Positions 1 through 64,000 of a DNA stretch of 64,000 bases are shown here, piece by piece. Position 1 is the stretch's first letter. Each line of letters starts with the position of its first letter. The stretch is from Gammaproteobacteria bacterium (GTDB lineage Bacteria; Pseudomonadota; Gammaproteobacteria; HK1). The notes below the pieces were generated by a model. It did no database searches, was not told the DNA's origin, and worked only from the letters and a program-made list of their open reading frames with translations. The DNA lies in assembly GCA_021773795.1 (NCBI GenBank), contig JAJFJT010000023.1, positions 1-64,000 of the forward strand, written 5' to 3'. A program made the position numbers and the translations under genes.

Positions 1-392
1 AGCTTGACGCTCCAGGTGTGGTAGCTGGTGAGGCGATGGAATTTTATCAGTCCGAGCAGTACCGGCAGTGTAAAGCTGACGACGATCAGCCCGAACGAGA
101 GTTGTTCTCGAATCACAATCTCCGGCCACATGAGCCACGCGCCAATCGCCATGCCTGTATACATTGCAAAATCACCCCAACTGTCGAGGTGCGATCCAAG
201 TGAGGTAATCTGGTTGAGGATGCGCGCAAGAAAGCCGTCTAGCACATCGGTAAAGCCCGAAAATAATACGGTAGCGATGAACCAGATTGGTTGCTGATTT
301 ATAGCTAGCACTATAAGTACGGGCGCCAGCAGCAGGCGTAGCAGGCTGACAGCATTTGGCAGGTTGACCATATTATTATCAGGTTGTTGCAT
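1..392 (-). CDS. CDP-alcohol phosphatidyltransferase family protein (3' end outside window)
   Basis: Reading the minus strand from about 392 to the window edge gives an open frame that begins MQQPDNNMVNLPNAVSLLRL. It contains the complete CDP-alcohol phosphatidyltransferase signature D-x2-D-G-x2-A-R-x8-G-x3-D-x3-D (DVLDGFLAR, then G-SHL-D-SWG-D), so the metal- and CMP-binding aspartates are all there. Family members transfer a phosphatidyl group from CDP-diacylglycerol to an alcohol at the inner membrane; the alcohol (glycerol phosphate, inositol, other) cannot be told here. Hydrophobic stretches flank the motif. Starts at 392 or 371 are both possible and neither has a clear ribosome site. 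It lies 29 bp downstream of a CDP-archaeol-synthase-like gene on the same strand, which suggests a two-gene lipid operon. The C-terminus is cut by the window edge. Confidence 0.85.
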   Translation of the reverse strand, partial: MQQPDNNMVNLPNAVSLLRLLLAPVLIVLAINQQPIWFIATVLFSGFTDVLDGFLARILNQITSLGSHLDSWGDFAMYTGMAIGAWLMWPEIVIREQLSFGLIVVSFTLPVLLGLIKFHRLTSYHTWSVK

Positions 393-421
393 AACTATTG
401 CTTGTTGTCGTGCCTCAAGCT

Positions 422-937
422 TTAGTAGGGGGACTTGCGTACGCCAAGCCTAAAGAATATAGCTGATAACAGTAATTCGATGACAATGAAGCTTATGATG
501 AGGAAAATCACCTCTATTAAGCCAAGACTGAATTCATTCATGACGACGATCGCGGGGAGCAGGGATTCAGGTATCTGGTCGAGAAATAGAGCCATGCTGC
601 CCGGTTTCATCCCCAGTCGGCGCTTGAGAAAACTGGAGAACAGGTCACCCAAAAGTGCAAGCATAGCCACTGCACCACCCATCCATGCGGAGTACCCTGT
701 TAGCCAGGCTGCCAGCGAAGTGGTTAGCAGTGCACCGGCAAGGCCACGCCATGTTTTTGAGTTGCCAAACAGGCGCTGTCCATCAGCTAATGTTGCGCCA
801 AAATCAATCGCTGTATTCAGGCGATTTTTGAAACACAAACGCATCAACACGGGCGTGCTGTTTGCAATAATAATCAGCGATAATAATGTGATGTATTCAG
901 GTGACATATGATATTGCTTTATAAAGCATTCAATCAT
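422..937 (-). CDS. CDP-archaeol synthase-like (CarS/DUF46) membrane protein
   Basis: The 171-residue product is mostly hydrophobic, with about four to five membrane segments. It carries two blocks typical of CarS (CTP:2,3-bis-O-geranylgeranylglycerol-phosphate cytidylyltransferase): DFGATLADGQRLFG followed by SKTWRG, and a later GDLFSSFLKRRLGMKPGS followed by FLDQIPE. Archaeal CarS makes the CDP-activated lipid that CDP-alcohol phosphatidyltransferases use. Bacterial relatives exist but their substrate is not settled; CDP-diacylglycerol chemistry is an inference. It is followed on the same strand by a CDP-alcohol phosphatidyltransferase, the enzyme class that would use its product. A second Met at codon 11 (907) is an alternative start. 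It is divergent from the EEP gene at 982. Confidence 0.75.
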   Translation of the reverse strand: MIECFIKQYHMSPEYITLLSLIIIANSTPVLMRLCFKNRLNTAIDFGATLADGQRLFGNSKTWRGLAGALLTTSLAAWLTGYSAWMGGAVAMLALLGDLFSSFLKRRLGMKPGSMALFLDQIPESLLPAIVVMNEFSLGLIEVIFLIISFIVIELLLSAIFFRLGVRKSPY

Positions 938-981
938 GCTAGCCGCTACAGGCGTATCGAGAGCGTATTTGGGCGGTCAAT

Positions 982-1785
982 GTGAGTAATAAAAATCTAA
1001 AAATTCTCACATATAACATACACAAAGGCTTTAGTAGCATGGGCCGACGTTTTATTTTACATGCTATCAAGGGCGCCTTGCGTCATGTAGATGCGGATAT
1101 TGTATTTTTGCAGGAAATTCATGGCGAACAGAATATTTCTGGCAATCGTTTCGATAACTGGCCTACCAATAGCCAGTTTGAATATCTCGCCGATAGAATT
1201 TGGCATCATTATGCCTATGGAAAAAATGCTATCTACCGTTCCGGGCATCATGGCAACGCGATACTAAGCAAATACCCATTCATAGAATGGGAAAACATCA
1301 ATGTTTCGTTGACGAGGTCTGCTAGTCGAAGTTTGTTGCATGGCGCGATCAGTGTGCCGGGTGCTATCCAAAAGCTACACGTTATCTGCGTGCATTTTGG
1401 TTTATTTAATATGGAACGCAAGGAACAGTTTCGGACTCTGGTAAAGCGTATTAATTCACATGTGCCGAATGACGAACCCCTGATTATCGCTGGTGATTTT
1501 AATGACTGGCATGGCCGTGCAGAACGGTATTTAAATATCGAGCTGGGTGTGAGTGAAGTGTTTCACGCTTTGGAGGGTAGACACGCGCGCACATTTCCTG
1601 CGTGGTTGCCTGTGCTGAGAATGGACCGTATTTATAGTCGTGGTCTGGATGTGGTTAGTTGCCAAAAACTACATGGTGGTCCGTGGCGTAAGTTATCGGA
1701 CCATATTCCCCTACTGGGAGAGTTTGGTGTTGGTGAAATGGGCCATGCCCGATATGAGGGTTGTGGGTTAGCGGGACAGAAGTGA
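982..1785 (+). CDS. Endonuclease/exonuclease/phosphatase (EEP) family protein, YbhP-like
   Basis: This 267-residue protein has the EEP/DNase I-like landmarks in order: LTYNIHKG near the N-terminus, LQEIH (metal-binding Glu), GDFNDW (catalytic Asp/Asn) and a C-terminal SDHIPLLG (catalytic Asp-His). The fold covers Mg-dependent phosphodiesterases acting on nucleic acids, inositol phosphates or lipids. In E. coli the related ybhP sits beside a cardiolipin synthase gene, and here the divergent neighbours are also phospholipid genes, so a lipid head-group role is plausible but inferred. There is no signal peptide. The start is GTG at 982; an ATG two bases earlier is out of frame. Confidence 0.8.
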   Translation: MSNKNLKILTYNIHKGFSSMGRRFILHAIKGALRHVDADIVFLQEIHGEQNISGNRFDNWPTNSQFEYLADRIWHHYAYGKNAIYRSGHHGNAILSKYPFIEWENINVSLTRSASRSLLHGAISVPGAIQKLHVICVHFGLFNMERKEQFRTLVKRINSHVPNDEPLIIAGDFNDWHGRAERYLNIELGVSEVFHALEGRHARTFPAWLPVLRMDRIYSRGLDVVSCQKLHGGPWRKLSDHIPLLGEFGVGEMGHARYEGCGLAGQK

Positions 1786-1793
1786 GTTGAATT

Positions 1794-2549
1794 ATGGGTT
1801 TCAGAGATCACTTTTCTGAGGATTCAAACGGGTATAGCGAGTACTGGCCACGCTATCCGGCCGACCTTTTTTTGCATCTTTCCTCTTTGTGTAACCACCA
1901 CGACCTGGCATGGGATTGTGTAGCCGGCTCCGGTCAGGCAGCGATTAGCCTGGTTGATCAGTTTCATAAAGTGTGGGTGACTGATGCGAGCGCAAGCCAG
2001 ATTAAAAATGCCGTCGCAAAACGTGGGTAAGACCACTACAAGGTGGCTCAGGCAGAGGTTAGTGAGCTTGAGGATTCCTCGGTCGACCTGGTTACGGTTG
2101 CACAGGCTCTGCACTGGTTTGATATCACCGCATTTTCATCTGAAGTGGGTCGGGTTCTGAAGAAGGATGGCATTTTAGCTGTATGGACATACAACCCGTT
2201 AGAAATCCAGGCGGGTATAGATAATCTCATTAGCCATCTATATCAGGATGCTCTCGGGGCTTTCTGGTCCCCTGAAAGACGTTTGGTGGAAGAGAACTAT
2301 TCAGGCATCTGCTTGCCCTTTGATGAGATTAGAGGCCTGTCGTTCGAGATGAGCGCGGAGTGGGATTTTCCCGGCCTGATTGGATATTTGAGCACATGGT
2401 CTACTGTTCGTGCCTCTATGGTGAAGACTGGTAACAACCCGGTAGAACTGATCTATGGCGGGCTTCTAAAGGCTTGGGGGCACCCGGCCAGTACACGGAC
2501 CATTAGGTGGCCGCTTAAAATGAGGGTTTGGCGAAAAATACACAGCTAG
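1794..2549 (+). pseudogene. Class I SAM-dependent methyltransferase interrupted by an in-frame stop
   Basis: Two open stretches in the same frame (1794-2030 and about 2031-2549) make one continuous methyltransferase of about 250 residues, split only by a TAA at 2028-2030. The first part holds the N-terminal MGFRDHFSEDSNGYSEYWPR and motif I (WDCVAGSGQAA), then VTDASASQI. The second resumes with VAQAEVSELEDSSVDLVTVA, QALHWFD and the AVWTYNPL strand, as in full-length relatives. No bases appear lost, so a single nonsense substitution explains it. The second half has no obvious ribosome site, so it is probably inactive unless the stop is read through or is a sequencing error. It lies 8 bp after the EEP gene. 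Natural substrate unknown. Confidence 0.8.
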
Positions 2550-2660
2550 GCAAAGTATCTTTTGAGGAGCATTGACCGGGGCGCCAGGTGTATACAGAGG
2601 GCTGTTAGGCTACGCTTTTAACAACCTTTGTAAGTTAGGCCTAAGGCACTGGAGGAAGGT

Positions 2661-3329
2661 ATGTCAGTGACACTTGCTTTTGACGTCTACGGAACCTTAA
2701 TCGATACACATGGTGTGGTGTATAAATTACAAAAAGTTGCTGGGGATAAAGCGCAGGCCTTTTCCCAGACCTGGCGAGATAAGCAGTTGGAATATTCCTT
2801 TCGCCGGGGCCTGATGAAGAATTACCAAAACTTCGCTGTTTGCACGAGCCATGCTCTGGACTACACCTGTCGTTACTACAAGATCACACTTATAAAAGAA
2901 CAAAAAATGGAGCTGCTTGACAGCTACCGGGCACTTCCCGCATTCGATGACGTGGTGGATAGCCTGGCTCGATTGAAGGCTGCCGGTTTTCGCCTGTATG
3001 CATTCTCTAATGGCAGTGCCGATACGGTCGAGACCTTGCTTTCAGCCGCGGGAATAAGGGACTTTTTTCTCGGGATTGTTAGCGTGGATGATCTCAAGTC
3101 GTTTAAGCCAGATCCTGCTGTATATAGCCATTTTATAAAGAAGTCTGAGGCATCGATCAGTGATACATGGTTAATTTCAAGCAACCCTTTTGATGTGATA
3201 GGGGCAATTTCCGCAGGAATGCGCGCGGCCTGGGTGCAGCGTTCGAAAGAGGCTATCTTTGATCCGTGGGGTGTTGAACCGACGCTAACGATAGCGAGCC
3301 TCAGGGAGCTGCCTGAAAAAATTGGCTGA
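2661..3329 (+). CDS. Haloacid dehalogenase, type II
   Basis: A 222-residue HAD-superfamily hydrolase of the L-2-haloacid dehalogenase type. Motif I is AFDVYGTLID with nucleophile Asp8; motif II is the FSNGS segment; the conserved Lys is in KSFKPDP; motif III is in SSNPFDVIGAISAG, and the family's typical AAWVQR follows. Members hydrolyse C2-halogenated carboxylic acids through an aspartyl-ester intermediate, although many homologues have other or unknown substrates. A strong ribosome site (GGAGGAAGGT) lies just before the ATG. It is a single-gene unit; a hairpin lies after it, before the convergent argG gene. Confidence 0.85.
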   Translation: MSVTLAFDVYGTLIDTHGVVYKLQKVAGDKAQAFSQTWRDKQLEYSFRRGLMKNYQNFAVCTSHALDYTCRYYKITLIKEQKMELLDSYRALPAFDDVVDSLARLKAAGFRLYAFSNGSADTVETLLSAAGIRDFFLGIVSVDDLKSFKPDPAVYSHFIKKSEASISDTWLISSNPFDVIGAISAGMRAAWVQRSKEAIFDPWGVEPTLTIASLRELPEKIG

Positions 3330-3343
3330 TAATCATGTGTTAC

Positions 3344-3389
3344 TGGCAGCAAGCGCCTCGTTTCTTTGTGGCGCTGTTTTTTGCTGCCA
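3344..3389. terminator. Hairpin between convergent genes, candidate terminator
   Basis: A perfect 9-bp inverted repeat TGGCAGCAA (3344-3352) / TTGCTGCCA (3381-3389) encloses a second stem GCGCC (3353-3357) / GGCGC (3370-3374). It lies between the dehalogenase stop at 3329 and the argG stop at 3439, where a bidirectional terminator is expected. A T-run sits inside the descending arm rather than after it, so classical rho-independent activity is uncertain. Confidence 0.45.
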
Positions 3390-3438
3390 ATGATGTGATG
3401 GAAGAAGGGGATGCCTCAGCGCACCCCCCTTTTTTTGG

Positions 3439-4647
3439 CTATTTCCGCCGTGCCCCCAAGCGCAGGCGCAGGGCGTTGAGGCGGATGAAGCCTTCGGCGT
3501 CACGTTGATCGTAGGCGCCGCGATCATCTTCAAAGGTGGCGATATCTTCGTCGAAAAGGCTGTCTGAAGCGGACTTTCTGCCAACCACGGTGACCGAGCC
3601 CTTATACAATTTGACACGTACGAGGCCATTGACGCGCTGTTGTGAGGCGTCGATGAGGGTCTGGAGCATTTCCCGCTCCGGGCTCCACCAGTAGCCGTTG
3701 TAGACCAGCTTGGCGTAGCGGGGCATGAGGTCGTCTTTCAGGTGGCCTGCTTCGCGGTCAAGGGTGAGGGATTCCATGGCGCGGTGGGCGGCGAGCATGA
3801 TAGTGCCGGCCGGGGTTTCATAGCAGCCGCGGGATTTCATGCCCACGTAGCGATTTTCCACCATATCGACACGGCCCACGCCGTTTTCCTCGGCCAGCTG
3901 GTTGAGGTGCATCATCACCGTTGCCGGGCTCATGGCCTCGCCGTCTATGGACACGATATCGCCATGGACGTATTCCAGCTCCAAGTAGGTGGGCTTGTTG
4001 GGTGCATTTTCCGGCGACACACTCCACAGCCACATCTCCTCTTCAGCCTCGGTCCACGGGTCTTCCAGCGGACCGCCTTCGTAGGAGATGTGGAGCAGGT
4101 TGGCATCCATGGAATAGGGGGATTTTTTGCCACGCTTCATTTCTACTGGGATGCCGTGTTGATGGGCGTAAGCGAGCAGTTTTTCCCGTGAGTTGAGGTC
4201 CCATTCACGCCACGGCGCGATGATTTCGATCTGCGGGTTGATGGCGTAGGCGCCGAGTTCGAAACGCACCTGATCGTTGCCCTTACCAGTGGCGCCGTGG
4301 GATATGGCATCGGCGCCGGTATCCGCAGCGATTTCCACCAGCCGTTTGGCGATAAGCGGACGGGCGATGGAGGTACCGAGCAGATAGACACCTTCATAGA
4401 TCGCGTTGGCACGAAACATGGGGAAGACATAATCGCGGGCAAACTCCTCACGCAGATCCTCGATGTAGATCTCCTTGATCCCCATGGCCTCGGCCTTGGC
4501 CCGGGCCGGTTCCACCTCGCCACGCTGACCCACATCGGCGGTGAAGGTTACTACCTCGCAACCGTAGGTATCGCCGAGCCATTTGAGGATGATGGAGGTG
4601 TCGAGCCCCCCGGAATAGGCCAGTACCGCCTTCTTGATATCGCGCAT
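3439..4647 (-). CDS. argG: Argininosuccinate synthase
   Basis: Joins citrulline and aspartate using ATP to give argininosuccinate, the penultimate step of arginine synthesis, in the cytoplasm. The 402-residue product begins [18 protein letters not shown], which contains the ATP-pyrophosphatase P-loop SGGLDTS; further family blocks are [12 protein letters not shown] and [18 protein letters not shown]. The start at 4647 is chosen because an AGAGGAAAA ribosome site lies just upstream and family members begin there; an in-frame start at 4689 would add 14 unlikely residues. Length is normal for the family. It stands alone, followed by the hairpin shared with the dehalogenase gene. No ARG-box operator is obvious. 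Confidence 0.97.
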
Positions 4648-4797
4648 GGTTTTCCTCTGCAAAGACCGGGGCACACGGGATGCCCGCAAAAGACGGGATG
4701 ATACGGTTTTTAGGGCGAGGCGGGTAGCGTGGGCAGGAGCGGAAGTGTGATAACTCCGGGATGTAACCGGATGTTTTTAGTGGCCAGAGTTTCTTTA

Positions 4798-4956
4798 GGA
4801 AGTTCTGATTTATCCTGGGCGAAGTAGATTGTGATTCAAAATATTCAGCTTTGAGGCGCGGCTCGCACGTAATAGCCGGCTATTACGAAGAGCCGCAACG
4901 AAAAAGACGGGCATTTTGGACGCAAGATACGAGTTCGCGAGTAGATTAGAGTTTCC
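4798..4956. mobile_element. MITE family A, copy 1
   Basis: A 159-bp element with imperfect terminal inverted repeats (GGAAGTTCTGATTTAT at the left, reading ATTAGAGTTTCC at the right). It is about 80-85% identical by eye to 17596-17754 and 33083-33243. It is flanked on both sides by TTTA (4794-4797 and 4957-4960), a probable 4-bp target duplication. The right TTTA contains the stop codon of the regulator gene at 4958. It has no coding capacity. Confidence 0.85.
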
Positions 4957-4957
4957 T

Positions 4958-6550
4958 TTAGTTCAACACGGGCAGAATGGGGGCGTGGGCGCGATGGGCA
5001 CATTGGGGCCGGGGGCACAGGGGGCAATTGATACCTGCTTTCGTGACCAGATTGCCTTGAATCTGTTCCCTGCCGGCACCGTAGACCAGGCGGTCCGCAT
5101 AGATGGCATCGCAGCCGATCAAGACGCTGTAGATATTGTCGGCGGTGCCATAGGCCTTGGCCTGTTTGTCGACGGTGCGCGCTACAAACAGGAACTCTTG
5201 CTCGTCGGGTAATTGCACTCGCTGAGAGACTATCTGGTTCGGTGACAGAAATGCCCGGTATAGGGCCCATAGTGGGCATGCGCTGCCATGGCGCGGCAGA
5301 CGCAGGTTTGGCAGGCTGAATCGCTTGCTTATGTTGCCGGCCGGATCGGCGCGCAGATAAAGGAACGGTACGCCGTGCGAGCCGCTGCGTTGCAGGGTGA
5401 CCAAACGATGGCAAATCTGCTCAAAGCTGCCGCCAAAACGCTGCTGCAAAACCTGTATGTCGTAGCGTACGGCTTCGGCCATCTCCAGAAATGATTCATA
5501 GGGAAACAGCAAGGCGCCTGCCCCGTAGCGTGCCAATGCCCGGCGTGCCCGCTGACGTGCATCATCGCTGCTTAACTGTTCATTGGCGACGAGGCTGTCA
5601 AGCATGTCTGCGTATTCACCTTCGAAAATGAACTGGGCGATAAGGAAGCGCACGGTTTCGGGCTGGTGCCATGCCTGCATCACCAGATGGCCGTCAACGA
5701 GTTGGTAGTCGGTGGGGGACGGTGTTGGTGTCAGGGAACTGGAGGCTATTCCGGTTTCCTCGGTCGGCGCCACACGCTTTAACATGGCCTTGTGTTGCTT
5801 GGAAAGGTAGTTCGTAAGTGCTAATTCGTTGATTTCACCGCTGACCTCAATGCGTGGCCTCAAGGCCTCCGCTGCCTGTTCGAGCATCGGAAAATGGTTT
5901 TGCTTGCCGATGAAAAAATCTTCCACTTCGCCAGCGGGTGTCGTTGGGCGGGCGGTCATATCAACTTCGTCCATGAAGGCAAAGAGTTTCTTGGCGGTCG
6001 TACCCAACGCGGAGCTGACGCCGGCAAGCAGCGAAATGTATCGCTGGCGTGTTGCTTCCGGCAGGTCGTCAATTTCATTCAGTATTTCGGCGAATGACCG
6101 GACCGATGTTATCTGGCTTAGAATCTTGTGGCTCAACTCAACCAGGAAGCGGTCATGATTGAGCCGGTCGGATAGCGCCTCAACCATTTTGTTTGCCTCG
6201 ATATAGCCACTGTGCAAGCGCAGTAAAGCACGGCCCCAGCCGGGCTCACGGTCGATAATATCCTGGGCTCCATGCGGTTCCATGGCGAGGCCAAGGAACA
6301 GCGCGTCGCCGCTGAGGTTGGTCAGATCCTGAATCAGACGGGTATCTCCATAGCCAGTCAGTTGGCTCAGATCGACGCCCAGGATCCTGGCAATATTGGA
6401 GAGCAAACGCCCACCGATGGAGCGCTTGTTGTGCTCGATAAGATTCAGATAACTAACGGAAATACCGAGCTCTTTGGCGAGCGCAGTCTGGGTTATTCCG
6501 TAGTCTTTGCGAGCCTTACGGATCCTGAAACCTTCCCGTACATGTGCCAT
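4958..6550 (-). CDS. XRE-family short-chain fatty acyl regulator (ScfR/RamB type)
   Basis: The 530-residue product starts with a helix-turn-helix (MAHVREGFRIRKARKDYG, then TQTALAKELGISVSYLNLIE, residues about 1-60), followed by a long middle region corresponding to the IrrE-like/DUF955 part, and a C-terminal ScfR (DUF2083) region ending with a Cys cluster (NCPLCPRPQC). Family members such as RamB and PrpR control acetate, propionate and glyoxylate metabolism in response to acyl-CoA. The expected HEXXH-type zinc peptidase motif is not visible in the middle region. Start 6550 is chosen at the HTH; a start at 6607 would add 19 residues. It is divergent from the binding-protein gene, so it probably controls the uptake operon. 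Its stop codon overlaps the target duplication of a MITE. Confidence 0.8.
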   Translation of the reverse strand: MAHVREGFRIRKARKDYGITQTALAKELGISVSYLNLIEHNKRSIGGRLLSNIARILGVDLSQLTGYGDTRLIQDLTNLSGDALFLGLAMEPHGAQDIIDREPGWGRALLRLHSGYIEANKMVEALSDRLNHDRFLVELSHKILSQITSVRSFAEILNEIDDLPEATRQRYISLLAGVSSALGTTAKKLFAFMDEVDMTARPTTPAGEVEDFFIGKQNHFPMLEQAAEALRPRIEVSGEINELALTNYLSKQHKAMLKRVAPTEETGIASSSLTPTPSPTDYQLVDGHLVMQAWHQPETVRFLIAQFIFEGEYADMLDSLVANEQLSSDDARQRARRALARYGAGALLFPYESFLEMAEAVRYDIQVLQQRFGGSFEQICHRLVTLQRSGSHGVPFLYLRADPAGNISKRFSLPNLRLPRHGSACPLWALYRAFLSPNQIVSQRVQLPDEQEFLFVARTVDKQAKAYGTADNIYSVLIGCDAIYADRLVYGAGREQIQGNLVTKAGINCPLCPRPQCAHRAHAPILPVLN

Positions 6551-6613
6551 GGCGCATCCTTTCCTGCTTGGCCTGAGATGACGTGAGTTACTGGCGCCCG
6601 TCATCATGAAAAT

Positions 6614-6659
6614 TTTACAGATTTACAACTTTACAATAAGTGCTGCAGCAAGTTTTACA
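6614..6659. promoter_or_regulatory. TTTACA direct repeats at 8-bp spacing, candidate ScfR-type operator
   Basis: In the divergent region between the ScfR-like regulator and the uptake operon, TTTACA occurs at 6614, 6622, 6630 and 6654, so all starts fall on one 8-bp lattice (steps 8, 8 and 24). The last copy extends to TTTTACAAAA. RamB/PrpR-type regulators bind T-rich/A-rich TTTGCAAA-like boxes, so these repeats are a reasonable operator candidate. The assignment is inferred. Confidence 0.4.
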
Positions 6660-6824
6660 AAATATACCTTTTAAAACAAGATGATAGTGTGAGCTTCACT
6701 GTTTTAATGGTCTAATCTTCCCGGGGGAGACTACCCCACTTGTCGCTGCTGACTGTAGATCAATGGCTAATAGAGCGCTGACAGCGGTGATGTCTGTAAC
6801 CACACGCTAACAGAGGTAACGACA

Positions 6825-8171
6825 ATGAGTGGATCCAAACGCAAGTTCACCCGCAGATCAGCCCTCAAGACTGGTGCGGCCGCCGGTGCAGCCCTTGCCG
6901 CACCAATGATTTTTATTCGCAGCGCCCAAGCCGCTTATTGCAATGCGCCGAAAGGCAGCACGGTAACGCTTGGGTTTAACGTCCCGCAGACCGGTGCCTA
7001 TGCTGACGAGGGGGCAGACGAACTGCGCGCTTACAAGCTGGCCGTCAAGCACCTCAATGGTGGCGGCGACGGGGGTATGCTGAATACCTTTAAGCCATCC
7101 GTTCTAAAGGGCAATGGTATTCTTGGTAAAAAGGTTGCCTTCGTAACCGGCGATACCCAAACCAAATCCGATGCCGCGCGTGCTTCCGCCAAACGCATGA
7201 TCGAAAAGGACGGCGCCGTGATGATTACCGGCGGCTCTTCCTCCGGTGTGGCGATTGCCACCCAGGGCCTTTGTCAGGAGGCAGGAGTTATCTTCATGGC
7301 AGGCCTGACCCATTCCAATGACACCACCGGCAAGGACAAGCGTCGGAATGGTTTCCGCCACTTCTTTAATGCCTATATGTCCGGTGCGGCACTGGGGCCG
7401 GTGCTTGAGAAAGAGTACGGCAAACAACGTCGCGCCTATCACTTGACCGCTGATTACACCTGGGGCTGGACTCAGGAAGAGTCGATGAAAAATACCACCG
7501 AGGCCCTTGGCTGGAAAACCTCCAAGACGGTCAAAACGCCAGTGGGTGCGGGTGATTTTTCCCAGTACATCACGCCGGTTTTGAATTCTGGTGCGGATGT
7601 ATTGATCCTGAACCACTACGGTAAGGATATGATCAACTCGCTCACCCAGGCGGTGCAGTTTGGCCTGCGTGACAAACAGGTGAATGGCAAGAACTTTGAG
7701 ATCGTAGTGCCTTTGTTCTCGCGCCTGATGGCCCAGGGTGCCGGGGAAGCCATTAAGGGTATTCTCGGTTCGACCAACTGGAATTGGTCGCTGCAAGACG
7801 AGGCATCAAAGGCCTTCGTGAAGAGCTTTGGCGCGGAGTACGGCGCGCCGCCATCCATGGCCGCACATACCTGCTATGTACAGGCCTTGCTATATGCAAA
7901 TGCCTGCGAAATGGCGGGAACTTTCTCGCCAGCACAGGTGGTCAAATCGCTGGAAGGCTTCAAGTTTGATGGCATGGGCAATGGTCCCACCGAGTATCGT
8001 GCATCCGATCACCAGTGCTTCAAGGATGTGCTGGTGGTGCGGGGTAACCAGAACCCAACATCACAGTTTGACCTGCTGGAGGTGGTGGAAGTCACACCGC
8101 GTTCCCAGGTTGAATACGATCCGTCTATTTTCGGCGGCAACCTCGGACCGGTAAACGCCAAGTCCTGCTAG
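6825..8171 (+). CDS. ABC transporter substrate-binding protein (branched-chain amino acid/amide type), TAT-exported
   Basis: A 448-residue periplasmic binding protein of the type 1 fold (Leu/Ile/Val, urea/amide-type family). A twin-arginine signal (FTRRSALKTG with an Ala-rich core, cleavage likely after AQA near residue 36) implies export of a folded protein. The mature part starts GSTVTLGFNVPQTGAYADEG and has the GGSSSGVAIAT region typical of the family's ligand-binding site. It heads an operon with LivHMGF-type permease and ATPase genes. Because the divergent regulator is of the short-chain acyl type and thioesterase and PEP-mutase-like genes follow, the ligand may be a carboxylate or amide rather than an amino acid; this is inference. 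Ribosome site GAGGTAACGACA precedes ATG. Confidence 0.85.
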   Translation: MSGSKRKFTRRSALKTGAAAGAALAAPMIFIRSAQAAYCNAPKGSTVTLGFNVPQTGAYADEGADELRAYKLAVKHLNGGGDGGMLNTFKPSVLKGNGILGKKVAFVTGDTQTKSDAARASAKRMIEKDGAVMITGGSSSGVAIATQGLCQEAGVIFMAGLTHSNDTTGKDKRRNGFRHFFNAYMSGAALGPVLEKEYGKQRRAYHLTADYTWGWTQEESMKNTTEALGWKTSKTVKTPVGAGDFSQYITPVLNSGADVLILNHYGKDMINSLTQAVQFGLRDKQVNGKNFEIVVPLFSRLMAQGAGEAIKGILGSTNWNWSLQDEASKAFVKSFGAEYGAPPSMAAHTCYVQALLYANACEMAGTFSPAQVVKSLEGFKFDGMGNGPTEYRASDHQCFKDVLVVRGNQNPTSQFDLLEVVEVTPRSQVEYDPSIFGGNLGPVNAKSC

Positions 8172-8189
8172 TATCACCACTGTGAGCTG

Positions 8190-8221
8190 AGCCGGTCGTC
8201 CGGAATCCCGGGCGACCGGCT
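8190..8221 (+). promoter_or_regulatory. Intercistronic hairpin between binding protein and permease genes
   Basis: AGCCGGTCG (8190-8198) and CGACCGGCT (8213-8221) form a perfect 9-bp stem around a 14-nt loop that can pair further. No T-run follows. Such hairpins after binding-protein genes commonly stabilise the upstream mRNA or partly terminate, giving excess binding protein over permease. Confidence 0.6.
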
Positions 8222-8273
8222 GTTATTCCGTCTTCAACGACCGCTACGCGGCCAAGGGGAATGTGTAACGCAG

Positions 8274-9299
8274 ATGGACGCTATAGTTCTTCAAATTCTC
8301 AACGGGCTCGATAAGGGTGGTGCCTACGCGTTGATTGCGCTGGGCTTGACCCTGACCTTTGGCACCCTGGGTGTGGTCAATTTTGCCCACGGGGCGCTCT
8401 TCATGCTGGGTGCTTTTTGTGCCGTATCGTTTAATAAGCTGATCAGCCTGGAACAGGTGATACTGGACGCCACCCAAAAAACCGCTTGGGGCACTGCATT
8501 GGAAGTCCGCACACCCTACGTCGAGGTCTGGCTCGGTGATGTGGGTACGGCGTTACTCAATTATTCAGTACCACTTTCGATTTTATTTACTATTCCCGTT
8601 ATGTTGATTTTCGGGGTGATAATGGAGCGCGGGCTGATCAAGCATTTCTATAATCGGCCCCATGCGGACCAGATTCTGGTTACCTTCGGCCTGGCTATTG
8701 TGTTGCAGGAAATTATCAAACATTACTTCGGGGCAAATCCGATCCCGCAAGTTGCCCCGGATATCGTCGCTGGCAGTGCCAACATCGGCCTCTGGATTGG
8801 GCTGGGCGATAGTGTCGTGTATCCGTGGTGGAGACTGGTCTATTTCGCATTTTCAGCCATTGTGATCTTCGGTGTGTTTGCCTTCCTGCAATTCACCACC
8901 TTTGGCATGGTGGTCCGTGCCGGCATGCGTGATCGGGAAATGGTCAGCTTGCTTGGCATCAATATAGAAAGGCGCTTCACCATTATTTTTGGCCTGGCGG
9001 CTATTGTGGCGGGCATGGCCGGCGCCATGTATACCCCAATCCTTCCGCCTGATTACCACATGGGCATGGATTTTCTGGTGCTGTCATTCGTTGTGGTGGT
9101 GGTTGGTGGTATGGGCTCGCTTGGTGGTGCGGTGGCGGCCGGATTCTTGCTGGGTGTGCTGCAGTCCTTCGCCTCCATGAATGAAATCAAAAGCATTATC
9201 CCGGGCATCGATCAAATTATTATTTATCTGGTTGCGGTGGTCATTCTGCTGACGCTGCCACGTGGTCTCATGGGTCGCAAAGGCGTCATGGAGGATTAG
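8274..9299 (+). CDS. Branched-chain-type ABC transporter permease, LivH-like
   Basis: A 341-residue inner-membrane permease of the LivH family. The N-terminus (LNGLDKGGAYALIALGLTLT, then FGTLGVVNFAHGALFMLGAF) is the canonical LivH opening, and the C-terminal half holds the EAA-like loop region and GGMGSLGGAVAAG. It has about eight membrane segments. A 40-residue periplasmic insert after the second or third segment makes it a little longer than E. coli LivH. It is the second gene of the uptake operon. The following livM gene has been pushed 141 bp away by a MITE. Confidence 0.9.
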   Translation: MDAIVLQILNGLDKGGAYALIALGLTLTFGTLGVVNFAHGALFMLGAFCAVSFNKLISLEQVILDATQKTAWGTALEVRTPYVEVWLGDVGTALLNYSVPLSILFTIPVMLIFGVIMERGLIKHFYNRPHADQILVTFGLAIVLQEIIKHYFGANPIPQVAPDIVAGSANIGLWIGLGDSVVYPWWRLVYFAFSAIVIFGVFAFLQFTTFGMVVRAGMRDREMVSLLGINIERRFTIIFGLAAIVAGMAGAMYTPILPPDYHMGMDFLVLSFVVVVVGGMGSLGGAVAAGFLLGVLQSFASMNEIKSIIPGIDQIIIYLVAVVILLTLPRGLMGRKGVMED

Positions 9300-9306
9300 G
9301 GCTTAT

Positions 9307-9447
9307 GGGCACCTCTAAAAATACAATCGTCGTCGCAATACTACGTTTCTCGCAAAAAAGTTTCGCTCACATATCAAATATATGCTGCGTTCAACTTTTT
9401 TACCCAGGCCTTGTCTTGCCTAGAAACCTGGATTTTTAGAGGCACCC
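9307..9447 (+). mobile_element. MITE family B, copy 1, inserted at the livM start codon
   Basis: A 141-bp element with terminal repeats GGGCACCTCTAAAAAT and ATTTTTAGAGGCACCC. It is flanked by the perfect 4-bp duplication TTAT (9303-9306 and 9448-9451). The right duplication forms the ATG of livM, and the left one joins the element's first G to make a second ATG behind the original ribosome site. That upstream ATG (9305) opens a 44-codon frame across the element, ending TAG at 9437-9439, where the stop overlaps the new Shine-Dalgarno AGAGG. Confidence 0.92.
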
Positions 9448-9449
9448 TT

Positions 9450-10631
9450 ATGTTTGGTACTTCATCGCGTGCTGACTGGTTGTTGCTCATCGCGTTTTCT
9501 GCCTTCGTGCTTGCCGCACCCGTCATCCTGAAGCCATTCGGTGCAGCCTATCCGGATTTGCTGCAAAAATTTGCTATCTACGGGATTTTTGCCATTGGCT
9601 TCAATATTCTGTTTGGTCTTACCGGCTACCTGTCATTCGGCCATGCGGCATTTTTGGGGGTTGGATCTTATGCCTCCGTCTGGATGTTCAAGCTGTTTAC
9701 CATGAACGTCATTCCAGCGGTGCTGTTCTCCATAGTCATCGCCGGCCTTTTTGCCCTGATGATTGGTTTTGTCAGCCTGCGTCGCTCCGGGATCTATTTC
9801 TCGATTCTGACCCTGGCCTTTGCGCAGATGTCCTACAATCTGGCCTATTCGGTGCTGACCCCCATCACTAACGGCGAAACCGGTCTGCAAGTACGTCAAC
9901 TGGTACCAGCTGATCGGGCGGCCGATTATGTTTTCGTCCTTCGTGATGAAGATCTTAGATGGGTTGATCAGGCCTTGGGTGTGGTTGAAGAGGGTATTCC
10001 CATAACCAATCTGTTTGGTATGAAAATGAGTGGCTATCCGGGTTTCTATTTCTGTGCAGTGCTGTTGATCATCTGTTTTTTTATTGCCATGAGAATTTCC
10101 CGCTCGAACTTTGGCATGGTTCTAAAAGCGATCAAGTCGAACCAGAATAGATTGAGCTATACGGGGGTTAATACCCGGCCCTATCTGCTCACCGCTTTTG
10201 TGATTTCAGGGATGTATGCAGGCTTGGCGGGGGCTCTGTTAGCGGTTACCGATCCCCTGGCAGGTGCCGAGCGTATGCAATGGACCGCCTCCGGAGAAGT
10301 GGTGTTGATGACCATCCTGGGTGGTGCGGGTACTTTGCTCGGCCCGGTGTTGGGGGCCGGGATTATCAAATATTTCGAGAATATATTTTCATCGATCAAC
10401 GATACCGTGCTGGAAAATGTATTCTCATTTTTGCCAACCACTCTGCAGGATATGTCGGTTGCGGTGACCGGTATGTTTGTCGGCGAAGGCTGGCATCTCA
10501 CGCTGGGCCTGATGTTCATGATCATCGTAATCTTCCTGCCCGGTGGCCTGATGCAAGGACTGACCCATTTGCTCGGTTCGTTCAAACGCAAATTCTCCAA
10601 CACCGCCGCGTCCACGGACTCTCCGGGTTAG
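9450..10631 (+). CDS. Branched-chain-type ABC transporter permease, LivM-like
   Basis: A 393-residue inner-membrane permease of the LivM family, with [20 protein letters not shown] and [12 protein letters not shown] early, [20 protein letters not shown] in the middle and [12 protein letters not shown] late, as expected. It should pair with the LivH-like protein as the membrane heterodimer. Start ATG at 9450 lies 5 nt after the AGAGG of the upstream MITE end, so its translation signal is now element-derived; an in-frame TTG at 9411 would translate MITE sequence and is unlikely. It is followed by the ATPase gene after 4 bp. Confidence 0.9.
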
Positions 10632-10635
10632 CGCT

Positions 10636-11391
10636 ATGGCTATATTGGAAGTTACAGACGTCAATAAGCGCTTTGGTGGCCTGCGCGCCTTGCATCATCT
10701 CAACCTGCAGGTCGAAGAAGGTACTACGCATGCCATCATTGGCCCGAATGGTGCGGGAAAATCGACTCTGCTCAATTGTTTTGTCGGTCGCTTGATACCG
10801 GAGACTGGCTCAGTGACCTTTGATGGTGCATCACTATTGGGTCAGAAACCGCATCAGATCAATCAATTGGGGGTCTCACGGGTATTTCAGACTCCGGAGA
10901 TTTTTGAGGATTTGACGGTACTTGAAAATGTCATGATTCCCGCCTTCGCCAAGGCTGATGGTGCATTCAGAATCAATGCGTGGCAGCGGATGGAGTCGCG
11001 TGCCGATATATGTGATGAGGCAAAACATATTCTTGAAGAGATGGGGCTGGTGGAGCAAGGAGCCGTGCTTTCCTCGACGCTGTCACGTGGCGATAAGCGG
11101 CGTCTGGAACTGGCCATGTGTCTCATCCAGCATCCCAAATTGCTGTTGCTGGATGAGCCGACAGCCGGCATGTCGCGTGCAGATACCAACAATACCATTG
11201 AGTTGTTGAAGCGGATCTCCGAACGGGGGATTACCAAGATCATTATTGAGCATGATATGCATGTGGTCTTTTCTCTCGCCGACAGGATCTCCGTGTTGGC
11301 GCAGGGAACTGTTATTGCTGAGGGTACGCCCGATGAAATCAAGGGTGATCCGAAAGTCATCGAGGCCTATCTGGGAGGGGAACTGGGGTGA
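10636..11391 (+). CDS. ABC transporter ATP-binding protein, LivG-like
   Basis: A 251-residue ATPase with Walker A GPNGAGKS, signature region LSRGDKRRLELAMCL (a relaxed LSGGQ, with Arg in place of the second residue's usual Gly), Walker B LLLLDEPTAGM and switch His in EHDMHVV. LivG-type proteins energise uptake together with LivF. It overlaps the next gene by 4 bp (ATGA-type junction using GTG), which indicates translational coupling. Confidence 0.9.
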   Translation: MAILEVTDVNKRFGGLRALHHLNLQVEEGTTHAIIGPNGAGKSTLLNCFVGRLIPETGSVTFDGASLLGQKPHQINQLGVSRVFQTPEIFEDLTVLENVMIPAFAKADGAFRINAWQRMESRADICDEAKHILEEMGLVEQGAVLSSTLSRGDKRRLELAMCLIQHPKLLLLDEPTAGMSRADTNNTIELLKRISERGITKIIIEHDMHVVFSLADRISVLAQGTVIAEGTPDEIKGDPKVIEAYLGGELG

Positions 11392-12164
11392 CCACCGCCA
11401 ACATCAAGGAGCCTGCTGACGGGCAGCAATCTGGCAGTGCGACAGGTGCCGGGCAGTCAGAGCCCTTTTTTTCATGCCGCGATATCCACGCCTACTACGG
11501 TGAATCCTACATTGTTCAGGGCATATCCTTCGACGTCGCCGAGCGGGAAATTGTTGCCCTGCTAGGGCGCAACGGTGCCGGCAAGACATCGACCCTGCGC
11601 ACCATCGCCCGCACGGAAGAACCCATGCTTAAGGCTGGCGAGATCTATCTTCGGGGTGAGGCGATTCATGAATTAGGTACCTATCAGGCGGCGCGCACAG
11701 GGATTCAACTGGTGCCAGAGGACCGGCGTGTTATTCCAGGTCTGACGGTAGAGGAAAACCTGCTGTTGGCGCGCATCGCCGAGCCGGTCGGTTGGTCGCT
11801 GGACCGTATTTATCGGCATTTTCCGCGTCTGGTGGAACGCCGTTCTCAGGAAGCGTCAACACTTTCGGGTGGCGAGCAGCAGATGTTAGCGGTAGCAAGA
11901 GCGCTCGCCCGAGATATTAAATTATTGTTGCTTGATGAACCGTATGAAGGTTTGGCGCCCGTTATTGTGTATGAGATTGAACAGATATTGCAGGAAGTCA
12001 AAGAAGCCGGTATTACCACCATCATCGTGGAGCAAAATGCTATCGCAGCACTCAAGCTTGCTGACAGCGCCATCATTCTGGACTCGGGGGAAGTGGCTTT
12101 TCGTGGCTCTGCGCAAGAGGTGCTCGATAACGAAGACCTGCGCCACGAGTATCTGGCACTTTGA
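11388..12164 (+). CDS. ABC transporter ATP-binding protein, LivF-like
   Basis: A 258-residue ATPase with Walker A LGRNGAGKTS, signature LSGGEQQMLAVARAL, Walker B LLLLDEPYEGLAP and switch His replaced by the usual LivF EQN (VEQNAIAAL). The first 25 residues before the ATPase fold are extra and polar (NIKEPADGQQSGSATGAGQ), longer than typical LivF. Start GTG at 11388 overlaps the end of livG. It is the last transporter gene of the operon; a MITE separates it from the response regulator. Confidence 0.9.
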   Translation: MTTANIKEPADGQQSGSATGAGQSEPFFSCRDIHAYYGESYIVQGISFDVAEREIVALLGRNGAGKTSTLRTIARTEEPMLKAGEIYLRGEAIHELGTYQAARTGIQLVPEDRRVIPGLTVEENLLLARIAEPVGWSLDRIYRHFPRLVERRSQEASTLSGGEQQMLAVARALARDIKLLLLDEPYEGLAPVIVYEIEQILQEVKEAGITTIIVEQNAIAALKLADSAIILDSGEVAFRGSAQEVLDNEDLRHEYLAL

Positions 12165-12191
12165 GCCAACACATGGGAAGGAGTGACCAAT

Positions 12192-12331
12192 GGGCACCTC
12201 TAAAAACACACTATCGTCGCAATACGGCGTTTCTCTCAAAAAAGTTTCGCTCACATATCAAACAATATGCTGCGCTCAATTTTTTTAACATGCCTTGTCT
12301 TGCATGGAAACTTGAATTTTTAGAGGTGCCC
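12192..12331 (+). mobile_element. MITE family B, copy 2, inserted at a response-regulator start codon
   Basis: A 140-bp element, same orientation as copy 1, ends GGGCACCTCTAAAAA and ATTTTTAGAGGTGCCC. It is flanked by the perfect duplication CAAT (12188-12191 and 12332-12335). The original strong ribosome site GGAAGGAG (about 12176-12183) is left in front of the element, where it now drives a 32-codon leader frame starting at 12190. The right end supplies AGAGGTG for the ATG at 12334. Confidence 0.92.
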
Positions 12332-12333
12332 CA

Positions 12334-12717
12334 ATGAGTCAATCGATCTTGATCGTCGATGACGAGGCTTACATCGTGACATCGCTCGAATACCTCATGA
12401 AGAGTGGCGGTTTTGAGGTCGAGGTTGCCTATGATGGTGAGCAGGCGCTGACTAAAGTCGCGGAGAAGGCTCCGGATCTGATAATTCTTGATGTCATGAT
12501 GCCCAAGCTTGATGGTTTTGAAGTCTGTGAGAAAATCCGTGCAAACCCATTGTGGAGCGCTGTCCGTATTATCATGTTGACCGCCAAAGATCGGGAAGCA
12601 GAGCGCAACAAGGGCTTGGCCTTGGGTGCCGATGATTATATGACCAAGCCATTTTCTACCCGTGACTTGCTCAAGCGGGTTAAGAAGTTGTTGAGCGAGG
12701 AACGTATAGCAGGCTGA
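12334..12717 (+). CDS. Single-domain response regulator (CheY-like receiver)
   Basis: A 127-residue receiver domain with acidic pocket Asp9/Asp10, phosphoacceptor Asp53 in ILDVMMPKLDG, Thr of the LTAKD segment and Lys in TKPF. There is no DNA-binding output domain, so it must act by protein interaction or as a phosphate relay. It is encoded upstream of a large transporter-like histidine kinase, its probable partner, and before the MITE insertion would have lain 24 bp behind livF in the uptake operon. Confidence 0.9.
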   Translation: MSQSILIVDDEAYIVTSLEYLMKSGGFEVEVAYDGEQALTKVAEKAPDLIILDVMMPKLDGFEVCEKIRANPLWSAVRIIMLTAKDREAERNKGLALGADDYMTKPFSTRDLLKRVKKLLSEERIAG

Positions 12718-12761
12718 ACGCGGGAAAGGAGGTAGGGCTCTTTTGGCAACCGGGAGGTGTC

Positions 12762-13034
12762 ATGAACGGTTCGGAAATTGTGGGTGGACGGTTCGTCGCG
12801 TTATTTTTTTTAGGCATCGTGCTGCTGACACCGCCATTTCTTCTGATTTTCGACCATTCAGCGGAAATCTCTGGTATCCCGGTGTTGTACATCTACCTGT
12901 TTGTCGCATGGGCCGCGCTAATCGCGCTGCTAGCGCTTGCCACTGAGCTGCCTAAGCCACAGCCGCGTGAGGGCGAGAGGGAGGCAGGGGAAGCACTAGG
13001 GTACATCCCGGCCAGGCCGGAAAAGGCGAGCTAG
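12762..13034 (+). CDS. Small two-helix membrane protein upstream of the histidine kinase
   Basis: A 90-residue protein with two hydrophobic helices (roughly residues 8-30 and 40-62) and a charged, Pro/Glu-rich C-terminus. No catalytic motif is recognised. It ends 4 bp before the kinase start, so the two are probably translationally coupled. A small membrane ORF in the same position (CbrX) precedes the SSS-type kinase CbrA in Pseudomonas, and this may be an analogous arrangement; sequence homology was not tested. An SD-like GGGAGG sequence precedes the ATG. Confidence 0.7.
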   Translation: MNGSEIVGGRFVALFFLGIVLLTPPFLLIFDHSAEISGIPVLYIYLFVAWAALIALLALATELPKPQPREGEREAGEALGYIPARPEKAS

Positions 13035-13038
13035 CGGC

Positions 13039-15810
13039 GTGCTGCAGGGATGGTTCATCATTGCCGCAGCATTCGCGTACCTGTGCGTACTTTTTGCAAT
13101 CGCTTACTGGGGTGATAAGCGGGCCGCCGAGAAGCGTAGCATCATCTCCAATCCCTACGTCTACACTCTTTCTATCGCCGTTTATTGTACCTCCTGGACT
13201 TTCTACGGCAGCGTTGGCAGAGCAGCATCAAGCGGTGTGGGATTTTTGCCGATTTATCTGGGCCCCACTCTGACCTTTATCCTCGCATGGTTTGTGCTGG
13301 CCAAAATCATTCGTATCTCCAAGGTTAATCGCATTACCTCAATCGCGGACTTCATCGCTTCTCGCTATGGCAAGAGCTCCTATCTCGGTGGGCTGGTCAC
13401 CATTATCGCCGTCATTGGCATCGTGCCTTACATATCGCTGCAGCTTTCAGCTGTGTCGGACAGCTTTACAGTGCTGACACAATATCCCGTTATTGCGATG
13501 GCGGAGACGGTGCCAAGTGTGCCGATTTTTGCGGACACAGCCTTCTATGTGTCATTGTTCTTGGGAGCATTCGCGATCCTGTTTGGCGCACGGCATCTTG
13601 ATGCAAGTGAGCATCACGAAGGAATGGTCGCTGCCATTGCCTTCGAGTCGGTGGTCAAATTGTTGGCATTCCTTGCCATAGGGGTGTTCGTTACCTATGG
13701 GGTTTACGATGGCTTTGGCGATATCTTCTCGCGGGCACAAGCGACCGAAGGTTTGGCCAGGCTGTTTACCATGGAGGGTGCGGGTGGTTATGGAAGTTGG
13801 GTGTCCCTGACCTTGTTGTCCATGGCTGCGATCATTTTCTTGCCCCGGCAGTTCCAAATGACTGTGGTTGAATGCACCAACGAGAGGCATTTGAAAAAGG
13901 CTGTTTGGCTGTTCCCGCTTTATTTATTTCTAATCAATATATTCGTACTGCCTATCGCCTTTGGTGGTTTGTTGCATTTTCCCCAGGGCGGTGTCAATGC
14001 GGATATGTTCGTGCTGACCTTGCCCATGGCCGAGCACCAGGAAATGCTGGCACTGTTTGCATTTATCGGTGGTCTATCTGCCGCCACCGCGATGATCATT
14101 GTCGCCACCGTTTCGCTTAGCACGATGGTTTCCAACGATCTTGTGATGCCTGTGCTGTTGCGTTTTGCCTGGTTACATCTTTCCCGGCGCTCCGACTTGA
14201 CTGGCCTCATCCTGATAATTCGACGCGCTACCATCGCGATAATTTTACTGATGGGTTATCTCTACGTGCGGCTTATTGGTGATTCCTATGCCCTGGTATC
14301 CATAGGGTTGGTCTCCTTTATCGCAGCGGCTCAGTTTGCCCCGGCTATTATCGGTGGAATTTTTTGGAAAGGTGCTAGCCGGGCCGGTGCCATTGCCGGG
14401 CTTGGTGGCGGATTTTTGCTTTGGGCCTATACACTTCTGGCGCCCTCCTTTGCCCGTTCCGGCCGGCTTCCCGAGAGCTTTCTGCTGGATGGCCCATTGG
14501 GCATTGGCATGCTGAAACCTCAGGCATTGTTCTGGCTCGAGGGCCTCGATCCCACTAGTCACGCCTTGTTTTGGACCATGGTGGTCAATATCGGCCTGTT
14601 TCTGGCCTTTTCCTTATGCACATCACAAAGCATTGTGGAGCGCAGCCAGGCCGTTCAGTTCGTGGATGTCTTCAAGCGAACTGCCACCGGGAGACATACT
14701 TGGCAAGGTCGTGCGACCGTTGGGGAAATCAAACAGCTCCTAGCCCGTTTTATCGGGCGGATTCGTATGGAAAACACCTTCAGTGAGCTTGAAAAGTCGT
14801 TGGTACGGGAACTTCAAGACGACAGCGTGGCGAGTGTCGAGGTGATTGCCTTTGCTGAACGGCAGCTGGCGGGGACCATCGGTGCCGCCTCTGCCCGCAT
14901 CATGCTTGCATCCGTGGTGCGCGAGGAAATGCACGATATGGATGAGATGCTGGAAATTCTTGATGAGGCTTCGCAGGTTATCGAGTATAGCCGTCGTCTG
15001 GAGGAGAAATCGCATCAACTTCAGAGCGTGAGCGATGATCTGAAAGCTGCCAATTTCCAGCTAAAGGAGTTGGACAAACTCAAGGATGAATTTATTTCGA
15101 CTGTGAGTCATGAGTTGAGAACCCCATTGACATCTATCCGCTCATTTTCAGAGATCCTGCATGACAACCCGGACATGCCGGAGGATAAAAAAAATGAATT
15201 TGTTGGGATTATTGTCAAGGAGAGCGAACGCCTGACGCGCCTGCTGGATAACATCCTCGACATTTCCAAGATGGAGGCGGGAAAGCTTGAATGGCAATTG
15301 CAAGTGCTGGACCCCAAAGCAGTGATCGAGGACGCACTTGCGGCGACAGCGGGTCTCTTTCAGAAAGAAGATAATATTCGGCTGCATACCGATTTACCCG
15401 ATAATCTGCCCGCGGTACATGTGGATGCGGACCGGCTAACCCAGGTTCTGGTCAATCTGATCTCCAATGCAGTCAAGTTCTGTGACATGAATGACGGCAC
15501 GGTGTGGATTACCGCAAAGGCCAAAGATGGAGCCTTGTGTGTCAGTGTGCGGGACAACGGAATCGGTATAGCGCCACACGATCATGAGAAGGTCTTCAAA
15601 CGTTTTCAGCAGGCCGGCACGCTGGAGACCCAAAAACCGAGAGGGACCGGGCTTGGTCTTCCCATTAGTGTTGAAATCATCGTTCAGTTTGGGGGCGAGA
15701 TTTGGGTGGATAGCGAAATAGGAGAGGGTGCTACCTTTGAGTTCTGCATTCCAATCGCAGCGGGTGATGGTGATGGCCTTCCCTTTACGAAAGAGGGCGG
15801 CACTGGATAA
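13039..15810 (+). CDS. Sodium/solute-symporter-like sensor histidine kinase (CbrA/CrbS type)
   Basis: The 923-residue product has an N-terminal transporter-like domain of about 12-13 membrane segments (SSS family; VYCTSWTFYGSVG, then TSIADFIASRYGKSS, residues about 1-540), a linker with a predicted coiled coil, a HisKA domain with phosphoacceptor His691 in FISTVSHELRTPLTS, and a HATPase domain with N-box (LVNLISNAVKFC), G1 (DNGIGIAP) and G2 (GTGLGLP). Kinases of this architecture (CbrA, CrbS) sense or transport small nutrients such as His or acetate and control carbon use. The partner is likely the receiver encoded at 12334 or 17115. GTG start at 13039 is 4 bp behind the small membrane gene. 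Confidence 0.88.
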   Translation: MLQGWFIIAAAFAYLCVLFAIAYWGDKRAAEKRSIISNPYVYTLSIAVYCTSWTFYGSVGRAASSGVGFLPIYLGPTLTFILAWFVLAKIIRISKVNRITSIADFIASRYGKSSYLGGLVTIIAVIGIVPYISLQLSAVSDSFTVLTQYPVIAMAETVPSVPIFADTAFYVSLFLGAFAILFGARHLDASEHHEGMVAAIAFESVVKLLAFLAIGVFVTYGVYDGFGDIFSRAQATEGLARLFTMEGAGGYGSWVSLTLLSMAAIIFLPRQFQMTVVECTNERHLKKAVWLFPLYLFLINIFVLPIAFGGLLHFPQGGVNADMFVLTLPMAEHQEMLALFAFIGGLSAATAMIIVATVSLSTMVSNDLVMPVLLRFAWLHLSRRSDLTGLILIIRRATIAIILLMGYLYVRLIGDSYALVSIGLVSFIAAAQFAPAIIGGIFWKGASRAGAIAGLGGGFLLWAYTLLAPSFARSGRLPESFLLDGPLGIGMLKPQALFWLEGLDPTSHALFWTMVVNIGLFLAFSLCTSQSIVERSQAVQFVDVFKRTATGRHTWQGRATVGEIKQLLARFIGRIRMENTFSELEKSLVRELQDDSVASVEVIAFAERQLAGTIGAASARIMLASVVREEMHDMDEMLEILDEASQVIEYSRRLEEKSHQLQSVSDDLKAANFQLKELDKLKDEFISTVSHELRTPLTSIRSFSEILHDNPDMPEDKKNEFVGIIVKESERLTRLLDNILDISKMEAGKLEWQLQVLDPKAVIEDALAATAGLFQKEDNIRLHTDLPDNLPAVHVDADRLTQVLVNLISNAVKFCDMNDGTVWITAKAKDGALCVSVRDNGIGIAPHDHEKVFKRFQQAGTLETQKPRGTGLGLPISVEIIVQFGGEIWVDSEIGEGATFEFCIPIAAGDGDGLPFTKEGGTG

Positions 15811-15835
15811 TGGCCTTGCTCGCAAGGAGAGAAAA

Positions 15836-16261
15836 TTGAAAGAAACCCTGAAGCCAGGAATCCGATATGAGCATACCTTTGTGGTGCCAACATCCAAAAC
15901 CGTTCCAGCCCTTTATCCAGAAGCAGAAGAATTTTTAGCAATGCCTGAGGTGTTTGCTACCGGGTTTTTGGTAGGTTTATTGGAATGGGGCTGTATCAAG
16001 GCAATCAATCCACATCTTGACTGGCCTAAAGAACAAACAGTCGGGACTCATATTAATGTAAGCCATATGGCAGCTACTCCGCCCGGTCTCACGGTTACAG
16101 TGACCGTTGAACTGCTAAATGTTGAGGGAAGAAAACTTGAGTTCTCTGTAAAAGCCCACGACGGAGTGGATTTAATTTCCAAGGGTCTGCATGAGAGATT
16201 CATCATTGTTAAGGAAAAATTTGACACCCGAATGTTCAAGAAGCGTAGTAGCAGTGCATAA
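15836..16261 (+). CDS. Thioesterase, hotdog fold (fluoroacetyl-CoA-thioesterase-like)
   Basis: A 141-residue hotdog protein resembling the FlK-like thioesterase group: KPGIRYEHTFVVP at the start, FATGFLVGLLEWGCIKAI on the central helix with the active-site Glu, GTHINVSHMAATPPG, and ISKGLHERFII near the end. Members hydrolyse short acyl-CoA thioesters. The TTG at 15836 is chosen as start because AAGGAGAG lies just upstream; an ORF start at 15728 would overlap the kinase gene. The position downstream of the kinase suggests it works in short-acyl metabolism with the uptake operon; this is inference. Confidence 0.78.
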   Translation: MKETLKPGIRYEHTFVVPTSKTVPALYPEAEEFLAMPEVFATGFLVGLLEWGCIKAINPHLDWPKEQTVGTHINVSHMAATPPGLTVTVTVELLNVEGRKLEFSVKAHDGVDLISKGLHERFIIVKEKFDTRMFKKRSSSA

Positions 16262-16302
16262 AGGGGAAAAGTCTAAATAGTCGGTTTCAGCAGGGGGAAG
16301 TT

Positions 16303-17118
16303 ATCCCAACACAAGAACAAAAGGCGCAACTATTTCGCGAACTTCATCAGCGGAATACGGCATTCATCATTCCCAATCCGTGGGATGTAGGTACGGCTCG
16401 TCTACTCGAGCAGTTGGCGTTCAAGGCGCTGGCAACCACCAGTGCCGGATATGCCTTTTCGATGGGGCAACGGGATAACACCATTGGTCGTGACGAAACC
16501 ATGGTGCATGTGAGTTCCATTGTGTCAGCAACCGACTTGCCGGTAAGTGCCGATTTGGAAAATGGCTTTGGGGATAGCCCGGAAACAGTTGCTGAAACTA
16601 TCCAGCTGGCTGCCCGGATGGGGTTGGTCGGTGGTTCAATCGAAGATGTCACGAATGATCCGGACCAGCCCGTCTATGAACTGGCATTGGCCGCGGAACG
16701 AATGCAGGCGGCAGCGGAGGCGGCCCATGCCTTGCCTTTCCCTTTTATGCTGACCGGGCGAGCAGATAATTATCTGGTTGGCCGGCCTGATCTCAAAGAT
16801 ACCATCGGGCGGTTGCAGGCCTATCAGGAGGCGGGGGCAGACGTTCTTTATGCCCCCGGCATTTCCAGCAAGGACGACATGGCCGCAATCCTAAAGGCCG
16901 TCGACCGTCCGCTGAATGTGGTTATGGGATTGCAGGGTGTCCGGCTGGACCTCGCGGCGCTTTCGGAGATGGGGGTGCGGCGAGTCAGCGTGGGGAGCGC
17001 GCTTTCCCGCGCTGCCCTTGGGGCCTTTCTTCGCGCCGCCCGGGAAATGCGCGAGCAGGGAAGCTTTGATTTTGCAGATGAAGCAGTGAGCTACGGCGAT
17101 ATCAGCGCGCTATTTTAG
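16303..17118 (+). CDS. Isocitrate lyase/PEP mutase family protein
   Basis: About 271 residues of a TIM-barrel enzyme of the PEP mutase/isocitrate lyase superfamily: FIIPNPWDVGTARLLE, ALATTSAGYAFSMGQRD, LPVSADLENGFGDSPE (metal-binding Asp and Glu), GGSIEDVT and VRRVSVGSALSRA. This subgroup cleaves C-C bonds in oxaloacetate-like acids or is uncharacterised. The family N-terminus is encoded upstream of the first ATG/GTG/TTG (TTG at 16414); the best-placed start is ATC at 16303, 4-5 nt after GGGGGAA, giving (M)PTQEQKAQLFREL. An unconventional start codon or a mutated ATG is therefore likely. It overlaps the convergent receiver gene by 4 bp. Confidence 0.8.
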   Translation: MPTQEQKAQLFRELHQRNTAFIIPNPWDVGTARLLEQLAFKALATTSAGYAFSMGQRDNTIGRDETMVHVSSIVSATDLPVSADLENGFGDSPETVAETIQLAARMGLVGGSIEDVTNDPDQPVYELALAAERMQAAAEAAHALPFPFMLTGRADNYLVGRPDLKDTIGRLQAYQEAGADVLYAPGISSKDDMAAILKAVDRPLNVVMGLQGVRLDLAALSEMGVRRVSVGSALSRAALGAFLRAAREMREQGSFDFADEAVSYGDISALF

Positions 17119-17492
17119 CGTGCTTGCAGGCCAAGCAATTCAAGCACGCTGGCAACAAGATCCTGGTTGGAAAATGGCTTGGTAATGTATTTGTCGGCAC
17201 CAAGATCTGCCGAGGTGCGGCGGACTTCCTGCTGACTTTTGGCGGTTAGAATCAAGATCTTGGTCGCGCTCAGCTCGGGGTCCGCGCGCACTCTTTTCAG
17301 GACTTCAAAGCCTGAGTGATGCTGCATGGTGACGTCGAGCACTACCAGCGCCGGGCGCAATTCCTGGATGCTATGGATTGCCTCCGCACCATCATGGGCC
17401 ATTGCTACGCGTAGTCCGGCGCGCTCCAAAAGAAATTTTAGGGCCTCCAGTATGAGTGGATCATCTTCCGCAATCAGCACCAGATGTGACAC
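17115..17492 (-). CDS. Single-domain response regulator (receiver only)
   Basis: A 125-residue CheY-like receiver with Asp10/Asp11, phosphoacceptor Asp53 in VVLDVTMQHHSG, LTAKSQQE and KYITKPFSNQDL. It has no output domain. It is the second stand-alone receiver of this region and lies convergent to the PEP-mutase-like gene, overlapping it by 4 bp at the stop codons. It could be a second target or a phosphate sink for the SSS-type kinase. Confidence 0.88.
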   Translation of the reverse strand: MSHLVLIAEDDPLILEALKFLLERAGLRVAMAHDGAEAIHSIQELRPALVVLDVTMQHHSGFEVLKRVRADPELSATKILILTAKSQQEVRRTSADLGADKYITKPFSNQDLVASVLELLGLQAR

Positions 17493-17595
17493 GCCAATTC
17501 TCCCTTTTTATTGCCCAGCGGAGAACATCGGTGTCTCCTGGTTTAGGTCCCGCCTTTAATATTGGCGCGAGCCTCAAGGCGAGTTGAGATAGCAA

Positions 17596-17754
17596 GGAAT
17601 CTCTGATTTATTCTGGGTAAAGTAGATTGTGATTCAAAATATTCAGCTTTGAGGCGCTGTTCGCACGTAATAGCTGGCTATTGCGAAGAGCAGCAACGAT
17701 GAAGATGGACATTTTGGACGCAAGAAACAAGTCCACGAATAGATCAGAGATTCC
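17596..17754. mobile_element. MITE family A, copy 2
   Basis: A 159-bp element with ends GGAATCTCTGATTTATTC and GAATAGATCAGAGATTCC, an 18-bp inverted repeat with one mismatch. It lies in the region between the 5' ends of the receiver and CPBP genes, the only family-A copy here not at a stop codon. No clear target duplication is seen (left flank AGCAA, right flank TAAGT). Confidence 0.85.
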
Positions 17755-17900
17755 TAAGTATCACCCATTCTAGCGCAATCTGCTTCGTTAAGAATAAGTC
17801 TCTGACCAATCCGCATTGCCTTTCCCTAAGAGTGCCAAGGTTGTCATACTCCCACGGGTTGCTAGCTATTGTGGATGAAACTACGAAAGGGTCTGGTTGT

Positions 17901-18791
17901 ATGGGTGCTATCTCTCTACTGCTGGTCTATTTGACGATTGTTCCACTTGTAGCCGGACTGATCTCCTATCCTCTGTATCTCGCCATTCAGGGATTGGGGC
18001 TCGGTGAGCCAGGGTTTGCCAAGCTGGTATTTCGCACCATGGAATTGGGTGCCGTGTTGGCGCTATGGCCTATCCTGCTCAGGCTGGGGATTCGTGGGCG
18101 GCAGGGCTGGGGCTTTGGCGGGGAGCGTGCCCGGTTCTTCCGGCATTTGGGGCGTGGCTTGGTATGGGGGCTGGTAAGTTTGTTGCTCCTGGCCGCGATT
18201 CTGTTAATGCTTGGCGCGCGGGTATGGAAGCCAGGTTTCCCCCTTAATTTTGAGGCGCTACCTGTTATTGCCGGGCGGGCCGTGCTGATTGCGGTGGTGG
18301 TTTCCCTGCTGGAGGAAGCCTGGATCCGTGGTGCCTTGTTCAGTGCTATCGCCCATCGCGCTTCTGCACAGAGTGCCGTGATCCTCAGTGCATTGCTCTG
18401 GGCCATGGTTCACTTCATTCGGCCCGATGTTTCGATTGCGGCCGGAGAACTTGATTGGAGCAGTGGCTTCATGGTGATTGCCGGTTCTTTTGGCCGTTTT
18501 GCCGATATCGGAATTATTGATAGTTTGTTGGCGCTATCGATGGCTGGGTGGGTGCTTGGCTGGCTGCGTAGGCAAAGTGGGAGCATTGCGTTGTGTATCG
18601 GAGTTCATGCTGGCTGGGTATTGGTTATCCAGTGTTTTCGGCGCATGACAGCAGTGGACCCCGAGGCGGATTTTGCCATTCTCGTTGGTCACTATGACGG
18701 CATCATGGGTTTTCTGGCGGCCCTGATTTTTCTCGTCATGGCGCTGCTGCTGAAACGGACTGAAAAACTTTCGGCCGCTGTTCATGACTGA
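17901..18791 (+). CDS. CPBP family intramembrane metalloprotease
   Basis: A 296-residue multi-pass membrane protein with the CPBP (Abi/CAAX-protease-like) motif 1 EEAWIRGALF (Glu-Glu-x3-Arg), motif 2 around LLWAMVHFIRP with its His, and a third block IALCIGVHAGWV. About eight hydrophobic segments are seen. Family members process membrane substrates or act in self-immunity to peptides; the substrate here is unknown. Start 17901 (MGAISLLL) is preferred over 17832, since the added residues would not be membrane-compatible. It precedes the acyltransferase-hydrolase fusion by 66 bp on the same strand and may be cotranscribed with it. Confidence 0.82.
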   Translation: MGAISLLLVYLTIVPLVAGLISYPLYLAIQGLGLGEPGFAKLVFRTMELGAVLALWPILLRLGIRGRQGWGFGGERARFFRHLGRGLVWGLVSLLLLAAILLMLGARVWKPGFPLNFEALPVIAGRAVLIAVVVSLLEEAWIRGALFSAIAHRASAQSAVILSALLWAMVHFIRPDVSIAAGELDWSSGFMVIAGSFGRFADIGIIDSLLALSMAGWVLGWLRRQSGSIALCIGVHAGWVLVIQCFRRMTAVDPEADFAILVGHYDGIMGFLAALIFLVMALLLKRTEKLSAAVHD

Positions 18792-18857
18792 GTTCAAGGT
18801 GGAATTATTGCTCTCTCCGGCAGGTCCAACCCGGCGGGTTCAGCGGGAGCAAGCGTT

Positions 18858-21182
18858 ATGAAGTCGGATTACCTCGAGTTTGATCGCGGGAACTATGAGT
18901 GGTCAGTGCGCACTTTCACCATGATGCGCAAACTCCTGAGCGTGAACCTCAAACTGCATCAGCAGCAGGAGCAGGTTCGCAACGGGGATATTTTTCTTTT
19001 TAATCACTTTGCCCGCTTCGAAACCTTCATTCCGCAGTACCTTATTTACCGTGAGAGCGGTGCTTTTTGTCGCTCTGTGGCAGCAGCCGAGTTCCTAGAG
19101 GGTGAGGGCAGGCTTGCCCATTACCTGAAAAGCGTGGGCGTGGTGCCCAATAACTTGCCCGAACTCTTTCCCTTGCTTACCCGCGAGATTCTGCATGGTT
19201 TCAAGGTCATCCTGTTTCCCGAGGGCGGGATGGTAAAGGACCGGCGGGTGCTCGACCGTGGGGGTGAATACAATATCTATTCGCGCACCGCCAAAAACCG
19301 TCGTAAACACCATGCTGGGGCCGCTGTGCTGGCCCTGGGAGTAGAGTCCTGCAAGCAGGCGGTGCGGCTTGCTGATATTCGTGGTGACCGGGAGGGTTTG
19401 GCGGCATGGCAGGAAAGTCTGGATTTTAAGTCCCTGGATAAACTGCGGGCGGCCGTGGCCAAGCCCACTTCCATCGTTCCGGCCAATATCACCTTTTATC
19501 CCATTCGTGTGAGTGACAACCTGCTGCAACAGGGCATGGAGTTAATGAATCGTGGCCTCAGCCGGCGGCTCTCCGAAGAACTGTTAATCGAGGGCAATAT
19601 TCTGCTCAAGGATACGGATATGGACATTCGTCTTGGTGAGCCACTGTATCCGGGGCACTGCTGGAATTGGTGGGAGCGGAAGTTGCTGGAGCGTTCACTG
19701 GCCGATTGTCGGGACCCGGCTGAGTTGTTCCGGCGTGAGAATGCCCCCCGGATTTGGAGTGAACGAATCCTGGCGCGCCGTCACCAGGGCCATGTACTGG
19801 AAATCCGTGATCTTTACATGGAGCGCATGTATAGCGAGGTGAGTGTCAATTTGAGTCACTTGGCGAGCCTGCTGATTATGGCGTTGGTGGAGCGTGGTGA
19901 ATTTAGTATCGAGGTGCCGGTATTTCGGCGCATGCTCTATCTTGCGGTGAAGTATGTGCAGGAAAAAGAAGGGCTCAAACGACACCGCAGTATTCGCCAA
20001 CCCGATTGCTACGGGGGCCTCGTTGACAGACGGGGTTGCGGCGGCCTGGAACAGTTGTTGAAGAGTTGTCGGGATAGTGGTCTGCTGGCCGAGAGTGAGG
20101 GTTGCTATCGCTTCCTCCCCAAGCTTTGTGATGAGCATGAATTCGATAATATTCGTCTGGAAAATCTGGTGGCTGTCTACGCTAACGAAGTGGCACCTCG
20201 CCGTGGGGTGGTGGAATGGGTACAGATGGCTTATGAGGAGGGTCCACAATTGTTACAGCATGCCTTGAGTCATTACCGCTTCGATGATGAATTGCGGACT
20301 TTTAGTCTCGATGGTGAGCGCTTTCGAGGCGCACGTTACGAGGAAATAAACGGTGCGGAAACCGCAACTCAAAGCGGTGAGCCTTTTCTCCTGCTGCATG
20401 AATCCGAGGATGGAGAAAGGCCCGATTTGGCCCGTACCGGGATATTGCTGGTGCACGGTTTTCTGGCCTCCCCGGCGGAGATGCGTGGCTTGGGGGAGCG
20501 TTTGCACGCCGCTGGATTTTGCGTGTTGGGCATACGCCTTAAGGGGCACGGTACTTCACCCTGGGACCTGCGTGAACGTAGCTGGGAGGACTGGCTGGAT
20601 TCGGTGCGGCGGGGTTATGAAATTCTTTCAGGATTTGTGCCGCGAATTGGTGTGGTGGGGTTTTCTACCGGTGGTGCCCTTGCCCTTGCCCTTGCCGCGG
20701 AACAGCCGCTGGGTCTGGCAGGTCTGGCAGCGGTATCGGTACCGCTGAAATTCGTTAACCATAATATGGCTTTTATCCCCCTCATTCACCGTGCCAATCG
20801 CCTGGTAAGCTGGCTTTCATCGGTGGAGGGCGTTATGCCCTTCCGACGTCATGAGGCCGAATTTCCAGATATTAACTACCGCCACATGCCGGTGCGTGGC
20901 CTGTTCGAATTGACCCGCATGGTGGAGGCGCTGGAGGAATGTTTGCCCAAGGTCTGTTGTCCATTATTGACCATGCAGGCGAGCGAGGACCCGGTGGTGG
21001 TGCCTGGAAGCGCCGAGGACATTGCGGCTCGGGTAGCCAGTCAGGACAAACAGGTGGAGATTATCCCCTGGCAACGGCATGGCCTTATTCAGGGTGATGT
21101 GGGTCGTACGTGGGTCTTAATTGAGGCGTTTTTCTGTAAGCTTGCGAACAAGCCATCTGAGTATGGAAATGATGTGGCCTAG
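18858..21182 (+). CDS. Fusion of glycerolipid acyltransferase-like domain and alpha/beta hydrolase
   Basis: The 774-residue protein joins two enzymes. Residues about 1-330 are PlsC-like, with NHFARFET in the place of the NHX4D box and FPEGG for the substrate-binding block. Residues about 330-500 form a helical linker of unknown kind. Residues about 530-770 are an alpha/beta hydrolase: oxyanion HGFLAS, lid-side RLKGHGTSP, nucleophile Ser in GFSTGG, acid Asp in ASEDPVV and His in WQRHGLI. The acyltransferase box has Glu where the motif normally has Asp. A lipase/acyltransferase working on the same glycerolipid pool (acyl exchange or remodelling) is a natural inference. It is convergent with the gene at 21204. 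Confidence 0.82.
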   Translation: MKSDYLEFDRGNYEWSVRTFTMMRKLLSVNLKLHQQQEQVRNGDIFLFNHFARFETFIPQYLIYRESGAFCRSVAAAEFLEGEGRLAHYLKSVGVVPNNLPELFPLLTREILHGFKVILFPEGGMVKDRRVLDRGGEYNIYSRTAKNRRKHHAGAAVLALGVESCKQAVRLADIRGDREGLAAWQESLDFKSLDKLRAAVAKPTSIVPANITFYPIRVSDNLLQQGMELMNRGLSRRLSEELLIEGNILLKDTDMDIRLGEPLYPGHCWNWWERKLLERSLADCRDPAELFRRENAPRIWSERILARRHQGHVLEIRDLYMERMYSEVSVNLSHLASLLIMALVERGEFSIEVPVFRRMLYLAVKYVQEKEGLKRHRSIRQPDCYGGLVDRRGCGGLEQLLKSCRDSGLLAESEGCYRFLPKLCDEHEFDNIRLENLVAVYANEVAPRRGVVEWVQMAYEEGPQLLQHALSHYRFDDELRTFSLDGERFRGARYEEINGAETATQSGEPFLLLHESEDGERPDLARTGILLVHGFLASPAEMRGLGERLHAAGFCVLGIRLKGHGTSPWDLRERSWEDWLDSVRRGYEILSGFVPRIGVVGFSTGGALALALAAEQPLGLAGLAAVSVPLKFVNHNMAFIPLIHRANRLVSWLSSVEGVMPFRRHEAEFPDINYRHMPVRGLFELTRMVEALEECLPKVCCPLLTMQASEDPVVVPGSAEDIAARVASQDKQVEIIPWQRHGLIQGDVGRTWVLIEAFFCKLANKPSEYGNDVA

Positions 21183-21203
21183 CCCGAGCGGTCGTCCGTT
21201 CGT

Positions 21204-23534
21204 TTACTTCGGTTTGTCACCCTGACCGTGTTTGAGTTCCTGAAGTTTAGCAATATGTGCACGTGCGCGTGCCAGAGCATCCTCGCTTTTCACGCGGTCA
21301 CTTTGGGTATCTGCCATGGCCGCGCGGGCCAGGTTGGTTTTCTCCTCTGCGTAGGCACGTTCACCTTCCGCAGCATCCAGTGAGTCCTCATCCTCGATTA
21401 GCAGGGCACTGATTTCGTTAAACAGGTTCAGGTCATCTTTTTGTTTGCGCGCCACTGCCCTGGCATTTTTCACGCGCAGTTCTTTTACCGCATCTCGAGC
21501 GGTGGCAAGTGCTTCCTCGGAGCGTGCGTGTTCCTCGGTCAGCCATTCCTCTGCCTCATGGTATAGCTGCAAGCGCAGTTCTTCTTCCGCTACAGTTTGC
21601 TTGGCCTCTTGTGTTTGTTCCGGTAATGAAACCGGTGCCTCCGGCTTTATTTTCTGGTGGGGGGTAGATGTTGCCGATTTTGAAGCGGTGGGCAGCGCAG
21701 TCGGGGCATCACCCCTGGTCCGATCGTTTCCTTTAATAGTTTTCCGGCTCTCGCGCAGTTCGCTGTTGAGTTGGGATGCTTTCTCGTGCACCAGTTTCCT
21801 GGCCGCCTCGGCGTGTTCCAAATGGCGTTGGGCGCGTGACAATTCCTTCATGGAATTGGCAAACTCCTCCTCAAGATGGGCACGTTCCGTGCGCAGCTTG
21901 GCTTCAGTTTCTGCCTTCAGGCGTTTTTCTTCAGCCGCTTCCTCGTTACGGATACGGCGTGCCTCCTGCTCGGCATGTTGGCGAGCCGTATGCAGGGTAT
22001 CCTCTATTTGGTGGGCCTTGTCTTCCAGCGTTTTGCTACGCTGGGCCCATTTCTCTTCTACCTTTTCTCGCTGGTTCCGCAACCAGACCTCGGTGGTCTG
22101 GCGTACACGTCCCAACTTTTCCAGTTCCTCAGTCGCGTGGGCATATTCCTTTTCGAGATCGGCTTCGTCATCTTGCAGGCGCTTTTTTGCTTGTTCACGC
22201 AGTCGATGGCAGGCAGCTTCCGCCTCGGCACGGCGCCCTGCCGCTTCTGCCTCAGCATTACGCAGTGCCGCCTCCAGCCTAAGTTTATTTTGCTGCGCCT
22301 CGGCTAAGGCAACGGTAGCTTCTACGAGTTCTGATTGTTGTCCAGCCAGTTCAGTGACCGTCTTTTCCGCTTGCTGGCGGATAGCTGATTCTACTTTCTC
22401 ATGGGCGTAACGCAGGTCTTCCTCAATGCTCTGGACCACCTGCTCCGGTTTTTCTTTGGCTCCCGGCGGGGAGTCGATATGTTGACCCAGCAATCCGCCT
22501 TCGAGTAGATGGACATTAAAGCCCTGTTGAGTAAGCAAGAAGGTGGCTGCAGCACTGCGCTTTCCGGAGTTGCAATAAGCGATGTAGGGGCGGTCAGGAT
22601 CCAGGGTCTCTGCTGCCTGACGGACTTCCGACAATGCCAAGTGCAGGCTGTCGGGAAGTCCACTTTGACGGTGTTCCTCATGCAGGCGTACATCCATCCA
22701 ACGCGCCCCTTCAGCCACCATCTTTTCGGCCTGTTGACGGTTCACGGTTTGCAGCAGAGGCTCCCTGATTAATGCAATAAAATCATCCTTGGTCAGACGC
22801 ATTAACAGGCCATCGGTCAGCATGCTGACGTTCGCATTACGCGTGGCCTCGGCTACCAGAGCCTCCTCGCCAAAGGAATCCCCTGGCCCCAGTTTTGCCA
22901 GCTGTATGCGGGAGGCATCTGCGTGCTCTGGATGGGCGCTGCGGCTAACCTCAGCACGTCCGCGGTGAATAACATAGTAGTAATCCCCCTCATCGCCCTG
23001 GTGAAGGATTTCTTCTCCGGCTTTTACCGTAACCGGTTCCATGCGATGGAAGATGGTGAAAATATTGGCCGAAGGGACACGGGAAAAAATCCCTGAGCCC
23101 AGCATTCGGGCAGTCCAGCCGCTCTGCCCTTCGCCAGTGGAAAGGCTAGCATCAGTGGCGTACTGGGCCAGAGTGAGCATCATGCTGAGACGGGTTCGGT
23201 TTATACGCAGTAGTTGCGCAGGGGATACCGCCTGTATTGCGGTTACCGACTGTTGGTAGGGGGCGCCGATGGGAAAGCGGGCGGCATCGTCGGTGGCGGA
23301 AATACGGCCACTGGCTTGCTTTCCTGAATAGAGCTCAATCTTACCGTCCAGCAGATAGATGGCATGATCCGTGGGCGGCGCAAAGCCTTCCAGCCGTTCC
23401 CCGGCATTCAGGGATAGCAGCTTGGCCTCACGGATCAATTCCTGGCGATGCTCGCGGCCAAGGCCATTGAGGGGGACGAGATGGGCATAGCGTCCGCTTT
23501 GTCCATTCTCATCAACAGGGCTGTGCTGTTCCAT
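21204..23534 (-). CDS. Cyclic-nucleotide-binding and rhodanese domain protein with long coiled coil
   Basis: The 776-residue product has a degenerate cNMP-like domain (residues about 15-110), a second clear one (about 120-265: EEILHQGDEGDYYYVIHRGR, then FGEEALV for the phosphate-binding cassette), a rhodanese domain (about 270-360) with WMDVRLHEEH and active-site Cys in YCNSGKRSAA, and then some 400 residues rich in Glu, Lys, Arg and Ala with heptad character, a long coiled coil interrupted by a Pro/Ser/Thr spacer near 600. No membrane segment or output enzyme is seen. The layout suggests a cAMP- or redox-responsive scaffold; function unknown. It is convergent with the acyltransferase-hydrolase gene. 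Confidence 0.8.
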   Translation of the reverse strand: MEQHSPVDENGQSGRYAHLVPLNGLGREHRQELIREAKLLSLNAGERLEGFAPPTDHAIYLLDGKIELYSGKQASGRISATDDAARFPIGAPYQQSVTAIQAVSPAQLLRINRTRLSMMLTLAQYATDASLSTGEGQSGWTARMLGSGIFSRVPSANIFTIFHRMEPVTVKAGEEILHQGDEGDYYYVIHRGRAEVSRSAHPEHADASRIQLAKLGPGDSFGEEALVAEATRNANVSMLTDGLLMRLTKDDFIALIREPLLQTVNRQQAEKMVAEGARWMDVRLHEEHRQSGLPDSLHLALSEVRQAAETLDPDRPYIAYCNSGKRSAAATFLLTQQGFNVHLLEGGLLGQHIDSPPGAKEKPEQVVQSIEEDLRYAHEKVESAIRQQAEKTVTELAGQQSELVEATVALAEAQQNKLRLEAALRNAEAEAAGRRAEAEAACHRLREQAKKRLQDDEADLEKEYAHATEELEKLGRVRQTTEVWLRNQREKVEEKWAQRSKTLEDKAHQIEDTLHTARQHAEQEARRIRNEEAAEEKRLKAETEAKLRTERAHLEEEFANSMKELSRAQRHLEHAEAARKLVHEKASQLNSELRESRKTIKGNDRTRGDAPTALPTASKSATSTPHQKIKPEAPVSLPEQTQEAKQTVAEEELRLQLYHEAEEWLTEEHARSEEALATARDAVKELRVKNARAVARKQKDDLNLFNEISALLIEDEDSLDAAEGERAYAEEKTNLARAAMADTQSDRVKSEDALARARAHIAKLQELKHGQGDKPK

Positions 23535-23650
23535 GGTGGCTTTTATCGCTCCAAAAATACGCCGTCATACACTTGTAGAGTCTAACTCACTGAAGGACTT
23601 GGGTTTTGACACAGTTCAAACTTCCGCAATGTGGCTTATTTCGGCGATGA

Positions 23651-24424
23651 TCAGGATGGACCGCCTAAAAAAGTTTCGAGGGCTGCCGTAAAGGCGGCAG
23701 GCTGTTCCACATGTAGCCAGTGGCCTGCATCGGGGATGGAATGAAAGACCGCACGAGGAAAATGACCAAGAATTGTTTTCTGATGTTCCGGCAGCAGGTA
23801 GCGAGAGCGCTCACCACTGATGAATAGTGTGGGTCCCGGATAAGGGGAATAACCATCGATGCCGGGGAAGCCTGTAAGTACAGGCAGGCTCTCGGCAATA
23901 GCGGAGAGATTGATCCGCCACTGGAAACCTGACGATTTTACTACGAGATTCTGCAGCAGGAACTGGCGCAGTCCGTGGTCAGGAATGTCTCTGCTGAGTA
24001 TTTTGTCGGCGGACTTGCGATCATCAATGGCTGCGAGATCCAGTGTCTGCAGGGCCGCTATAAGGTCGGTGTAATCGTGCTGGTAGCTCACCGGGGCGAT
24101 GTCCACCACTATGAGGCGCTCCACCTGAGACGGACGTTGCAGGGCGGTGAGCATAGCCACCTTGCCCCCCATGCTGTGGCCAAGCAGGCTGATGGGCTTT
24201 GTGGGCGTCATGAGGGCATGGACGTCTGCGCTCATGTGGATGTAGTTCATAGCCGCATGATGGGGGGAGCGACCATGGTTGCGCAAATCGATCAGGGAAA
24301 GCTGATAACGGTCTTCCAGTTTCAGTGCCGTTGCGCGCCAGTTGAGGCCGGAGCCAAACAGGCCATGAAGGATGAAAAAGGGTGGACCGGACCCAAGCCG
24401 TCTGTAGGCGAGGGAAACGGTTCT
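23651..24424 (-). CDS. Alpha/beta fold hydrolase (YbfF-like), start codon removed by a MITE
   Basis: The open frame runs from the edge of a MITE at 24424 and encodes RTVSLAYRRLGSGPPFF, then ILHGLFGSGLNW (oxyanion region), IDLRNHGRSPH, the nucleophile Ser in LLGHSMGGKVAM, acid-site residues near FISGERS and catalytic His in DAGHWLHVE. These are family-complete except for the first few residues. No ATG, GTG or TTG occurs between the upstream stop and a TTG at 24286, which lies inside the RNHGRS region and would delete the oxyanion loop. The gene is therefore probably inactive or uses an unusual start inside the element. YbfF-type enzymes are short-chain acyl esterases. Confidence 0.75.
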   Translation of the reverse strand, partial: RTVSLAYRRLGSGPPFFILHGLFGSGLNWRATALKLEDRYQLSLIDLRNHGRSPHHAAMNYIHMSADVHALMTPTKPISLLGHSMGGKVAMLTALQRPSQVERLIVVDIAPVSYQHDYTDLIAALQTLDLAAIDDRKSADKILSRDIPDHGLRQFLLQNLVVKSSGFQWRINLSAIAESLPVLTGFPGIDGYSPYPGPTLFISGERSRYLLPEHQKTILGHFPRAVFHSIPDAGHWLHVEQPAAFTAALETFLGGPS

Positions 24425-24683
24425 AGGAGTTTGTCGGATTTGGGACTGTCCTACTCGGCTTTGGCATCGTGCGTCGCCCTGCCTCCGGCATCCATGCAGT
24501 CGTGTGGGAAAGCTATTTTGGCCATATTTCCCCGTCCTTTTCGTTACCTACAGGGATGTAGGGTAAGGCGCGTGAGCAGGAGGCGGAAGCTTCTAATAGA
24601 GTGACTATTATCCTCAAACGACCGGAAAATCTGTCTCAAAACAGTTTTCCCTCGCTACGAATGCCCAAACCCGACAGACTCCC
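24425..24683. mobile_element. MITE family C, long copy
   Basis: A 259-bp element with ends AGGAGTTTGTCGGATTTGGG and CCCGACAGACTCCC. The centre shares TAATAGAGTGACTATTATCC and TCTGTCTCAAAA with the shorter copy at 27781-27943, which lacks two internal blocks of about 50 bp each, so that copy looks like an internal deletion derivative. It abuts the codons of the hydrolase on one side and lies 5 bp from the lpd stop on the other. Confidence 0.82.
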
Positions 24684-24688
24684 AGCCA

Positions 24689-26410
24689 TTATTTCCGGCG
24701 TGGTACGTAGAGATCGGTGATGGAGCCTGTCACCATCTCAGCCGCTAGTCCCAGGGTCTCGGAAAGGGTGGGGTGGGGATGGATGGTGAGGGCCAGATCT
24801 TCTACATCGCTGCCCATCTCAATGGCAAGCATGGCCTCAGAGATGAGATCGCCGGCGTGGGGGCCGACGATGCCCGCTCCCAGCAGGCGACCACCTTCCT
24901 TGGCGAAGATGAGTTTGGTAAGACCTTCGCTGCGTCCCATGCCCAGCGCGCGGCCGCTGGCCATCCACGGGAAGGTGGCCTTATCGAATTCGCTGCCCTG
25001 TTCCTGTGCCTGCGCCTCACTGAGGCCGGCCCAAGCCACTTCGGGATCGGTATAAGCCACCGAGGGAATGGCCAACGGCTCAAAGGCGCTTTTCTCCCCG
25101 GCTGCCGTTTCTGCCGCCACCTTGCCCTCATGGACGGCTTTATGGGCCAGCATGGGTGCTCCGGTGATGTCACCGATGGCATAGATGTGGGGTACGTTAG
25201 TTCGCCGTTGTGGGTCTACCGCTATAAATCCCTGTTCATCGACGGCAATACCCGCTGCTTCAGCGGCAAAGCCTTCGCTGTTGGGACGGCGTCCGACGGA
25301 AACCAGGATGCGGTCAAATAGGGCGGATTCGGGGGCTTTGTCACCGGCAAAGCTCACTTTCAGCCCACTTTTCAGGGCCTTTACTTCCGAGACCCGGGTG
25401 TTGAGGTGAATGGCTTCACAGCGCTTTTTGAGATGTTTCGCGAGTGGCGCCACCAATTCCGGGTCGCAGCCAGGAATGAGCCCTGGAGCCAGCTCGACGA
25501 TGGTGACTTTGGAGCCGAGGGCTCGGTAGACGGTGGCCATTTCCAGACCGATGATGCCACCACCAATTACCAGCAGGCTCTTTGGCACATCGGCCAGTTC
25601 CAGCGCGCCGGTGGAATTCATCACTCGCGGATCGTCGTAGGGAATGCCGGGAATTTCGGTGGGACGAGAGCCAACCGCGACGATGGCCTGGTCGAAACTG
25701 ATGCGCTGGATGTCTCCCTCGCTGGAGACGGATAATTCGTGGGATGAGGTGAAGCGGCCCTCACCGTTGACCACGGTGACCTTGCGCTGGCGTGCCAGTG
25801 CCGAGAGGCCTTTGGTAAGGCGCGTGACGGTACGGTTTTTGCGTGCCCGCAGCTTGTCGATGTCGATGCTCGGGGCGCTGAATTTAATCCCGAAGCCTGC
25901 CAATTCCTCGGCCTCTGCTATCCCGCGGGCCGCATGTAGCAGGGCCTTGGAAGGAATGCAGCCTACATTGAGACAGACGCCGCCCAGTTGGGCGCCACGC
26001 TCCACCAGGATGACTTGCTTACCGAGATCCGCGGCGCGAAAGGCGGCGGTGTAGCCCCCGGGGCCACCACCGAGCACCAGTACCTCGGCGTGCAGATCGG
26101 CGTCACCACTGGGTACGGTTGCCGGGGTAGGAGCTTTTTCCGTTGTGGCTGAGGATGTTTTGCTCGTGGTCTCTACATCAAGGGTGACCAGTAGTGCGCC
26201 TTCTTGTAATTGGTCGCCCAGCTTGACGTACAGATCGGCAACCGTGCCCGCTTGCGGGCTGGGGATTTCCACCGTTGCCTTGTCCGTTTCCACGGTGAGC
26301 AGTGGGCTGTCTTTATCCACCTGCTGGCCTGCCTTAACGGCAATTTCTATGACTTCAACCTGGACGTCACTACCGATGCCAGCGAGTTTTACTTGTTCTG
26401 ATGTCGCCAT
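24689..26410 (-). CDS. lpdA: Dihydrolipoyl dehydrogenase (E3) with N-terminal lipoyl domain
   Basis: Reoxidises dihydrolipoyl groups of the pyruvate dehydrogenase complex using FAD and NAD+. Residues 1-80 are a lipoyl domain with modification Lys in VETDKATVE; then a Pro/Thr/Ala linker; then the flavoprotein: FAD-binding GGGPGGYTAAFRAADLGK, redox disulfide CLNVGCIPSK, NAD-binding VIGGGIIGLEMA, IGDITGAPMLAHKA, and the C-terminal catalytic HPHPTLSE. Length 573 fits the lipoyl-E3 type found in several proteobacteria. It is the last gene of aceE-aceF-lpd, 17 bp behind aceF. A MITE follows its stop. Confidence 0.95.
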   Translation of the reverse strand: MATSEQVKLAGIGSDVQVEVIEIAVKAGQQVDKDSPLLTVETDKATVEIPSPQAGTVADLYVKLGDQLQEGALLVTLDVETTSKTSSATTEKAPTPATVPSGDADLHAEVLVLGGGPGGYTAAFRAADLGKQVILVERGAQLGGVCLNVGCIPSKALLHAARGIAEAEELAGFGIKFSAPSIDIDKLRARKNRTVTRLTKGLSALARQRKVTVVNGEGRFTSSHELSVSSEGDIQRISFDQAIVAVGSRPTEIPGIPYDDPRVMNSTGALELADVPKSLLVIGGGIIGLEMATVYRALGSKVTIVELAPGLIPGCDPELVAPLAKHLKKRCEAIHLNTRVSEVKALKSGLKVSFAGDKAPESALFDRILVSVGRRPNSEGFAAEAAGIAVDEQGFIAVDPQRRTNVPHIYAIGDITGAPMLAHKAVHEGKVAAETAAGEKSAFEPLAIPSVAYTDPEVAWAGLSEAQAQEQGSEFDKATFPWMASGRALGMGRSEGLTKLIFAKEGGRLLGAGIVGPHAGDLISEAMLAIEMGSDVEDLALTIHPHPTLSETLGLAAEMVTGSITDLYVPRRK

Positions 26411-26427
26411 TTGTTTTATCCAGATTC

Positions 26428-27759
26428 CTAGAGCAGTAGGCCGCGGATATCTCCCAACAATTTTCCGAGCAAGGTACTAAAGCGAGCGCCTGCGGCACCG
26501 TCGATGACACGGTGGTCGTAGGACACGGCGTAGGGAAGGATGAGTCGGGGAACGAAACTGCCGTCCTCATAGACTGGCTGCATGCGTGCCCGCGACAGCC
26601 CCAGGATGGCTACTTCGGGGGCGTTGACGATGGGAGTGAAGGCGGTACCGCCAATGCCACCCAGGCTGGAGATAGTGAAACAGCCACCCTCGAAATCCTT
26701 CGGTGCAAGCTTCTTTTCCCGTGCCCGGCCACTTACCTCAGCGAGTTCGGCAGCGAGGTCATACAGGCTTTTCTGGTCCACATCGCGGATAACGGGCACC
26801 ACCAGGCCATTGGGAGTGTCCACTGCGATACCCAGATTGTAATAGTGCTTGAGGATGAGATTCTCGCCACTGGGGTCCAGTGAGGCGTTGAACTCGGGAT
26901 GGGCCTTGAGGGCCATGACCACGGCCTTCATGGCAAAGGCGAGCAGGGTCAGTTTGAGACCACGTTTTTCCGCATCCGCTTTATGGGCTTTGCGGAAGTC
27001 CTCCAGTTCGCTGATATCAGCCTCATCGTGCTGGGTGACGTGGGGGATGGTGAGCCAGGCGCGGCTGAGGTTGCTGCCGGTCAGTTTGTTGATGCGGGTG
27101 AGGGCGCGGGTTTCGATTTCACCAAAGCGGGAAAAATCGATTTCCGGCATTACTGGCAAGCTGGTGCCACTGTTGCTCGCGGGCGCGGCCAGAGCGGCTT
27201 TTACGAAGTTGGCTACGTCTTCACGTGATATCCGTCCCTTGCGGCCACTGCCGGTGACCTGGGTGGGATCAACCCCCAGTTCCTGCGCGTAACGGCGTAC
27301 CGAGGGGCTGGCGTGGAAGGCCGCACTGGTGCTGCTGAGGCTGGGTAATCCGGTGTTGCCCACGGTGGCAGGGATGGTGGCACTTGCCGGGGCAGGTGCC
27401 AGATCAGAGATTGGAGCCGGGCTTTTGGGGGCTGCTGGTTCCGGTGTCTCCGGGGCAGCGGCTGTGGGCGCCGGTGTTTCCACCGGGGAGGCATCTGCTT
27501 CCGTACTCGCCTCGGCATCGGCTACTTCCAGGCTGACGATAGCTGAACCCTGGGAGAGCTTGTCACCGAGAGCAACTTTTATCTCACGGATGATGCCGGC
27601 CTCGGGGCTAGGTACCTCAAGTACGGCCTTGTCGCTTTCCAGGGTAACCAGCGGATCCTCTGCCTTCACCTCATCACCGACACTAACCAATATCTCAATT
27701 ACCGGTACATCGCTTGCGCCACCGAGATCCGGGACTGTTATTTCTGTTATACGCGCCAC
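26428..27759 (-). CDS. aceF: Pyruvate dehydrogenase dihydrolipoyl acetyltransferase (E2)
   Basis: The E2 core transfers acetyl groups from lipoamide to CoA. The 443-residue protein has one lipoyl domain (residues 1-75, Lys in LESDKAVLE), an Ala/Pro linker (about 80-145), a peripheral E1/E3-binding domain (ASPSVRRYAQELGVD, ending GRKGRISREDV) and the catalytic domain with its terminal active site YDHRVIDGAAGARF. E. coli AceF has three lipoyl domains; a single one here, with another on E3, is the arrangement seen in other gammaproteobacteria and betaproteobacteria. A family-C MITE lies 21 bp upstream, inside the operon between aceE and aceF. Confidence 0.95.
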   Translation of the reverse strand: MARITEITVPDLGGASDVPVIEILVSVGDEVKAEDPLVTLESDKAVLEVPSPEAGIIREIKVALGDKLSQGSAIVSLEVADAEASTEADASPVETPAPTAAAPETPEPAAPKSPAPISDLAPAPASATIPATVGNTGLPSLSSTSAAFHASPSVRRYAQELGVDPTQVTGSGRKGRISREDVANFVKAALAAPASNSGTSLPVMPEIDFSRFGEIETRALTRINKLTGSNLSRAWLTIPHVTQHDEADISELEDFRKAHKADAEKRGLKLTLLAFAMKAVVMALKAHPEFNASLDPSGENLILKHYYNLGIAVDTPNGLVVPVIRDVDQKSLYDLAAELAEVSGRAREKKLAPKDFEGGCFTISSLGGIGGTAFTPIVNAPEVAILGLSRARMQPVYEDGSFVPRLILPYAVSYDHRVIDGAAGARFSTLLGKLLGDIRGLLL

Positions 27760-27780
27760 GCGCTTTCCTCCTGTGGGGTT

Positions 27781-27943
27781 AGGAGCCTGTCGGACTTAGG
27801 ACTGCTCTGCTGTGGAAAAGCCATTTTGTCCATATTTTCCGGTCCTTTTCGTCTAATAGACTGACTATTATCCTCAAATGACCGAAAAATCTGTCTCAAA
27901 ATGGCTTCCCCTCGCTACGAGCACCTAAATCAGACAGGCTCCT
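27781..27943. mobile_element. MITE family C, short copy, inside the pdh operon
   Basis: A 163-bp element with ends AGGAGCCTGTCGGACTTAGG and TAAATCAGACAGGCTCCT. It lies between the aceE stop (27953) and the aceF start (27759). It is open to transcription, and its inverted ends can pair to a long hairpin in the aceE-aceF message. There is no coding capacity. Confidence 0.87.
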
Positions 27944-27952
27944 CGCCGGCTG

Positions 27953-30628
27953 CTATTTGTTTGCAGGATCGGTCCGTTCCGGGTCGATGCCGTATTTGTT
28001 CAGGGCTTCAGTCACCTTTGCCACCGGGATGGTGCCTTCCTCGGCGAGCGACTTGAGGGCCGCAATGGCAACAAAATAACGATCGACCTCGAAGTGGCTG
28101 CGCAGCTGGGCGCGGCGGTCACTGAGGCCGAAGCCATCGGTGCCGAGCACCCGATAATTGCGTCCTACCAAGCGTCGGATCTGCTCCCCGTGTTGGCGGA
28201 CATAGTCGGTGGCGGCAATCACCGGACCCGCGTGTCCTTCGAGGGCGGTTTCCACATAACTGCGACGCGTTTCTTCCTCCGGATGGAGCAGGTTCCAGCG
28301 CTCTACTGCATTACCGTCACGGCCAAGTTCGGTAAAGCTGGGTACGCTCCACACATCGGCATTAACACCGAAGTTCTGCTTTAACAGGTCGGCCGCGGCG
28401 ATCACCTCGCGCAAAATCGCACCGCAGCCCATGAGTTGCACCTGTTTTGGTTTTTTGGCGCGGCTCTTCGGGGCCTGCTGATAAAGATACATACCACGCA
28501 GGATGCCTTCCTCTACCCCCGCCGGCATTTCCGGCTGCAGGTAGTTTTCATTCATCACGCTGATGTAATAGAAGATGCTTTCCTGTTCCTGATACATCCG
28601 CCGCAGGCCATCTTGCATGATGACGGCCAACTCGAAGGCGAAAGTGGGATCGTAGGAGACGCAGTTGGGAATCAGCGCGGACAGGGTATGGCTCTGGCCG
28701 TCATCGTGCTGAAGTCCTTCGCCCGAGAGGGTAGTGCGCCCGGAAGTGGCACCAATGATGAAACCACGGGCCTTGAGATCGCCCGCTGCCCAGGCGAGGT
28801 CGCCGGTGCGCTGAAAGCCAAACATCGAGTAGTAGATGTACAGCGGGATCATCTGCACGCCGTGATTGGCATAGGAAGTGGCCGCGGCGATCCAGGAGGA
28901 AAAGGCGCCGGCCTCGTTAATCCCCTCATCGAGGATCTGGCCCTGCTTGTCCTCGCGAAAATACATCAGCTGGTCCGCATCCTGGGGCTCGTAGAGTTGT
29001 CCCTTGGTGGAGTAAATGCCGAGCTGACGGAACAAACCTTCCATACCGAAGGTGCGTGCCTCATCGGGAACGATGGGGACCACGTGTTTGCCGATATTTT
29101 TGTCCTTGAGCAGGGTGGTCAGCACGCGCACAAAGGCCATGGTGGTGGAGGCTTCACGTTCACCACTACCCTTTAGCTGGGTCTCGAAGGCATCAAGCCC
29201 CGGTATCTGCAGGGTGGGGGCCTGCTCGCTGCGAAATGGCAGGTAGCCCCCCAGTTTCTTGCGTCGGGCATGAATGTACTGGAGCTCAGGGCTGTCTTCC
29301 GGAGGGCGGTAGAAGGGGGCTTCGGCAATCTCGTCATCGCTGACAGGGATTTCAAAACGGTCACGAAAGGCGCGCAGTGCCTCCTGCCCCATTTTCTTCT
29401 GGTTATGGGTGATATTCTGGCCCTCGCCAGCTTCACCCATACCATAACCCTTGACCGTATGGGCCAGAATGACCGTCGGCTGGCCGCGATGTTTCATGGC
29501 GGCGGCATAGGCAGCATAGATTTTAAGCGGGTCGTGGCCGCCACGGTTGAGGCGCCAGATATCCTTGTCGCTCATGTTGGCGACCATGGCGGCTAACTCG
29601 GGATATTTTCCGAAGAAGTGCTCGCGGGTGTAGGAGCCGCCCTTGGCCTTGAAGTTCTGATACTCACCATCGACCGCTTCCTCCATGCGCTGGCGCAGCA
29701 GGCCGGAGTTGTCGTTTTGCAGCAGGGAGTCCCAGCGGGAGCCCCATAGCACCTTGATGACGTTCCAGCCAGCACCCCGGAAGGTGCCCTCCAGTTCCTG
29801 GATAATGTGTCCATTGCCGCGCACCGGGCCATCGAGGCTCTGCAGATTGCAGTTGATGACGAAGACCAGGTTGTCGAGGTCCTCCCGGGCGGCCAAGCCA
29901 ATAGCGCCGAGAGATTCCGGCTCATCCATCTCGCCGTCGCCGAGAAAGGCCCAAACCTTACGATCGGTGGGGGGAAGAATTTCGCGGTCTTGCAGATAAT
30001 GCAGGAAGCGCGCCTGGTAGATGGACATGATTGGCCCCAGTCCCATGGAGACCGTGGGGAATTGCCAGAAGTCTGGCATCAGCTTGGGGTGGGGATAGGA
30101 TGACAGGCCTTTGCCCCCCACCTCTTGGCGGAAATTGCGCAAATGATCTGCGCTTAGCCGGCCTTCAAGGTAGGCGCGGGAATACATGCCCGGGGCGCTG
30201 TGGCCCTGGAAAAAGATCAGGTCGCCATTATGTTCATCGGTGGCACCACGCCAGAAGTGGTTGAGGCCTACTTCGTAGAGGGTGCAGGCGGAGGCAAAGC
30301 TGGCGATGTGGCCACCGAGTTCCGTGGTCTGACTATTGGCCTGGACCACCATGGCCATGGCATTCCAGCGCACCAGGGCGCGGATGCGGCGCTCAACGTT
30401 GAGATCTCCCGGGTGGCTTTGTTGCAGCCGTTCCGGAATGGTATTCACGTAGGCGGTATTCGCGGAATAGGGGATGTTGGCGCCGCTACGACGGGCCTGC
30501 TCTATAAGCTGTTCGAGCAGGAAATGGGCGCGTTCGACACCCTCTCGCTCGGTGATCGCGGCCAGTGCTTCAAGCCACTCCTGGGTTTCTTCCCGATCGA
30601 TGTCGGGAGTTGGGGATACTGCGGTCAT
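27953..30628 (-). CDS. aceE: Pyruvate dehydrogenase E1 component, homodimeric type
   Basis: Decarboxylates pyruvate with thiamine diphosphate and passes the acetyl group to lipoyl-E2. The 891-residue product shows FASACTLYEVGLNHFWRG, HSAPGMYSRAYLEGRL, the ThDP-binding FLGDGEMDEPES followed by LVFVINCNLQSLDGPV, VKGYGMGEAGEGQN and the C-terminal GTDGFGLSDRRAQLR. Length is standard for the AceE type. Start ATG at 30628 follows a GAGG ribosome site; an in-frame TTG at 30643 is unlikely. First gene of aceE-aceF-lpd. Confidence 0.97.
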   Translation of the reverse strand: MTAVSPTPDIDREETQEWLEALAAITEREGVERAHFLLEQLIEQARRSGANIPYSANTAYVNTIPERLQQSHPGDLNVERRIRALVRWNAMAMVVQANSQTTELGGHIASFASACTLYEVGLNHFWRGATDEHNGDLIFFQGHSAPGMYSRAYLEGRLSADHLRNFRQEVGGKGLSSYPHPKLMPDFWQFPTVSMGLGPIMSIYQARFLHYLQDREILPPTDRKVWAFLGDGEMDEPESLGAIGLAAREDLDNLVFVINCNLQSLDGPVRGNGHIIQELEGTFRGAGWNVIKVLWGSRWDSLLQNDNSGLLRQRMEEAVDGEYQNFKAKGGSYTREHFFGKYPELAAMVANMSDKDIWRLNRGGHDPLKIYAAYAAAMKHRGQPTVILAHTVKGYGMGEAGEGQNITHNQKKMGQEALRAFRDRFEIPVSDDEIAEAPFYRPPEDSPELQYIHARRKKLGGYLPFRSEQAPTLQIPGLDAFETQLKGSGEREASTTMAFVRVLTTLLKDKNIGKHVVPIVPDEARTFGMEGLFRQLGIYSTKGQLYEPQDADQLMYFREDKQGQILDEGINEAGAFSSWIAAATSYANHGVQMIPLYIYYSMFGFQRTGDLAWAAGDLKARGFIIGATSGRTTLSGEGLQHDDGQSHTLSALIPNCVSYDPTFAFELAVIMQDGLRRMYQEQESIFYYISVMNENYLQPEMPAGVEEGILRGMYLYQQAPKSRAKKPKQVQLMGCGAILREVIAAADLLKQNFGVNADVWSVPSFTELGRDGNAVERWNLLHPEEETRRSYVETALEGHAGPVIAATDYVRQHGEQIRRLVGRNYRVLGTDGFGLSDRRAQLRSHFEVDRYFVAIAALKSLAEEGTIPVAKVTEALNKYGIDPERTDPANK

Positions 30629-30926
30629 GGATCGTCCTCGCAATCAAATAACGCACGCTGTCGCCGCGGATGTTTTCCATCGGTACAGCCACTTTTGCCC
30701 GTGGAACCGTGTTGCGGCCCAGTGGGTGCCAAAAGCGGGGATAGCTCCGGAAGGGTCATTATCCAGAAGGCTATAAAGCGAGCCAATCTACCAGATTTCG
30801 GCTTGTTAAAGCCAGTCCCAAGGCCTTTAGGAGAGAGCTTGTGTTGCTGGTATTTACCTTGGCCCGGGCTCATTTTAGGCCGCTTGCTGTTATGCTAGCC
30901 CGCTATCCAGGAACACTGTAATTGCT
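30629..30926. promoter_or_regulatory. Divergent promoter region of aceE and pyrC
   Basis: This 298-bp non-coding stretch separates the 5' ends of aceE and pyrC, so it must hold both promoters. I see no clear PdhR palindrome and no repeat or RNA gene. Confidence 0.5.
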
Positions 30927-31961
30927 ATGCAGAAACTGACTATCCGCTGCCCTGACGACATGCATCTTCATCTGCGTGATGGGGCAAATCTAAAACGTAG
31001 TGTGGCTGACAGTGCCTATCGTTTTGCCCGTGCCATCGTCATGCCTAATCTCGTGCCACCAATTAGCAACACCGCTCAGGCGCTTGGTTACCGGGAGCGG
31101 ATCCTGTCGGCGTTGCCGGCTGATTTGGATTTTGAGCCGCTGATGACCCTCTATCTCACCGAGACCCTGAGTCCTGACGAAATAGTGGTGGCACAGCAAA
31201 GCGGATTTATTCACGGTATCAAGCTCTATCCGGCGGGGGCGACCACCAATGCCGAGTTTGGCGTGAGCCGTATGGAGCGAGTATATCCAGTGCTGGAGCG
31301 GATGGAAAAGCTGGCCATGCCACTGCTGGTGCATGGCGAGGTTGTAGATCCTGAAGTGGATGCCTTTGATCGGGAGGCGGTGTTTATTGAACGGGAACTG
31401 GCGCCGCTGATGGCGCGTTTTCCCGGCCTGCGTATCGTCTTTGAGCACATTACCACTCGCGAGGCGGTAGATTTTGTGCGTGGCGGGCCAGCGCACCTGG
31501 TGGCCACGGTGACTGCCCACCACCTGCTACTTAATCGTAATGCGCTGTTTGCCGGTGGTATGCGTCCGCACCATTATTGTTTGCCCCTGCTCAAGCGTGA
31601 AAGCCACCGCCAGGCCTTGCTGGAGGCGGCTACCAGCGGTGATCCGAAATTCTTTTTAGGCACCGATTCAGCCCCCCATACCCGGCATGCCAAGGAATCC
31701 GCTTGTGGCTGTGCAGGAATCTATACGGCGCACGCTGCCATTGAGCTCTACGCCGAGGCCTTTGCCAGTGCGAATGCCCTGTCCCGGCTAGAGGTATTTG
31801 CCAGCCAGTACGGTGCCGACTTCTATGGCCTGCCATATAACAGTGAATCGATGGCCCTTGAGGAAATCGCCGTGGAAGTGCCGTCGAGCCTGTTTTTTGG
31901 TGAAGAGGCACTGGTGCCATTTCGTGCCGGCGAGCAGCTTGCCTGGCGGCTCAGTTCATGA
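30927..31961 (+). CDS. pyrC: Dihydroorotase
   Basis: Cyclises carbamoyl-aspartate to dihydroorotate in pyrimidine synthesis. The 344-residue protein is of the short E. coli PyrC type: DDMHLHLRDG (zinc His pair), GIKLYPAGATTNAEFGV with the carboxylated Lys, LLVHGEV, FEHITTREAV, and LGTDSAPHTRHAKE with the catalytic Asp. It overlaps rnt by 4 bp (ATGA), so the two are translationally coupled. Confidence 0.96.
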   Translation: MQKLTIRCPDDMHLHLRDGANLKRSVADSAYRFARAIVMPNLVPPISNTAQALGYRERILSALPADLDFEPLMTLYLTETLSPDEIVVAQQSGFIHGIKLYPAGATTNAEFGVSRMERVYPVLERMEKLAMPLLVHGEVVDPEVDAFDREAVFIERELAPLMARFPGLRIVFEHITTREAVDFVRGGPAHLVATVTAHHLLLNRNALFAGGMRPHHYCLPLLKRESHRQALLEAATSGDPKFFLGTDSAPHTRHAKESACGCAGIYTAHAAIELYAEAFASANALSRLEVFASQYGADFYGLPYNSESMALEEIAVEVPSSLFFGEEALVPFRAGEQLAWRLSS

Positions 31962-32620
31962 GCGTCCCGGAAGAGATTAAGGCCATGGTTGCCGGACGCT
32001 TCCGCGGCTACCTGCCGGTAATTGTAGATGTGGAGACTGGCGGGGTTAATTGGGCTACCGATGCATTGCTGGAGGTGGCGGCGGTGATCGTGGCGCCCGA
32101 TGCGGAGGGTTGCTGGCAGCGCATGGAAACCCATGCCGCGCACGTGGAGCCGTTTCCAGGGGGAAAGCTTGAAGAGGCCGCACTGGAATTTAACGGCATC
32201 GATCCCTTCCACCCCTTTCGCTTCGCGGTACCGGAAAAAGAAGCATTGCAGAAAATTTTCCTGCCGGTTCGCAAGGCCATGAAGGCTTATGGCTGTATCC
32301 GCGCGGTGCTGGTAGGTCATAACCCCTCACTGGATCTCGGTTTTGTCCTCGCCGCTGCAAAACGCACCCGCCTCAAGCGCAATCCCTTCCATCCTTTTAC
32401 TGCCTTCGATACCGCCACCCTCGGTGGACTCATCTATGGTCAGACCGTGTTGGCGCGCGTGGTTCAGGCGGCAGGTATTGAATGGGATGCCAATGAAGCC
32501 CACTCTGCCATCTATGACGCAGAGCGCACCGCGGATTTGTTCTGCACCATTGTTAATTTGTGGGGGGATCGGGCGATTGAAGGAACGGTCCCGGGGATGC
32601 CCGTGAGAGAGCCTTCATAA
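31958..32620 (+). CDS. rnt: Ribonuclease T
   Basis: A 3'-5' exoribonuclease that trims tRNA and other stable RNA 3' ends. The 220-residue DEDDh protein has IVDVETGGVNWATDALLEVA (first Asp and Glu), GHNPSLDLGF (second Asp) and EAHSAIYDAERT (His and last Asp). Start ATG lies in the pyrC stop overlap. Length matches RNase T. Confidence 0.95.
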   Translation: MSVPEEIKAMVAGRFRGYLPVIVDVETGGVNWATDALLEVAAVIVAPDAEGCWQRMETHAAHVEPFPGGKLEEAALEFNGIDPFHPFRFAVPEKEALQKIFLPVRKAMKAYGCIRAVLVGHNPSLDLGFVLAAAKRTRLKRNPFHPFTAFDTATLGGLIYGQTVLARVVQAAGIEWDANEAHSAIYDAERTADLFCTIVNLWGDRAIEGTVPGMPVREPS

Positions 32621-32677
32621 TGGCTGCTTTTCAATGTCAGCAGATTAAGAGGTGCCTCAAACCACCCTCAATGAATC

Positions 32678-33112
32678 ATGATTGAGGGGCTTAGCCACAT
32701 CACCTTTGTCGTTCGGGATCTGGGGCGGATGACCCATTTTCTGGAGTCAATTTTTGATGCCCGGGAAGTTTACGCAAGTGGCGATCAAACCTTTTCCATT
32801 TCCCGTGAAAAGTTTTTTCTCATTAACGATATATGGGTGGCGGTGATGGAAGGGGAACCGCTTTCCCGGAAAACCTACAATCATGTGGCTTTCAAGATTT
32901 CCAACGCAGATTTTGATGCCTATGCCGGGCGTATAAAGGCGCTGGGGGTCAATATTCGAGAAAGCCGTAGCCGGGTAAAGGGTGAAGGTCGCTCCCTCTA
33001 TTTCCACGATTATGATAATCACTTGTTCGAGTTGCATACGGGAACGCTGAAACAGCGCCTGGAGCGATACCGTCAGGCTTACGGAAGCTCTGATTTATTC
33101 TGGGCGAAGTAG
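32678..33112 (+). CDS. FosX/FosA-type fosfomycin resistance-like glyoxalase-fold protein, C-terminus encoded by a MITE
   Basis: A 144-residue vicinal-oxygen-chelate protein very similar in layout to FosX hydrolases: MIEGLSHITFVVRDLGR (metal His), FSISREKFFLINDIWVAVME, TYNHVAFKIS (second metal His) and HLFELHTGTLKQRLERYR (metal Glu). FosX adds water to the fosfomycin epoxide with Mn2+; environmental relatives may have other substrates. The last nine residues (GSSDLFWAK) and the stop are encoded inside the family-A MITE beginning at 33083, so the native C-terminus has been replaced. Confidence 0.82.
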   Translation: MIEGLSHITFVVRDLGRMTHFLESIFDAREVYASGDQTFSISREKFFLINDIWVAVMEGEPLSRKTYNHVAFKISNADFDAYAGRIKALGVNIRESRSRVKGEGRSLYFHDYDNHLFELHTGTLKQRLERYRQAYGSSDLFWAK

Positions 33113-33243
33113 ATTGTGATTCAAAATGTTCAGCTTTGAGGCGCTGGTCGCACGTAATAGTCAATCTATTGCGAAGAGCAGTAACGATAAGGATGGACAT
33201 CTTTGGGCGCAAGATACGAGTCCACGAATAGATCAGAGCTTCC
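33083..33243. mobile_element. MITE family A, copy 3
   Basis: A 161-bp element with ends GGAAGCTCTGATTTATTC and GAATAGATCAGAGCTTCC, an 18-bp inverted repeat with one mismatch. Flanks are TTAC on the left and TTAG on the right, consistent with a slightly decayed TTAG target duplication; restoring the target gives GCT-TAG, a stop codon for the fosX-like gene. Overlaps the last 30 bp of that coding region. Confidence 0.87.
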
Positions 33244-33255
33244 TTAGGGAATGTT

Positions 33256-33705
33256 ATGCGTATTTGGGTTGATGCGGACGCCTGTCCGAATGTGGTCAAA
33301 ACCATTCTGTTTCGTGCCGCAGAGCGGGCGTGTATTCAGTTGACTCTGGTGGCCAATCAGTCCTTGCAGACGCCACCCTCCCCTTATATCAACAGCGTGG
33401 TAGTGCCGGCTGGTTTTGATGTGGCCGATGACCGCATAGTTGAATTGGCAGAGGCTGGTGATCTTGTGATCACAGCTGATATTCCGCTGGCAGCGGCGGT
33501 GGTGAACAACGGTGCCCTGGCACTGAATCCACGCGGTGAGTTGTATACCGTGGAAAATATCGGTGAGCGCCTTGCAGTGAGGGATTTTATGGATGAGTTG
33601 CGCGGTAGTGGCGTGGTAACCGGTGGTCCTCCAGCCCTTGCCAAGAGCGATCGCCAAGCCTTTGCCAATCAACTGGACCGTTTGCTGGCGAAGCGGGGAC
33701 GGTAG
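33256..33705 (+). CDS. yaiI: YaiI/YqxD family (DUF188) PIN-like protein
   Basis: A 149-residue protein of the UPF0178 family: [46 protein letters not shown] and [12 protein letters not shown] are all family blocks. The Asp pattern ([18 protein letters not shown]) is PIN-nuclease-like but the activity is not established. The ribosome-site region (TTAGGGAATGTT) directly adjoins the right end of the preceding MITE. Confidence 0.9.
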
Positions 33706-33867
33706 CTGTAAAGCCGAAGGGCCCACGCCGTAGCTCGCAGCGGTGTTATGATACGCAGTTGCGTTGCTTTCTAATCCTGTCAGGCCGGTCAGCGGCGCGC
33801 CCTTACTTAATAATACGTTTCGTCGGATGAAGCCGGTGGGACATTCACCGCTTTGAGGTGCCCGCTG

Positions 33868-35769
33868 ATGGCTTCCGAACCTTCATCCCCCGATTTTAGC
33901 CAACTTGAACTTGCGCCTGAGGTGTTGCGTGCGGTGCAGGGGCTAGGCTACGAAACCCCCACGCCGGTTCAGGCGCAATGTATTCCGCATCTGCTGGCGG
34001 GCCATGACATGGTGGGCCAGGCCCAGACCGGTACGGGCAAGACCGCGGCCTTTGCATTGCCATTGCTTAGCAAGATTGACGCCAGTCGGCGTGAGCCGCA
34101 GGTGTTGGTGTTGGCACCGACCCGGGAATTGGCGCTGCAGGTGGCTGAGGCCTTTCAGAGCTACGCACGCTATCTCAAGGGATTTCACGTATTGCCACTT
34201 TATGGTGGCCAGAATATCGAAACCCAGTTGCGCCAGCTCAGGCGTGGCGCGCACGTGGTGGTGGGTACCCCTGGGCGGGTGATGGATCATCTGCGGCGGC
34301 GTACGTTGTCGCTGGCAGGGTTGGCGACGGTGGTACTTGACGAGGGCGACGAGATGCTGCGCATGGGTTTCGTCGATGATATCGAGTGGATCCTGGAGCA
34401 GGCACCGAAAAAACGTCAGGTGGCGCTGTTTTCCGCCACCATGCCGGCACCTATTCGTAAGGTAGCCGGTCGCCACCTGAAGGATCCGGTGGAGGTCAAG
34501 GTAGCGTCCAAGACCGCGACCGTTGCTGCCATTGTGCAATCCCATTGCATCGTCAATCGCCATCAAAAAATGGATGCGTTAACCCGTTTGCTCGAAGTGC
34601 AGGAATTCGATGCGATGTTGATCTTCGTGCGCACCAAAACCGCGACCACTGAGGTGGCGGAGAAGTTGCAGGCCCATGGTTTCGATGTGGCGGCGATGAA
34701 TGGCGATATGAATCAGTCCATGCGCGAGCGGGTGATTAGCCGCTTGAAGAAGGGTGATCTGGATATCGTGGTGGCCACGGATGTGGCGGCCCGTGGACTT
34801 GACGTAAAGCGCATCAGCTACGTGCTTAACTTTGATATTCCCACCGAACCCCAGGCCTATGTACATCGCATTGGGCGCACGGGCCGGGCCGGGCGTGCGG
34901 GGCGGGCATTATCCTTCGTGCAGCCCCGGGAACGGCATTTGCTCAAGGCCATTGAACGCGCCATCGGACAGCGTATCCAGCCCATAGAATTGCCCACAGC
35001 AGATAATCTCAGCGAGCATCGCATCGATCGTTTTGTTGCCCGTGTGCAGGAAACACTCAGCGGTCAGAAACTGGATTTCTTCTACCGTCTGGTGGCACGT
35101 ATTGAGGAAGAGCACGCCATGAGCGTGACGGATATCGCTGCTGCGCTGACCTTCCTGAGCCAGGGTGAGCGACCCTTTGTGGTTCAGGCCCTTAAGGCAC
35201 CACCGGCCAAGAAGCGCCGCGAGCGTGAGCCGGCACCGCGTGCACAGTCCCGGCCTACACGCGAATCTCGGCCGCCGCGCGAATCGGCACCGCGTTCTCC
35301 GTCCAGGCAAGCTCCTGAAGCCGAGACGCGTTCCGAACCCCGGCGCCCGCGTGAGGTTCGGAAACACGATGATGATATTCCACGGATTTGCTATCGCGTG
35401 GATGTAGGTTCTGCTCACGGGGCCTCTGCGCGGGAGATCGTGGGCGCTATCGCCAATGAGGCGGGGCTGGATGGCCAATATATCGGACGCGTGGATATTG
35501 GCGACGAACATAGCACCGTGGAGCTGCCCGAGGGCATGCCCCACGATATCTACCAGCACCTGTGCAAGGTCTATGTCTGTAACCGGCAACTGAATCTGCG
35601 TATCCAGGACGTACCCGCTCACGGAGAGCGACTGCCTTCCAAGGCGCCTAAACGGGTAGTGCCGGACACGTCGCCCCGAGTCAAAAAGAAAAAGAAACCG
35701 GCTGCCGTACGGCGGGCAAAAAGGCGTAAGGAAGAGCGAAAAAAGCAGGCTAAATCGCAGGGGAAATAG
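33868..35769 (+). CDS. DEAD-box RNA helicase, DeaD/CsdA type, with DEGD in motif II
   Basis: A 633-residue ATP-dependent RNA helicase. Motifs in order: Q (GYETPTPVQAQCIP), I (AQTGTGKTAA), Ia (PTRELALQV), Ib (TPGRVMD), II DEGD in place of DEAD, III (FSATMP), IV (LIFVRTKTAT), V (ATDVAARGLDV), VI (HRIGRTGRAGRAGR). An Arg/Pro-rich spacer (about residues 445-505) precedes a DbpA-like RNA-binding domain (about 510-590) and a basic Lys-rich tail. DeaD proteins act in ribosome assembly and mRNA unwinding in the cold. Start 33868 follows TGAGGTG; an ATG at 33853 has no ribosome site. Confidence 0.92.
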   Translation: MASEPSSPDFSQLELAPEVLRAVQGLGYETPTPVQAQCIPHLLAGHDMVGQAQTGTGKTAAFALPLLSKIDASRREPQVLVLAPTRELALQVAEAFQSYARYLKGFHVLPLYGGQNIETQLRQLRRGAHVVVGTPGRVMDHLRRRTLSLAGLATVVLDEGDEMLRMGFVDDIEWILEQAPKKRQVALFSATMPAPIRKVAGRHLKDPVEVKVASKTATVAAIVQSHCIVNRHQKMDALTRLLEVQEFDAMLIFVRTKTATTEVAEKLQAHGFDVAAMNGDMNQSMRERVISRLKKGDLDIVVATDVAARGLDVKRISYVLNFDIPTEPQAYVHRIGRTGRAGRAGRALSFVQPRERHLLKAIERAIGQRIQPIELPTADNLSEHRIDRFVARVQETLSGQKLDFFYRLVARIEEEHAMSVTDIAAALTFLSQGERPFVVQALKAPPAKKRREREPAPRAQSRPTRESRPPRESAPRSPSRQAPEAETRSEPRRPREVRKHDDDIPRICYRVDVGSAHGASAREIVGAIANEAGLDGQYIGRVDIGDEHSTVELPEGMPHDIYQHLCKVYVCNRQLNLRIQDVPAHGERLPSKAPKRVVPDTSPRVKKKKKPAAVRRAKRRKEERKKQAKSQGK

Positions 35770-35797
35770 AGCTTCACCTACACAGGAGGGATTCCAG

Positions 35798-37057
35798 GTG
35801 ACGGAAAACGGAGTAAGGGGTCAGGGGTTGGGGATCTATCTGCTCTCCCATCTGTTCAAGCGTTTCATCCAGAAAGGCACCTTGCGGGTTGTCGACGCTA
35901 GCGGTGAGGTGCATGAGTTCAGTGGCTCCCCGGAGCCGCTGGCGACCATCCGGCTGCACCGGGCTGATCTGCCGCGCAAGCTGTTTCAGAATTTCGAGCT
36001 CCACCTTGGTGAGGGCTATATGAACGGCACCATCACCTTCGTGGATTGCACCCTGGAAGGCTTTATCGGGCTTTTCTCGATCAATCGCAGGGGTATGGCC
36101 TCCCATCCGTGGCAGCAGGTGTTCCGACGGATCTCCCGGCTATTGCGAGACTTCCAGCAGCACAATCCCATTGGCAAGGCGCAACAGAACGTCGCCCATC
36201 ACTACGATCTGTCCCGCGAGCTCTACCAGCTATTTCTCGATGAGGACATGCAGTATTCCTGCGCCTACTTCCAGAGGCCGGAAGATAGCCTCGAGGTCGC
36301 ACAGCAAAACAAGAAACGCCATATCGCTGCCAAACTGGGGTTGGCCGATGGCCAGCGCATCCTCGATATTGGTTGTGGCTGGGGCGGGCTCGCCTTTGAT
36401 CTGGCCCGTCGTGCCGATGTGGAGGTGCTGGGGGTGACGCTTTCCAAGGAGCAGCATCGCCTGGCCAGCGAACGTGCCGTGCAGCTGGGGTTGGATGATC
36501 GGGTCCGTTTTGAGCTGATGGATTATCGCAAGGTAACGGAGCGCTTCGATCGCATTGTCTCCGTGGGCATGTTCGAGCATGTGGGGGTTAGCCGTTACGA
36601 TGAATTTTTTGCCCGCATTTATGAGCTGTTGGTGGACGATGGCCTGGCGGTGATGCATTCCATTGGCCATATGAGTCCGCCGGGCACCGCGAGCTCATGG
36701 TTACGCAAGTACATTTTCCCGGGGGCTTATTCACCCGCACTTTCCGAGGTTTTCGCGGCTACAGAGCGCCAGCATCTCTGGGTCAGCGATGTGGAGGTGC
36801 TGCGGCTGCACTATGCCGACACCCTGGTGGAATGGATCAAGCGCTTCAAGCAGAACCGGGCGCGTATTGCCGAGCTCTACGACGAGCGCTTTTGTCGCAT
36901 GTGGGAGTTTTACCTCATCAGCGTGGAAAGCATGTTCCGTACTGGTGCCCAGATGGTGTTTCAGATGCAGCTCTCGCGTATACGCGATGCCGTACCGCTA
37001 ACTCGCGACTACATGCTGGATAGTGAGCGACGCTATATTGAGGCCGAGAAGGACTAG
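35798..37057 (+). CDS. cfa: Cyclopropane-fatty-acyl-phospholipid synthase
   Basis: Adds a methylene from S-adenosylmethionine to unsaturated acyl chains of membrane phospholipids. The 419-residue product has an N-terminal lipid-binding region (residues 1-110), then HYDLSRELYQLFLDEDMQYS and CAYF, SAM motif I ILDIGCGWGGLA, LGVTLSKEQ, and SVGMFEHVG. The C-terminal AQMVFQMQLSR and TRDYML fit the family. GTG start at 35798 is preceded by a strong AGGAGGGA site. Confidence 0.92.
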   Translation: MTENGVRGQGLGIYLLSHLFKRFIQKGTLRVVDASGEVHEFSGSPEPLATIRLHRADLPRKLFQNFELHLGEGYMNGTITFVDCTLEGFIGLFSINRRGMASHPWQQVFRRISRLLRDFQQHNPIGKAQQNVAHHYDLSRELYQLFLDEDMQYSCAYFQRPEDSLEVAQQNKKRHIAAKLGLADGQRILDIGCGWGGLAFDLARRADVEVLGVTLSKEQHRLASERAVQLGLDDRVRFELMDYRKVTERFDRIVSVGMFEHVGVSRYDEFFARIYELLVDDGLAVMHSIGHMSPPGTASSWLRKYIFPGAYSPALSEVFAATERQHLWVSDVEVLRLHYADTLVEWIKRFKQNRARIAELYDERFCRMWEFYLISVESMFRTGAQMVFQMQLSRIRDAVPLTRDYMLDSERRYIEAEKD

Positions 37058-37117
37058 CCGCTCCACATATGTAGGATCTTTAAACTCATTGAATAATAAG
37101 GGAACGTTCCGAGTTCA

Positions 37118-37367
37118 GTAGGTCGGGTTAGCGACAGCGTAACCCGACACCAAGCTTAGGTAGAACCTATAAACCTCCCTTCGTCATCCCGGATGTAGCA
37201 GAGTGGAAATCCGGGAACCAGGGAACGAAGGCGCTACATGGCGAGCGTCATCGACCCATGAACTTTCATCCAGATCGCCTTCACCCCCCAGGGTTATTCG
37301 CTTCGCTCACCCTGCGGACCGCCTTTTGAGCGTTGTTGTCGGGTTACGACACGCTAACCCGACCTAC
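37118..37367. repeat. Palindrome-ended intergenic repeat
   Basis: In the 427-bp gap between cfa and the PEBP gene, GTAGGTCGGGTTAGCG (37118-37133) recurs as its exact reverse complement at 37352-37367. Each end is itself a hairpin (GTCGGGTTA followed by TAACCCGAC). Between them is a further inverted pair CCGGAT/ATCCGG near 37190-37214. The layout is that of a small non-coding mobile repeat; I find no gene in it. Confidence 0.7.
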
Positions 37368-37484
37368 CCGCCCATCCTAAACGAGAGGCCTTAACTGGAC
37401 GGGCTAAACTCGGGTTGATGCCTGTTTTTTATACGGATTAAGAACTAACGTATGAGCCGCTCCATTACCATTGGGAGGAGAGCC

Positions 37485-37961
37485 ATGACCTTGCAACTGA
37501 CATCTACCGTATTCAACGACGGGCAGGAAATCCCGTCGCTTTATACCTGTGAGGGGCGGGACATTTCGCCGCCACTGAGTTGGGCCGGGGTGCCCTCCGG
37601 TGCTCGAGCCCTGGCGCTCATCGTTGATGATCCCGACGCCCCGGATCCCAAGGCTCCGATGATGACCTGGGTCCACTGGGTGCTGTTTAATATCCCACCG
37701 GATAGTGTTGGATTGGCAGAGGCTATTGCGCCTGCGGATTTGCCCATAGGCACCGAAGAGGGCAGTAACGACTGGCAGCGGACCGGCTATGGTGGTCCAT
37801 GTCCACCCATAGGGCGGCATCGTTATTTTTTCAAGCTCTATGCCCTGGACAGGGTGCTCGAAGGACTGATGACACCGGACAAGAAGCAAGTGGAGGCGGC
37901 CATGAAGAGACATGTGCTTGCCAGTGCCACCCTGATGGGTAGCTACCAGAAGTCTGGTTAG
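37485..37961 (+). CDS. YbhB/YbcL family Raf-kinase-inhibitor-like (PEBP) protein
   Basis: A 158-residue PEBP-fold protein: FNDGQEIPSLYTCEGRDISP, PLSWAGVPSGARALALIVDD, PDAPDPKAPMMTWVHWVLFN and the GYGGPCPPIGRHRYFF anion-binding loop. Bacterial members bind anionic ligands; physiological role is unknown. No signal peptide. Start 37485 is chosen because GGGAGGAGAGCC lies just upstream; an ATG at 37452 is less likely. The next gene starts 6 bp after its stop. Confidence 0.9.
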   Translation: MTLQLTSTVFNDGQEIPSLYTCEGRDISPPLSWAGVPSGARALALIVDDPDAPDPKAPMMTWVHWVLFNIPPDSVGLAEAIAPADLPIGTEEGSNDWQRTGYGGPCPPIGRHRYFFKLYALDRVLEGLMTPDKKQVEAAMKRHVLASATLMGSYQKSG

Positions 37962-37966
37962 CGCTC

Positions 37967-38464
37967 GTGTCGGCTGATCGAGTAGGTGATATGGGCGCGG
38001 TGCCCGGACTTGAAGTCGTCATTGAGATTCCGCGCGGCAGTTGCCTTAAACGCGGGCACGGCGATCAGCTCGATTTTCTGTCTCCCTTTCCATGCCTGCT
38101 TAATTATGGCGCTATCTACGGCTATATCGGCGGCGACGGTGATCTGTTGGATGCCATGGTGCTGGGTCCGCGTCTGGCGCGCGGTACCCGGGTGCGAGTC
38201 ACCGCCTATGGCGCCATCGGCTTCACCGACCGAAACGTCTACGACGACAAGCTGGTGTGCAGCCAGCGCCCGCTGACCCGCTGGCAACGCCGGTGGGTAT
38301 TACTATTTTTTCAATGCTATGCTTTCGGAAAACGCTTGCTCAATTTCTGCCGTGGCTGTTCCGGTCGTACAGTTTGCGAGGGCTGGGGCGATGCTAGGGC
38401 CGCGCTTGCCCGTGCCCGCCCAAGGCAAACAGAGAAATGGAGTGGGCTAACGATTCCCTTTTGA
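37967..38464 (+). CDS. Inorganic pyrophosphatase-like protein, divergent
   Basis: The 165-residue product resembles a reduced family I pyrophosphatase: LEVVIEIPRGSCLKR, NYGAIYGYIGGDGDLLDAMV (relative to the usual DGDPLDV) and GFTDRNVYDDKLVC, in which several metal-binding Asp residues are kept. The C-terminus departs from the family. It may act on pyrophosphate or a related diphosphate; the substrate is not certain. GTG 37967 or ATG 37991 are both possible starts. Closely follows the PEBP gene (6 bp). Confidence 0.72.
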   Translation: MSADRVGDMGAVPGLEVVIEIPRGSCLKRGHGDQLDFLSPFPCLLNYGAIYGYIGGDGDLLDAMVLGPRLARGTRVRVTAYGAIGFTDRNVYDDKLVCSQRPLTRWQRRWVLLFFQCYAFGKRLLNFCRGCSGRTVCEGWGDARAALARARPRQTEKWSGLTIPF

Positions 38465-38467
38465 AAT

Positions 38468-38521
38468 CGAGGCCGGGTTTCATCCCATGTATCGGCGCGT
38501 GGCATACTCGCGCCCATGAAA
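38468..38521 (+). repeat. Second copy of the lipA leader and start
   Basis: This 54-bp stretch matches 42044-42097 at 49 of 54 positions, including GGCATACTCGCGCCCATGAA, which contains the lipA start codon. Downstream of it there is no lipA coding sequence. It marks the left edge of the island that separates it from the functional lipA. Confidence 0.8.
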
Positions 38522-38660
38522 GGGGTGGCCACGTAAAGATCGTGAACTGGTCAAAAAATACTTCCTCCTCCCTCCGTTCCCTTTTTTGGCCCAATTAGGC
38601 AAGGGATGTAACAATGCGAGAACTGAACTTCCCCCGTCTTTTTCCCTATTCACTACCTGC

Positions 38661-40436
38661 TTAAAGCTGCATTGCTCCCCTAGTCTCTTTGGCTTTATAA
38701 AGAGACAGATCAGCATGCTTGAAGATTTCGTCATATGAGGAGCCATTGTCTGGATAAATACTTACGCCAATGCTGACGCCAATTTTTACGTGGTGTCCGT
38801 TAATTTCAAAGGGCCGTTTTAATTCAGATAGCAAGCGGTTTCCAACCTCTTGAATCTTGCTCGATGGATCAATCATTTCCAGCAGAATAATAAATTCATC
38901 GCCACCCACGCGTGCCAACATATCCACATCCCGTAAGCATGGGAGTGCACGCTGAGCGACCTGTTGAAGTAAAATATCACCCACATCATGCCCATAGCTA
39001 TCATTAACCTGCTTGAAATAATCCAAATCCATCATCATCACTGCAAATCTGTGTTGGGTGCGTTTCCCTATGTTCAGGGCATGCTTCATTGCATTATTAA
39101 ATTGCCTGCGATTTGGCAGGCCGGTTAATTCATCTTCATTGGAGATTTTTTCAAGCTTCTCTTCCAGACGCTTTCTTTCAATGATGCCTGCCAGAGCATT
39201 AGAAACTGACTCAAGAAAGCGCAGCTCCAGTGGTGATGATTCATGACCAGACTTTATATACAAATTGATAACCCCAAGAACGCCCTGTTTTTTCATCACT
39301 GGTATGCAGTAATGCCCATGAGGTTCCATGCCTTCTGGTTGAATCGTATGATCATGATCAATGCAGCTTTTATGAATAATTGTTCTTGATTGGGCGGCCT
39401 GACCGCAAAGACAGGTACCAAAATCAAGCTTGTTGCAGGTGTTAACTACAGAAGAATCAAGGTTCTTATGGGCAATCATTTGCAGTGTTTCATTGTTACT
39501 GTCAGCTAAATAAATGGACCCCTTATTTTCAAAAGAGAGCCATCTGTTATCAAGCAGAACATTAAGCGTGTAATCAAGTGTCTCGTTAAGGGTGTACTTC
39601 TCAAGAGTCACTGCAAGGATTGAAAACAGAGTCTGATCAATCTCAGATTGCTGATCAGAAATTTTTTCTGCTTTTCTGGCTGCAAAATAGGCCTCATCCA
39701 ACAGTGCTGCAATAAATGTTCCACCTTGAATCAATAGTGAGATCGCCACTACAACGCCTGTCAGAAAATAGGGATTTATAAGGACAGAATAATCCTGTGT
39801 TGAACTCTGCGACAAAAATGTCACGCCAGCCATCGCGGTATAATGCATAGATGAAATCGCCAGGCCCATGACGATGGCAGCAGCGATTTTCATTTTGATT
39901 TGAGAAAAGATCACCGTATCCCTGAGATAGTTCGCAATAAATAGTGAGGCCGATGCAGCGATGATTGCGATCACGATGGAGAGAACGACAATTGCAGGTG
40001 AATAACTCATACTTGCACCCATTCTCATGGCTGCCATGCCTGTATAATGCATTCCTGCAATGCCAAAACCTACAATAGTGCCTATGGAAACAATCTTTCC
40101 TGCGCTTATCACCCCCCTACTTCGTAAAGGCAATATCGCAATAGAGCATATGGCTATCGCCAAAAAGAGGGAAAGTATGGTTAATGTAACATCATAATAG
40201 ACTTGAACAGGAAGCTGGAATGCCAACATTGCAGTAAAGTGCATGGTCCATATTCCTGCGCCCAGACTCATGCCAAAAACCAGGCACCGCAATGTAGCCC
40301 ATAGCATGTTTTCAGAGGAGTAGATACGGGGAACTGTGGCAAGTGCCACGAATGAGGAAAGAATCGCCACGGCAACAGATATGGCTACGAGCAACAGATC
40401 GTATGTACCGCTTAGCATTGTTGCACTTTCTTCCAT
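38661..40436 (-). CDS. MHYT-GAF-GGDEF diguanylate cyclase, membrane-bound
   Basis: The 591-residue product has an N-terminal MHYT sensor of seven membrane segments with three signature repeats (WTMHFTAM, GMHYTGMAAM, SMHYTAMAG), which in this family are proposed to bind metal and sense a diatomic gas. A GAF domain follows (residues about 270-410) and then a GGDEF domain with intact catalytic RVGGDEF and DELTGLPNRR; no EAL domain. It should make cyclic di-GMP. Its DNA is clearly AT-richer than its neighbours and it sits beside transposase scraps, so it was probably acquired. A start at codon 7 (40418) is possible. Confidence 0.88.
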   Translation of the reverse strand: MEESATMLSGTYDLLLVAISVAVAILSSFVALATVPRIYSSENMLWATLRCLVFGMSLGAGIWTMHFTAMLAFQLPVQVYYDVTLTILSLFLAIAICSIAILPLRSRGVISAGKIVSIGTIVGFGIAGMHYTGMAAMRMGASMSYSPAIVVLSIVIAIIAASASLFIANYLRDTVIFSQIKMKIAAAIVMGLAISSMHYTAMAGVTFLSQSSTQDYSVLINPYFLTGVVVAISLLIQGGTFIAALLDEAYFAARKAEKISDQQSEIDQTLFSILAVTLEKYTLNETLDYTLNVLLDNRWLSFENKGSIYLADSNNETLQMIAHKNLDSSVVNTCNKLDFGTCLCGQAAQSRTIIHKSCIDHDHTIQPEGMEPHGHYCIPVMKKQGVLGVINLYIKSGHESSPLELRFLESVSNALAGIIERKRLEEKLEKISNEDELTGLPNRRQFNNAMKHALNIGKRTQHRFAVMMMDLDYFKQVNDSYGHDVGDILLQQVAQRALPCLRDVDMLARVGGDEFIILLEMIDPSSKIQEVGNRLLSELKRPFEINGHHVKIGVSIGVSIYPDNGSSYDEIFKHADLSLYKAKETRGAMQL

Positions 40437-40498
40437 GTCTTCCCCATCAGCGATGCATCAAAATTAAAGTCCAACCTAGATTAATAGAAAAAGTACTC

Positions 40499-41035
40499 TC
40501 AAATAGCGGTTTGTACAAGATTATTATGGTTTTTGGTTATAGCCACATTGCAACCTGCAAGTGCACCACACGCTTCCCTCAAGACCTCGTAAGGTGCTTG
40601 ATAGTTAAAACACTTACGAGGTCGATTATTTAATAGCTTTTCCACTTTATTTATTTCACTGGTGGTGACGATGCTAAAGTCAGTTCTTTCTGGGAAGAAT
40701 CGTCTAATCAAACCGTTCACCTGTTCCACCGAATCTTTTTCCCATCTGTGGTAGGGGTCACAGAAGCATGAATCAGAGCGGAGCTTTTTATTGATATCCA
40801 AGTGCAATACATTCTCGGTGCCATTGTCATAAGTGATGCTTTGGATTAGATCAGCGGGATGATTGCCCAAGCGTCTGATAATGACACTTTTTGTTTCCAA
40901 TGAGGTTTTTTTCTTCAGTAAGGAAATGTTAACCAGGTACGAGGCTCGTTCAACGACGACATTTAATCCTAGCTTCCTGTCGCCTCCTACCACGGAGTCA
41001 CTTTCCCAGTGGTCAACGGCCTCCCTGCACAGGCA
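40499..41035 (-). pseudogene. IS30-family transposase, C-terminal fragment
   Basis: The frame encodes the DDE half of an IS30-type transposase: VDHWESDSV, ITYDNGTEN, then FCDPYHRWEKDSVEQVNGLI and RRFFPERTDFS, LNNRPRKCFNYQAPYEV. The N-terminal helix-turn-helix half is missing; at about 41030-41040 the sequence switches to an IS3-type fragment on the other strand. Not able to transpose. Confidence 0.85.
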
Positions 41036-41291
41036 TGGACTGCGGTGTAGTATGAGTCGGAAAGGCAACTGCTGGGACAACGCGGTGATGGAATCATTTT
41101 TCAGCCGTCTGAAAGTAGAGCTGGTCTATGCCGAGAATTACAGGACAGTGGAAGAAGCCCGGTCAGGAATCGTTGAGTACATCGAGATTTTCTACAATCG
41201 GAAGAGACGGCATTCAACGATTGGCTATGTTAGCCCGCATGACTATGAACAGAAGTTTGAGCAATTATCCGTGTCTACAATTCGTGGGTAA
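41031..41291 (+). pseudogene. IS3-family (IS150-like) transposase, C-terminal fragment
   Basis: It encodes the end of an OrfB: HGLRCSMSRKGNCWDNAVME, SFFSRLKVELVYAENYRTVE, then EYIEIFYNRKRRHSTIGYVS. The catalytic Glu (in NAVMESFF) is present but the preceding DDE Asps and all of OrfA are absent. It begins at the junction with the IS30 fragment. Confidence 0.88.
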
Positions 41292-41319
41292 GACCAGTGC
41301 CAAAGGGAGATCATAGTAA

Positions 41320-41547
41320 ATGAGTGGCGGCAAATATTACCAATATGTTATTGGGGCACTTCGAATGCTTGGAAAACGAACCACCATTAACAATAAGTTG
41401 AATAGCGTATTCGCTCATTCAACAGATGACGTTCTTGGGGGGATGGTGGGAGATGTTATTGCAAAGTTACCGTATAAAGGAATCAATCACGCTGTAATTA
41501 CACTCACTACTGTCCCGTTAACTTTCACAACAAAGCCATCTGATTGA
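41320..41547 (+). CDS. Small hypothetical protein among IS remnants
   Basis: A 75-residue frame (MSGGKYYQYVIGALRMLGKR at the start) with a plausible ribosome site (GGGAGATCATAGTAA). No family is recognised and no membrane or metal motif is seen. Its last 23 bp overlap the end of an IS4 transposase remnant on the other strand, so the C-terminus may be chimeric. It could be a real cargo gene or noise. Confidence 0.3.
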   Translation: MSGGKYYQYVIGALRMLGKRTTINNKLNSVFAHSTDDVLGGMVGDVIAKLPYKGINHAVITLTTVPLTFTTKPSD

Positions 41548-41881
41548 TATTGCCTGGTTGAACGCGTGTAGGGTCGCCTCTAAGCAAGGCCATCAGATCC
41601 CGTTTCTCGAATAGATTGAGCTGAAACAAGCGAAGGATTTGCTGCATGCTTTTCTTTAACTTCGACTGGAACTTGATAAATACCAGCAGCAGATAGGCAC
41701 ACATCGTAATCCAGATTTGGGTCATGACCAGCATTCTTGCTGGTGCCGATCAAAGATTTTATTTTCAGGTTTTGCTTGACCCATTTGAAGAATAACTCCA
41801 CCTGCCAACGTGCTTTGTAGATATCGGCAATGGTCTTGGCCGCCAGTTTGAAATGGTTGCTTAGGTAAGAGTTCTAACTCG
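41525..41881 (-). pseudogene. IS4-family transposase, frameshifted C-terminal fragment
   Basis: The minus strand encodes SNHFKLAAKTIADIYKARWQ, VELFFKWVKQNLKIKSLIGT and SKNA, then continues after a frameshift near 41735-41750 as MTQIWITMCAYLLLVFIKFQ and LRLFQLNLFEKRDLMALLRG. The YKARWQVELFFKWVKQ block is the catalytic Glu region of IS4-type transposases. The upstream DDE parts are missing. Confidence 0.85.
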
Positions 41882-42043
41882 ATAGCTGGATAGCTCACCG
41901 GATACGATTCTCATGACACGACTTCCTCGTTTCGTATTATAAGGGTGTCCACTTTACTTCGTGCTTTGAGGCAATAACCGTGAGCCTATCTTCCATGTCT
42001 TCATTTCTTAGTTAGTGGTGCACCTGGAAATTGAATCCATCAC

Positions 42044-42097
42044 CGAGGCCGGGTTTCGTCCTGTGTATCGACGCATGGCATACTCGCGCCCATGAAA
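42044..42097 (+). repeat. lipA leader and start, functional copy of a duplicated 54-bp segment
   Basis: This leader is repeated at 38468-38521 with five differences. It contains GGCATACT upstream of the lipA ATG, which could be part of a promoter. The preceding 41882-42043 holds no recognisable gene. Confidence 0.75.
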
Positions 42098-43048
42098 ACT
42101 GACAAGCTCTTTTCCCGCGCCCAGCGCGGCGCAGCCAAGACCGCGCGTATCCCCATTCCCGTTGTTCCCAGTACCGGAAAGCTGCCGCGAAAGCCGGCAT
42201 GGATTCGGGTGCGTGCGCCCATGGGGCCGAAGGTTCAACAGCTCAAGGCCTTGCTGCGCAAGCAGTCTTTGAGCACGGTGTGTGAGGAGGCATCCTGCCC
42301 TAATCTGGGTGAGTGTTTCAGCCACGGTACCGCTACCTTCATGATTCTTGGTGAGTTATGTACGCGCCGCTGTCCCTTCTGTGATGTGGCTCATGGGCGG
42401 CCCTCGCCACCAGATGCGAAGGAGCCTGGGCATCTTGCGGATACCGTGTCGGCCATGGGGCTTAAATATGTGGTGGTGACCTCGGTGGATCGTGATGATC
42501 TGCGTGACGGTGGCGCCGGTCACTTCGCTGCCTGTATTCAGGCGTTACGGGAAGGGTCCCCCGGAACCCGGATCGAGGTGCTGGTGCCGGATTTTCGTGG
42601 CCGTATGGACAAGGCGCTGACGGCTCTGGCGGAGGCTCCACCGGACATCTTTAACCACAATCTGGAAACCGTGCCACGGCTCTATCGCAAAGCCCGCCCG
42701 GGGGCTGATTACGCCTGGTCACTGGGGCTGCTGCGTCGCTTCAAGGCGGCACACCCGGGGGTGCCTACCAAGTCTGGCCTGATGTTGGGTCTGGGCGAGG
42801 AACTCGACGAGGTGCGCCAGGTAATGGCCGATCTGCGCGCTCACGATTGCGAGATGCTGACCCTTGGTCAGTATCTGCAGCCCACCCGTGGTCACCTTGC
42901 GGTGGAGCGTTTTGTCACTCCCGATGAATTCGCCGGGTTGGCCGAGGATGCGCGTGCGCTGGGTTTTGACAAGGTGGCGAGTGGTCCTTTGGTGCGTTCC
43001 TCCTATCACGCCGATCTGCAGGCCGCCGGAGAGGTGGTGGGCGCCTGA
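42092..43048 (+). CDS. lipA: Lipoyl synthase
   Basis: A radical-SAM enzyme that inserts two sulfurs into octanoyl groups on lipoyl domains, here probably those of AceF and Lpd encoded upstream. The 318-residue product carries the auxiliary cluster motif [12 protein letters not shown] and the radical SAM cluster motif CTRRCPFC, plus [25 protein letters not shown] and SGLMLGLGE. The C-terminal SSYHAD supplies the conserved Ser ligand. No lipB lies beside it. Confidence 0.96.
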
Positions 43049-43072
43049 GGGCCCCGACTCGCAACCATTCCG

Positions 43073-43831
43073 ATGGAGATCCTCTCCGTTAAGCTGCTCA
43101 GCACGCTGCTGTTTCCACCGGCAATTAATCTCATTTTGTTAGCTTTCGCCTGGCCATTCCGGCGTCGTATGCCGTGGTTGGCAGCCGGCTGTGTGTTTAT
43201 CGCCTTGAGTAGCTTGTATGCGCTCAGCACGCCCATGGGTGCCTATGGTTTGTTGCAGGGCCTGCAACGTAGCCCGGCACTCTCCTCCGGGCCGTTGGAA
43301 TCGGGGGTGGGGGCCATAGTGGTGTTGGGTGGGGGGCGCTATCGGAGCGCCCCGGAGTATGGGGAAGATACCGTGTCAATGGCGGCATTGGTGCGTCTGC
43401 GCTACGGGGTTCGCTTGTATCGGCAGCATGGATTGCCGTTGTTGGTAAGTGGGGGCAACGTGTATGAACAGCGTCTGCCTGAGGCGGAATTGATGGCGCG
43501 GGTATTGGTAGAGGATTTTGGTGTGCCGGTGCGTTGGCGTGAAATCGCCAGCCGTAATACCTGGGAGAACGCGCGTTTTTCCGCAGCCTTGTTATCGGCT
43601 GCGGGTATTAGCCGGGTATTGTTGGTGACCCATGCGTCGCATATGCCGCGGTCACTGGATGCCTTCCGGCGCAATGGCATCAGGGTGATTGCCGCCCCCA
43701 CGGGGTTCTTTAGCCATCCCTCTCCCGGGCGCGGGGCGTTAAACTGGGTGCCACGTGCCAGTGCGCTGCACGCCAGTACCGTGGCCTTGCATGAGTACCT
43801 GGGTCTGCTCTGGTACCGGCTGCGTTACTAG
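43073..43831 (+). CDS. YdcF/ElyC family (DUF218) membrane protein
   Basis: The 252-residue product has two N-terminal membrane segments (residues about 8-28 and 33-55) and a DUF218 domain: AIVVLGGGRYRSAPEYGEDT, LLVSGG, SRNTWENARF, VLLVTHASHMPRSLDAFRRN and the terminal LHEYLGLLWYRLRY. ElyC, a member, affects cell-envelope lipid carrier or peptidoglycan processes. Starts 24 bp after lipA and may be cotranscribed with it. Confidence 0.88.
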   Translation: MEILSVKLLSTLLFPPAINLILLAFAWPFRRRMPWLAAGCVFIALSSLYALSTPMGAYGLLQGLQRSPALSSGPLESGVGAIVVLGGGRYRSAPEYGEDTVSMAALVRLRYGVRLYRQHGLPLLVSGGNVYEQRLPEAELMARVLVEDFGVPVRWREIASRNTWENARFSAALLSAAGISRVLLVTHASHMPRSLDAFRRNGIRVIAAPTGFFSHPSPGRGALNWVPRASALHASTVALHEYLGLLWYRLRY

Positions 43832-44107
43832 CACACTGTTGAAAAGGCGTCGTGCGGCACAGTGCGGCGTTGGAAACAAGTTTAGAATACGCACGCAGAT
43901 CTTGGCCTGCTATGCGGTATCGAGGTGCAGGCACATCTCCGGTGAATAACTTCTGTCGGCGCGCCAATGCGTTCTGTCGTCGCATGGCCATCGCACAGCG
44001 TGTACCACTGTCGATAATCTCATGGTAAAGCGGGGCTGCCTGATCACAGGCCGCGGCCCCGTTCCTGTTTGTTTTGTAAGCCATTTAAATTAAAGAAGAA
44101 AAGTACA
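43832..44107. other. Intergenic stretch without a supported gene
   Basis: These 276 bp hold no frame with family resemblance. GTTGAAAAGGCGTCGTGC near 43846 resembles the style of an IS end, but no transposase sequence adjoins it. Nothing further is supported. Confidence 0.3.
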
Positions 44108-45704
44108 TTGAAATCACGATTTAAGTTTTTTGAACAAATCCAGGGCAGCGTTAAAGACGATGTGTTATCCGGTTTAACGGTGGCGTTAGCCTTGGTTCCT
44201 GAGGCAGTTGCTTTTGCTTTTGTCGCCGGAATTTCTCCGGTAATTGGCTTGTACGGGGCCTTTATGATGGGTCTGGTCACCGCGATTTTCGGCGGTCGCC
44301 CGGGGATGATTTCCGGTGCAACCGGTGCCTTGGCGGTGGTGATGGTGCACCTCATCAAGGAGGGTAATGCCATGGGCCCGGAAGGCGCGATGATGGGGCT
44401 GCAGTTTTTGTTTGCCACCCTGATATTAGCGGGAATTTTTCAGACAGCGGCCGGCTTCTTCAAAATGGGGAAGTTTGTCCACATGATTCCCAGTTCCGTG
44501 ATGATGGGCTTCGTGAATGGCCTGGCCATCGTCATTTTCACCTCGCAATTGGGAATGTTTAAAAGCGGTGGTGAATGGTTGTCCGGAACACTCCTCTACA
44601 CCATGCTTGGTTTGGTGGCACTGACCATGGCAATCATGTGGGGCCTACCAAAAATCACCCGGCAATTACCTGGTGCACTGACCGCCATTCTGGTGGTGTC
44701 AGCGGTAGTCATATATCGGTGATATAGACACCCAGACGGTGAAGTCCTTTATCGTCGCGGGCGGTGGTGAGGGCATCAAAGCCGGGTTGCCAAGCTTCAA
44801 CATTCCGATGATTAGCCTGTCTTGGGAAACCCTGTCGTTTATCGCTCCCTACGCTTCGATTCTGGCGGCTATTGGTTTGATTGAGTCACTCATGACCCTG
44901 AACCTGATCGATGAGCTGACCGAGACCCATGGTCGGGGGAATAAAGAATGTCTGGCGCAAGGGGCAGCCAATATTATCAATGGCTTCTTTGGCGGCATGG
45001 GCGGCTGCGCCATGATTGGCCAAAGCATCATCAACATCAAATCGGGCGGGCGCGGGCGCTTATCGGGCATTGTGGCGGCATTGGCCCTGCTGTGCTTTAT
45101 CTTGTTTGCCTCCACTTATATAGAAATGATTCCGATTGCGGCATTGGTTGGGGTGATGTTTATGGTGGTCATTGGCACCTTTGCCTGGAACACCTTCAAG
45201 ATTCTCAATCAGGTGCCATTGGCAGACTTTCTGGTCATTTTGATGGTGACTGTTATGACCGTCATCTTCGATCTGGCTATTGCAGTGGTTTCCGGTGTCA
45301 TCGTGGCCTCATTGGTGTTCTCCTGGGAGAACGCACTGCGTATTCGAGCACGCAAGCACACGGATGAACACGGTGTAAAACACTACGAAATTTATGGCCC
45401 TTTGTTTTTTGGCTCTGTCGGGCTGTTCCAAACCAAATTTGATGTGGCGAATGACCCGGATGAAGTGATCATTAATTTCAAGGAATCAAAAATCATGGAT
45501 CAATCTGCTATCGAGGTAATAAACAAGGTTGCCGAGCGCTACCAACAAAATGGCAAGACCATTCATCTGCGCCATCTGTCATCGGATTGTGTGAAGCTGA
45601 TTAAGAAGGCAGACAAGATTTGCGATGTGAACGTATTGGAGTATCCGGATTACTTTGTGGCGACAAATAATTACAAGGAGGCTGTGGCCAAGGCCAATGG
45701 CTAA
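44108..45704 (+). pseudogene. SulP family anion transporter with a central frameshift
   Basis: Two frames, 44108-44722 and about 44722-45704, together encode a SulP transporter with C-terminal STAS domain. The first has [20 protein letters not shown] and [13 protein letters not shown]; the second resumes with IDTQTVKSF, GLIESLMTLNLIDELTETHG, GMGGCAMIGQSIINIKSGGR and the STAS block IMDQSAIEVINKV. The break is at about 44715-44722, where one extra base moves the frame just before the predicted Gly-Asp-Ile-Asp segment. It may be a real inactivation or a sequencing error. SulP proteins carry sulfate, bicarbonate or other anions. Start TTG 44108 or 44069. Its stop lies in a MITE-C end fragment. 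Confidence 0.82.
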
Positions 45705-45721
45705 GTCCGACAGGCTCCTAG
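45701..45721. mobile_element. MITE family C, isolated end of 21 bp
   Basis: CTAAGTCCGACAGGCTCCT (45701-45719) is the exact reverse complement of the left end of the short MITE-C copy at 27781. It spans the stop codons of the convergent SulP (TAA at 45702) and threonine-synthase-like (TAG, complement of 45718-45720) genes, so both stops lie inside it. No internal element sequence remains. Confidence 0.75.
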
Positions 45722-46932
45722 AAAATTGGGTTCTCCCGGTCCAGGCGTCTTGTGACCGCGGGCAGGGAATATTTAAGCCCCGTAGCGCAGTTAAATAATA
45801 CGGTGGTATCGTCCGCGCTGATCCTGCCAGCAGCCAGTTCCTGCTGGTAGGCCGCATAGGTGGCTGCGCCTTCGGGGCATAGCAGCAATCCCTCCCGGGT
45901 GGCCATTTCCATCAGTGCGGCCTCGATGCTCTCATCGTCGACGGCGGTTGCGAAGCCATTACTTTCACGCAAGGCCCGTAGGATCAGAAAGTCACCTATG
46001 GCCACCGGAACCCGGATACCTGCCGCCACCGTGTGGGCGTTTTTCCAGAGCTCGGCGTATTCCGCACCCGCCTCAAAGGCCCGTACGATGGGCGCGCAGC
46101 CACTGGCCTGTACCGCGACCATGCGTGGTAACGGGCCGGCAATCCAGCCCATGGTTTCAAGCTCCTTGAAGACCTTCCACATGCCGATGAGGCCGGTGCC
46201 ACCCCCGGTGGGATAAAAGATGACCGAAGGCAGGCGCCATCCCAGCTGCTCGGCAAGTTCCAGCCCCATGGTCTTCTTGCCCTCGATACGGTAGGGCTCT
46301 TTGAGGGTAGAAAAGTCATACCAGTTTTGGGCGTCTTTATTTTCAGCGATGATTTTTCCGCAGTCATTGATGAGCCCATTCACCCGCCACACCTTGGCAC
46401 CCTGAGCGGCAATTTCCCGAACATTGATTTCAGGGGTGTCATCGGGGCAAAAAATAGTGCTCTCGATTTCGGCGCGGCTGGCATAAGCGGCCAGCGCAGC
46501 CCCGGCATTGCCATTGGTGGGCATGGCGATGCGGGTGATGCCCAATGCCTTTGCCATGGACACCGCGACGCAGATTCCACGCGCCTTGAAGGAGCCGGTT
46601 GGCAACCGGCCCTCGTCCTTGATGAGCAAGGTTCCCCCACCCGTTTCCAGCTTGTGTGCGCGGATTAGTGGAGTAGTGATTTCGCCGAGACTGACGATAT
46701 GCTCGGCCCGGCGAACGGGCAGGAATTCCCGGTAGCGCCACAGATCGGTGGGCCGCTTTGCAAGCACTTCCTTGCTGATAGATTTCGACAGGGCCTTGAG
46801 ATCGTAGCGCACCAGTAGGGGTTTCCCGGCCTTTGATAGGCCGTGGACCTGGTCGGCAGGGTAGTGATCGCCCTGCAGGCTACATTCCAGATGGGAGACA
46901 AAGGTCGGACGTGTGCCGGTGGTGTTGTCCAT
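45718..46932 (-). CDS. thrC: Threonine synthase-like PLP-dependent enzyme
   Basis: A 404-residue fold-type II PLP enzyme. An N-terminal Cys/Tyr region is followed by the PLP Lys in PTGSFKARG, the substrate and phosphate loops AMPTNGNAGAALAAYA, FYPTGGGTGLIGMW and the C-terminal NCATGLKY. Layout matches threonine synthases of the Arabidopsis/Bacillus class, which convert phosphohomoserine to threonine. The symbol is tentative since a paralogue could act on another amino acid. It is convergent with SulP. Confidence 0.82.
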   Translation of the reverse strand: MDNTTGTRPTFVSHLECSLQGDHYPADQVHGLSKAGKPLLVRYDLKALSKSISKEVLAKRPTDLWRYREFLPVRRAEHIVSLGEITTPLIRAHKLETGGGTLLIKDEGRLPTGSFKARGICVAVSMAKALGITRIAMPTNGNAGAALAAYASRAEIESTIFCPDDTPEINVREIAAQGAKVWRVNGLINDCGKIIAENKDAQNWYDFSTLKEPYRIEGKKTMGLELAEQLGWRLPSVIFYPTGGGTGLIGMWKVFKELETMGWIAGPLPRMVAVQASGCAPIVRAFEAGAEYAELWKNAHTVAAGIRVPVAIGDFLILRALRESNGFATAVDDESIEAALMEMATREGLLLCPEGAATYAAYQQELAAGRISADDTTVLFNCATGLKYSLPAVTRRLDRENPIF

Positions 46933-47031
46933 GATTCCTGTTTTCCCTGGCTGTGATGCGGGACGGGCCTTCTATACTCTCAGTATGCCCGCAGCGGCGG
47001 GATAAGCGGAAATCACGCTTAGGAGGTCATC

Positions 47032-47223
47032 ATGATTACACTGGAAACAATGCCGATCCGATGTCCTTATTGTGGCGAGCGGATCTCGGTGGTGGTGGAT
47101 TGCTCGGTGGAGAGCCAGGAATATACCGAGGATTGTGAGGTGTGTTGTCAACCCATGGTGCTTAACGTCTATGTGGATGAGGAGGATAATCCACATGTTT
47201 CGGTAAGGACTGAAAACGACTGA
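47032..47223 (+). CDS. CPXCG motif-containing cysteine-rich protein
   Basis: A 63-residue protein with CPYCGE near the start and CEVCCQPM later, two Cys pairs that suggest a zinc knuckle. It ends with a short acidic region (DEEDNPHVSV). Family function is unknown. It has a ribosome site (AGGAGG) just before ATG and precedes the phosphatase gene by 29 bp. Confidence 0.92.
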   Translation: MITLETMPIRCPYCGERISVVVDCSVESQEYTEDCEVCCQPMVLNVYVDEEDNPHVSVRTEND

Positions 47224-47252
47224 CTAGCTGGCGGATTTTATAAAGGAAGGAG

Positions 47253-47741
47253 ATGAAGCACGTTTTTTGGCTGGAAGAAGAGCGTATTGCCGGACGCAGT
47301 GGACCCAACAAGGATGAATGGGTGATTGACGAGTTAAGGGAGGGTGGCATTGATGCGGTCATTTCGGTGAATGATGGCGCACTTTGCCAGCGTGAGGAAT
47401 TCAACGATCTCGGGATGGCTTATACCCGCGTTTCGCTGGCGGCGAATATCCCGCCACGCCCCGGAGATCTGGAACTTTGCATCGAGCGACTTCCCGCCGC
47501 CTATGATTTTCTCACCCAGCGTCTGGATGCAGGCGAAACCGTATTAATTCACTGTCGCTCAGGCCGGGACCGTACCTGCTTGTTGATGGCCTACTATCTG
47601 TGTCGGCGGTACACGTTGAGCCCGGCTGTGGCCATGAGACGGGTGAAAGCGATACGTGATATCGCTTTCTCGTCGGAAGGCTGGGACGCCTTTTCATTAG
47701 CCGTATTGCAAAGCGGTATGGGGCACAGAAAGTCTGCTTAA
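47253..47741 (+). CDS. Dual-specificity (tyrosine) phosphatase family protein
   Basis: A 162-residue phosphatase with the catalytic loop HCRSGRDRT (Cys-x5-Arg) and an upstream Asp-containing region around LGMAYTRV and ANIPPRPGDL. It should hydrolyse phosphotyrosine or related phosphoesters through a cysteinyl-phosphate. There is no signal peptide. Cotranscription with the CPXCG gene is likely. Substrate unknown. Confidence 0.88.
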   Translation: MKHVFWLEEERIAGRSGPNKDEWVIDELREGGIDAVISVNDGALCQREEFNDLGMAYTRVSLAANIPPRPGDLELCIERLPAAYDFLTQRLDAGETVLIHCRSGRDRTCLLMAYYLCRRYTLSPAVAMRRVKAIRDIAFSSEGWDAFSLAVLQSGMGHRKSA

Positions 47742-47780
47742 GACGGGGTCTTTGGTACAGCGGGAACGGATATAGAGAAC

Positions 47781-48947
47781 TCAGCTAGCTTGAGTTAGCC
47801 GCTGGAAACCTTTCTCCAGATCGGCGATGAGATCATCTACGTCCTCCAGCCCGATGTGCAGGCGCAGGCAAGGGCCTTCCGCATGCCAGGGCACGGCGCT
47901 ACGGCACTTCTCCGGCCAGATGGGGATTGCCAGGCTCTCGTAGCCGCCCCAGGATTCACCGATACCAAAAAATTCCATGTCATCCAGCATGGCGGCGATT
48001 GCAGTTTCAGAAACCGGCTTGAGTACCATCCCGAAGAGGCCACTGGCTCCGAGGAAATCGCGCTTCCAGATGGCGTGGCTTGGATCCCCGGGCAAGGCCG
48101 GATAGAGTATCCGCGAGACCTCTGGCCGCTGTTGTAGCCAGCGTGCAATATGGAGGGCATTTTCCTGATGCTGACGCAGACGTACGCCCAGGGTACGCAG
48201 GCCCCTTAGCGCGAGATAGCAATCATCCGGGCCCGGGCAGGCACCCAGCAGACGGGCAGTTTTCCAGAGTTTGGGATGCCATTTCTCGGTGCAAGTCACC
48301 GTACCCAACATCACGTCCGCGTGTCCCACGATGTATTTGGTGGCGGCCTGGATGGAGATATCGACGCCGTGCTCGAAGGGCTTGAAGAACAGCGGTGAGG
48401 CCCAGGTGTTATCGAGTAATACCGCCACGTTCTGTGCATGGGCGGCAGCGGCGATGGCGGGTACATCCTGCACCTCAAAAGTAAGTGAACCCGGGGATTC
48501 CAGAAATACCGCAACGGTCTCCGGACGGATGTGAGCCGCTATCCCCTGGCCTATGAGCGGATCGAAATAGTCGATCATCACCCCCAGTGGTTTCAGCACC
48601 TGCTCACAGTAGCGGCGGGTGGGAAAGTAGACGCTGTCGGCGATGAGCAGATGCGCACCCGCTTTGGCGAAACTCATAAGTGCCGTGTTGATGGCAGCGA
48701 CCCCCGAGGACACCGCGATGCTGCGGTAGCCACCCTCAGCCGCTGCCACTGCCTTTTCCAGGGCAAAGGTAGTGGCAGTGCCGAGACGGCCATAGCTGGG
48801 GCTGTCGAAGGGTTGTTTGCGTGCAGCGTGCATCGCCGCCACGCTGGGAAACAGGATAGTGGAGGCGTGGTAGACGGGTGGATTAACCACGCCGTCATGG
48901 GCGTGTGGATCACGACCCGCTGTGACCAGAATCGTATCCTCTTTCAT
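47781..48947 (-). CDS. metC: Cystathionine beta-lyase
   Basis: Splits cystathionine to homocysteine, pyruvate and ammonia in methionine synthesis, with PLP. The 388-residue product has SSGVAAINTALMSFAKAGAH, the PLP Lys in IQAATKYIVGHADVMLG, and SWGGYESLAIP near the end, as in MetC. Start 48947 (MKEDTILVT) is preferred over the track-style upstream GTG/TTG. Its start overlaps the stop of the upstream Sel1 gene by 4 bp (ATGA), so translation is coupled to it. Confidence 0.92.
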   Translation of the reverse strand: MKEDTILVTAGRDPHAHDGVVNPPVYHASTILFPSVAAMHAARKQPFDSPSYGRLGTATTFALEKAVAAAEGGYRSIAVSSGVAAINTALMSFAKAGAHLLIADSVYFPTRRYCEQVLKPLGVMIDYFDPLIGQGIAAHIRPETVAVFLESPGSLTFEVQDVPAIAAAAHAQNVAVLLDNTWASPLFFKPFEHGVDISIQAATKYIVGHADVMLGTVTCTEKWHPKLWKTARLLGACPGPDDCYLALRGLRTLGVRLRQHQENALHIARWLQQRPEVSRILYPALPGDPSHAIWKRDFLGASGLFGMVLKPVSETAIAAMLDDMEFFGIGESWGGYESLAIPIWPEKCRSAVPWHAEGPCLRLHIGLEDVDDLIADLEKGFQRLTQAS

Positions 48948-50095
48948 GGTGTAGCCTCTTTGTCTGAAGTCTGGATTGCCCACAGCAGCCAGCCCAGTTC
49001 ACGGCCGTCTGCCAATTCCATCGGATGTAGCTCTGCGGCTATGCGTTTGCTGTACTCATGTGCGCGCTGATTGTCATTCATTGACGCAACCCGCCACCAG
49101 GCATAGGCGCGCAGCGGGTCCCGGGGGGTGCCCTTGCCATTGGCGTACAGGGCGGCGAGGTTTCCCTGGGCCGCGGCGTGGCCGGCTAGTGAGGCGCTAC
49201 GATACCAGTGAAGTGCCTTGCCTGCTTCGGGATCGCCGCCGAGTCCGTGGGCATACAGATAGGCCAGGTTGTATTGGGCGCGGGTATGTCCCTGACGTGC
49301 AGCGCGTTTGTACCAGTTGCGTGCCGTTTCCAAGTCCGCCGTGGCACCCAGGCTCTGACGCAATAGTTGAGCGAGATTATATTGTGCCTGAGCGTGGTCC
49401 TGTGACGCGGCCTTTTGATACCAGGAAAGGGCTATCCGAATATTTTTAGCCACGCCTTGGCCGCTGTGATAGAGGCGACCGAGGCCATATTGGGCATCGC
49501 TGTTGCCCGTTTCTGCCGCCTTTCGGTACCAGTACACCGCCTGTTTCAGATCCTGCGTAATGCCCCGTCCTTGCAGATAGAGAAAGCCGAGGTTGTGTTG
49601 GGCCAGGGCATGGTCTCGCTTGGCGGCCTTGCCATACCAATCCGCTGCTTTGAGGGCATCACGGGGAACACCGAGGCCGTTATCGTACAGATAGCCCAGA
49701 CTAAACTGGGCCGGTGCGTCACCAGCTTGGGCGAGAGGCTGGAGCAGGGCGATGGCGGCAGCATAGTCGCGCGTTACACCGAGCCCCTGGCTATACATGC
49801 GCGCCAGGTTATAGCGAGCCGCCGGGTCTCCCTGATCCGCTGCACGGCGAAACCAGAAGATGGCGGAGCGGTGGTTTTGTATGAGTCCCTTGCCTTCGAG
49901 ATACAGCGAACCGAGGAAATACTGGGCAACCGGGTCGCCCCGTTTGGCGTCCTCCTGAAAACCCTCGGCGGCAATACGGTACTCATGGCGGTGATAGGCG
50001 GCGATGGCTGATTCCAGCCGTGCTGATGCCAGTTGGGGTAGGGCCAGGCCAATGAGGAAGAGCAGCCATGGAATGAATAGTCTGGATGGGGGCAT
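48944..50095 (-). CDS. Secreted Sel1-repeat protein, 5' end derived from a truncated MITE
   Basis: About 383 residues. After a signal peptide (PPSRLFIPWLLFLIGLALPQ, cleavage after LASA) come about nine Sel1 repeats of 36 residues, each with an A-x-x-x-L-G-x-L-Y pattern (for example AQYFLGSLYLEGKG, AQYGLGRLYHSGQG). Sel1 solenoids are protein-interaction scaffolds, here likely periplasmic. The ATG at 50095 and a GTG at 50104 are both inside the right half of a family-A MITE, and no native ribosome site is visible, so the original start may have been replaced. It overlaps metC by 4 bp. Confidence 0.85.
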   Translation of the reverse strand: MPPSRLFIPWLLFLIGLALPQLASARLESAIAAYHRHEYRIAAEGFQEDAKRGDPVAQYFLGSLYLEGKGLIQNHRSAIFWFRRAADQGDPAARYNLARMYSQGLGVTRDYAAAIALLQPLAQAGDAPAQFSLGYLYDNGLGVPRDALKAADWYGKAAKRDHALAQHNLGFLYLQGRGITQDLKQAVYWYRKAAETGNSDAQYGLGRLYHSGQGVAKNIRIALSWYQKAASQDHAQAQYNLAQLLRQSLGATADLETARNWYKRAARQGHTRAQYNLAYLYAHGLGGDPEAGKALHWYRSASLAGHAAAQGNLAALYANGKGTPRDPLRAYAWWRVASMNDNQRAHEYSKRIAAELHPMELADGRELGWLLWAIQTSDKEATP

Positions 50096-50138
50096 TTTGG
50101 GCACAAGATTACGAGTTCATAAATAGATTAGAGCTTCC
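50083..50138. mobile_element. MITE family A, truncated copy (right end only)
   Basis: About 56 bp match the right third of the full elements (GCATTTTGGGCACAAGATTA, then GAGTTCATAAATAGATTAGA and GCTTCC). The right end abuts CTAG (50139-50142), which includes the cls stop codon. The left end fades inside the Sel1 gene's start, so the rest was deleted. Confidence 0.8.
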
Positions 50139-51530
50139 CTAGAGCAGTGGCGCGACCATACGGGCAATACCTCCGAGTAACTCCCGCACCCGTCCCACCG
50201 CTCGAACTCCGTGGATAGCGTTGGCTTCAAGCTTGAGGAAATACGCGGCTACGGTAGAGATTTCCTCACTGTCGTAGAAGAAAGAGACCACCTCGTAGTT
50301 GAGAAACAGGCTGCGTGCATCCATGTTGGCCGAGCCCAGAGCAACGAACTCATAGTCTATCAGCAGGGCCTTGGTGTGCAGCATTTTTCCGGGATAGCGG
50401 AAGACTTTCCCGCCTGCCGCTTGAATGTCGCGCAGGAAGCCGCGGCGCACCAGATCGATCATGCGATTGTCCGAGCGCCTCGGTACGATGATGCGGACAT
50501 CGACACCACGATGGGCGGCGATGGTCCAGGCATGGGTGAGGGCATCATCCGGAATGAAATAGGGGGTGATGATCCAGATCCGCTGCCGGGCCTGGAAGCT
50601 GGCGCTTAGTATGGCGGTATAGAGCGGATCATCAGGGACATCGGGTCCCGAGGGAACCACTTGCACGCTGGCAGCGGGTGTTAGTGCCGTAGCGGGAGGT
50701 GCCATAGGTGGATAGTGAAACAGCGCCTCACCACTGGCGAACTCCCAGTCCGAGCGGAAGATGGCATCGTAATAACGGGCGGCAGGGCCATCCAGCAGGA
50801 AAGATAAATCCAGCCAGCGGTCGGGGTCTGGTCCTGCGCCTATATATTCGCGGGCGATATTGGTGCCGCCAGCCCAGACGCGCTGGCCATCCACCACCAC
50901 CAATTTACGGTGATTGCGGAGATTGGCATTGGCGCGAAAGGCCCCGAGTAATAACGGATTGAAATAGGCCACATATCCCCCGGCCGTGGTGAGGGAGTTA
51001 AGTGCTCCGCGGGTGGTGGCCCATGAGCCTGCACCGTCGAGCAACATATGCACCTCAATGCCCTCGGCTGCACGCTGCGCCAGCCGGGCAATAATATCCT
51101 GTCCCACCTCATCCGGGCTGAAGATAAAAGTGGTGACATAGATGTTGCGGTGGGCACTTTCAATGAGACCGGTGAGAGCGGCATATCCTGCTTCTCCTTC
51201 AGTGCAGATTTTTACCTGGTTGCCGTGGGTTGCTCCGGGGATCTGATAGCTGCGTAGCAGGCGATCAACCGGGTTGGCACTGGCCTCGGGTAATACATCC
51301 TGGGCGGCGAGCACTAGATTTTCCTTGCTTGCTGCCATCTTGCGCATCTTGCGCCCACCAAAGGCCAGATACAGTGGGACACCCAGCCAGGGGGCAAGGA
51401 CGATAATCAGGAACCACGCTAGGGTGCCGGCGGGGGAGCGGCGCTCGCGCACCAAGTGGGCGAGCACCAGCAGCGAGAGCAGGAAACCCGCGATGACCGT
51501 GAGATGGGAAAAGACCAGCAGTTCAGACAT
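50139..51530 (-). CDS. cls: Cardiolipin synthase
   Basis: A 463-residue membrane-bound phospholipase-D-fold enzyme that condenses two phosphatidylglycerols to cardiolipin. Two N-terminal membrane segments (residues about 5-25 and 38-58) precede two HKD motifs: NHRKLVVVDGQRVWAGGTN and MLHTKALLIDYEFVALGSAN. The second is followed by SLFLNYEV as in the family. The stop codon is part of the CTAG flank of a truncated MITE. Confidence 0.93.
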   Translation of the reverse strand: MSELLVFSHLTVIAGFLLSLLVLAHLVRERRSPAGTLAWFLIIVLAPWLGVPLYLAFGGRKMRKMAASKENLVLAAQDVLPEASANPVDRLLRSYQIPGATHGNQVKICTEGEAGYAALTGLIESAHRNIYVTTFIFSPDEVGQDIIARLAQRAAEGIEVHMLLDGAGSWATTRGALNSLTTAGGYVAYFNPLLLGAFRANANLRNHRKLVVVDGQRVWAGGTNIAREYIGAGPDPDRWLDLSFLLDGPAARYYDAIFRSDWEFASGEALFHYPPMAPPATALTPAASVQVVPSGPDVPDDPLYTAILSASFQARQRIWIITPYFIPDDALTHAWTIAAHRGVDVRIIVPRRSDNRMIDLVRRGFLRDIQAAGGKVFRYPGKMLHTKALLIDYEFVALGSANMDARSLFLNYEVVSFFYDSEEISTVAAYFLKLEANAIHGVRAVGRVRELLGGIARMVAPLL

Positions 51531-51690
51531 TCATCACCGCCATTTCTGTCTAATTTTAGTTCATTCCAGGTTGCCTTCCCGGGGTATAGGAGCAGCTACT
51601 TCTTGTTTGCAATGGGACGGGGTTCATTGACCCGGACCCAAAGGATATTACAGACTCCTCGGTACGTGAATTGATGGTCAGGAGTCTGAA

Positions 51691-52167
51691 ATGAAAATTT
51701 TGGCAGTGTTGGCGGGTGTTTTGTTGCTGAATGCGTTCAGTCATGCGGCGGAGCCCGTGGCGACTGCGGTGGCGCGAGAGGCGGCTCGTGCGGCGTTTGG
51801 AGAGCTGGAGCGGCAGCTTATTGATCGCTACTTCGGTAAACGGGAGCCGGTGCGAGAGGAAGAAGCCAGGGAAGAGCGCCATCATGGCAAGAAATATAAG
51901 AAACATAAAAAGAACAAGAAGAACAAAGGGTTGCCTTCTGGGTTGGCGAAAAGGAAGGCATTGCCGCCAGGACTTGCTCGTCAGCTGGAACGTAACGGAA
52001 AACTCCCGCCGGGGCTGGAAAAACGCCGGTTGCCTCGCGACCTTCATGATCGCCTACCGAAGCCACCTGTCGGCCATGAGCGGGTTATCGTGGGCCAGGA
52101 TGTGGTGCTGATGGAAACTGCCAGCGGGGTGATCCGCGATATCATTCGTGATGTGGTGCGCCGTTAA
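51691..52167 (+). CDS. Secreted Lys/Arg-rich hypothetical protein
   Basis: A 158-residue product with a signal peptide (MKILAVLAGVLLLNAFSHAA), an acidic/amphipathic stretch, a Lys-rich tract (KKYKKHKKNKKNK) and a repeated LPxGLxKR/LxxxL pattern (LPSGLAKRKALPPGLARQL, then LPPGLEKRRLPRDL). The end VGHERVIVGQDVVLMETASG resembles RcnB-like or other small periplasmic proteins. No enzymatic motif. Function unknown; electrostatic binding in the periplasm is a guess. A family-B MITE separates it from the kinase gene. Confidence 0.8.
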   Translation: MKILAVLAGVLLLNAFSHAAEPVATAVAREAARAAFGELERQLIDRYFGKREPVREEEAREERHHGKKYKKHKKNKKNKGLPSGLAKRKALPPGLARQLERNGKLPPGLEKRRLPRDLHDRLPKPPVGHERVIVGQDVVLMETASGVIRDIIRDVVRR

Positions 52168-52187
52168 ACTACGGGAAACAGACTGAT

Positions 52188-52328
52188 GGGTACCTCTAGA
52201 AATTCAAGTTTCCATGCAAGACAAGGCATGAGTAAAAAAATTGAGCGCAGCAACTGTTTTATATGTGAGCGAAACTTTTTTGCGAGAAACGCCGTATTGT
52301 GACGAAAATTGTATTTTTAGAGGTGCCC
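52188..52328 (-). mobile_element. MITE family B, copy 3, inserted at the kinase start codon
   Basis: A 141-bp element in the opposite orientation to copies 1 and 2, with the same ends GGGTACCTCTAGAAAT and ATTTTTAGAGGTGCCC. It is flanked by the perfect duplication TGAT (52184-52187 and 52329-52332). The right duplication contributes the AT of the kinase ATG. The upstream ATG at 52186 opens a 38-codon leader frame. Confidence 0.92.
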
Positions 52329-52330
52329 TG

Positions 52331-54226
52331 ATGGGGGAGCGAGAGAACCCCGACCCCAGTCCACCACAGCTTGCACTGCCGTCGGGCTTCGAGCTGCTTT
52401 GGTACCGTCTTGAGCGGGTGCTTGGGCAGGGTGGTTTTGGTATCACCTATCTTGCTCTGGATAGCAATCTCGACACCCAGGTAGCGATCAAGGAATTTCT
52501 TGCCACCGCCTTCGCTACGCGCGGACGGGATGCGACGGTGGTGCCGCTCACCGAGAGCCACCGTGAGGACTTTGCCTGGGGGCTGGAGCGCTTCATCACC
52601 GAGGGGCAAACCCTGGCGCGTTTCGATCACCCCGCCATAGTCCGCGTCCATTCGGTTTTTGAGGCTAATCAGACCGCCTATATGGTGATGCGCTACGAGC
52701 AGGGGAAATCCCTTGCCGAAATGCTGGCGGGCAAACAGACCTTTCCGGAAACTCAGCTGGCAGACATGGTGCTGCGATTACTCGAGGGTCTTGAGCAGGT
52801 GCACGAGGCTGGTTTTATCCACCGTGATATCAAGCCTGCCAATATCTATATCCACGCGGACGGCAGCCCGGTGCTGTTGGATTTTGGTGCCGCCCGCCAG
52901 GCTTTGGGGGTACATACCCAAACCCTCACCACCATGGTTTCACCGGGTTATGCCCCCATAGAACAATATGCATCCTCCAGTGCCAGCCAGGGCCCATGGA
53001 CGGATATTTATGCCCTCGCGGCCACGCTCTACCGGATGGTGACGGGCACTGCGCCACTCTCTGCCGTTGATCGTAGCAAGGTGATTCTCGATACAGGGCG
53101 TGATCCTCTGGTACTGGCACGGGATGCCGCGGGAGATGGTTACAGCGCCTCCCTGTTGGCCGCTATCGATCATGGTCTTGCCTTTCGTGAGGGTGATCGC
53201 CCACAGACCATTGCGCACTGGCGTGCTGAATTGTCGGGGCAGGGTGGAGCCACGGTGCAGCCTGTGTTTGCCCACGATCCGGAGGCGGAAACCGTGCGAG
53301 GGGCCGAGGTTCTGACGGAGGAAATCACTACTAAAGGGGAAACGGGAGCAATCGATGTTGTTGCCAAAAAGCGGCGTCGGTGGCCCCGGGTAATCGGCAT
53401 ACTGGCTGTGGTGTTGTTGGTACTTGCGGTCCTTGGTTCCCTGGGGGAAAAGAATAAGAGGGCCTCAAAAATTGTGGATGTGGCCGAGGACTCTAAAGCT
53501 AACCATTCACAGCCACAGAGTATTCTAACCCTGCTTACTGCTGCAGCGCAGGATCTCGATGCGTTACGTTTGACCACGCCGGCGGGCGACAATGCCTGGG
53601 AAAAGTACCGCGAGGTGCTAGTGCGGGAGCCTGACAATCGGGTGGCACAGGATGGGTTGCGAAAGATTGTGAGCACCTATCTCGGGCTGGCAAAGGATGC
53701 CGCAAGCAAGGGTGAACTCGGGCGGGCAGATGATTATCTGGGGCGTGCGGCACTGGTGCTGCCCGATGACCAACGTTTGCGCAACGCCCGTGAGCGACTG
53801 GCGGCGGCTCGTTCCCCCGCGCCGGTTGAGCCGGCAGTGGCATCGGAGTTACGTCACCAGACAGATCTGGACAAGAAGAGCCAAAAACATCTGCGAGAGG
53901 CACGCAAGGCGGCGGATAAAAAGGATTACCGCAGGGCCGCCCGCTTGCTGGCTAAGGTGGCGGAAAAAGGCAGTCCGGAGGCGCAGTATTGGCTCGGAGC
54001 CTTGTACACGATGGGCCGTGGGGTCAGGCAGGATTATGCAAAAGCAGCGCGACTTTTTCAGGCTGCCGCCCACAGTGGTTTTGCCCAGGCCCAGCATAAT
54101 CTTGCGGTCCTGCTGGACAACGGGCGTGGGGTTGCCCGGGACCCGGTTGCCGCACGGCGCTGGTATCAGCGTGCCGCGGCCCAGGGATTTGAACCCGCTA
54201 TCGAGGCCCTGGCCAAGCAGCGCTAG
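52331..54226 (+). CDS. Serine/threonine protein kinase with transmembrane segment and Sel1 repeats
   Basis: A 631-residue product. The kinase domain (residues about 20-300) has GQGGFGITYLA (P-loop), AIKEFL (Lys), HRDIKPANIYI (catalytic loop), LLDFGAARQ (DFG) and SPGYAPIEQY (APE-like). A single membrane helix near residue 355-378 (VIGILAVVLLVLAVLG) places the C-terminal half outside. That half has a helical region and three Sel1 repeats near the end (AQYWLGALYTMGRG, AQHNLAVLLDNGRG). The kinase is Hanks-type. The ATG follows the MITE-provided AGAGGTG; a TTG at 52241 would add 30 MITE-encoded residues in frame. Confidence 0.87.
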   Translation: MGERENPDPSPPQLALPSGFELLWYRLERVLGQGGFGITYLALDSNLDTQVAIKEFLATAFATRGRDATVVPLTESHREDFAWGLERFITEGQTLARFDHPAIVRVHSVFEANQTAYMVMRYEQGKSLAEMLAGKQTFPETQLADMVLRLLEGLEQVHEAGFIHRDIKPANIYIHADGSPVLLDFGAARQALGVHTQTLTTMVSPGYAPIEQYASSSASQGPWTDIYALAATLYRMVTGTAPLSAVDRSKVILDTGRDPLVLARDAAGDGYSASLLAAIDHGLAFREGDRPQTIAHWRAELSGQGGATVQPVFAHDPEAETVRGAEVLTEEITTKGETGAIDVVAKKRRRWPRVIGILAVVLLVLAVLGSLGEKNKRASKIVDVAEDSKANHSQPQSILTLLTAAAQDLDALRLTTPAGDNAWEKYREVLVREPDNRVAQDGLRKIVSTYLGLAKDAASKGELGRADDYLGRAALVLPDDQRLRNARERLAAARSPAPVEPAVASELRHQTDLDKKSQKHLREARKAADKKDYRRAARLLAKVAEKGSPEAQYWLGALYTMGRGVRQDYAKAARLFQAAAHSGFAQAQHNLAVLLDNGRGVARDPVAARRWYQRAAAQGFEPAIEALAKQR

Positions 54227-54298
54227 CTCAGGGAGGAAGATCGTATTGAAGATTCGTAGTGAGCATCGCTCCGGGATATTTCGCCCTTGGAAAATTGT

Positions 54299-54346
54299 GG
54301 AAATAACCACCTGACAGGTGGAACCTGTTGAGTACCAGTTATTTCC
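54299..54346. promoter_or_regulatory. Nested inverted repeats after the kinase gene
   Basis: GGAAATAAC (54299-54307) pairs with GTTATTTCC (54338-54346), and CCACCTG-A-CAGGTGG (54307-54321) is a perfect palindrome inside. The RNA could fold as two stacked hairpins; there is no T-run. It may be a terminator-like or protein-binding site. Confidence 0.4.
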
Positions 54347-54390
54347 CCAGTTTGTTGTGAGAGGCCCGCATCACCCATGGCCCGATAGAT

Positions 54391-54518
54391 TGTCAGAATT
54401 TATTACAGTCAGCAAAAACCCTAAGTTATTAATTAAATGGACCTTATGAGCGTGCGATCCGGATATTAGGCTGATCCTTCCGATCCGGAGCCCATCAAAG
54501 TGTCAGTAAATTTTACAG
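54391..54518. promoter_or_regulatory. Two 18-bp activator-site candidates upstream of a sigma-54 promoter
   Basis: TGTCAGAATTTATTACAG (54391-54408) and TGTCAGTAAATTTTACAG (54501-54518) share 14 of 18 bases and each has the form TGT-N12-ACA. They lie about 201 and 91 bp before the -24 element, where sigma-54 activators bind. A PrsR-type enhancer site is inferred. Confidence 0.55.
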
Positions 54519-54591
54519 CCTTGGGGCTGAACTGGACTGGGTATGGGCGCTAAAACCGTAACCCATTGATTAATAATGCTTAGATATTAAG

Positions 54592-54606
54592 TGGCCTGAA
54601 TTTTGC
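54592..54606 (+). promoter_or_regulatory. Sigma-54 (-24/-12) promoter of the PEP-CTERM gene
   Basis: TGGCCTGAATTTTGC matches the TGGCACG-N4-TTGC consensus with the correct spacing and invariant GG and GC. Transcription would begin near 54618, leaving a leader of about 78 nt before the ATG at 54696. Confidence 0.7.
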
Positions 54607-54695
54607 TTCTCCTTCGGGAGAGGACGTATTGGGTGGAAATTCCGGTACAGACGATTGCTTCCCTTTGTTTTGGTTATTTATAAGGAAATACGGAC

Positions 54696-55538
54696 ATGCG
54701 TGACAAGATATCCCGGCTTATTCCAGCGATCATTATGGCGGTGCTTTTAGTGCCCGGTAGCGCGGCGTACGCGACAACTATTGCGCACTGGACCTTTAAC
54801 GAAGGTACCCCGGGCGTTACCGCAACAGGTTCTGATACGGTTCTGGATAGCTCCGGCAACGGTCATCATGGGGACCCGATTGGTGGTCCGATCTATCAGG
54901 CGGTTCCCGGCGGCGGCACGGGGCTGAAGTTTGACGGCAGCAACGACCGGGTTTTCGTAACGGATTCCTCCGCCTTTAGCACCTTGAGCATGACGGTAGA
55001 AGCCATTATTTCTCTGGATACACTGCCCGGCTCAGGTCAGCTGGACCAGATTGTATTTCGTGGTGACAGAAGAGGAGGGCTGGACCCTTTCTATCTGGGT
55101 ATCCTGGGTGGCCAACTCCGCTTCCTTATCACGGACACGACTGGCGCTGTGGCACTGCACTCACCGAATCCCCTTCCCGTAGCGGAACTAATGCATGTTG
55201 CGGGAACCATCGACAATACTACCGGAGCGATGAAGTTGTTTATCAACGGTACGGAGGTGGCATCAACCACAACCACGGTACGGCCTACACATCCGTTGTT
55301 GGCGGCGTGGAGCCCGGGAATCGGAATCGGCAATCTGCAGGAGTCAGGTAACCAGTATCTGGACGGCTTAATCGACGAGATCCGGATTTCGGATGTTGCG
55401 TTAACATCGAGTGAATTCCTCGGGGCGAGCGCCGGAGATGGCGTTCCGGAACCGGCGACCATCGGACTGCTGGCCCTTGGCCTGTTTGGTGTGGGCTGCG
55501 CCCGCAGGCGGAGGAACACGTCTGATCTTCGAAGCTAA
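54696..55538 (+). CDS. PEP-CTERM sorting domain protein with LamG-like domain
   Basis: A 280-residue exported protein: signal peptide (AIIMAVLLVPGSAAYA), a concanavalin-A/LamG-like fold (residues about 30-235; WTFNEGTPGVTATGSDTVLD, GLKFDGSNDRVFVTDSSAFS, DGLIDEIRISDVAL) and the C-terminal PEP-CTERM signal VPEPATIGLLALGLFGVG followed by CARRRR. An exosortase should cleave at the PEP motif and anchor or release the protein with exopolysaccharide. No exosortase (EpsH) or Prs gene is in this window. A sigma-54 promoter and two upstream sites precede it. Confidence 0.92.
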   Translation: MRDKISRLIPAIIMAVLLVPGSAAYATTIAHWTFNEGTPGVTATGSDTVLDSSGNGHHGDPIGGPIYQAVPGGGTGLKFDGSNDRVFVTDSSAFSTLSMTVEAIISLDTLPGSGQLDQIVFRGDRRGGLDPFYLGILGGQLRFLITDTTGAVALHSPNPLPVAELMHVAGTIDNTTGAMKLFINGTEVASTTTTVRPTHPLLAAWSPGIGIGNLQESGNQYLDGLIDEIRISDVALTSSEFLGASAGDGVPEPATIGLLALGLFGVGCARRRRNTSDLRS

Positions 55539-55641
55539 GCGTTAGCTGGAGAGGATGTTGACGGCGCTGTCTGCACGGTAACCGGCAGGGCTTTCTCAGG
55601 AATGATCACGCGATCTCCGGCAAGCCTCTCCAGGGACAGCA

Positions 55642-58095
55642 CTAAGCGGCCGGATTTTCATCCGTATCGGCGACCGGTATCCCCTCGCCCGTAGCCACCG
55701 AGAGGAGCCAGTACTGACCCGCCCGTTCCTCGGCGATGCCAAGCAGGCTGTCTTCAGGATACCAGCCGGCTTCATCCCGCTCTCCCGAGAGACGACCGGT
55801 GAGTATGGCGAGAGCCTCCTCGATGGTCTCTGCGCCGTAGATTTGGAACTGCCCTTCGGCACAGGCCGCGACCACATCCGGGCGCAACATCAGGTCACGG
55901 ACATTGGCGCGGGGGACGACTGCCCCCTGCGTTCCGCTCAGGCCCAGATTCTGGCAGACATCAAAGAAACCCTCCACCTTTTCACTGACGGCACCTACCG
56001 GTTGCACGTGGCCAAGCTGATCTATCGCACCCGTCACCGCAAGATCCTGGCGCAGGGGAATGTTGGTGAGGGCGCTGAGCAAACAGCAGGCCTCGGCACA
56101 GGAGGCGGAGTCGCCGTCGATACCGCCATAGGTCTGTTCAAAGGCAATGGAGGCGCTGAAGGCCAGTGGATGATCGGTTTTCAGCAGGTGCCTGAGTAAT
56201 CCGCCGAGGATATAGAAGCCCTTGGTATGCAGTGCACCACTTAATTCCGCCTCACGCTCAATGTTGATGGTACCAGCGGTGCCGGCACCGATGGTGGCGG
56301 TAATACGTGCGGGAAAGCCATAGGTAAGCGGCCCGGCCCGGCTGACCGCGAGGCCGTTAACCTGGCCAACGACGGCGCCGCTGGTTTGAATCCGGATGGT
56401 GCCGTCACAGATGAATTCCCTAAAGCGTCGTGCTGGCAGATCGGCGCGACCGCGCATGAGCCGTGTTGCCTCGTCGACATCGACATCGTGCACAATGTCT
56501 TGCCCGGACTTTTCCGCCACGAAAGCTGCTTCACGGGCGATGTCGGCGAGCCGTCCAAAGCGGGCTGTGAGGCGATCTTGACGGGCCGCCACCCTTGCTC
56601 CCTGCTCGGCGATGGCGGCGACCGCGCCGGCATCAAAGGGCAACAGCTTTTCCTCTGCGGCGATGCGGGCGAGTACCGCGGCGTACATCTTCAGACCCTC
56701 GGCATCCTGCTCGATGGTGGTGTCGAAATCGGCAAGCACTTTGAAGAGATGGGGAAAATCCGGATCGTAGGCATCCAGCAGGGCGTAGGTTTCCGGATCG
56801 CCCAGCAGCACCACTTTGAGGTGGATATCAATGGGCTCTGGTTGCAGGGAAGGCCCAAACCAGGGCCATTGAAATTCCGGTGGCACAATTTCCAGCTTGC
56901 CGGTCCTTAGCGCGCGGACGAGTACCTTCCAGGCGCCCGCTTCCATTAATAAATCCCGCACTTCGAGTACCAGATAGCCACCATCGGCGCGCAGAATGGC
57001 GCCAGCACGAATCAGGGAATGGTCTGCTACCGCCCGGCCATCAGCACCATAACTACGTTCAATAGTCCCCAGCAGCTTGTGCATGGTGGGGGTAATTTCC
57101 ATGACGATGGGATGGCGTTCCCCGGGCGAGTGTGCAGACAGCAGATTGACGCGGTAGCGGTGCAGGAATCCCTCATCCCCTTTTGCCATGGCTGCCTGAT
57201 TGAGGATGATGTCTTCCTCAATCTCGGAGAGAAAACAGTCGATGGCCTCGTTGGTGAAGGCACGTTTTATTTCCCCAGTTTCACCACCAAGCACGCTGCG
57301 AATCTCCTGCTCAAGGAGTGCCTGCAATGCCTTGCGATGGCGTCTGTGTATCTCGACCAGCCGGGTGGTTATCTTATCGAAATCCCGGGCATGCCCGGCT
57401 ATTCCCGCAAGGATTTCCTTGACGGCTTTTTCGTCGAGTTTGCCGCTAGCCTGCAAGCGTGAAAACTCCGTGGGCGGTACTGGCTGCCCGTTGACAAGCG
57501 GCATGATCATAGGCTGCTGGCTGGTGTCCGATGTGACCGTGACCAGAGCAAGATTATCTTTGCGCAGCTGCTTGTCGAAGGGGTCGGTGAGGGCGTTGGT
57601 CTCGGCCTGGGTCTTTTCTTCCAGAGTGGTGCGTTTAGTCTGCAGCGTGTCCGAGGTGAGCACCTTGGGAAGCTCGTTTTGGATGAAGTGGATGAGTTCT
57701 TCAATACGCTGGCGGAAATCTTCTCCCTGTCCGGGTATCAGGCTGATGAGGCGGGGGCGTTCAGGGGCGGAAAAATTATGCACATAGCAGCGCTCCGGAG
57801 CGGGGCGCAAGGGACAGCTCTGGGCCTCCAGCAGCTCCTTCAGCAGGGTCATGCGCCCGGTGCCGGTGAGCCCACGTACAAATACATTTTGACCTGGTGC
57901 GGTGGTGGAGAGGCCATAGGACAGTGCCTCCACCGCCTTATCCTGGCCGATGACCTGGGCTATGGGCTCTATATCACGAGTGGTCTCGAACTCGAGTTTT
58001 GCCGGGTCGCAATGCCAGCGCAACGCCTCCACCGGTACCTTGAGACGGTTGATGTGCCGCGTTACAGATGTAGATCTTCCTTTCGGGTTGGACAT
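55642..58095 (-). CDS. Lon-like ATP-dependent protease (LonB/YcbZ type)
   Basis: The 817-residue product has an AAA-like N-terminal part (VEALRWHCDP, VIGQDKAVEALSYGL, GLTGTGRMTLL in the Walker A position with Arg where Lys is usual), a long insert and a C-terminal Lon protease domain with catalytic Ser in GDSASCAEACCLLS and Lys in GAVSEKVEGFFDVC. YcbZ-type Lon homologues have poorly known substrates. The end (about 40 residues) is unusually polar. Start ATG 58095 has a strong GGAGGAGA ribosome site. Divergent from the glycosyltransferase gene. Confidence 0.85.
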   Translation of the reverse strand: MSNPKGRSTSVTRHINRLKVPVEALRWHCDPAKLEFETTRDIEPIAQVIGQDKAVEALSYGLSTTAPGQNVFVRGLTGTGRMTLLKELLEAQSCPLRPAPERCYVHNFSAPERPRLISLIPGQGEDFRQRIEELIHFIQNELPKVLTSDTLQTKRTTLEEKTQAETNALTDPFDKQLRKDNLALVTVTSDTSQQPMIMPLVNGQPVPPTEFSRLQASGKLDEKAVKEILAGIAGHARDFDKITTRLVEIHRRHRKALQALLEQEIRSVLGGETGEIKRAFTNEAIDCFLSEIEEDIILNQAAMAKGDEGFLHRYRVNLLSAHSPGERHPIVMEITPTMHKLLGTIERSYGADGRAVADHSLIRAGAILRADGGYLVLEVRDLLMEAGAWKVLVRALRTGKLEIVPPEFQWPWFGPSLQPEPIDIHLKVVLLGDPETYALLDAYDPDFPHLFKVLADFDTTIEQDAEGLKMYAAVLARIAAEEKLLPFDAGAVAAIAEQGARVAARQDRLTARFGRLADIAREAAFVAEKSGQDIVHDVDVDEATRLMRGRADLPARRFREFICDGTIRIQTSGAVVGQVNGLAVSRAGPLTYGFPARITATIGAGTAGTINIEREAELSGALHTKGFYILGGLLRHLLKTDHPLAFSASIAFEQTYGGIDGDSASCAEACCLLSALTNIPLRQDLAVTGAIDQLGHVQPVGAVSEKVEGFFDVCQNLGLSGTQGAVVPRANVRDLMLRPDVVAACAEGQFQIYGAETIEEALAILTGRLSGERDEAGWYPEDSLLGIAEERAGQYWLLSVATGEGIPVADTDENPAA

Positions 58096-58223
58096 GGTTG
58101 TCTCCTCCTGCCCTAAGTATTGTTCAAAATATGGAAAATCTCAGTACCAAAAGAAAATTGGCCTATCTTTCAACGGCTATTTGCAAGTTGTTATGCTTCC
58201 CGGGTCAGGAGAGAGGTGTAAAA

Positions 58224-59525
58224 GTGTCCGGAAAAATGGTTCAGCCAATGAGACAGCAACTACTGGCATCTTGCCCCGCTAGCGGGCGGCAAGGACTCAT
58301 TCAGCACGAGGTGCATTTTTGCTACAACCTGGCAGGTTATGGCGCGGACCGAAGTATGTTGACCCTGTTGCAGGGGCTGGCGAAACACGAGCCTCAAGTT
58401 CGGCGCACGTTGCTGCTGGTAAAACGCCCGGGAGCCATGAGAGCCGAATTACCCACCAACTTGGGGCTCGAGATGCTGGACGATGAACCCGCCCCGGATG
58501 AGGAGCACACGGGGTGGATCTGGCGGTTGTTGGCCCGGGGGCTGCCGTTTCGCCTTTCCCACTGGTTGTGGATGGCTAACTGGCAGTTGCGCTTGCACTA
58601 TCGAGTGCTGAGAAAAATGCCGCATCGATTGCGCGAACTCTGCCCCGATCTGGTGGTGAGTCACACCTATGGCGCTGGCGCCACCGCCATCGTGTGCCAG
58701 GCGATGGGGATCCCCTGCATCGTATACATCCACGGCTGGCTCCGGCGTCATACCTATGGACCCTATCGATGGCTGACCGTGCGGGGTATCCGGCGCGCGA
58801 GCCATGTGGTCGCTATCTCCCGTGTGCTTGCCGATGATCTGATAGGGAATCAGGGCGTGCCAGCGGAGCGGGTGTCCGTCCAATATGGCAGCCTGGATCT
58901 GGAGGATTTAAAGGCGCGGTTGGAGGGGCAGGACAGCCTGGATTGGCCGTCAGATTCTACCGCGCCACTGTTGCTCAATCTGGCTCGCTACTATCCGGAG
59001 AAGGGGCTGGATGTCTTGCTGGAAGCCTTTGCCCTGCTGCTCAGGCAGCGACCCGCTTACTTGCTGTTATGTGGGGACGGTCCGGAGTTACCTCGCCTCC
59101 GTGCCCAGGCTGTCTGCCTGGGGATTAGCCAGCAAGTGAAGTTTCTGAGTTGGGTTGCGGATCCGTTTCCACTTTTGAAACGCGCCGGTCTTTTTGTGCT
59201 TGCCTCCCGTTGGGAGGTGCTTTCACGTTCGCTACTGGAGGCCCAGGCCGCGGGGCTTGCCGTGGTCAGCACTGATCACCCCCTCAGCGCCCGCGAGGCG
59301 GTCAGTGAGAGTTCCGCTATCTTGGTGCCCGTGGATGATCCCGTGGCCTTGGCAGGGGCAATGGCCAGGGTTCTCAATAACCCGGCGCTTGCGGCGCGTA
59401 TGGGCACCGCCGGGAAAAAATACGCCGCGCGTTTTTCGCCGCAACGCCAGATTGCCGCTTATTTGGGTCTACGCCAACGGCTGTCAGGTGAATCTGGCAA
59501 GACAACCCCGCAGGTGCTGGACTAA
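58224..59525 (+). CDS. Glycosyltransferase family 4 protein
   Basis: A 433-residue GT-B enzyme. N-terminal half has HFCYNLAGYGADRSML and YGAGATAIVCQAMGIPCIVY (acceptor side); C-terminal half has NLARYYPEKGLDVLLEAF, LLCGDGPE and SRWEVLSRSLLEAQAAGLAV with the E-x7-E donor motif. It should transfer a sugar from a nucleotide donor. Start GTG at 58224 is chosen for its AGGAGAGAGGTG site; ATG 58236 is also possible. First gene of a four-gene group that includes an AurF-like oxygenase. Confidence 0.88.
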   Translation: MSGKMVQPMRQQLLASCPASGRQGLIQHEVHFCYNLAGYGADRSMLTLLQGLAKHEPQVRRTLLLVKRPGAMRAELPTNLGLEMLDDEPAPDEEHTGWIWRLLARGLPFRLSHWLWMANWQLRLHYRVLRKMPHRLRELCPDLVVSHTYGAGATAIVCQAMGIPCIVYIHGWLRRHTYGPYRWLTVRGIRRASHVVAISRVLADDLIGNQGVPAERVSVQYGSLDLEDLKARLEGQDSLDWPSDSTAPLLLNLARYYPEKGLDVLLEAFALLLRQRPAYLLLCGDGPELPRLRAQAVCLGISQQVKFLSWVADPFPLLKRAGLFVLASRWEVLSRSLLEAQAAGLAVVSTDHPLSAREAVSESSAILVPVDDPVALAGAMARVLNNPALAARMGTAGKKYAARFSPQRQIAAYLGLRQRLSGESGKTTPQVLD

Positions 59526-59555
59526 TATGCGGCTGTGAGCTTTCGGAGGTGTGAG

Positions 59556-60512
59556 ATGACAGGTGGTGGGGGAGTTCCTGCGAGCTTGTTAGAACGTATT
59601 CACGTCGAGGCAGCCCGGCTCAAAGCCTCGCGGCTGAGCCCGGCGGCTCTCGCCGAGGGGGAGCGCCCGGATCCTTATCTTCCCTGGATTCCCGACACTC
59701 TCGTTCCGCTATGGGGAACGGCTAGCTACACTCACCTTAGCGACGATCAACGCCTGCGCTATAACCACTACTATGCCTTGCAGATGGTCGAGCAATTCAT
59801 CTGGATCGAGAACGCACTTGCGCTGCAGCCGATGCGGGTATTGCTCGCCGGCACCCGTGAACCCGGACTCGTCCGCATCATCCAGTCTTTCGTTGCCGAT
59901 GAGAAGGACCATAGTACAGTGCTCTGGGAACTTGCCGGCAGGGCTCGTCCGGATCTCTATCGCGGCCAGCACCACGTCCTGTTCCGGCCTCCAGCCAAGG
60001 TCCGTGCCCTGGCCTTGCTAATGGGCCGGTTGCCGGTGATGTTGTCCGGCTGGACCCTGTTTCTCAATGTCCTTGAGGAACACACGCTAGCGCTTAACCG
60101 CGAATACAAACAGGCTGGAAATACGGTGGATTCCCTCTTTGCGCGGATCCATTTCCTGCATGCCCAGGACGAGGCGCGCCACTGTAATCTGGATTCGCTG
60201 CTGGGGGCCTGGCTGGTGGAGGGCCAAACTGGCTGGTGCCAGCGCCTGAACGCAAGGGCTTTGGAGTATTTGATGGTCTTTTATTACGATGTGGATTGGG
60301 GATGGGCGCAATCCCTGAAGCAGCTGGTAAAAGACTTTCCTGAACTCCGTGGCCGTTTTCCCGAATTGCTCCGGGAGGCATCCTTAAGCCGTGGCCCGGA
60401 ATATCTTGAACACCTCTTTGACAGCAAGACCGTTCCCATAACCACGCGTAATCGGAGTCGACACGCCATGCTGGATCAGGCTGTAGGCCGTGTGTTGCGT
60501 CGGGCGTCCTAG
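59556..60512 (+). CDS. AurF-like diiron oxygenase (ferritin-like)
   Basis: The 318-residue product has the complete ligand pattern of AurF/CmlI-type diiron enzymes: Glu in QMVEQFIWIE, E-x2-H in ADEKDHS, Glu in VLEEHT, and HAQDEARH giving H-x3-E-x2-H. AurF oxidises an aryl amine to a nitro group; homologues do N-oxidation or other oxidations. The substrate here is unknown. Start 59556 (MTGGGG) follows CGGAGGTG; GTG 59535 is an alternative. It lies between the glycosyltransferase and a GNAT-like gene, which overlaps downstream closely. Confidence 0.82.
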   Translation: MTGGGGVPASLLERIHVEAARLKASRLSPAALAEGERPDPYLPWIPDTLVPLWGTASYTHLSDDQRLRYNHYYALQMVEQFIWIENALALQPMRVLLAGTREPGLVRIIQSFVADEKDHSTVLWELAGRARPDLYRGQHHVLFRPPAKVRALALLMGRLPVMLSGWTLFLNVLEEHTLALNREYKQAGNTVDSLFARIHFLHAQDEARHCNLDSLLGAWLVEGQTGWCQRLNARALEYLMVFYYDVDWGWAQSLKQLVKDFPELRGRFPELLREASLSRGPEYLEHLFDSKTVPITTRNRSRHAMLDQAVGRVLRRAS

Positions 60513-60525
60513 GGGACCATTAGCG

Positions 60526-61179
60526 ATGTTCCGGCGCCTGCTCATCTATCGTAGTGATTTGCGAGAAATGACCTGGTTCCGGCTTGGTCGGCTGGCGCCG
60601 ATGCCTGCCGGGGATGAGCGGGTAGAGATGCGCTGGGTGGATAAGGAGGCGTGGTTGGCTAACCCCGCTATTTTGCCTACCGCGCCGGCTGTGGTACGGC
60701 AACGATATGCCGCGTACAGCCGCTGCCTGATTGGTATAGACCAGACCTCAGGTAAGACCGTTTACCACCTGTGGCTAAGCACCGGATCGGTTTGCATCGA
60801 CTGGATATTCCGCTCGCTCACGGCGCCTCAGGACGGCGTGTTGATCTTTGATGTTTGGGTTGAACCCTCCCTGCGAGGTGGCGCTGTGCATCGATTGGGG
60901 GCGGCGCTGGCGGTGCGGGAGGCCGTCCGATTGGGGCGGCCAGCGATTGAGGCTGGTGTGGAGGCACATGAATATCCCTCTTTTGCCACCCTGTACGCAC
61001 GCATGGGGCTTGGAATCTGCCGACCTCTTTATGTGCTGTCGGGGTTGCGATTGGGAGCAGGATTTTCATTTCACTGGCGAGGGTCGCCGCCCGCCCGCCT
61101 GCGAAAATTCGGGGAACGGCTAAGACGCCGGTATCCGGAACGCTCGCTTGGTAAACACCCGTTCCCTGCTGCCCTATAA
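60526..61179 (+). CDS. GNAT-like acyltransferase family protein
   Basis: A 217-residue product. The fold matches GNAT transferases loosely, with a central strand VLIFDVWVEPSLRGGAVHRL carrying the R-G-G-A pyrophosphate-binding pattern, then AVREAVRLGRPAIEAGVEA and a C-terminal LYARMGLGIC. The acyl acceptor and donor are unknown. Start 60526 is chosen for AGGGGA upstream; the upstream extension overlaps the AurF gene. It overlaps the convergent ligase gene by 6 bp. Confidence 0.62.
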   Translation: MFRRLLIYRSDLREMTWFRLGRLAPMPAGDERVEMRWVDKEAWLANPAILPTAPAVVRQRYAAYSRCLIGIDQTSGKTVYHLWLSTGSVCIDWIFRSLTAPQDGVLIFDVWVEPSLRGGAVHRLGAALAVREAVRLGRPAIEAGVEAHEYPSFATLYARMGLGICRPLYVLSGLRLGAGFSFHWRGSPPARLRKFGERLRRRYPERSLGKHPFPAAL

Positions 61180-62613
61180 CGGTGTGGGCGGCTCGTTGTC
61201 GGGGGGTGGTACAAAATCTGAAGTGAAATTCTCAAACTTCAGGGCACGTCCCCAGGGAATTTCCTGCATTTGAACAATGGCCAGCGGGTGGCTCGGCTCC
61301 TCGGTAGCCTGTGCCCAGAATTGCTGTATGTGATGGTGAAATGCCTGGCTTAGAACTCCGCTGGCACGGATGCGTAATTCATAGGACTGGTTGCGATACT
61401 GATGGAGCTGGTATTGGCGGATTGGTGCCAGCAGCTCTGTGGCGATAAGGCTGGGGCTGAGCGCGCGCTGGATTGCTATCCAGTAGGCCCAGCTGTCTTT
61501 GGGCTGTAACGCGAGGCGTCGGTAGCGTCCATGGATGGCGGTGAAGGCGGGCAAGGTGCGGCCACAGGGGCAGGGACCGACCGCAAGCTCGGCGAGATCG
61601 CCGGTATCGTAGCGGATGAGCGGCATGGCGGCATTCGCCAGCGAGGTGACAATGACACGCCCGATCTCTCCAGGCCCGCAGGGTTCATCATCGGCGTTCA
61701 GTACTTCTACCACGCAGTTTTCCAGGTGCAGATGAAAGCGGCCACCCTCCCGACACTGTGCCGCCACGTGCCCCACTTCGTTGAGGGAATAACTCTGGTA
61801 TACGGGTACCCCAAAAATGCTTTCGATACGCTCCTGCATCTGTGGCGTGAGTTGTTGTGCAGAGGCACGCAGGGCCCGCAGGCTGGCAGGCGGAGCATGG
61901 TCTTGATAGGCCAGGGCCAGCTGCTCCAGCCGGGTGGCCTGGGTGGTGAGATAGTCGGGTGCGAGTTCATCCAGCCATGCCAGCTGTTTGTCGATGGGAT
62001 TGGTGTCGGCGAGGCCAACGCTGGGGCCGGTGTCGAAGTGATTGCCCACGTTAAACCAGCGTGGATAGTGGTAGCTATGGTCTAACGGGTACCTTTGCCT
62101 GTCGCGGGAGTTTCCCAACTCGTGAAGGCTGCGGATCATGGCGAGGGTGCCGGTGGGGTCGAAGCCCTGCCAGCGCAATTCCCGCTGGGTCATGATGCCC
62201 ACCATCATGATGCTGTGTTCGCTATGCCAGACTTCTACCGGCTGGCCAGTGGAGCCGGATGTGGCGACCTTGCAGTCGATGTGGTGGCCATCCGGCAATG
62301 CCTCAGCGAGTAGTTGCCCGCCATTTGCCTGCAATTCTTCACGCGTCAGGATAGGTAGTTGGCCCAGATCCCCCACACTTCGTATGTCTTTGGCATCAAT
62401 GCCAAGTTGACGGAATCGGGTGCGATACCAGGGTACTTGGGCGGAGGCGAAAGCCAGCACATCGCCCAGCATCTCGGCCTGCCACGCCCGCTGCTCGGCG
62501 GGGGCAAGGAATTCATTAAAAATAAGCTCGCCAGTCCAGTCCAGTCCGGACCAACCTGCTCTGAGTTTCCAGACGGATTGTGCCGTCCGCTCGCTCTTAG
62601 GTGTTGCGGGCAT
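61174..62613 (-). CDS. Phenylacetate-CoA ligase/CapK-like adenylate-forming enzyme
   Basis: The 479-residue product belongs to the PaaK/CapK group: ATSGSTGQPVEVWHSE (P-loop), VYQSYSLNEVGHVAAQC (AMP-binding), MPLIRYDTGDLAEL with the conserved Asp, and a C-terminal domain with a catalytic Lys (ALKFENF). PaaK makes aryl-CoA thioesters; CapK members occur in exopolysaccharide clusters. An internal CPCGRTLP pair of Cys is seen as in F390-synthetase-like members. It lies convergent to the GNAT-like gene and near the glycosyltransferase and oxygenase genes. Confidence 0.82.
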   Translation of the reverse strand: MPATPKSERTAQSVWKLRAGWSGLDWTGELIFNEFLAPAEQRAWQAEMLGDVLAFASAQVPWYRTRFRQLGIDAKDIRSVGDLGQLPILTREELQANGGQLLAEALPDGHHIDCKVATSGSTGQPVEVWHSEHSIMMVGIMTQRELRWQGFDPTGTLAMIRSLHELGNSRDRQRYPLDHSYHYPRWFNVGNHFDTGPSVGLADTNPIDKQLAWLDELAPDYLTTQATRLEQLALAYQDHAPPASLRALRASAQQLTPQMQERIESIFGVPVYQSYSLNEVGHVAAQCREGGRFHLHLENCVVEVLNADDEPCGPGEIGRVIVTSLANAAMPLIRYDTGDLAELAVGPCPCGRTLPAFTAIHGRYRRLALQPKDSWAYWIAIQRALSPSLIATELLAPIRQYQLHQYRNQSYELRIRASGVLSQAFHHHIQQFWAQATEEPSHPLAIVQMQEIPWGRALKFENFTSDFVPPPDNEPPTPL

Positions 62614-62715
62614 GCTTAAGAAAATGCCGCGATGGAATGGATGGGAGATAGCGGACGGAACGCGTCCATCGGACTCAGCCGCGGGTCGCTGTCAACGCCG
62701 TATGGGTGGTGGAGG

Positions 62716-63468
62716 TTAACCTTCCTGACAGCAGGGTATGACAACCTCTGGCGGAATGATTTCCCAGCCTTCTGAAGTAAATCCGGAGCTGTCCTCGGTG
62801 GTGTTCTTGCGAGCGGGGTAACCCTCCTGGATCTGAAATCGACCCTCGGTTCGCACCAGAAAACTGCCACCCATATCGTTGCCGTTTTCATCGAGGATGA
62901 AGTACTGACCCGGTTCCAACAGGTACCAGGAGGAACCGTCTATATCCACCAGCACCGGACCATCGTTCTCGTCGCTGTCGTTGATCGCCCGGACAACCCA
63001 GTTGCCATCGGCGTCTTGCTCTACTTCCGGATGAGTGCCGCGGATACCGATGGTGGCGACTGGTGTTCTGAGGCGATAGCCACGCGGATTGCTACGACCA
63101 ATAAGGCCGGTGATGCTGCGAAAACCACCCTTCAGGATACTGAAGAAGCTTTTTCCCGCGGCGGCTTTTTTTTCTTCGAAAGCGTATTCGTCGATGCGAA
63201 AAACGCTATTGGGTTTGAGCGCGGTATAGGAACCGTCGCTAAAGCGCAGATGGGCGATACCTCGCCTGGTCTTGATCGTATCTCCACTATCAATACTCGA
63301 TCCGCGTTTGAGATTTCGGACCTGGCCGTCCTTGGTAGTGGCCTGAACCTTCCCAAAGGCAAAATCCACACGTCCCGCGGCTGCATTGGCACTGAGCGGC
63401 AGGGCGGCGGCGATGGCGGTGGCGAGCAGTGTTTGTGAGGCTCGACCTAAGCGGTTCTTTGCGGACAT
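62716..63468 (-). CDS. Secreted FecR domain protein
   Basis: The 250-residue product has a signal peptide (LLATAIAAALPLSANAAAG) and a FecR domain (residues about 35-165): KRGSSIDSGDTIKTRRGIAH, LRFSDGSYTALKPNSVFRID and RTPVATIGIRGTHPEV, the typical FecR closing motif. C-terminal region is acidic, ending with a CC pair. FecR-domain proteins outside iron uptake are often surface or envelope proteins of unknown role. It follows the barrel gene by 12 bp on the same strand. Confidence 0.88.
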   Translation of the reverse strand: MSAKNRLGRASQTLLATAIAAALPLSANAAAGRVDFAFGKVQATTKDGQVRNLKRGSSIDSGDTIKTRRGIAHLRFSDGSYTALKPNSVFRIDEYAFEEKKAAAGKSFFSILKGGFRSITGLIGRSNPRGYRLRTPVATIGIRGTHPEVEQDADGNWVVRAINDSDENDGPVLVDIDGSSWYLLEPGQYFILDENGNDMGGSFLVRTEGRFQIQEGYPARKNTTEDSSGFTSEGWEIIPPEVVIPCCQEG

Positions 63469-63480
63469 CAGCTTAATCCC

Positions 63481-64000
63481 CTAATCAAAATTTCGGCGCA
63501 AGGTGACGGTATAGATGTACCTGTCAAAGTCGGTTACCGGGATATTGGAATTGTTCCGGATATAGCGGAACTCGGGAATCACATGCCATTTTTTCCACGG
63601 CCTGTAGTCGAGCCCCAGGGCCAATTTAATGAAGGAATCATCCCGTTTTCTGAGGAAGCTTGGATCCGCGCCGTCGTAGTCCCGTTCCTCCAGAGAGCCC
63701 GATGCGTAGGCTGTAAGATGGGGAACGAGTTCCAGATTTCCGCCCGCGCGCAGGCCCCAGAAGTTGTGTTCCAGATAGGCAGCCCCGGTGGCATCCTTGG
63801 ATTCCTTGCCGCCGTAGGCGCCGGCGTAGACGGAAGCGGGGCGCTCACTGTCGAGAGAAGTCACGTAGGTAGCCCCAAGGGTAACCCGGTCCCCATCACG
63901 CAACTGCTGGCCTGCCGGACTGTAGTCCAGATTGGTGTAGCGCAGATACACACCGGCTGTGACCCCGGGTGCCACCACATGCTGCCAGCGGCCGAGCACG
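63481..64000 (-). CDS. Outer-membrane beta-barrel protein, Slam (DUF560)-like (5' end outside window)
   Basis: The last 172 residues of a barrel protein are visible. Alternating strands occur with aromatic ends: VTAGVYLRYTNLDYSPAGQQ, VTLGATYVTSLDSERPAS, WGLRAGGNLELVPHLTAYA, FIKLALGLDYRPWKKWHVIP, EFRYIRNNSNIPVTDFDRYI, and the terminal RRNFD with Phe near the end. This matches the DUF560 (surface lipoprotein assembly modifier, Slam) barrel ending. The N-terminal TPR part would lie beyond 64000. It probably forms an operon with the FecR gene. Confidence 0.75.
   Translation of the reverse strand, partial: VLGRWQHVVAPGVTAGVYLRYTNLDYSPAGQQLRDGDRVTLGATYVTSLDSERPASVYAGAYGGKESKDATGAAYLEHNFWGLRAGGNLELVPHLTAYASGSLEERDYDGADPSFLRKRDDSFIKLALGLDYRPWKKWHVIPEFRYIRNNSNIPVTDFDRYIYTVTLRRNFD

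Follow-up and report, generated by a model that had tools for sequence, protein, structure and literature searches.

Several bacteria carry short, non-coding, palindromic elements in many copies between their genes, among them ERIC/IRU (127 bp), YPAL and Correia/NEMIS (PMC2229807). ERIC is transcribed together with neighbouring genes and has been discussed as affecting mRNA stability, and RUP of Streptococcus pneumoniae is a MITE whose presumed mobilizer, acting in trans, is an insertion sequence (IS) with the same ends (PMC2229807). Family A, the repeat analysed here in a gammaproteobacterial genome, is likewise short, non-coding, intergenic, palindromic and present in many copies, and differs from ERIC and other palindromic MITEs in its YTAR target, in having identified partner ISs and in its occurrence in many families of the class. 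Its sequence is presumably distinct from the ERIC consensus as well. With RUP it shares the supposed mobilization in trans by an end-sharing IS and the presence of stop codons in all frames, whereas the host lineage, the length (107 bp in RUP) and the IS family are different; the IS of RUP is of the IS630 type, with a TA target. Like the IS5 group (NF033581 transpos_IS5_4; E. coli IS5), family A has terminal inverted repeats that start with GGAA (or GGCA) and carry CTGAT or CTGAA at positions 8–12, and is flanked by 4-bp YTAR duplications, but it has no transposase, measures 159 or 58 nt instead of ~1.17 kb and has only the first 16–20 nt in common with the group. Family A was found neither in the literature searched, where its end sequences matched unrelated papers only, nor in Rfam, where no family scored above its gathering threshold at the element in the loci L001, L067, L068, L070 and L090 or in the window; the search for literature on stop codons as insertion sites of ISs or MITEs likewise found nothing relevant. 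Here we report that family A is a real and widespread IS5-group MITE, and that its positions at stop codons have an ordinary explanation.

In the window, that is, the whole 64,000-nt stretch of DNA that was analysed, all four copies of the original prediction are present (Table 1). The genome (2.56 Mb in 36 contigs) holds 60 copies: 43 long ones, 16 of 58 nt and one of 102 nt. They were identified with BLAST, sequence patterns and a covariance model; C27:32449 and C18:18315, both 58-nt copies, come from BLAST only. The long copies mostly measure 158–161 nt, with one of 166 nt; the 58-nt copies retain the two ends but lack the middle, and single-end remnants also occur. With 43 full-length copies genome-wide (E ≤ 1e-21) the family is not a chance similarity, and as a short element without a transposase, with terminal inverted repeats, a target duplication and a high copy number, it is a MITE in its make-up. 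Elsewhere, a Thiotrichales MAG carries a 309-nt family A element (L089:3252–3560) that has gained a further self-complementary stretch close to its middle, and about 100 or more copies were seen in G226 (L209–L291), an incomplete 2.2-Mb genome in which the commonest stop codon is TGA.

Table 1 Family A and family B features in the window
Feature	Position	Strand	Remark
Left target duplication TTTA of the 4798 copy	4794–4797		
Family A full-length copy, 159 nt	4798–4956	+	
Right duplication TTTA of the 4798 copy	4957–4960		Holds the TAA stop (4958–4960) of the regulator gene 4958–6607(−)
Family A full-length copy, 159 nt	17596–17754	+	Flanks GCAA/TAAG decayed; at no stop codon
Left duplication TTAC of the 33083 copy	33079–33082		Decayed YTAG; site of the former stop of the VOC/fosX-like gene
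Family A full-length copy, 161 nt	33083–33243	+	
TAG within the family A element	33110–33112	+	Present stop of the VOC/fosX-like ORF 32678–33112
Right duplication TTAG of the 33083 copy	33244–33247		Intact
Truncated family A copy, right end only	50083–50138	+	
Duplication CTAG of the 50083 copy	50139–50142		Holds the TAG stop of the cls-like gene 50139–51530(−)
Family B copies	9307–9449, 12192–12330, 52188–52328		

The ends of family A read GGAA[G/C]CTCTGATTWATTC, and its duplications are 4-bp YTAR sequences (CTAA, CTAG, TTAA or TTAG). In the source genome these duplications are old and mostly decayed, identical pairs remaining at 16 of the 60 copies; identical 4-bp duplications, mostly CTAA, TTAA, TTAG or CTAG, flank 19/28 copies in G073 and 36/48 in G226. 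The TA-R core with stop triplets on either strand, which had been predicted from the flanks in the window, is borne out as the palindromic YTAR and agrees with a known target consensus, the conserved duplication motif of E. coli IS5 also being YTAR (PMC10359306). The search for an autonomous IS with the same ends, which the original prediction had proposed, succeeded in other genomes of the class. Intact IS5-family partners of 1.17–1.19 kb with YTAR-type duplications were found in three of them: G318 has a 1171-bp IS with GGAACCTCTGATTAATTC ends and a ttat/ttat duplication, G137 has a 1191-bp IS with ttag/ttag and a second copy with ctag/ctag, and G313, of the same genus as G073, has an IS whose GGAACCTCTGATTAATTCT ends match the MITE of that genus. 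In G271, an IS5 ORF lies behind GGAAGCTCTGATTTATTC and ttag, and its transposase matches NF033581 IS5 (E = 9e-85). The partner ISs carry an IS5-type DDE transposase and family A itself carries none; family A is a non-autonomous element of the IS5 group. The matches found in the source genome comprised decayed fragments only, with no intact partner IS among them, so present mobility of family A there is unsupported; one of these fragments is a decayed 1.1-kb IS5-type element (L179:811–1913, contig C30) with the related ends GGAAGCTCTGAACAATTC and GGAAGCTCTAAGTTATTT and a broken transposase. A DDE_Tnp_1 match in the same genome (L061) was rejected as a partner for want of family A-type ends, and plasmid relatives of the partner transposase (~60% identity) were set aside with ends that are related but different (GGCAATGCTGAT, YTAR). 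On a viral contig, TTAA-GGAACCTCTGATTAATTC runs straight into an ORF; an exact match to the family A core was not found in the viral contigs.

Three of the four window copies had been described as lying at stop codons. This was true of the copies at 4798, 33083 and 50083, the one at 17596 being at none, but it does not extend to most copies of the genome. At 17 of the 60, the TAA or TAG stop of a called gene is exactly the TAR adjoining the element (18 stops in all, one copy having a stop at each side), and the other 43 are not at a stop. The same gene caller, with our own hexamer-based gene calls, was used for copies and controls, the controls being YTAR sites in the same DNA, that is, in the loci taken around family A copies. 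Among non-genic YTAR sites, 72/546 (13%) were at stops, which gives family A an odds ratio of 2.6 (Fisher p = 0.003); the excess was 3.4-fold in G073 (5/28 copies against 6% of intergenic YTAR sites, p = 0.03) and not significant in G226 (8/48 against 12%). Such an excess would be expected if the transposase or its complex actively targeted translation stops beyond YTAR, for instance via transcription or termination, and against all intergenic YTAR sites an excess of 2- to 3.4-fold stays. It was removed only by a within-gap null, in which the flanks were joined and the YTAR sites present in the same intergenic gap were counted: 14 copies at stops were observed and 14.3 expected in the source genome, and 13 against 11.9 over 32 informative loci pooled from three genomes (p = 0.40). 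The absence of an excess within gaps, the 43 copies that are not at stops and an orientation that is unbiased relative to neighbouring genes make active targeting improbable. The link of family A to stop codons is real but ordinary, because the element has a YTAR target and is confined to gaps; what stands of the original claim is some excess at stops, and what falls is a preference for them beyond YTAR.

Family A is very probably an IS5-group MITE moved in trans into YTAR, with its stop positions following from the target and its duplication. An IS5-group transposase acting in trans would cut at the GGAA[G/C]CTCTGAT... ends, insert the element into YTAR and duplicate the 4 bp. YTAR is its own reverse complement and holds TAA or TAG whichever strand is read, so that a gene whose last bases are Y-TAR would be a harmless site, and duplication on insertion would keep a full stop on the gene's side. 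Selection would mostly remove intragenic insertions; the YTAR sites that remain, those in the gaps, include many stops, which would explain why about a quarter of the copies are exactly on a stop. The duplicated stop may later decay, as in the fosX-like gene, because the element supplies stop codons itself. At most 9 of the 60 copies overlap a called gene, against 58% of YTAR sites that are genic (p = 6e-12), and, as there are stops in all frames of the element, these nine are the only ones that may have clipped a gene. When their frames were joined, six ended within ~50 nt of the junction with either copy of the duplication, two more did so with one copy, and one continued for 116 nt. Element-free sites were found in congeners. 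The G002 orthologue of the fosX-like gene lacks the element and reads ..CGTCAGGC[CTAG]GAA.., the gene ending in GGC CTAG; the locus in the window has ..GGC TTAC before the element and TTAG beyond it. The original stop was therefore the target's own TAG. Joined through the far duplication copy (TTAG), the frame terminates right at the junction, and joined through the near one it runs on, and the protein now ends 10 codons into the element, at a stop that is encoded by the element as had been proposed. At a further locus (C13:198702), the element-free sites are CTAG in G001 and ATAG in G002, and the stop is at the target.

The second repeat family of the window, family B, is a 141-nt MITE whose ends are GGGCACCTCTAAAAAT and whose 4-bp duplications vary (TTTA, ATAA, TTAT, TGTA, TACA and others). 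The window copies had been taken to mean that families A and B split to opposite ends of genes, and a deliberate partition of gene ends would produce the pattern seen among them. Genome-wide, however, among the 40 best matches listed, a start codon lies within a few bases of family B in 8/30 copies (5/29 if a 100-aa ORF is required) and 4/29 copies coincide exactly with a stop; family B does not qualify as a start-codon family. Given these counts, its varied targets and the fact that the stop positions of family A follow from YTAR, a deliberate partition is extremely improbable, and this part of the original prediction does not hold. A third repeat of ~163 nt, with the ends GAGTCTGTCAGA and GAGCCTGTCGGA, occurs in the window at 24592–24687 and 27852–27947 and in dozens of copies in the congeners G001 and G002; the ATAG-ATTGA-CTAT at its centre is similar to the family A apex.

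The unexpected part of family A is the conservation of its hairpin across dozens of families. On the strand used here, the whole element folds into one long hairpin; of 274 genomes sampled from the class, 60 contain it according to a covariance model built from 26 copies. When 30 genomes were represented by one element each and aligned by sequence only, both partners had changed in 55 of 62 pairs, 92.5% of cells are paired (76% when shuffled and ~40% when slid) and covariation is 0.51 against 0.20 in shuffled alignments (0/500 shuffles). The relatives found in this way have a constant length of 156–162 nt; some have other ends (GGGCACCTCTATTAATTC, GATACCTTTGCATAAAAG) yet keep the core, and in the most divergent ones the ends are less well conserved than the core. 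One element in G091 (L152:1501–1659) forms a perfect-looking hairpin of −116 kcal/mol; its ends (AGTACATCAACCAC) are quite unlike those of family A, yet it matches the core.

The fold favours one strand, with a mean folding energy of −72 kcal/mol for the copies of the source genome against −45 kcal/mol on the other strand. This bias and the covariation in the stem would suit an element that the host keeps as a 3′-UTR regulatory hairpin, either a terminator or an mRNA stabilizer, which would explain its positions beside stops. Against such a role, family A is unbiased in its orientation, facing the same way as the upstream gene in 58 cases and the opposite way in 71, many copies decay, and variants private to one copy do not favour pairing, which places single copies under no visible constraint; retention by the host for this purpose is quite improbable. 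Private variants comprise 28 GU and 32 AC changes, those common to four or more copies 22 and 5 (p = 0.0025), and between genomes the consensus Watson–Crick pairs have changed to G-U in 120 cells and to A-C in 32, all of these being comparisons in which counts are small, cells between genomes are non-independent and the pairs were picked from the consensus fold of that strand. That pairing is favoured in common but not in private variants suggests selection on the folded single strand while family A multiplies, not after landing. Mutation alone does not produce the GU excess, and an origin of this excess in strand-biased mutation was unsupported (28 private C>T against 36 G>A). As G-T is better than A-C in DNA too, the GU excess is no proof of RNA.

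We put forward tentatively, as a possibility we do not favour outright, that the element can spread, as RNA or single-stranded DNA, only if one strand adopts a specific ~159-nt hairpin whose internal loops are conserved (core TTCAAGGCGCGAATCGCACGTAATAGCNGGCTATTGCGAAGATTTGCAACG). Since elements from many families of the class combine the same core with differing terminal repeats, the structured core, and not the ends, would then mark a lineage of structured MITEs that spans the class and either switches its transposase or evolves together with it. For the stop positions, plain target chemistry explains an apparent gene-awareness of a mobile element: a palindromic, stop-containing target that is duplicated on insertion turns stop codons into safe landing pads, and the stop left behind can decay and lengthen the protein into the element, as in the fosX-like case. 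The structured strand is the part of family A worth following, and a MITE hairpin that is conserved by covariation through dozens of bacterial families and favours one strand would be a good system for asking whether a folded strand has a function in MITEs.
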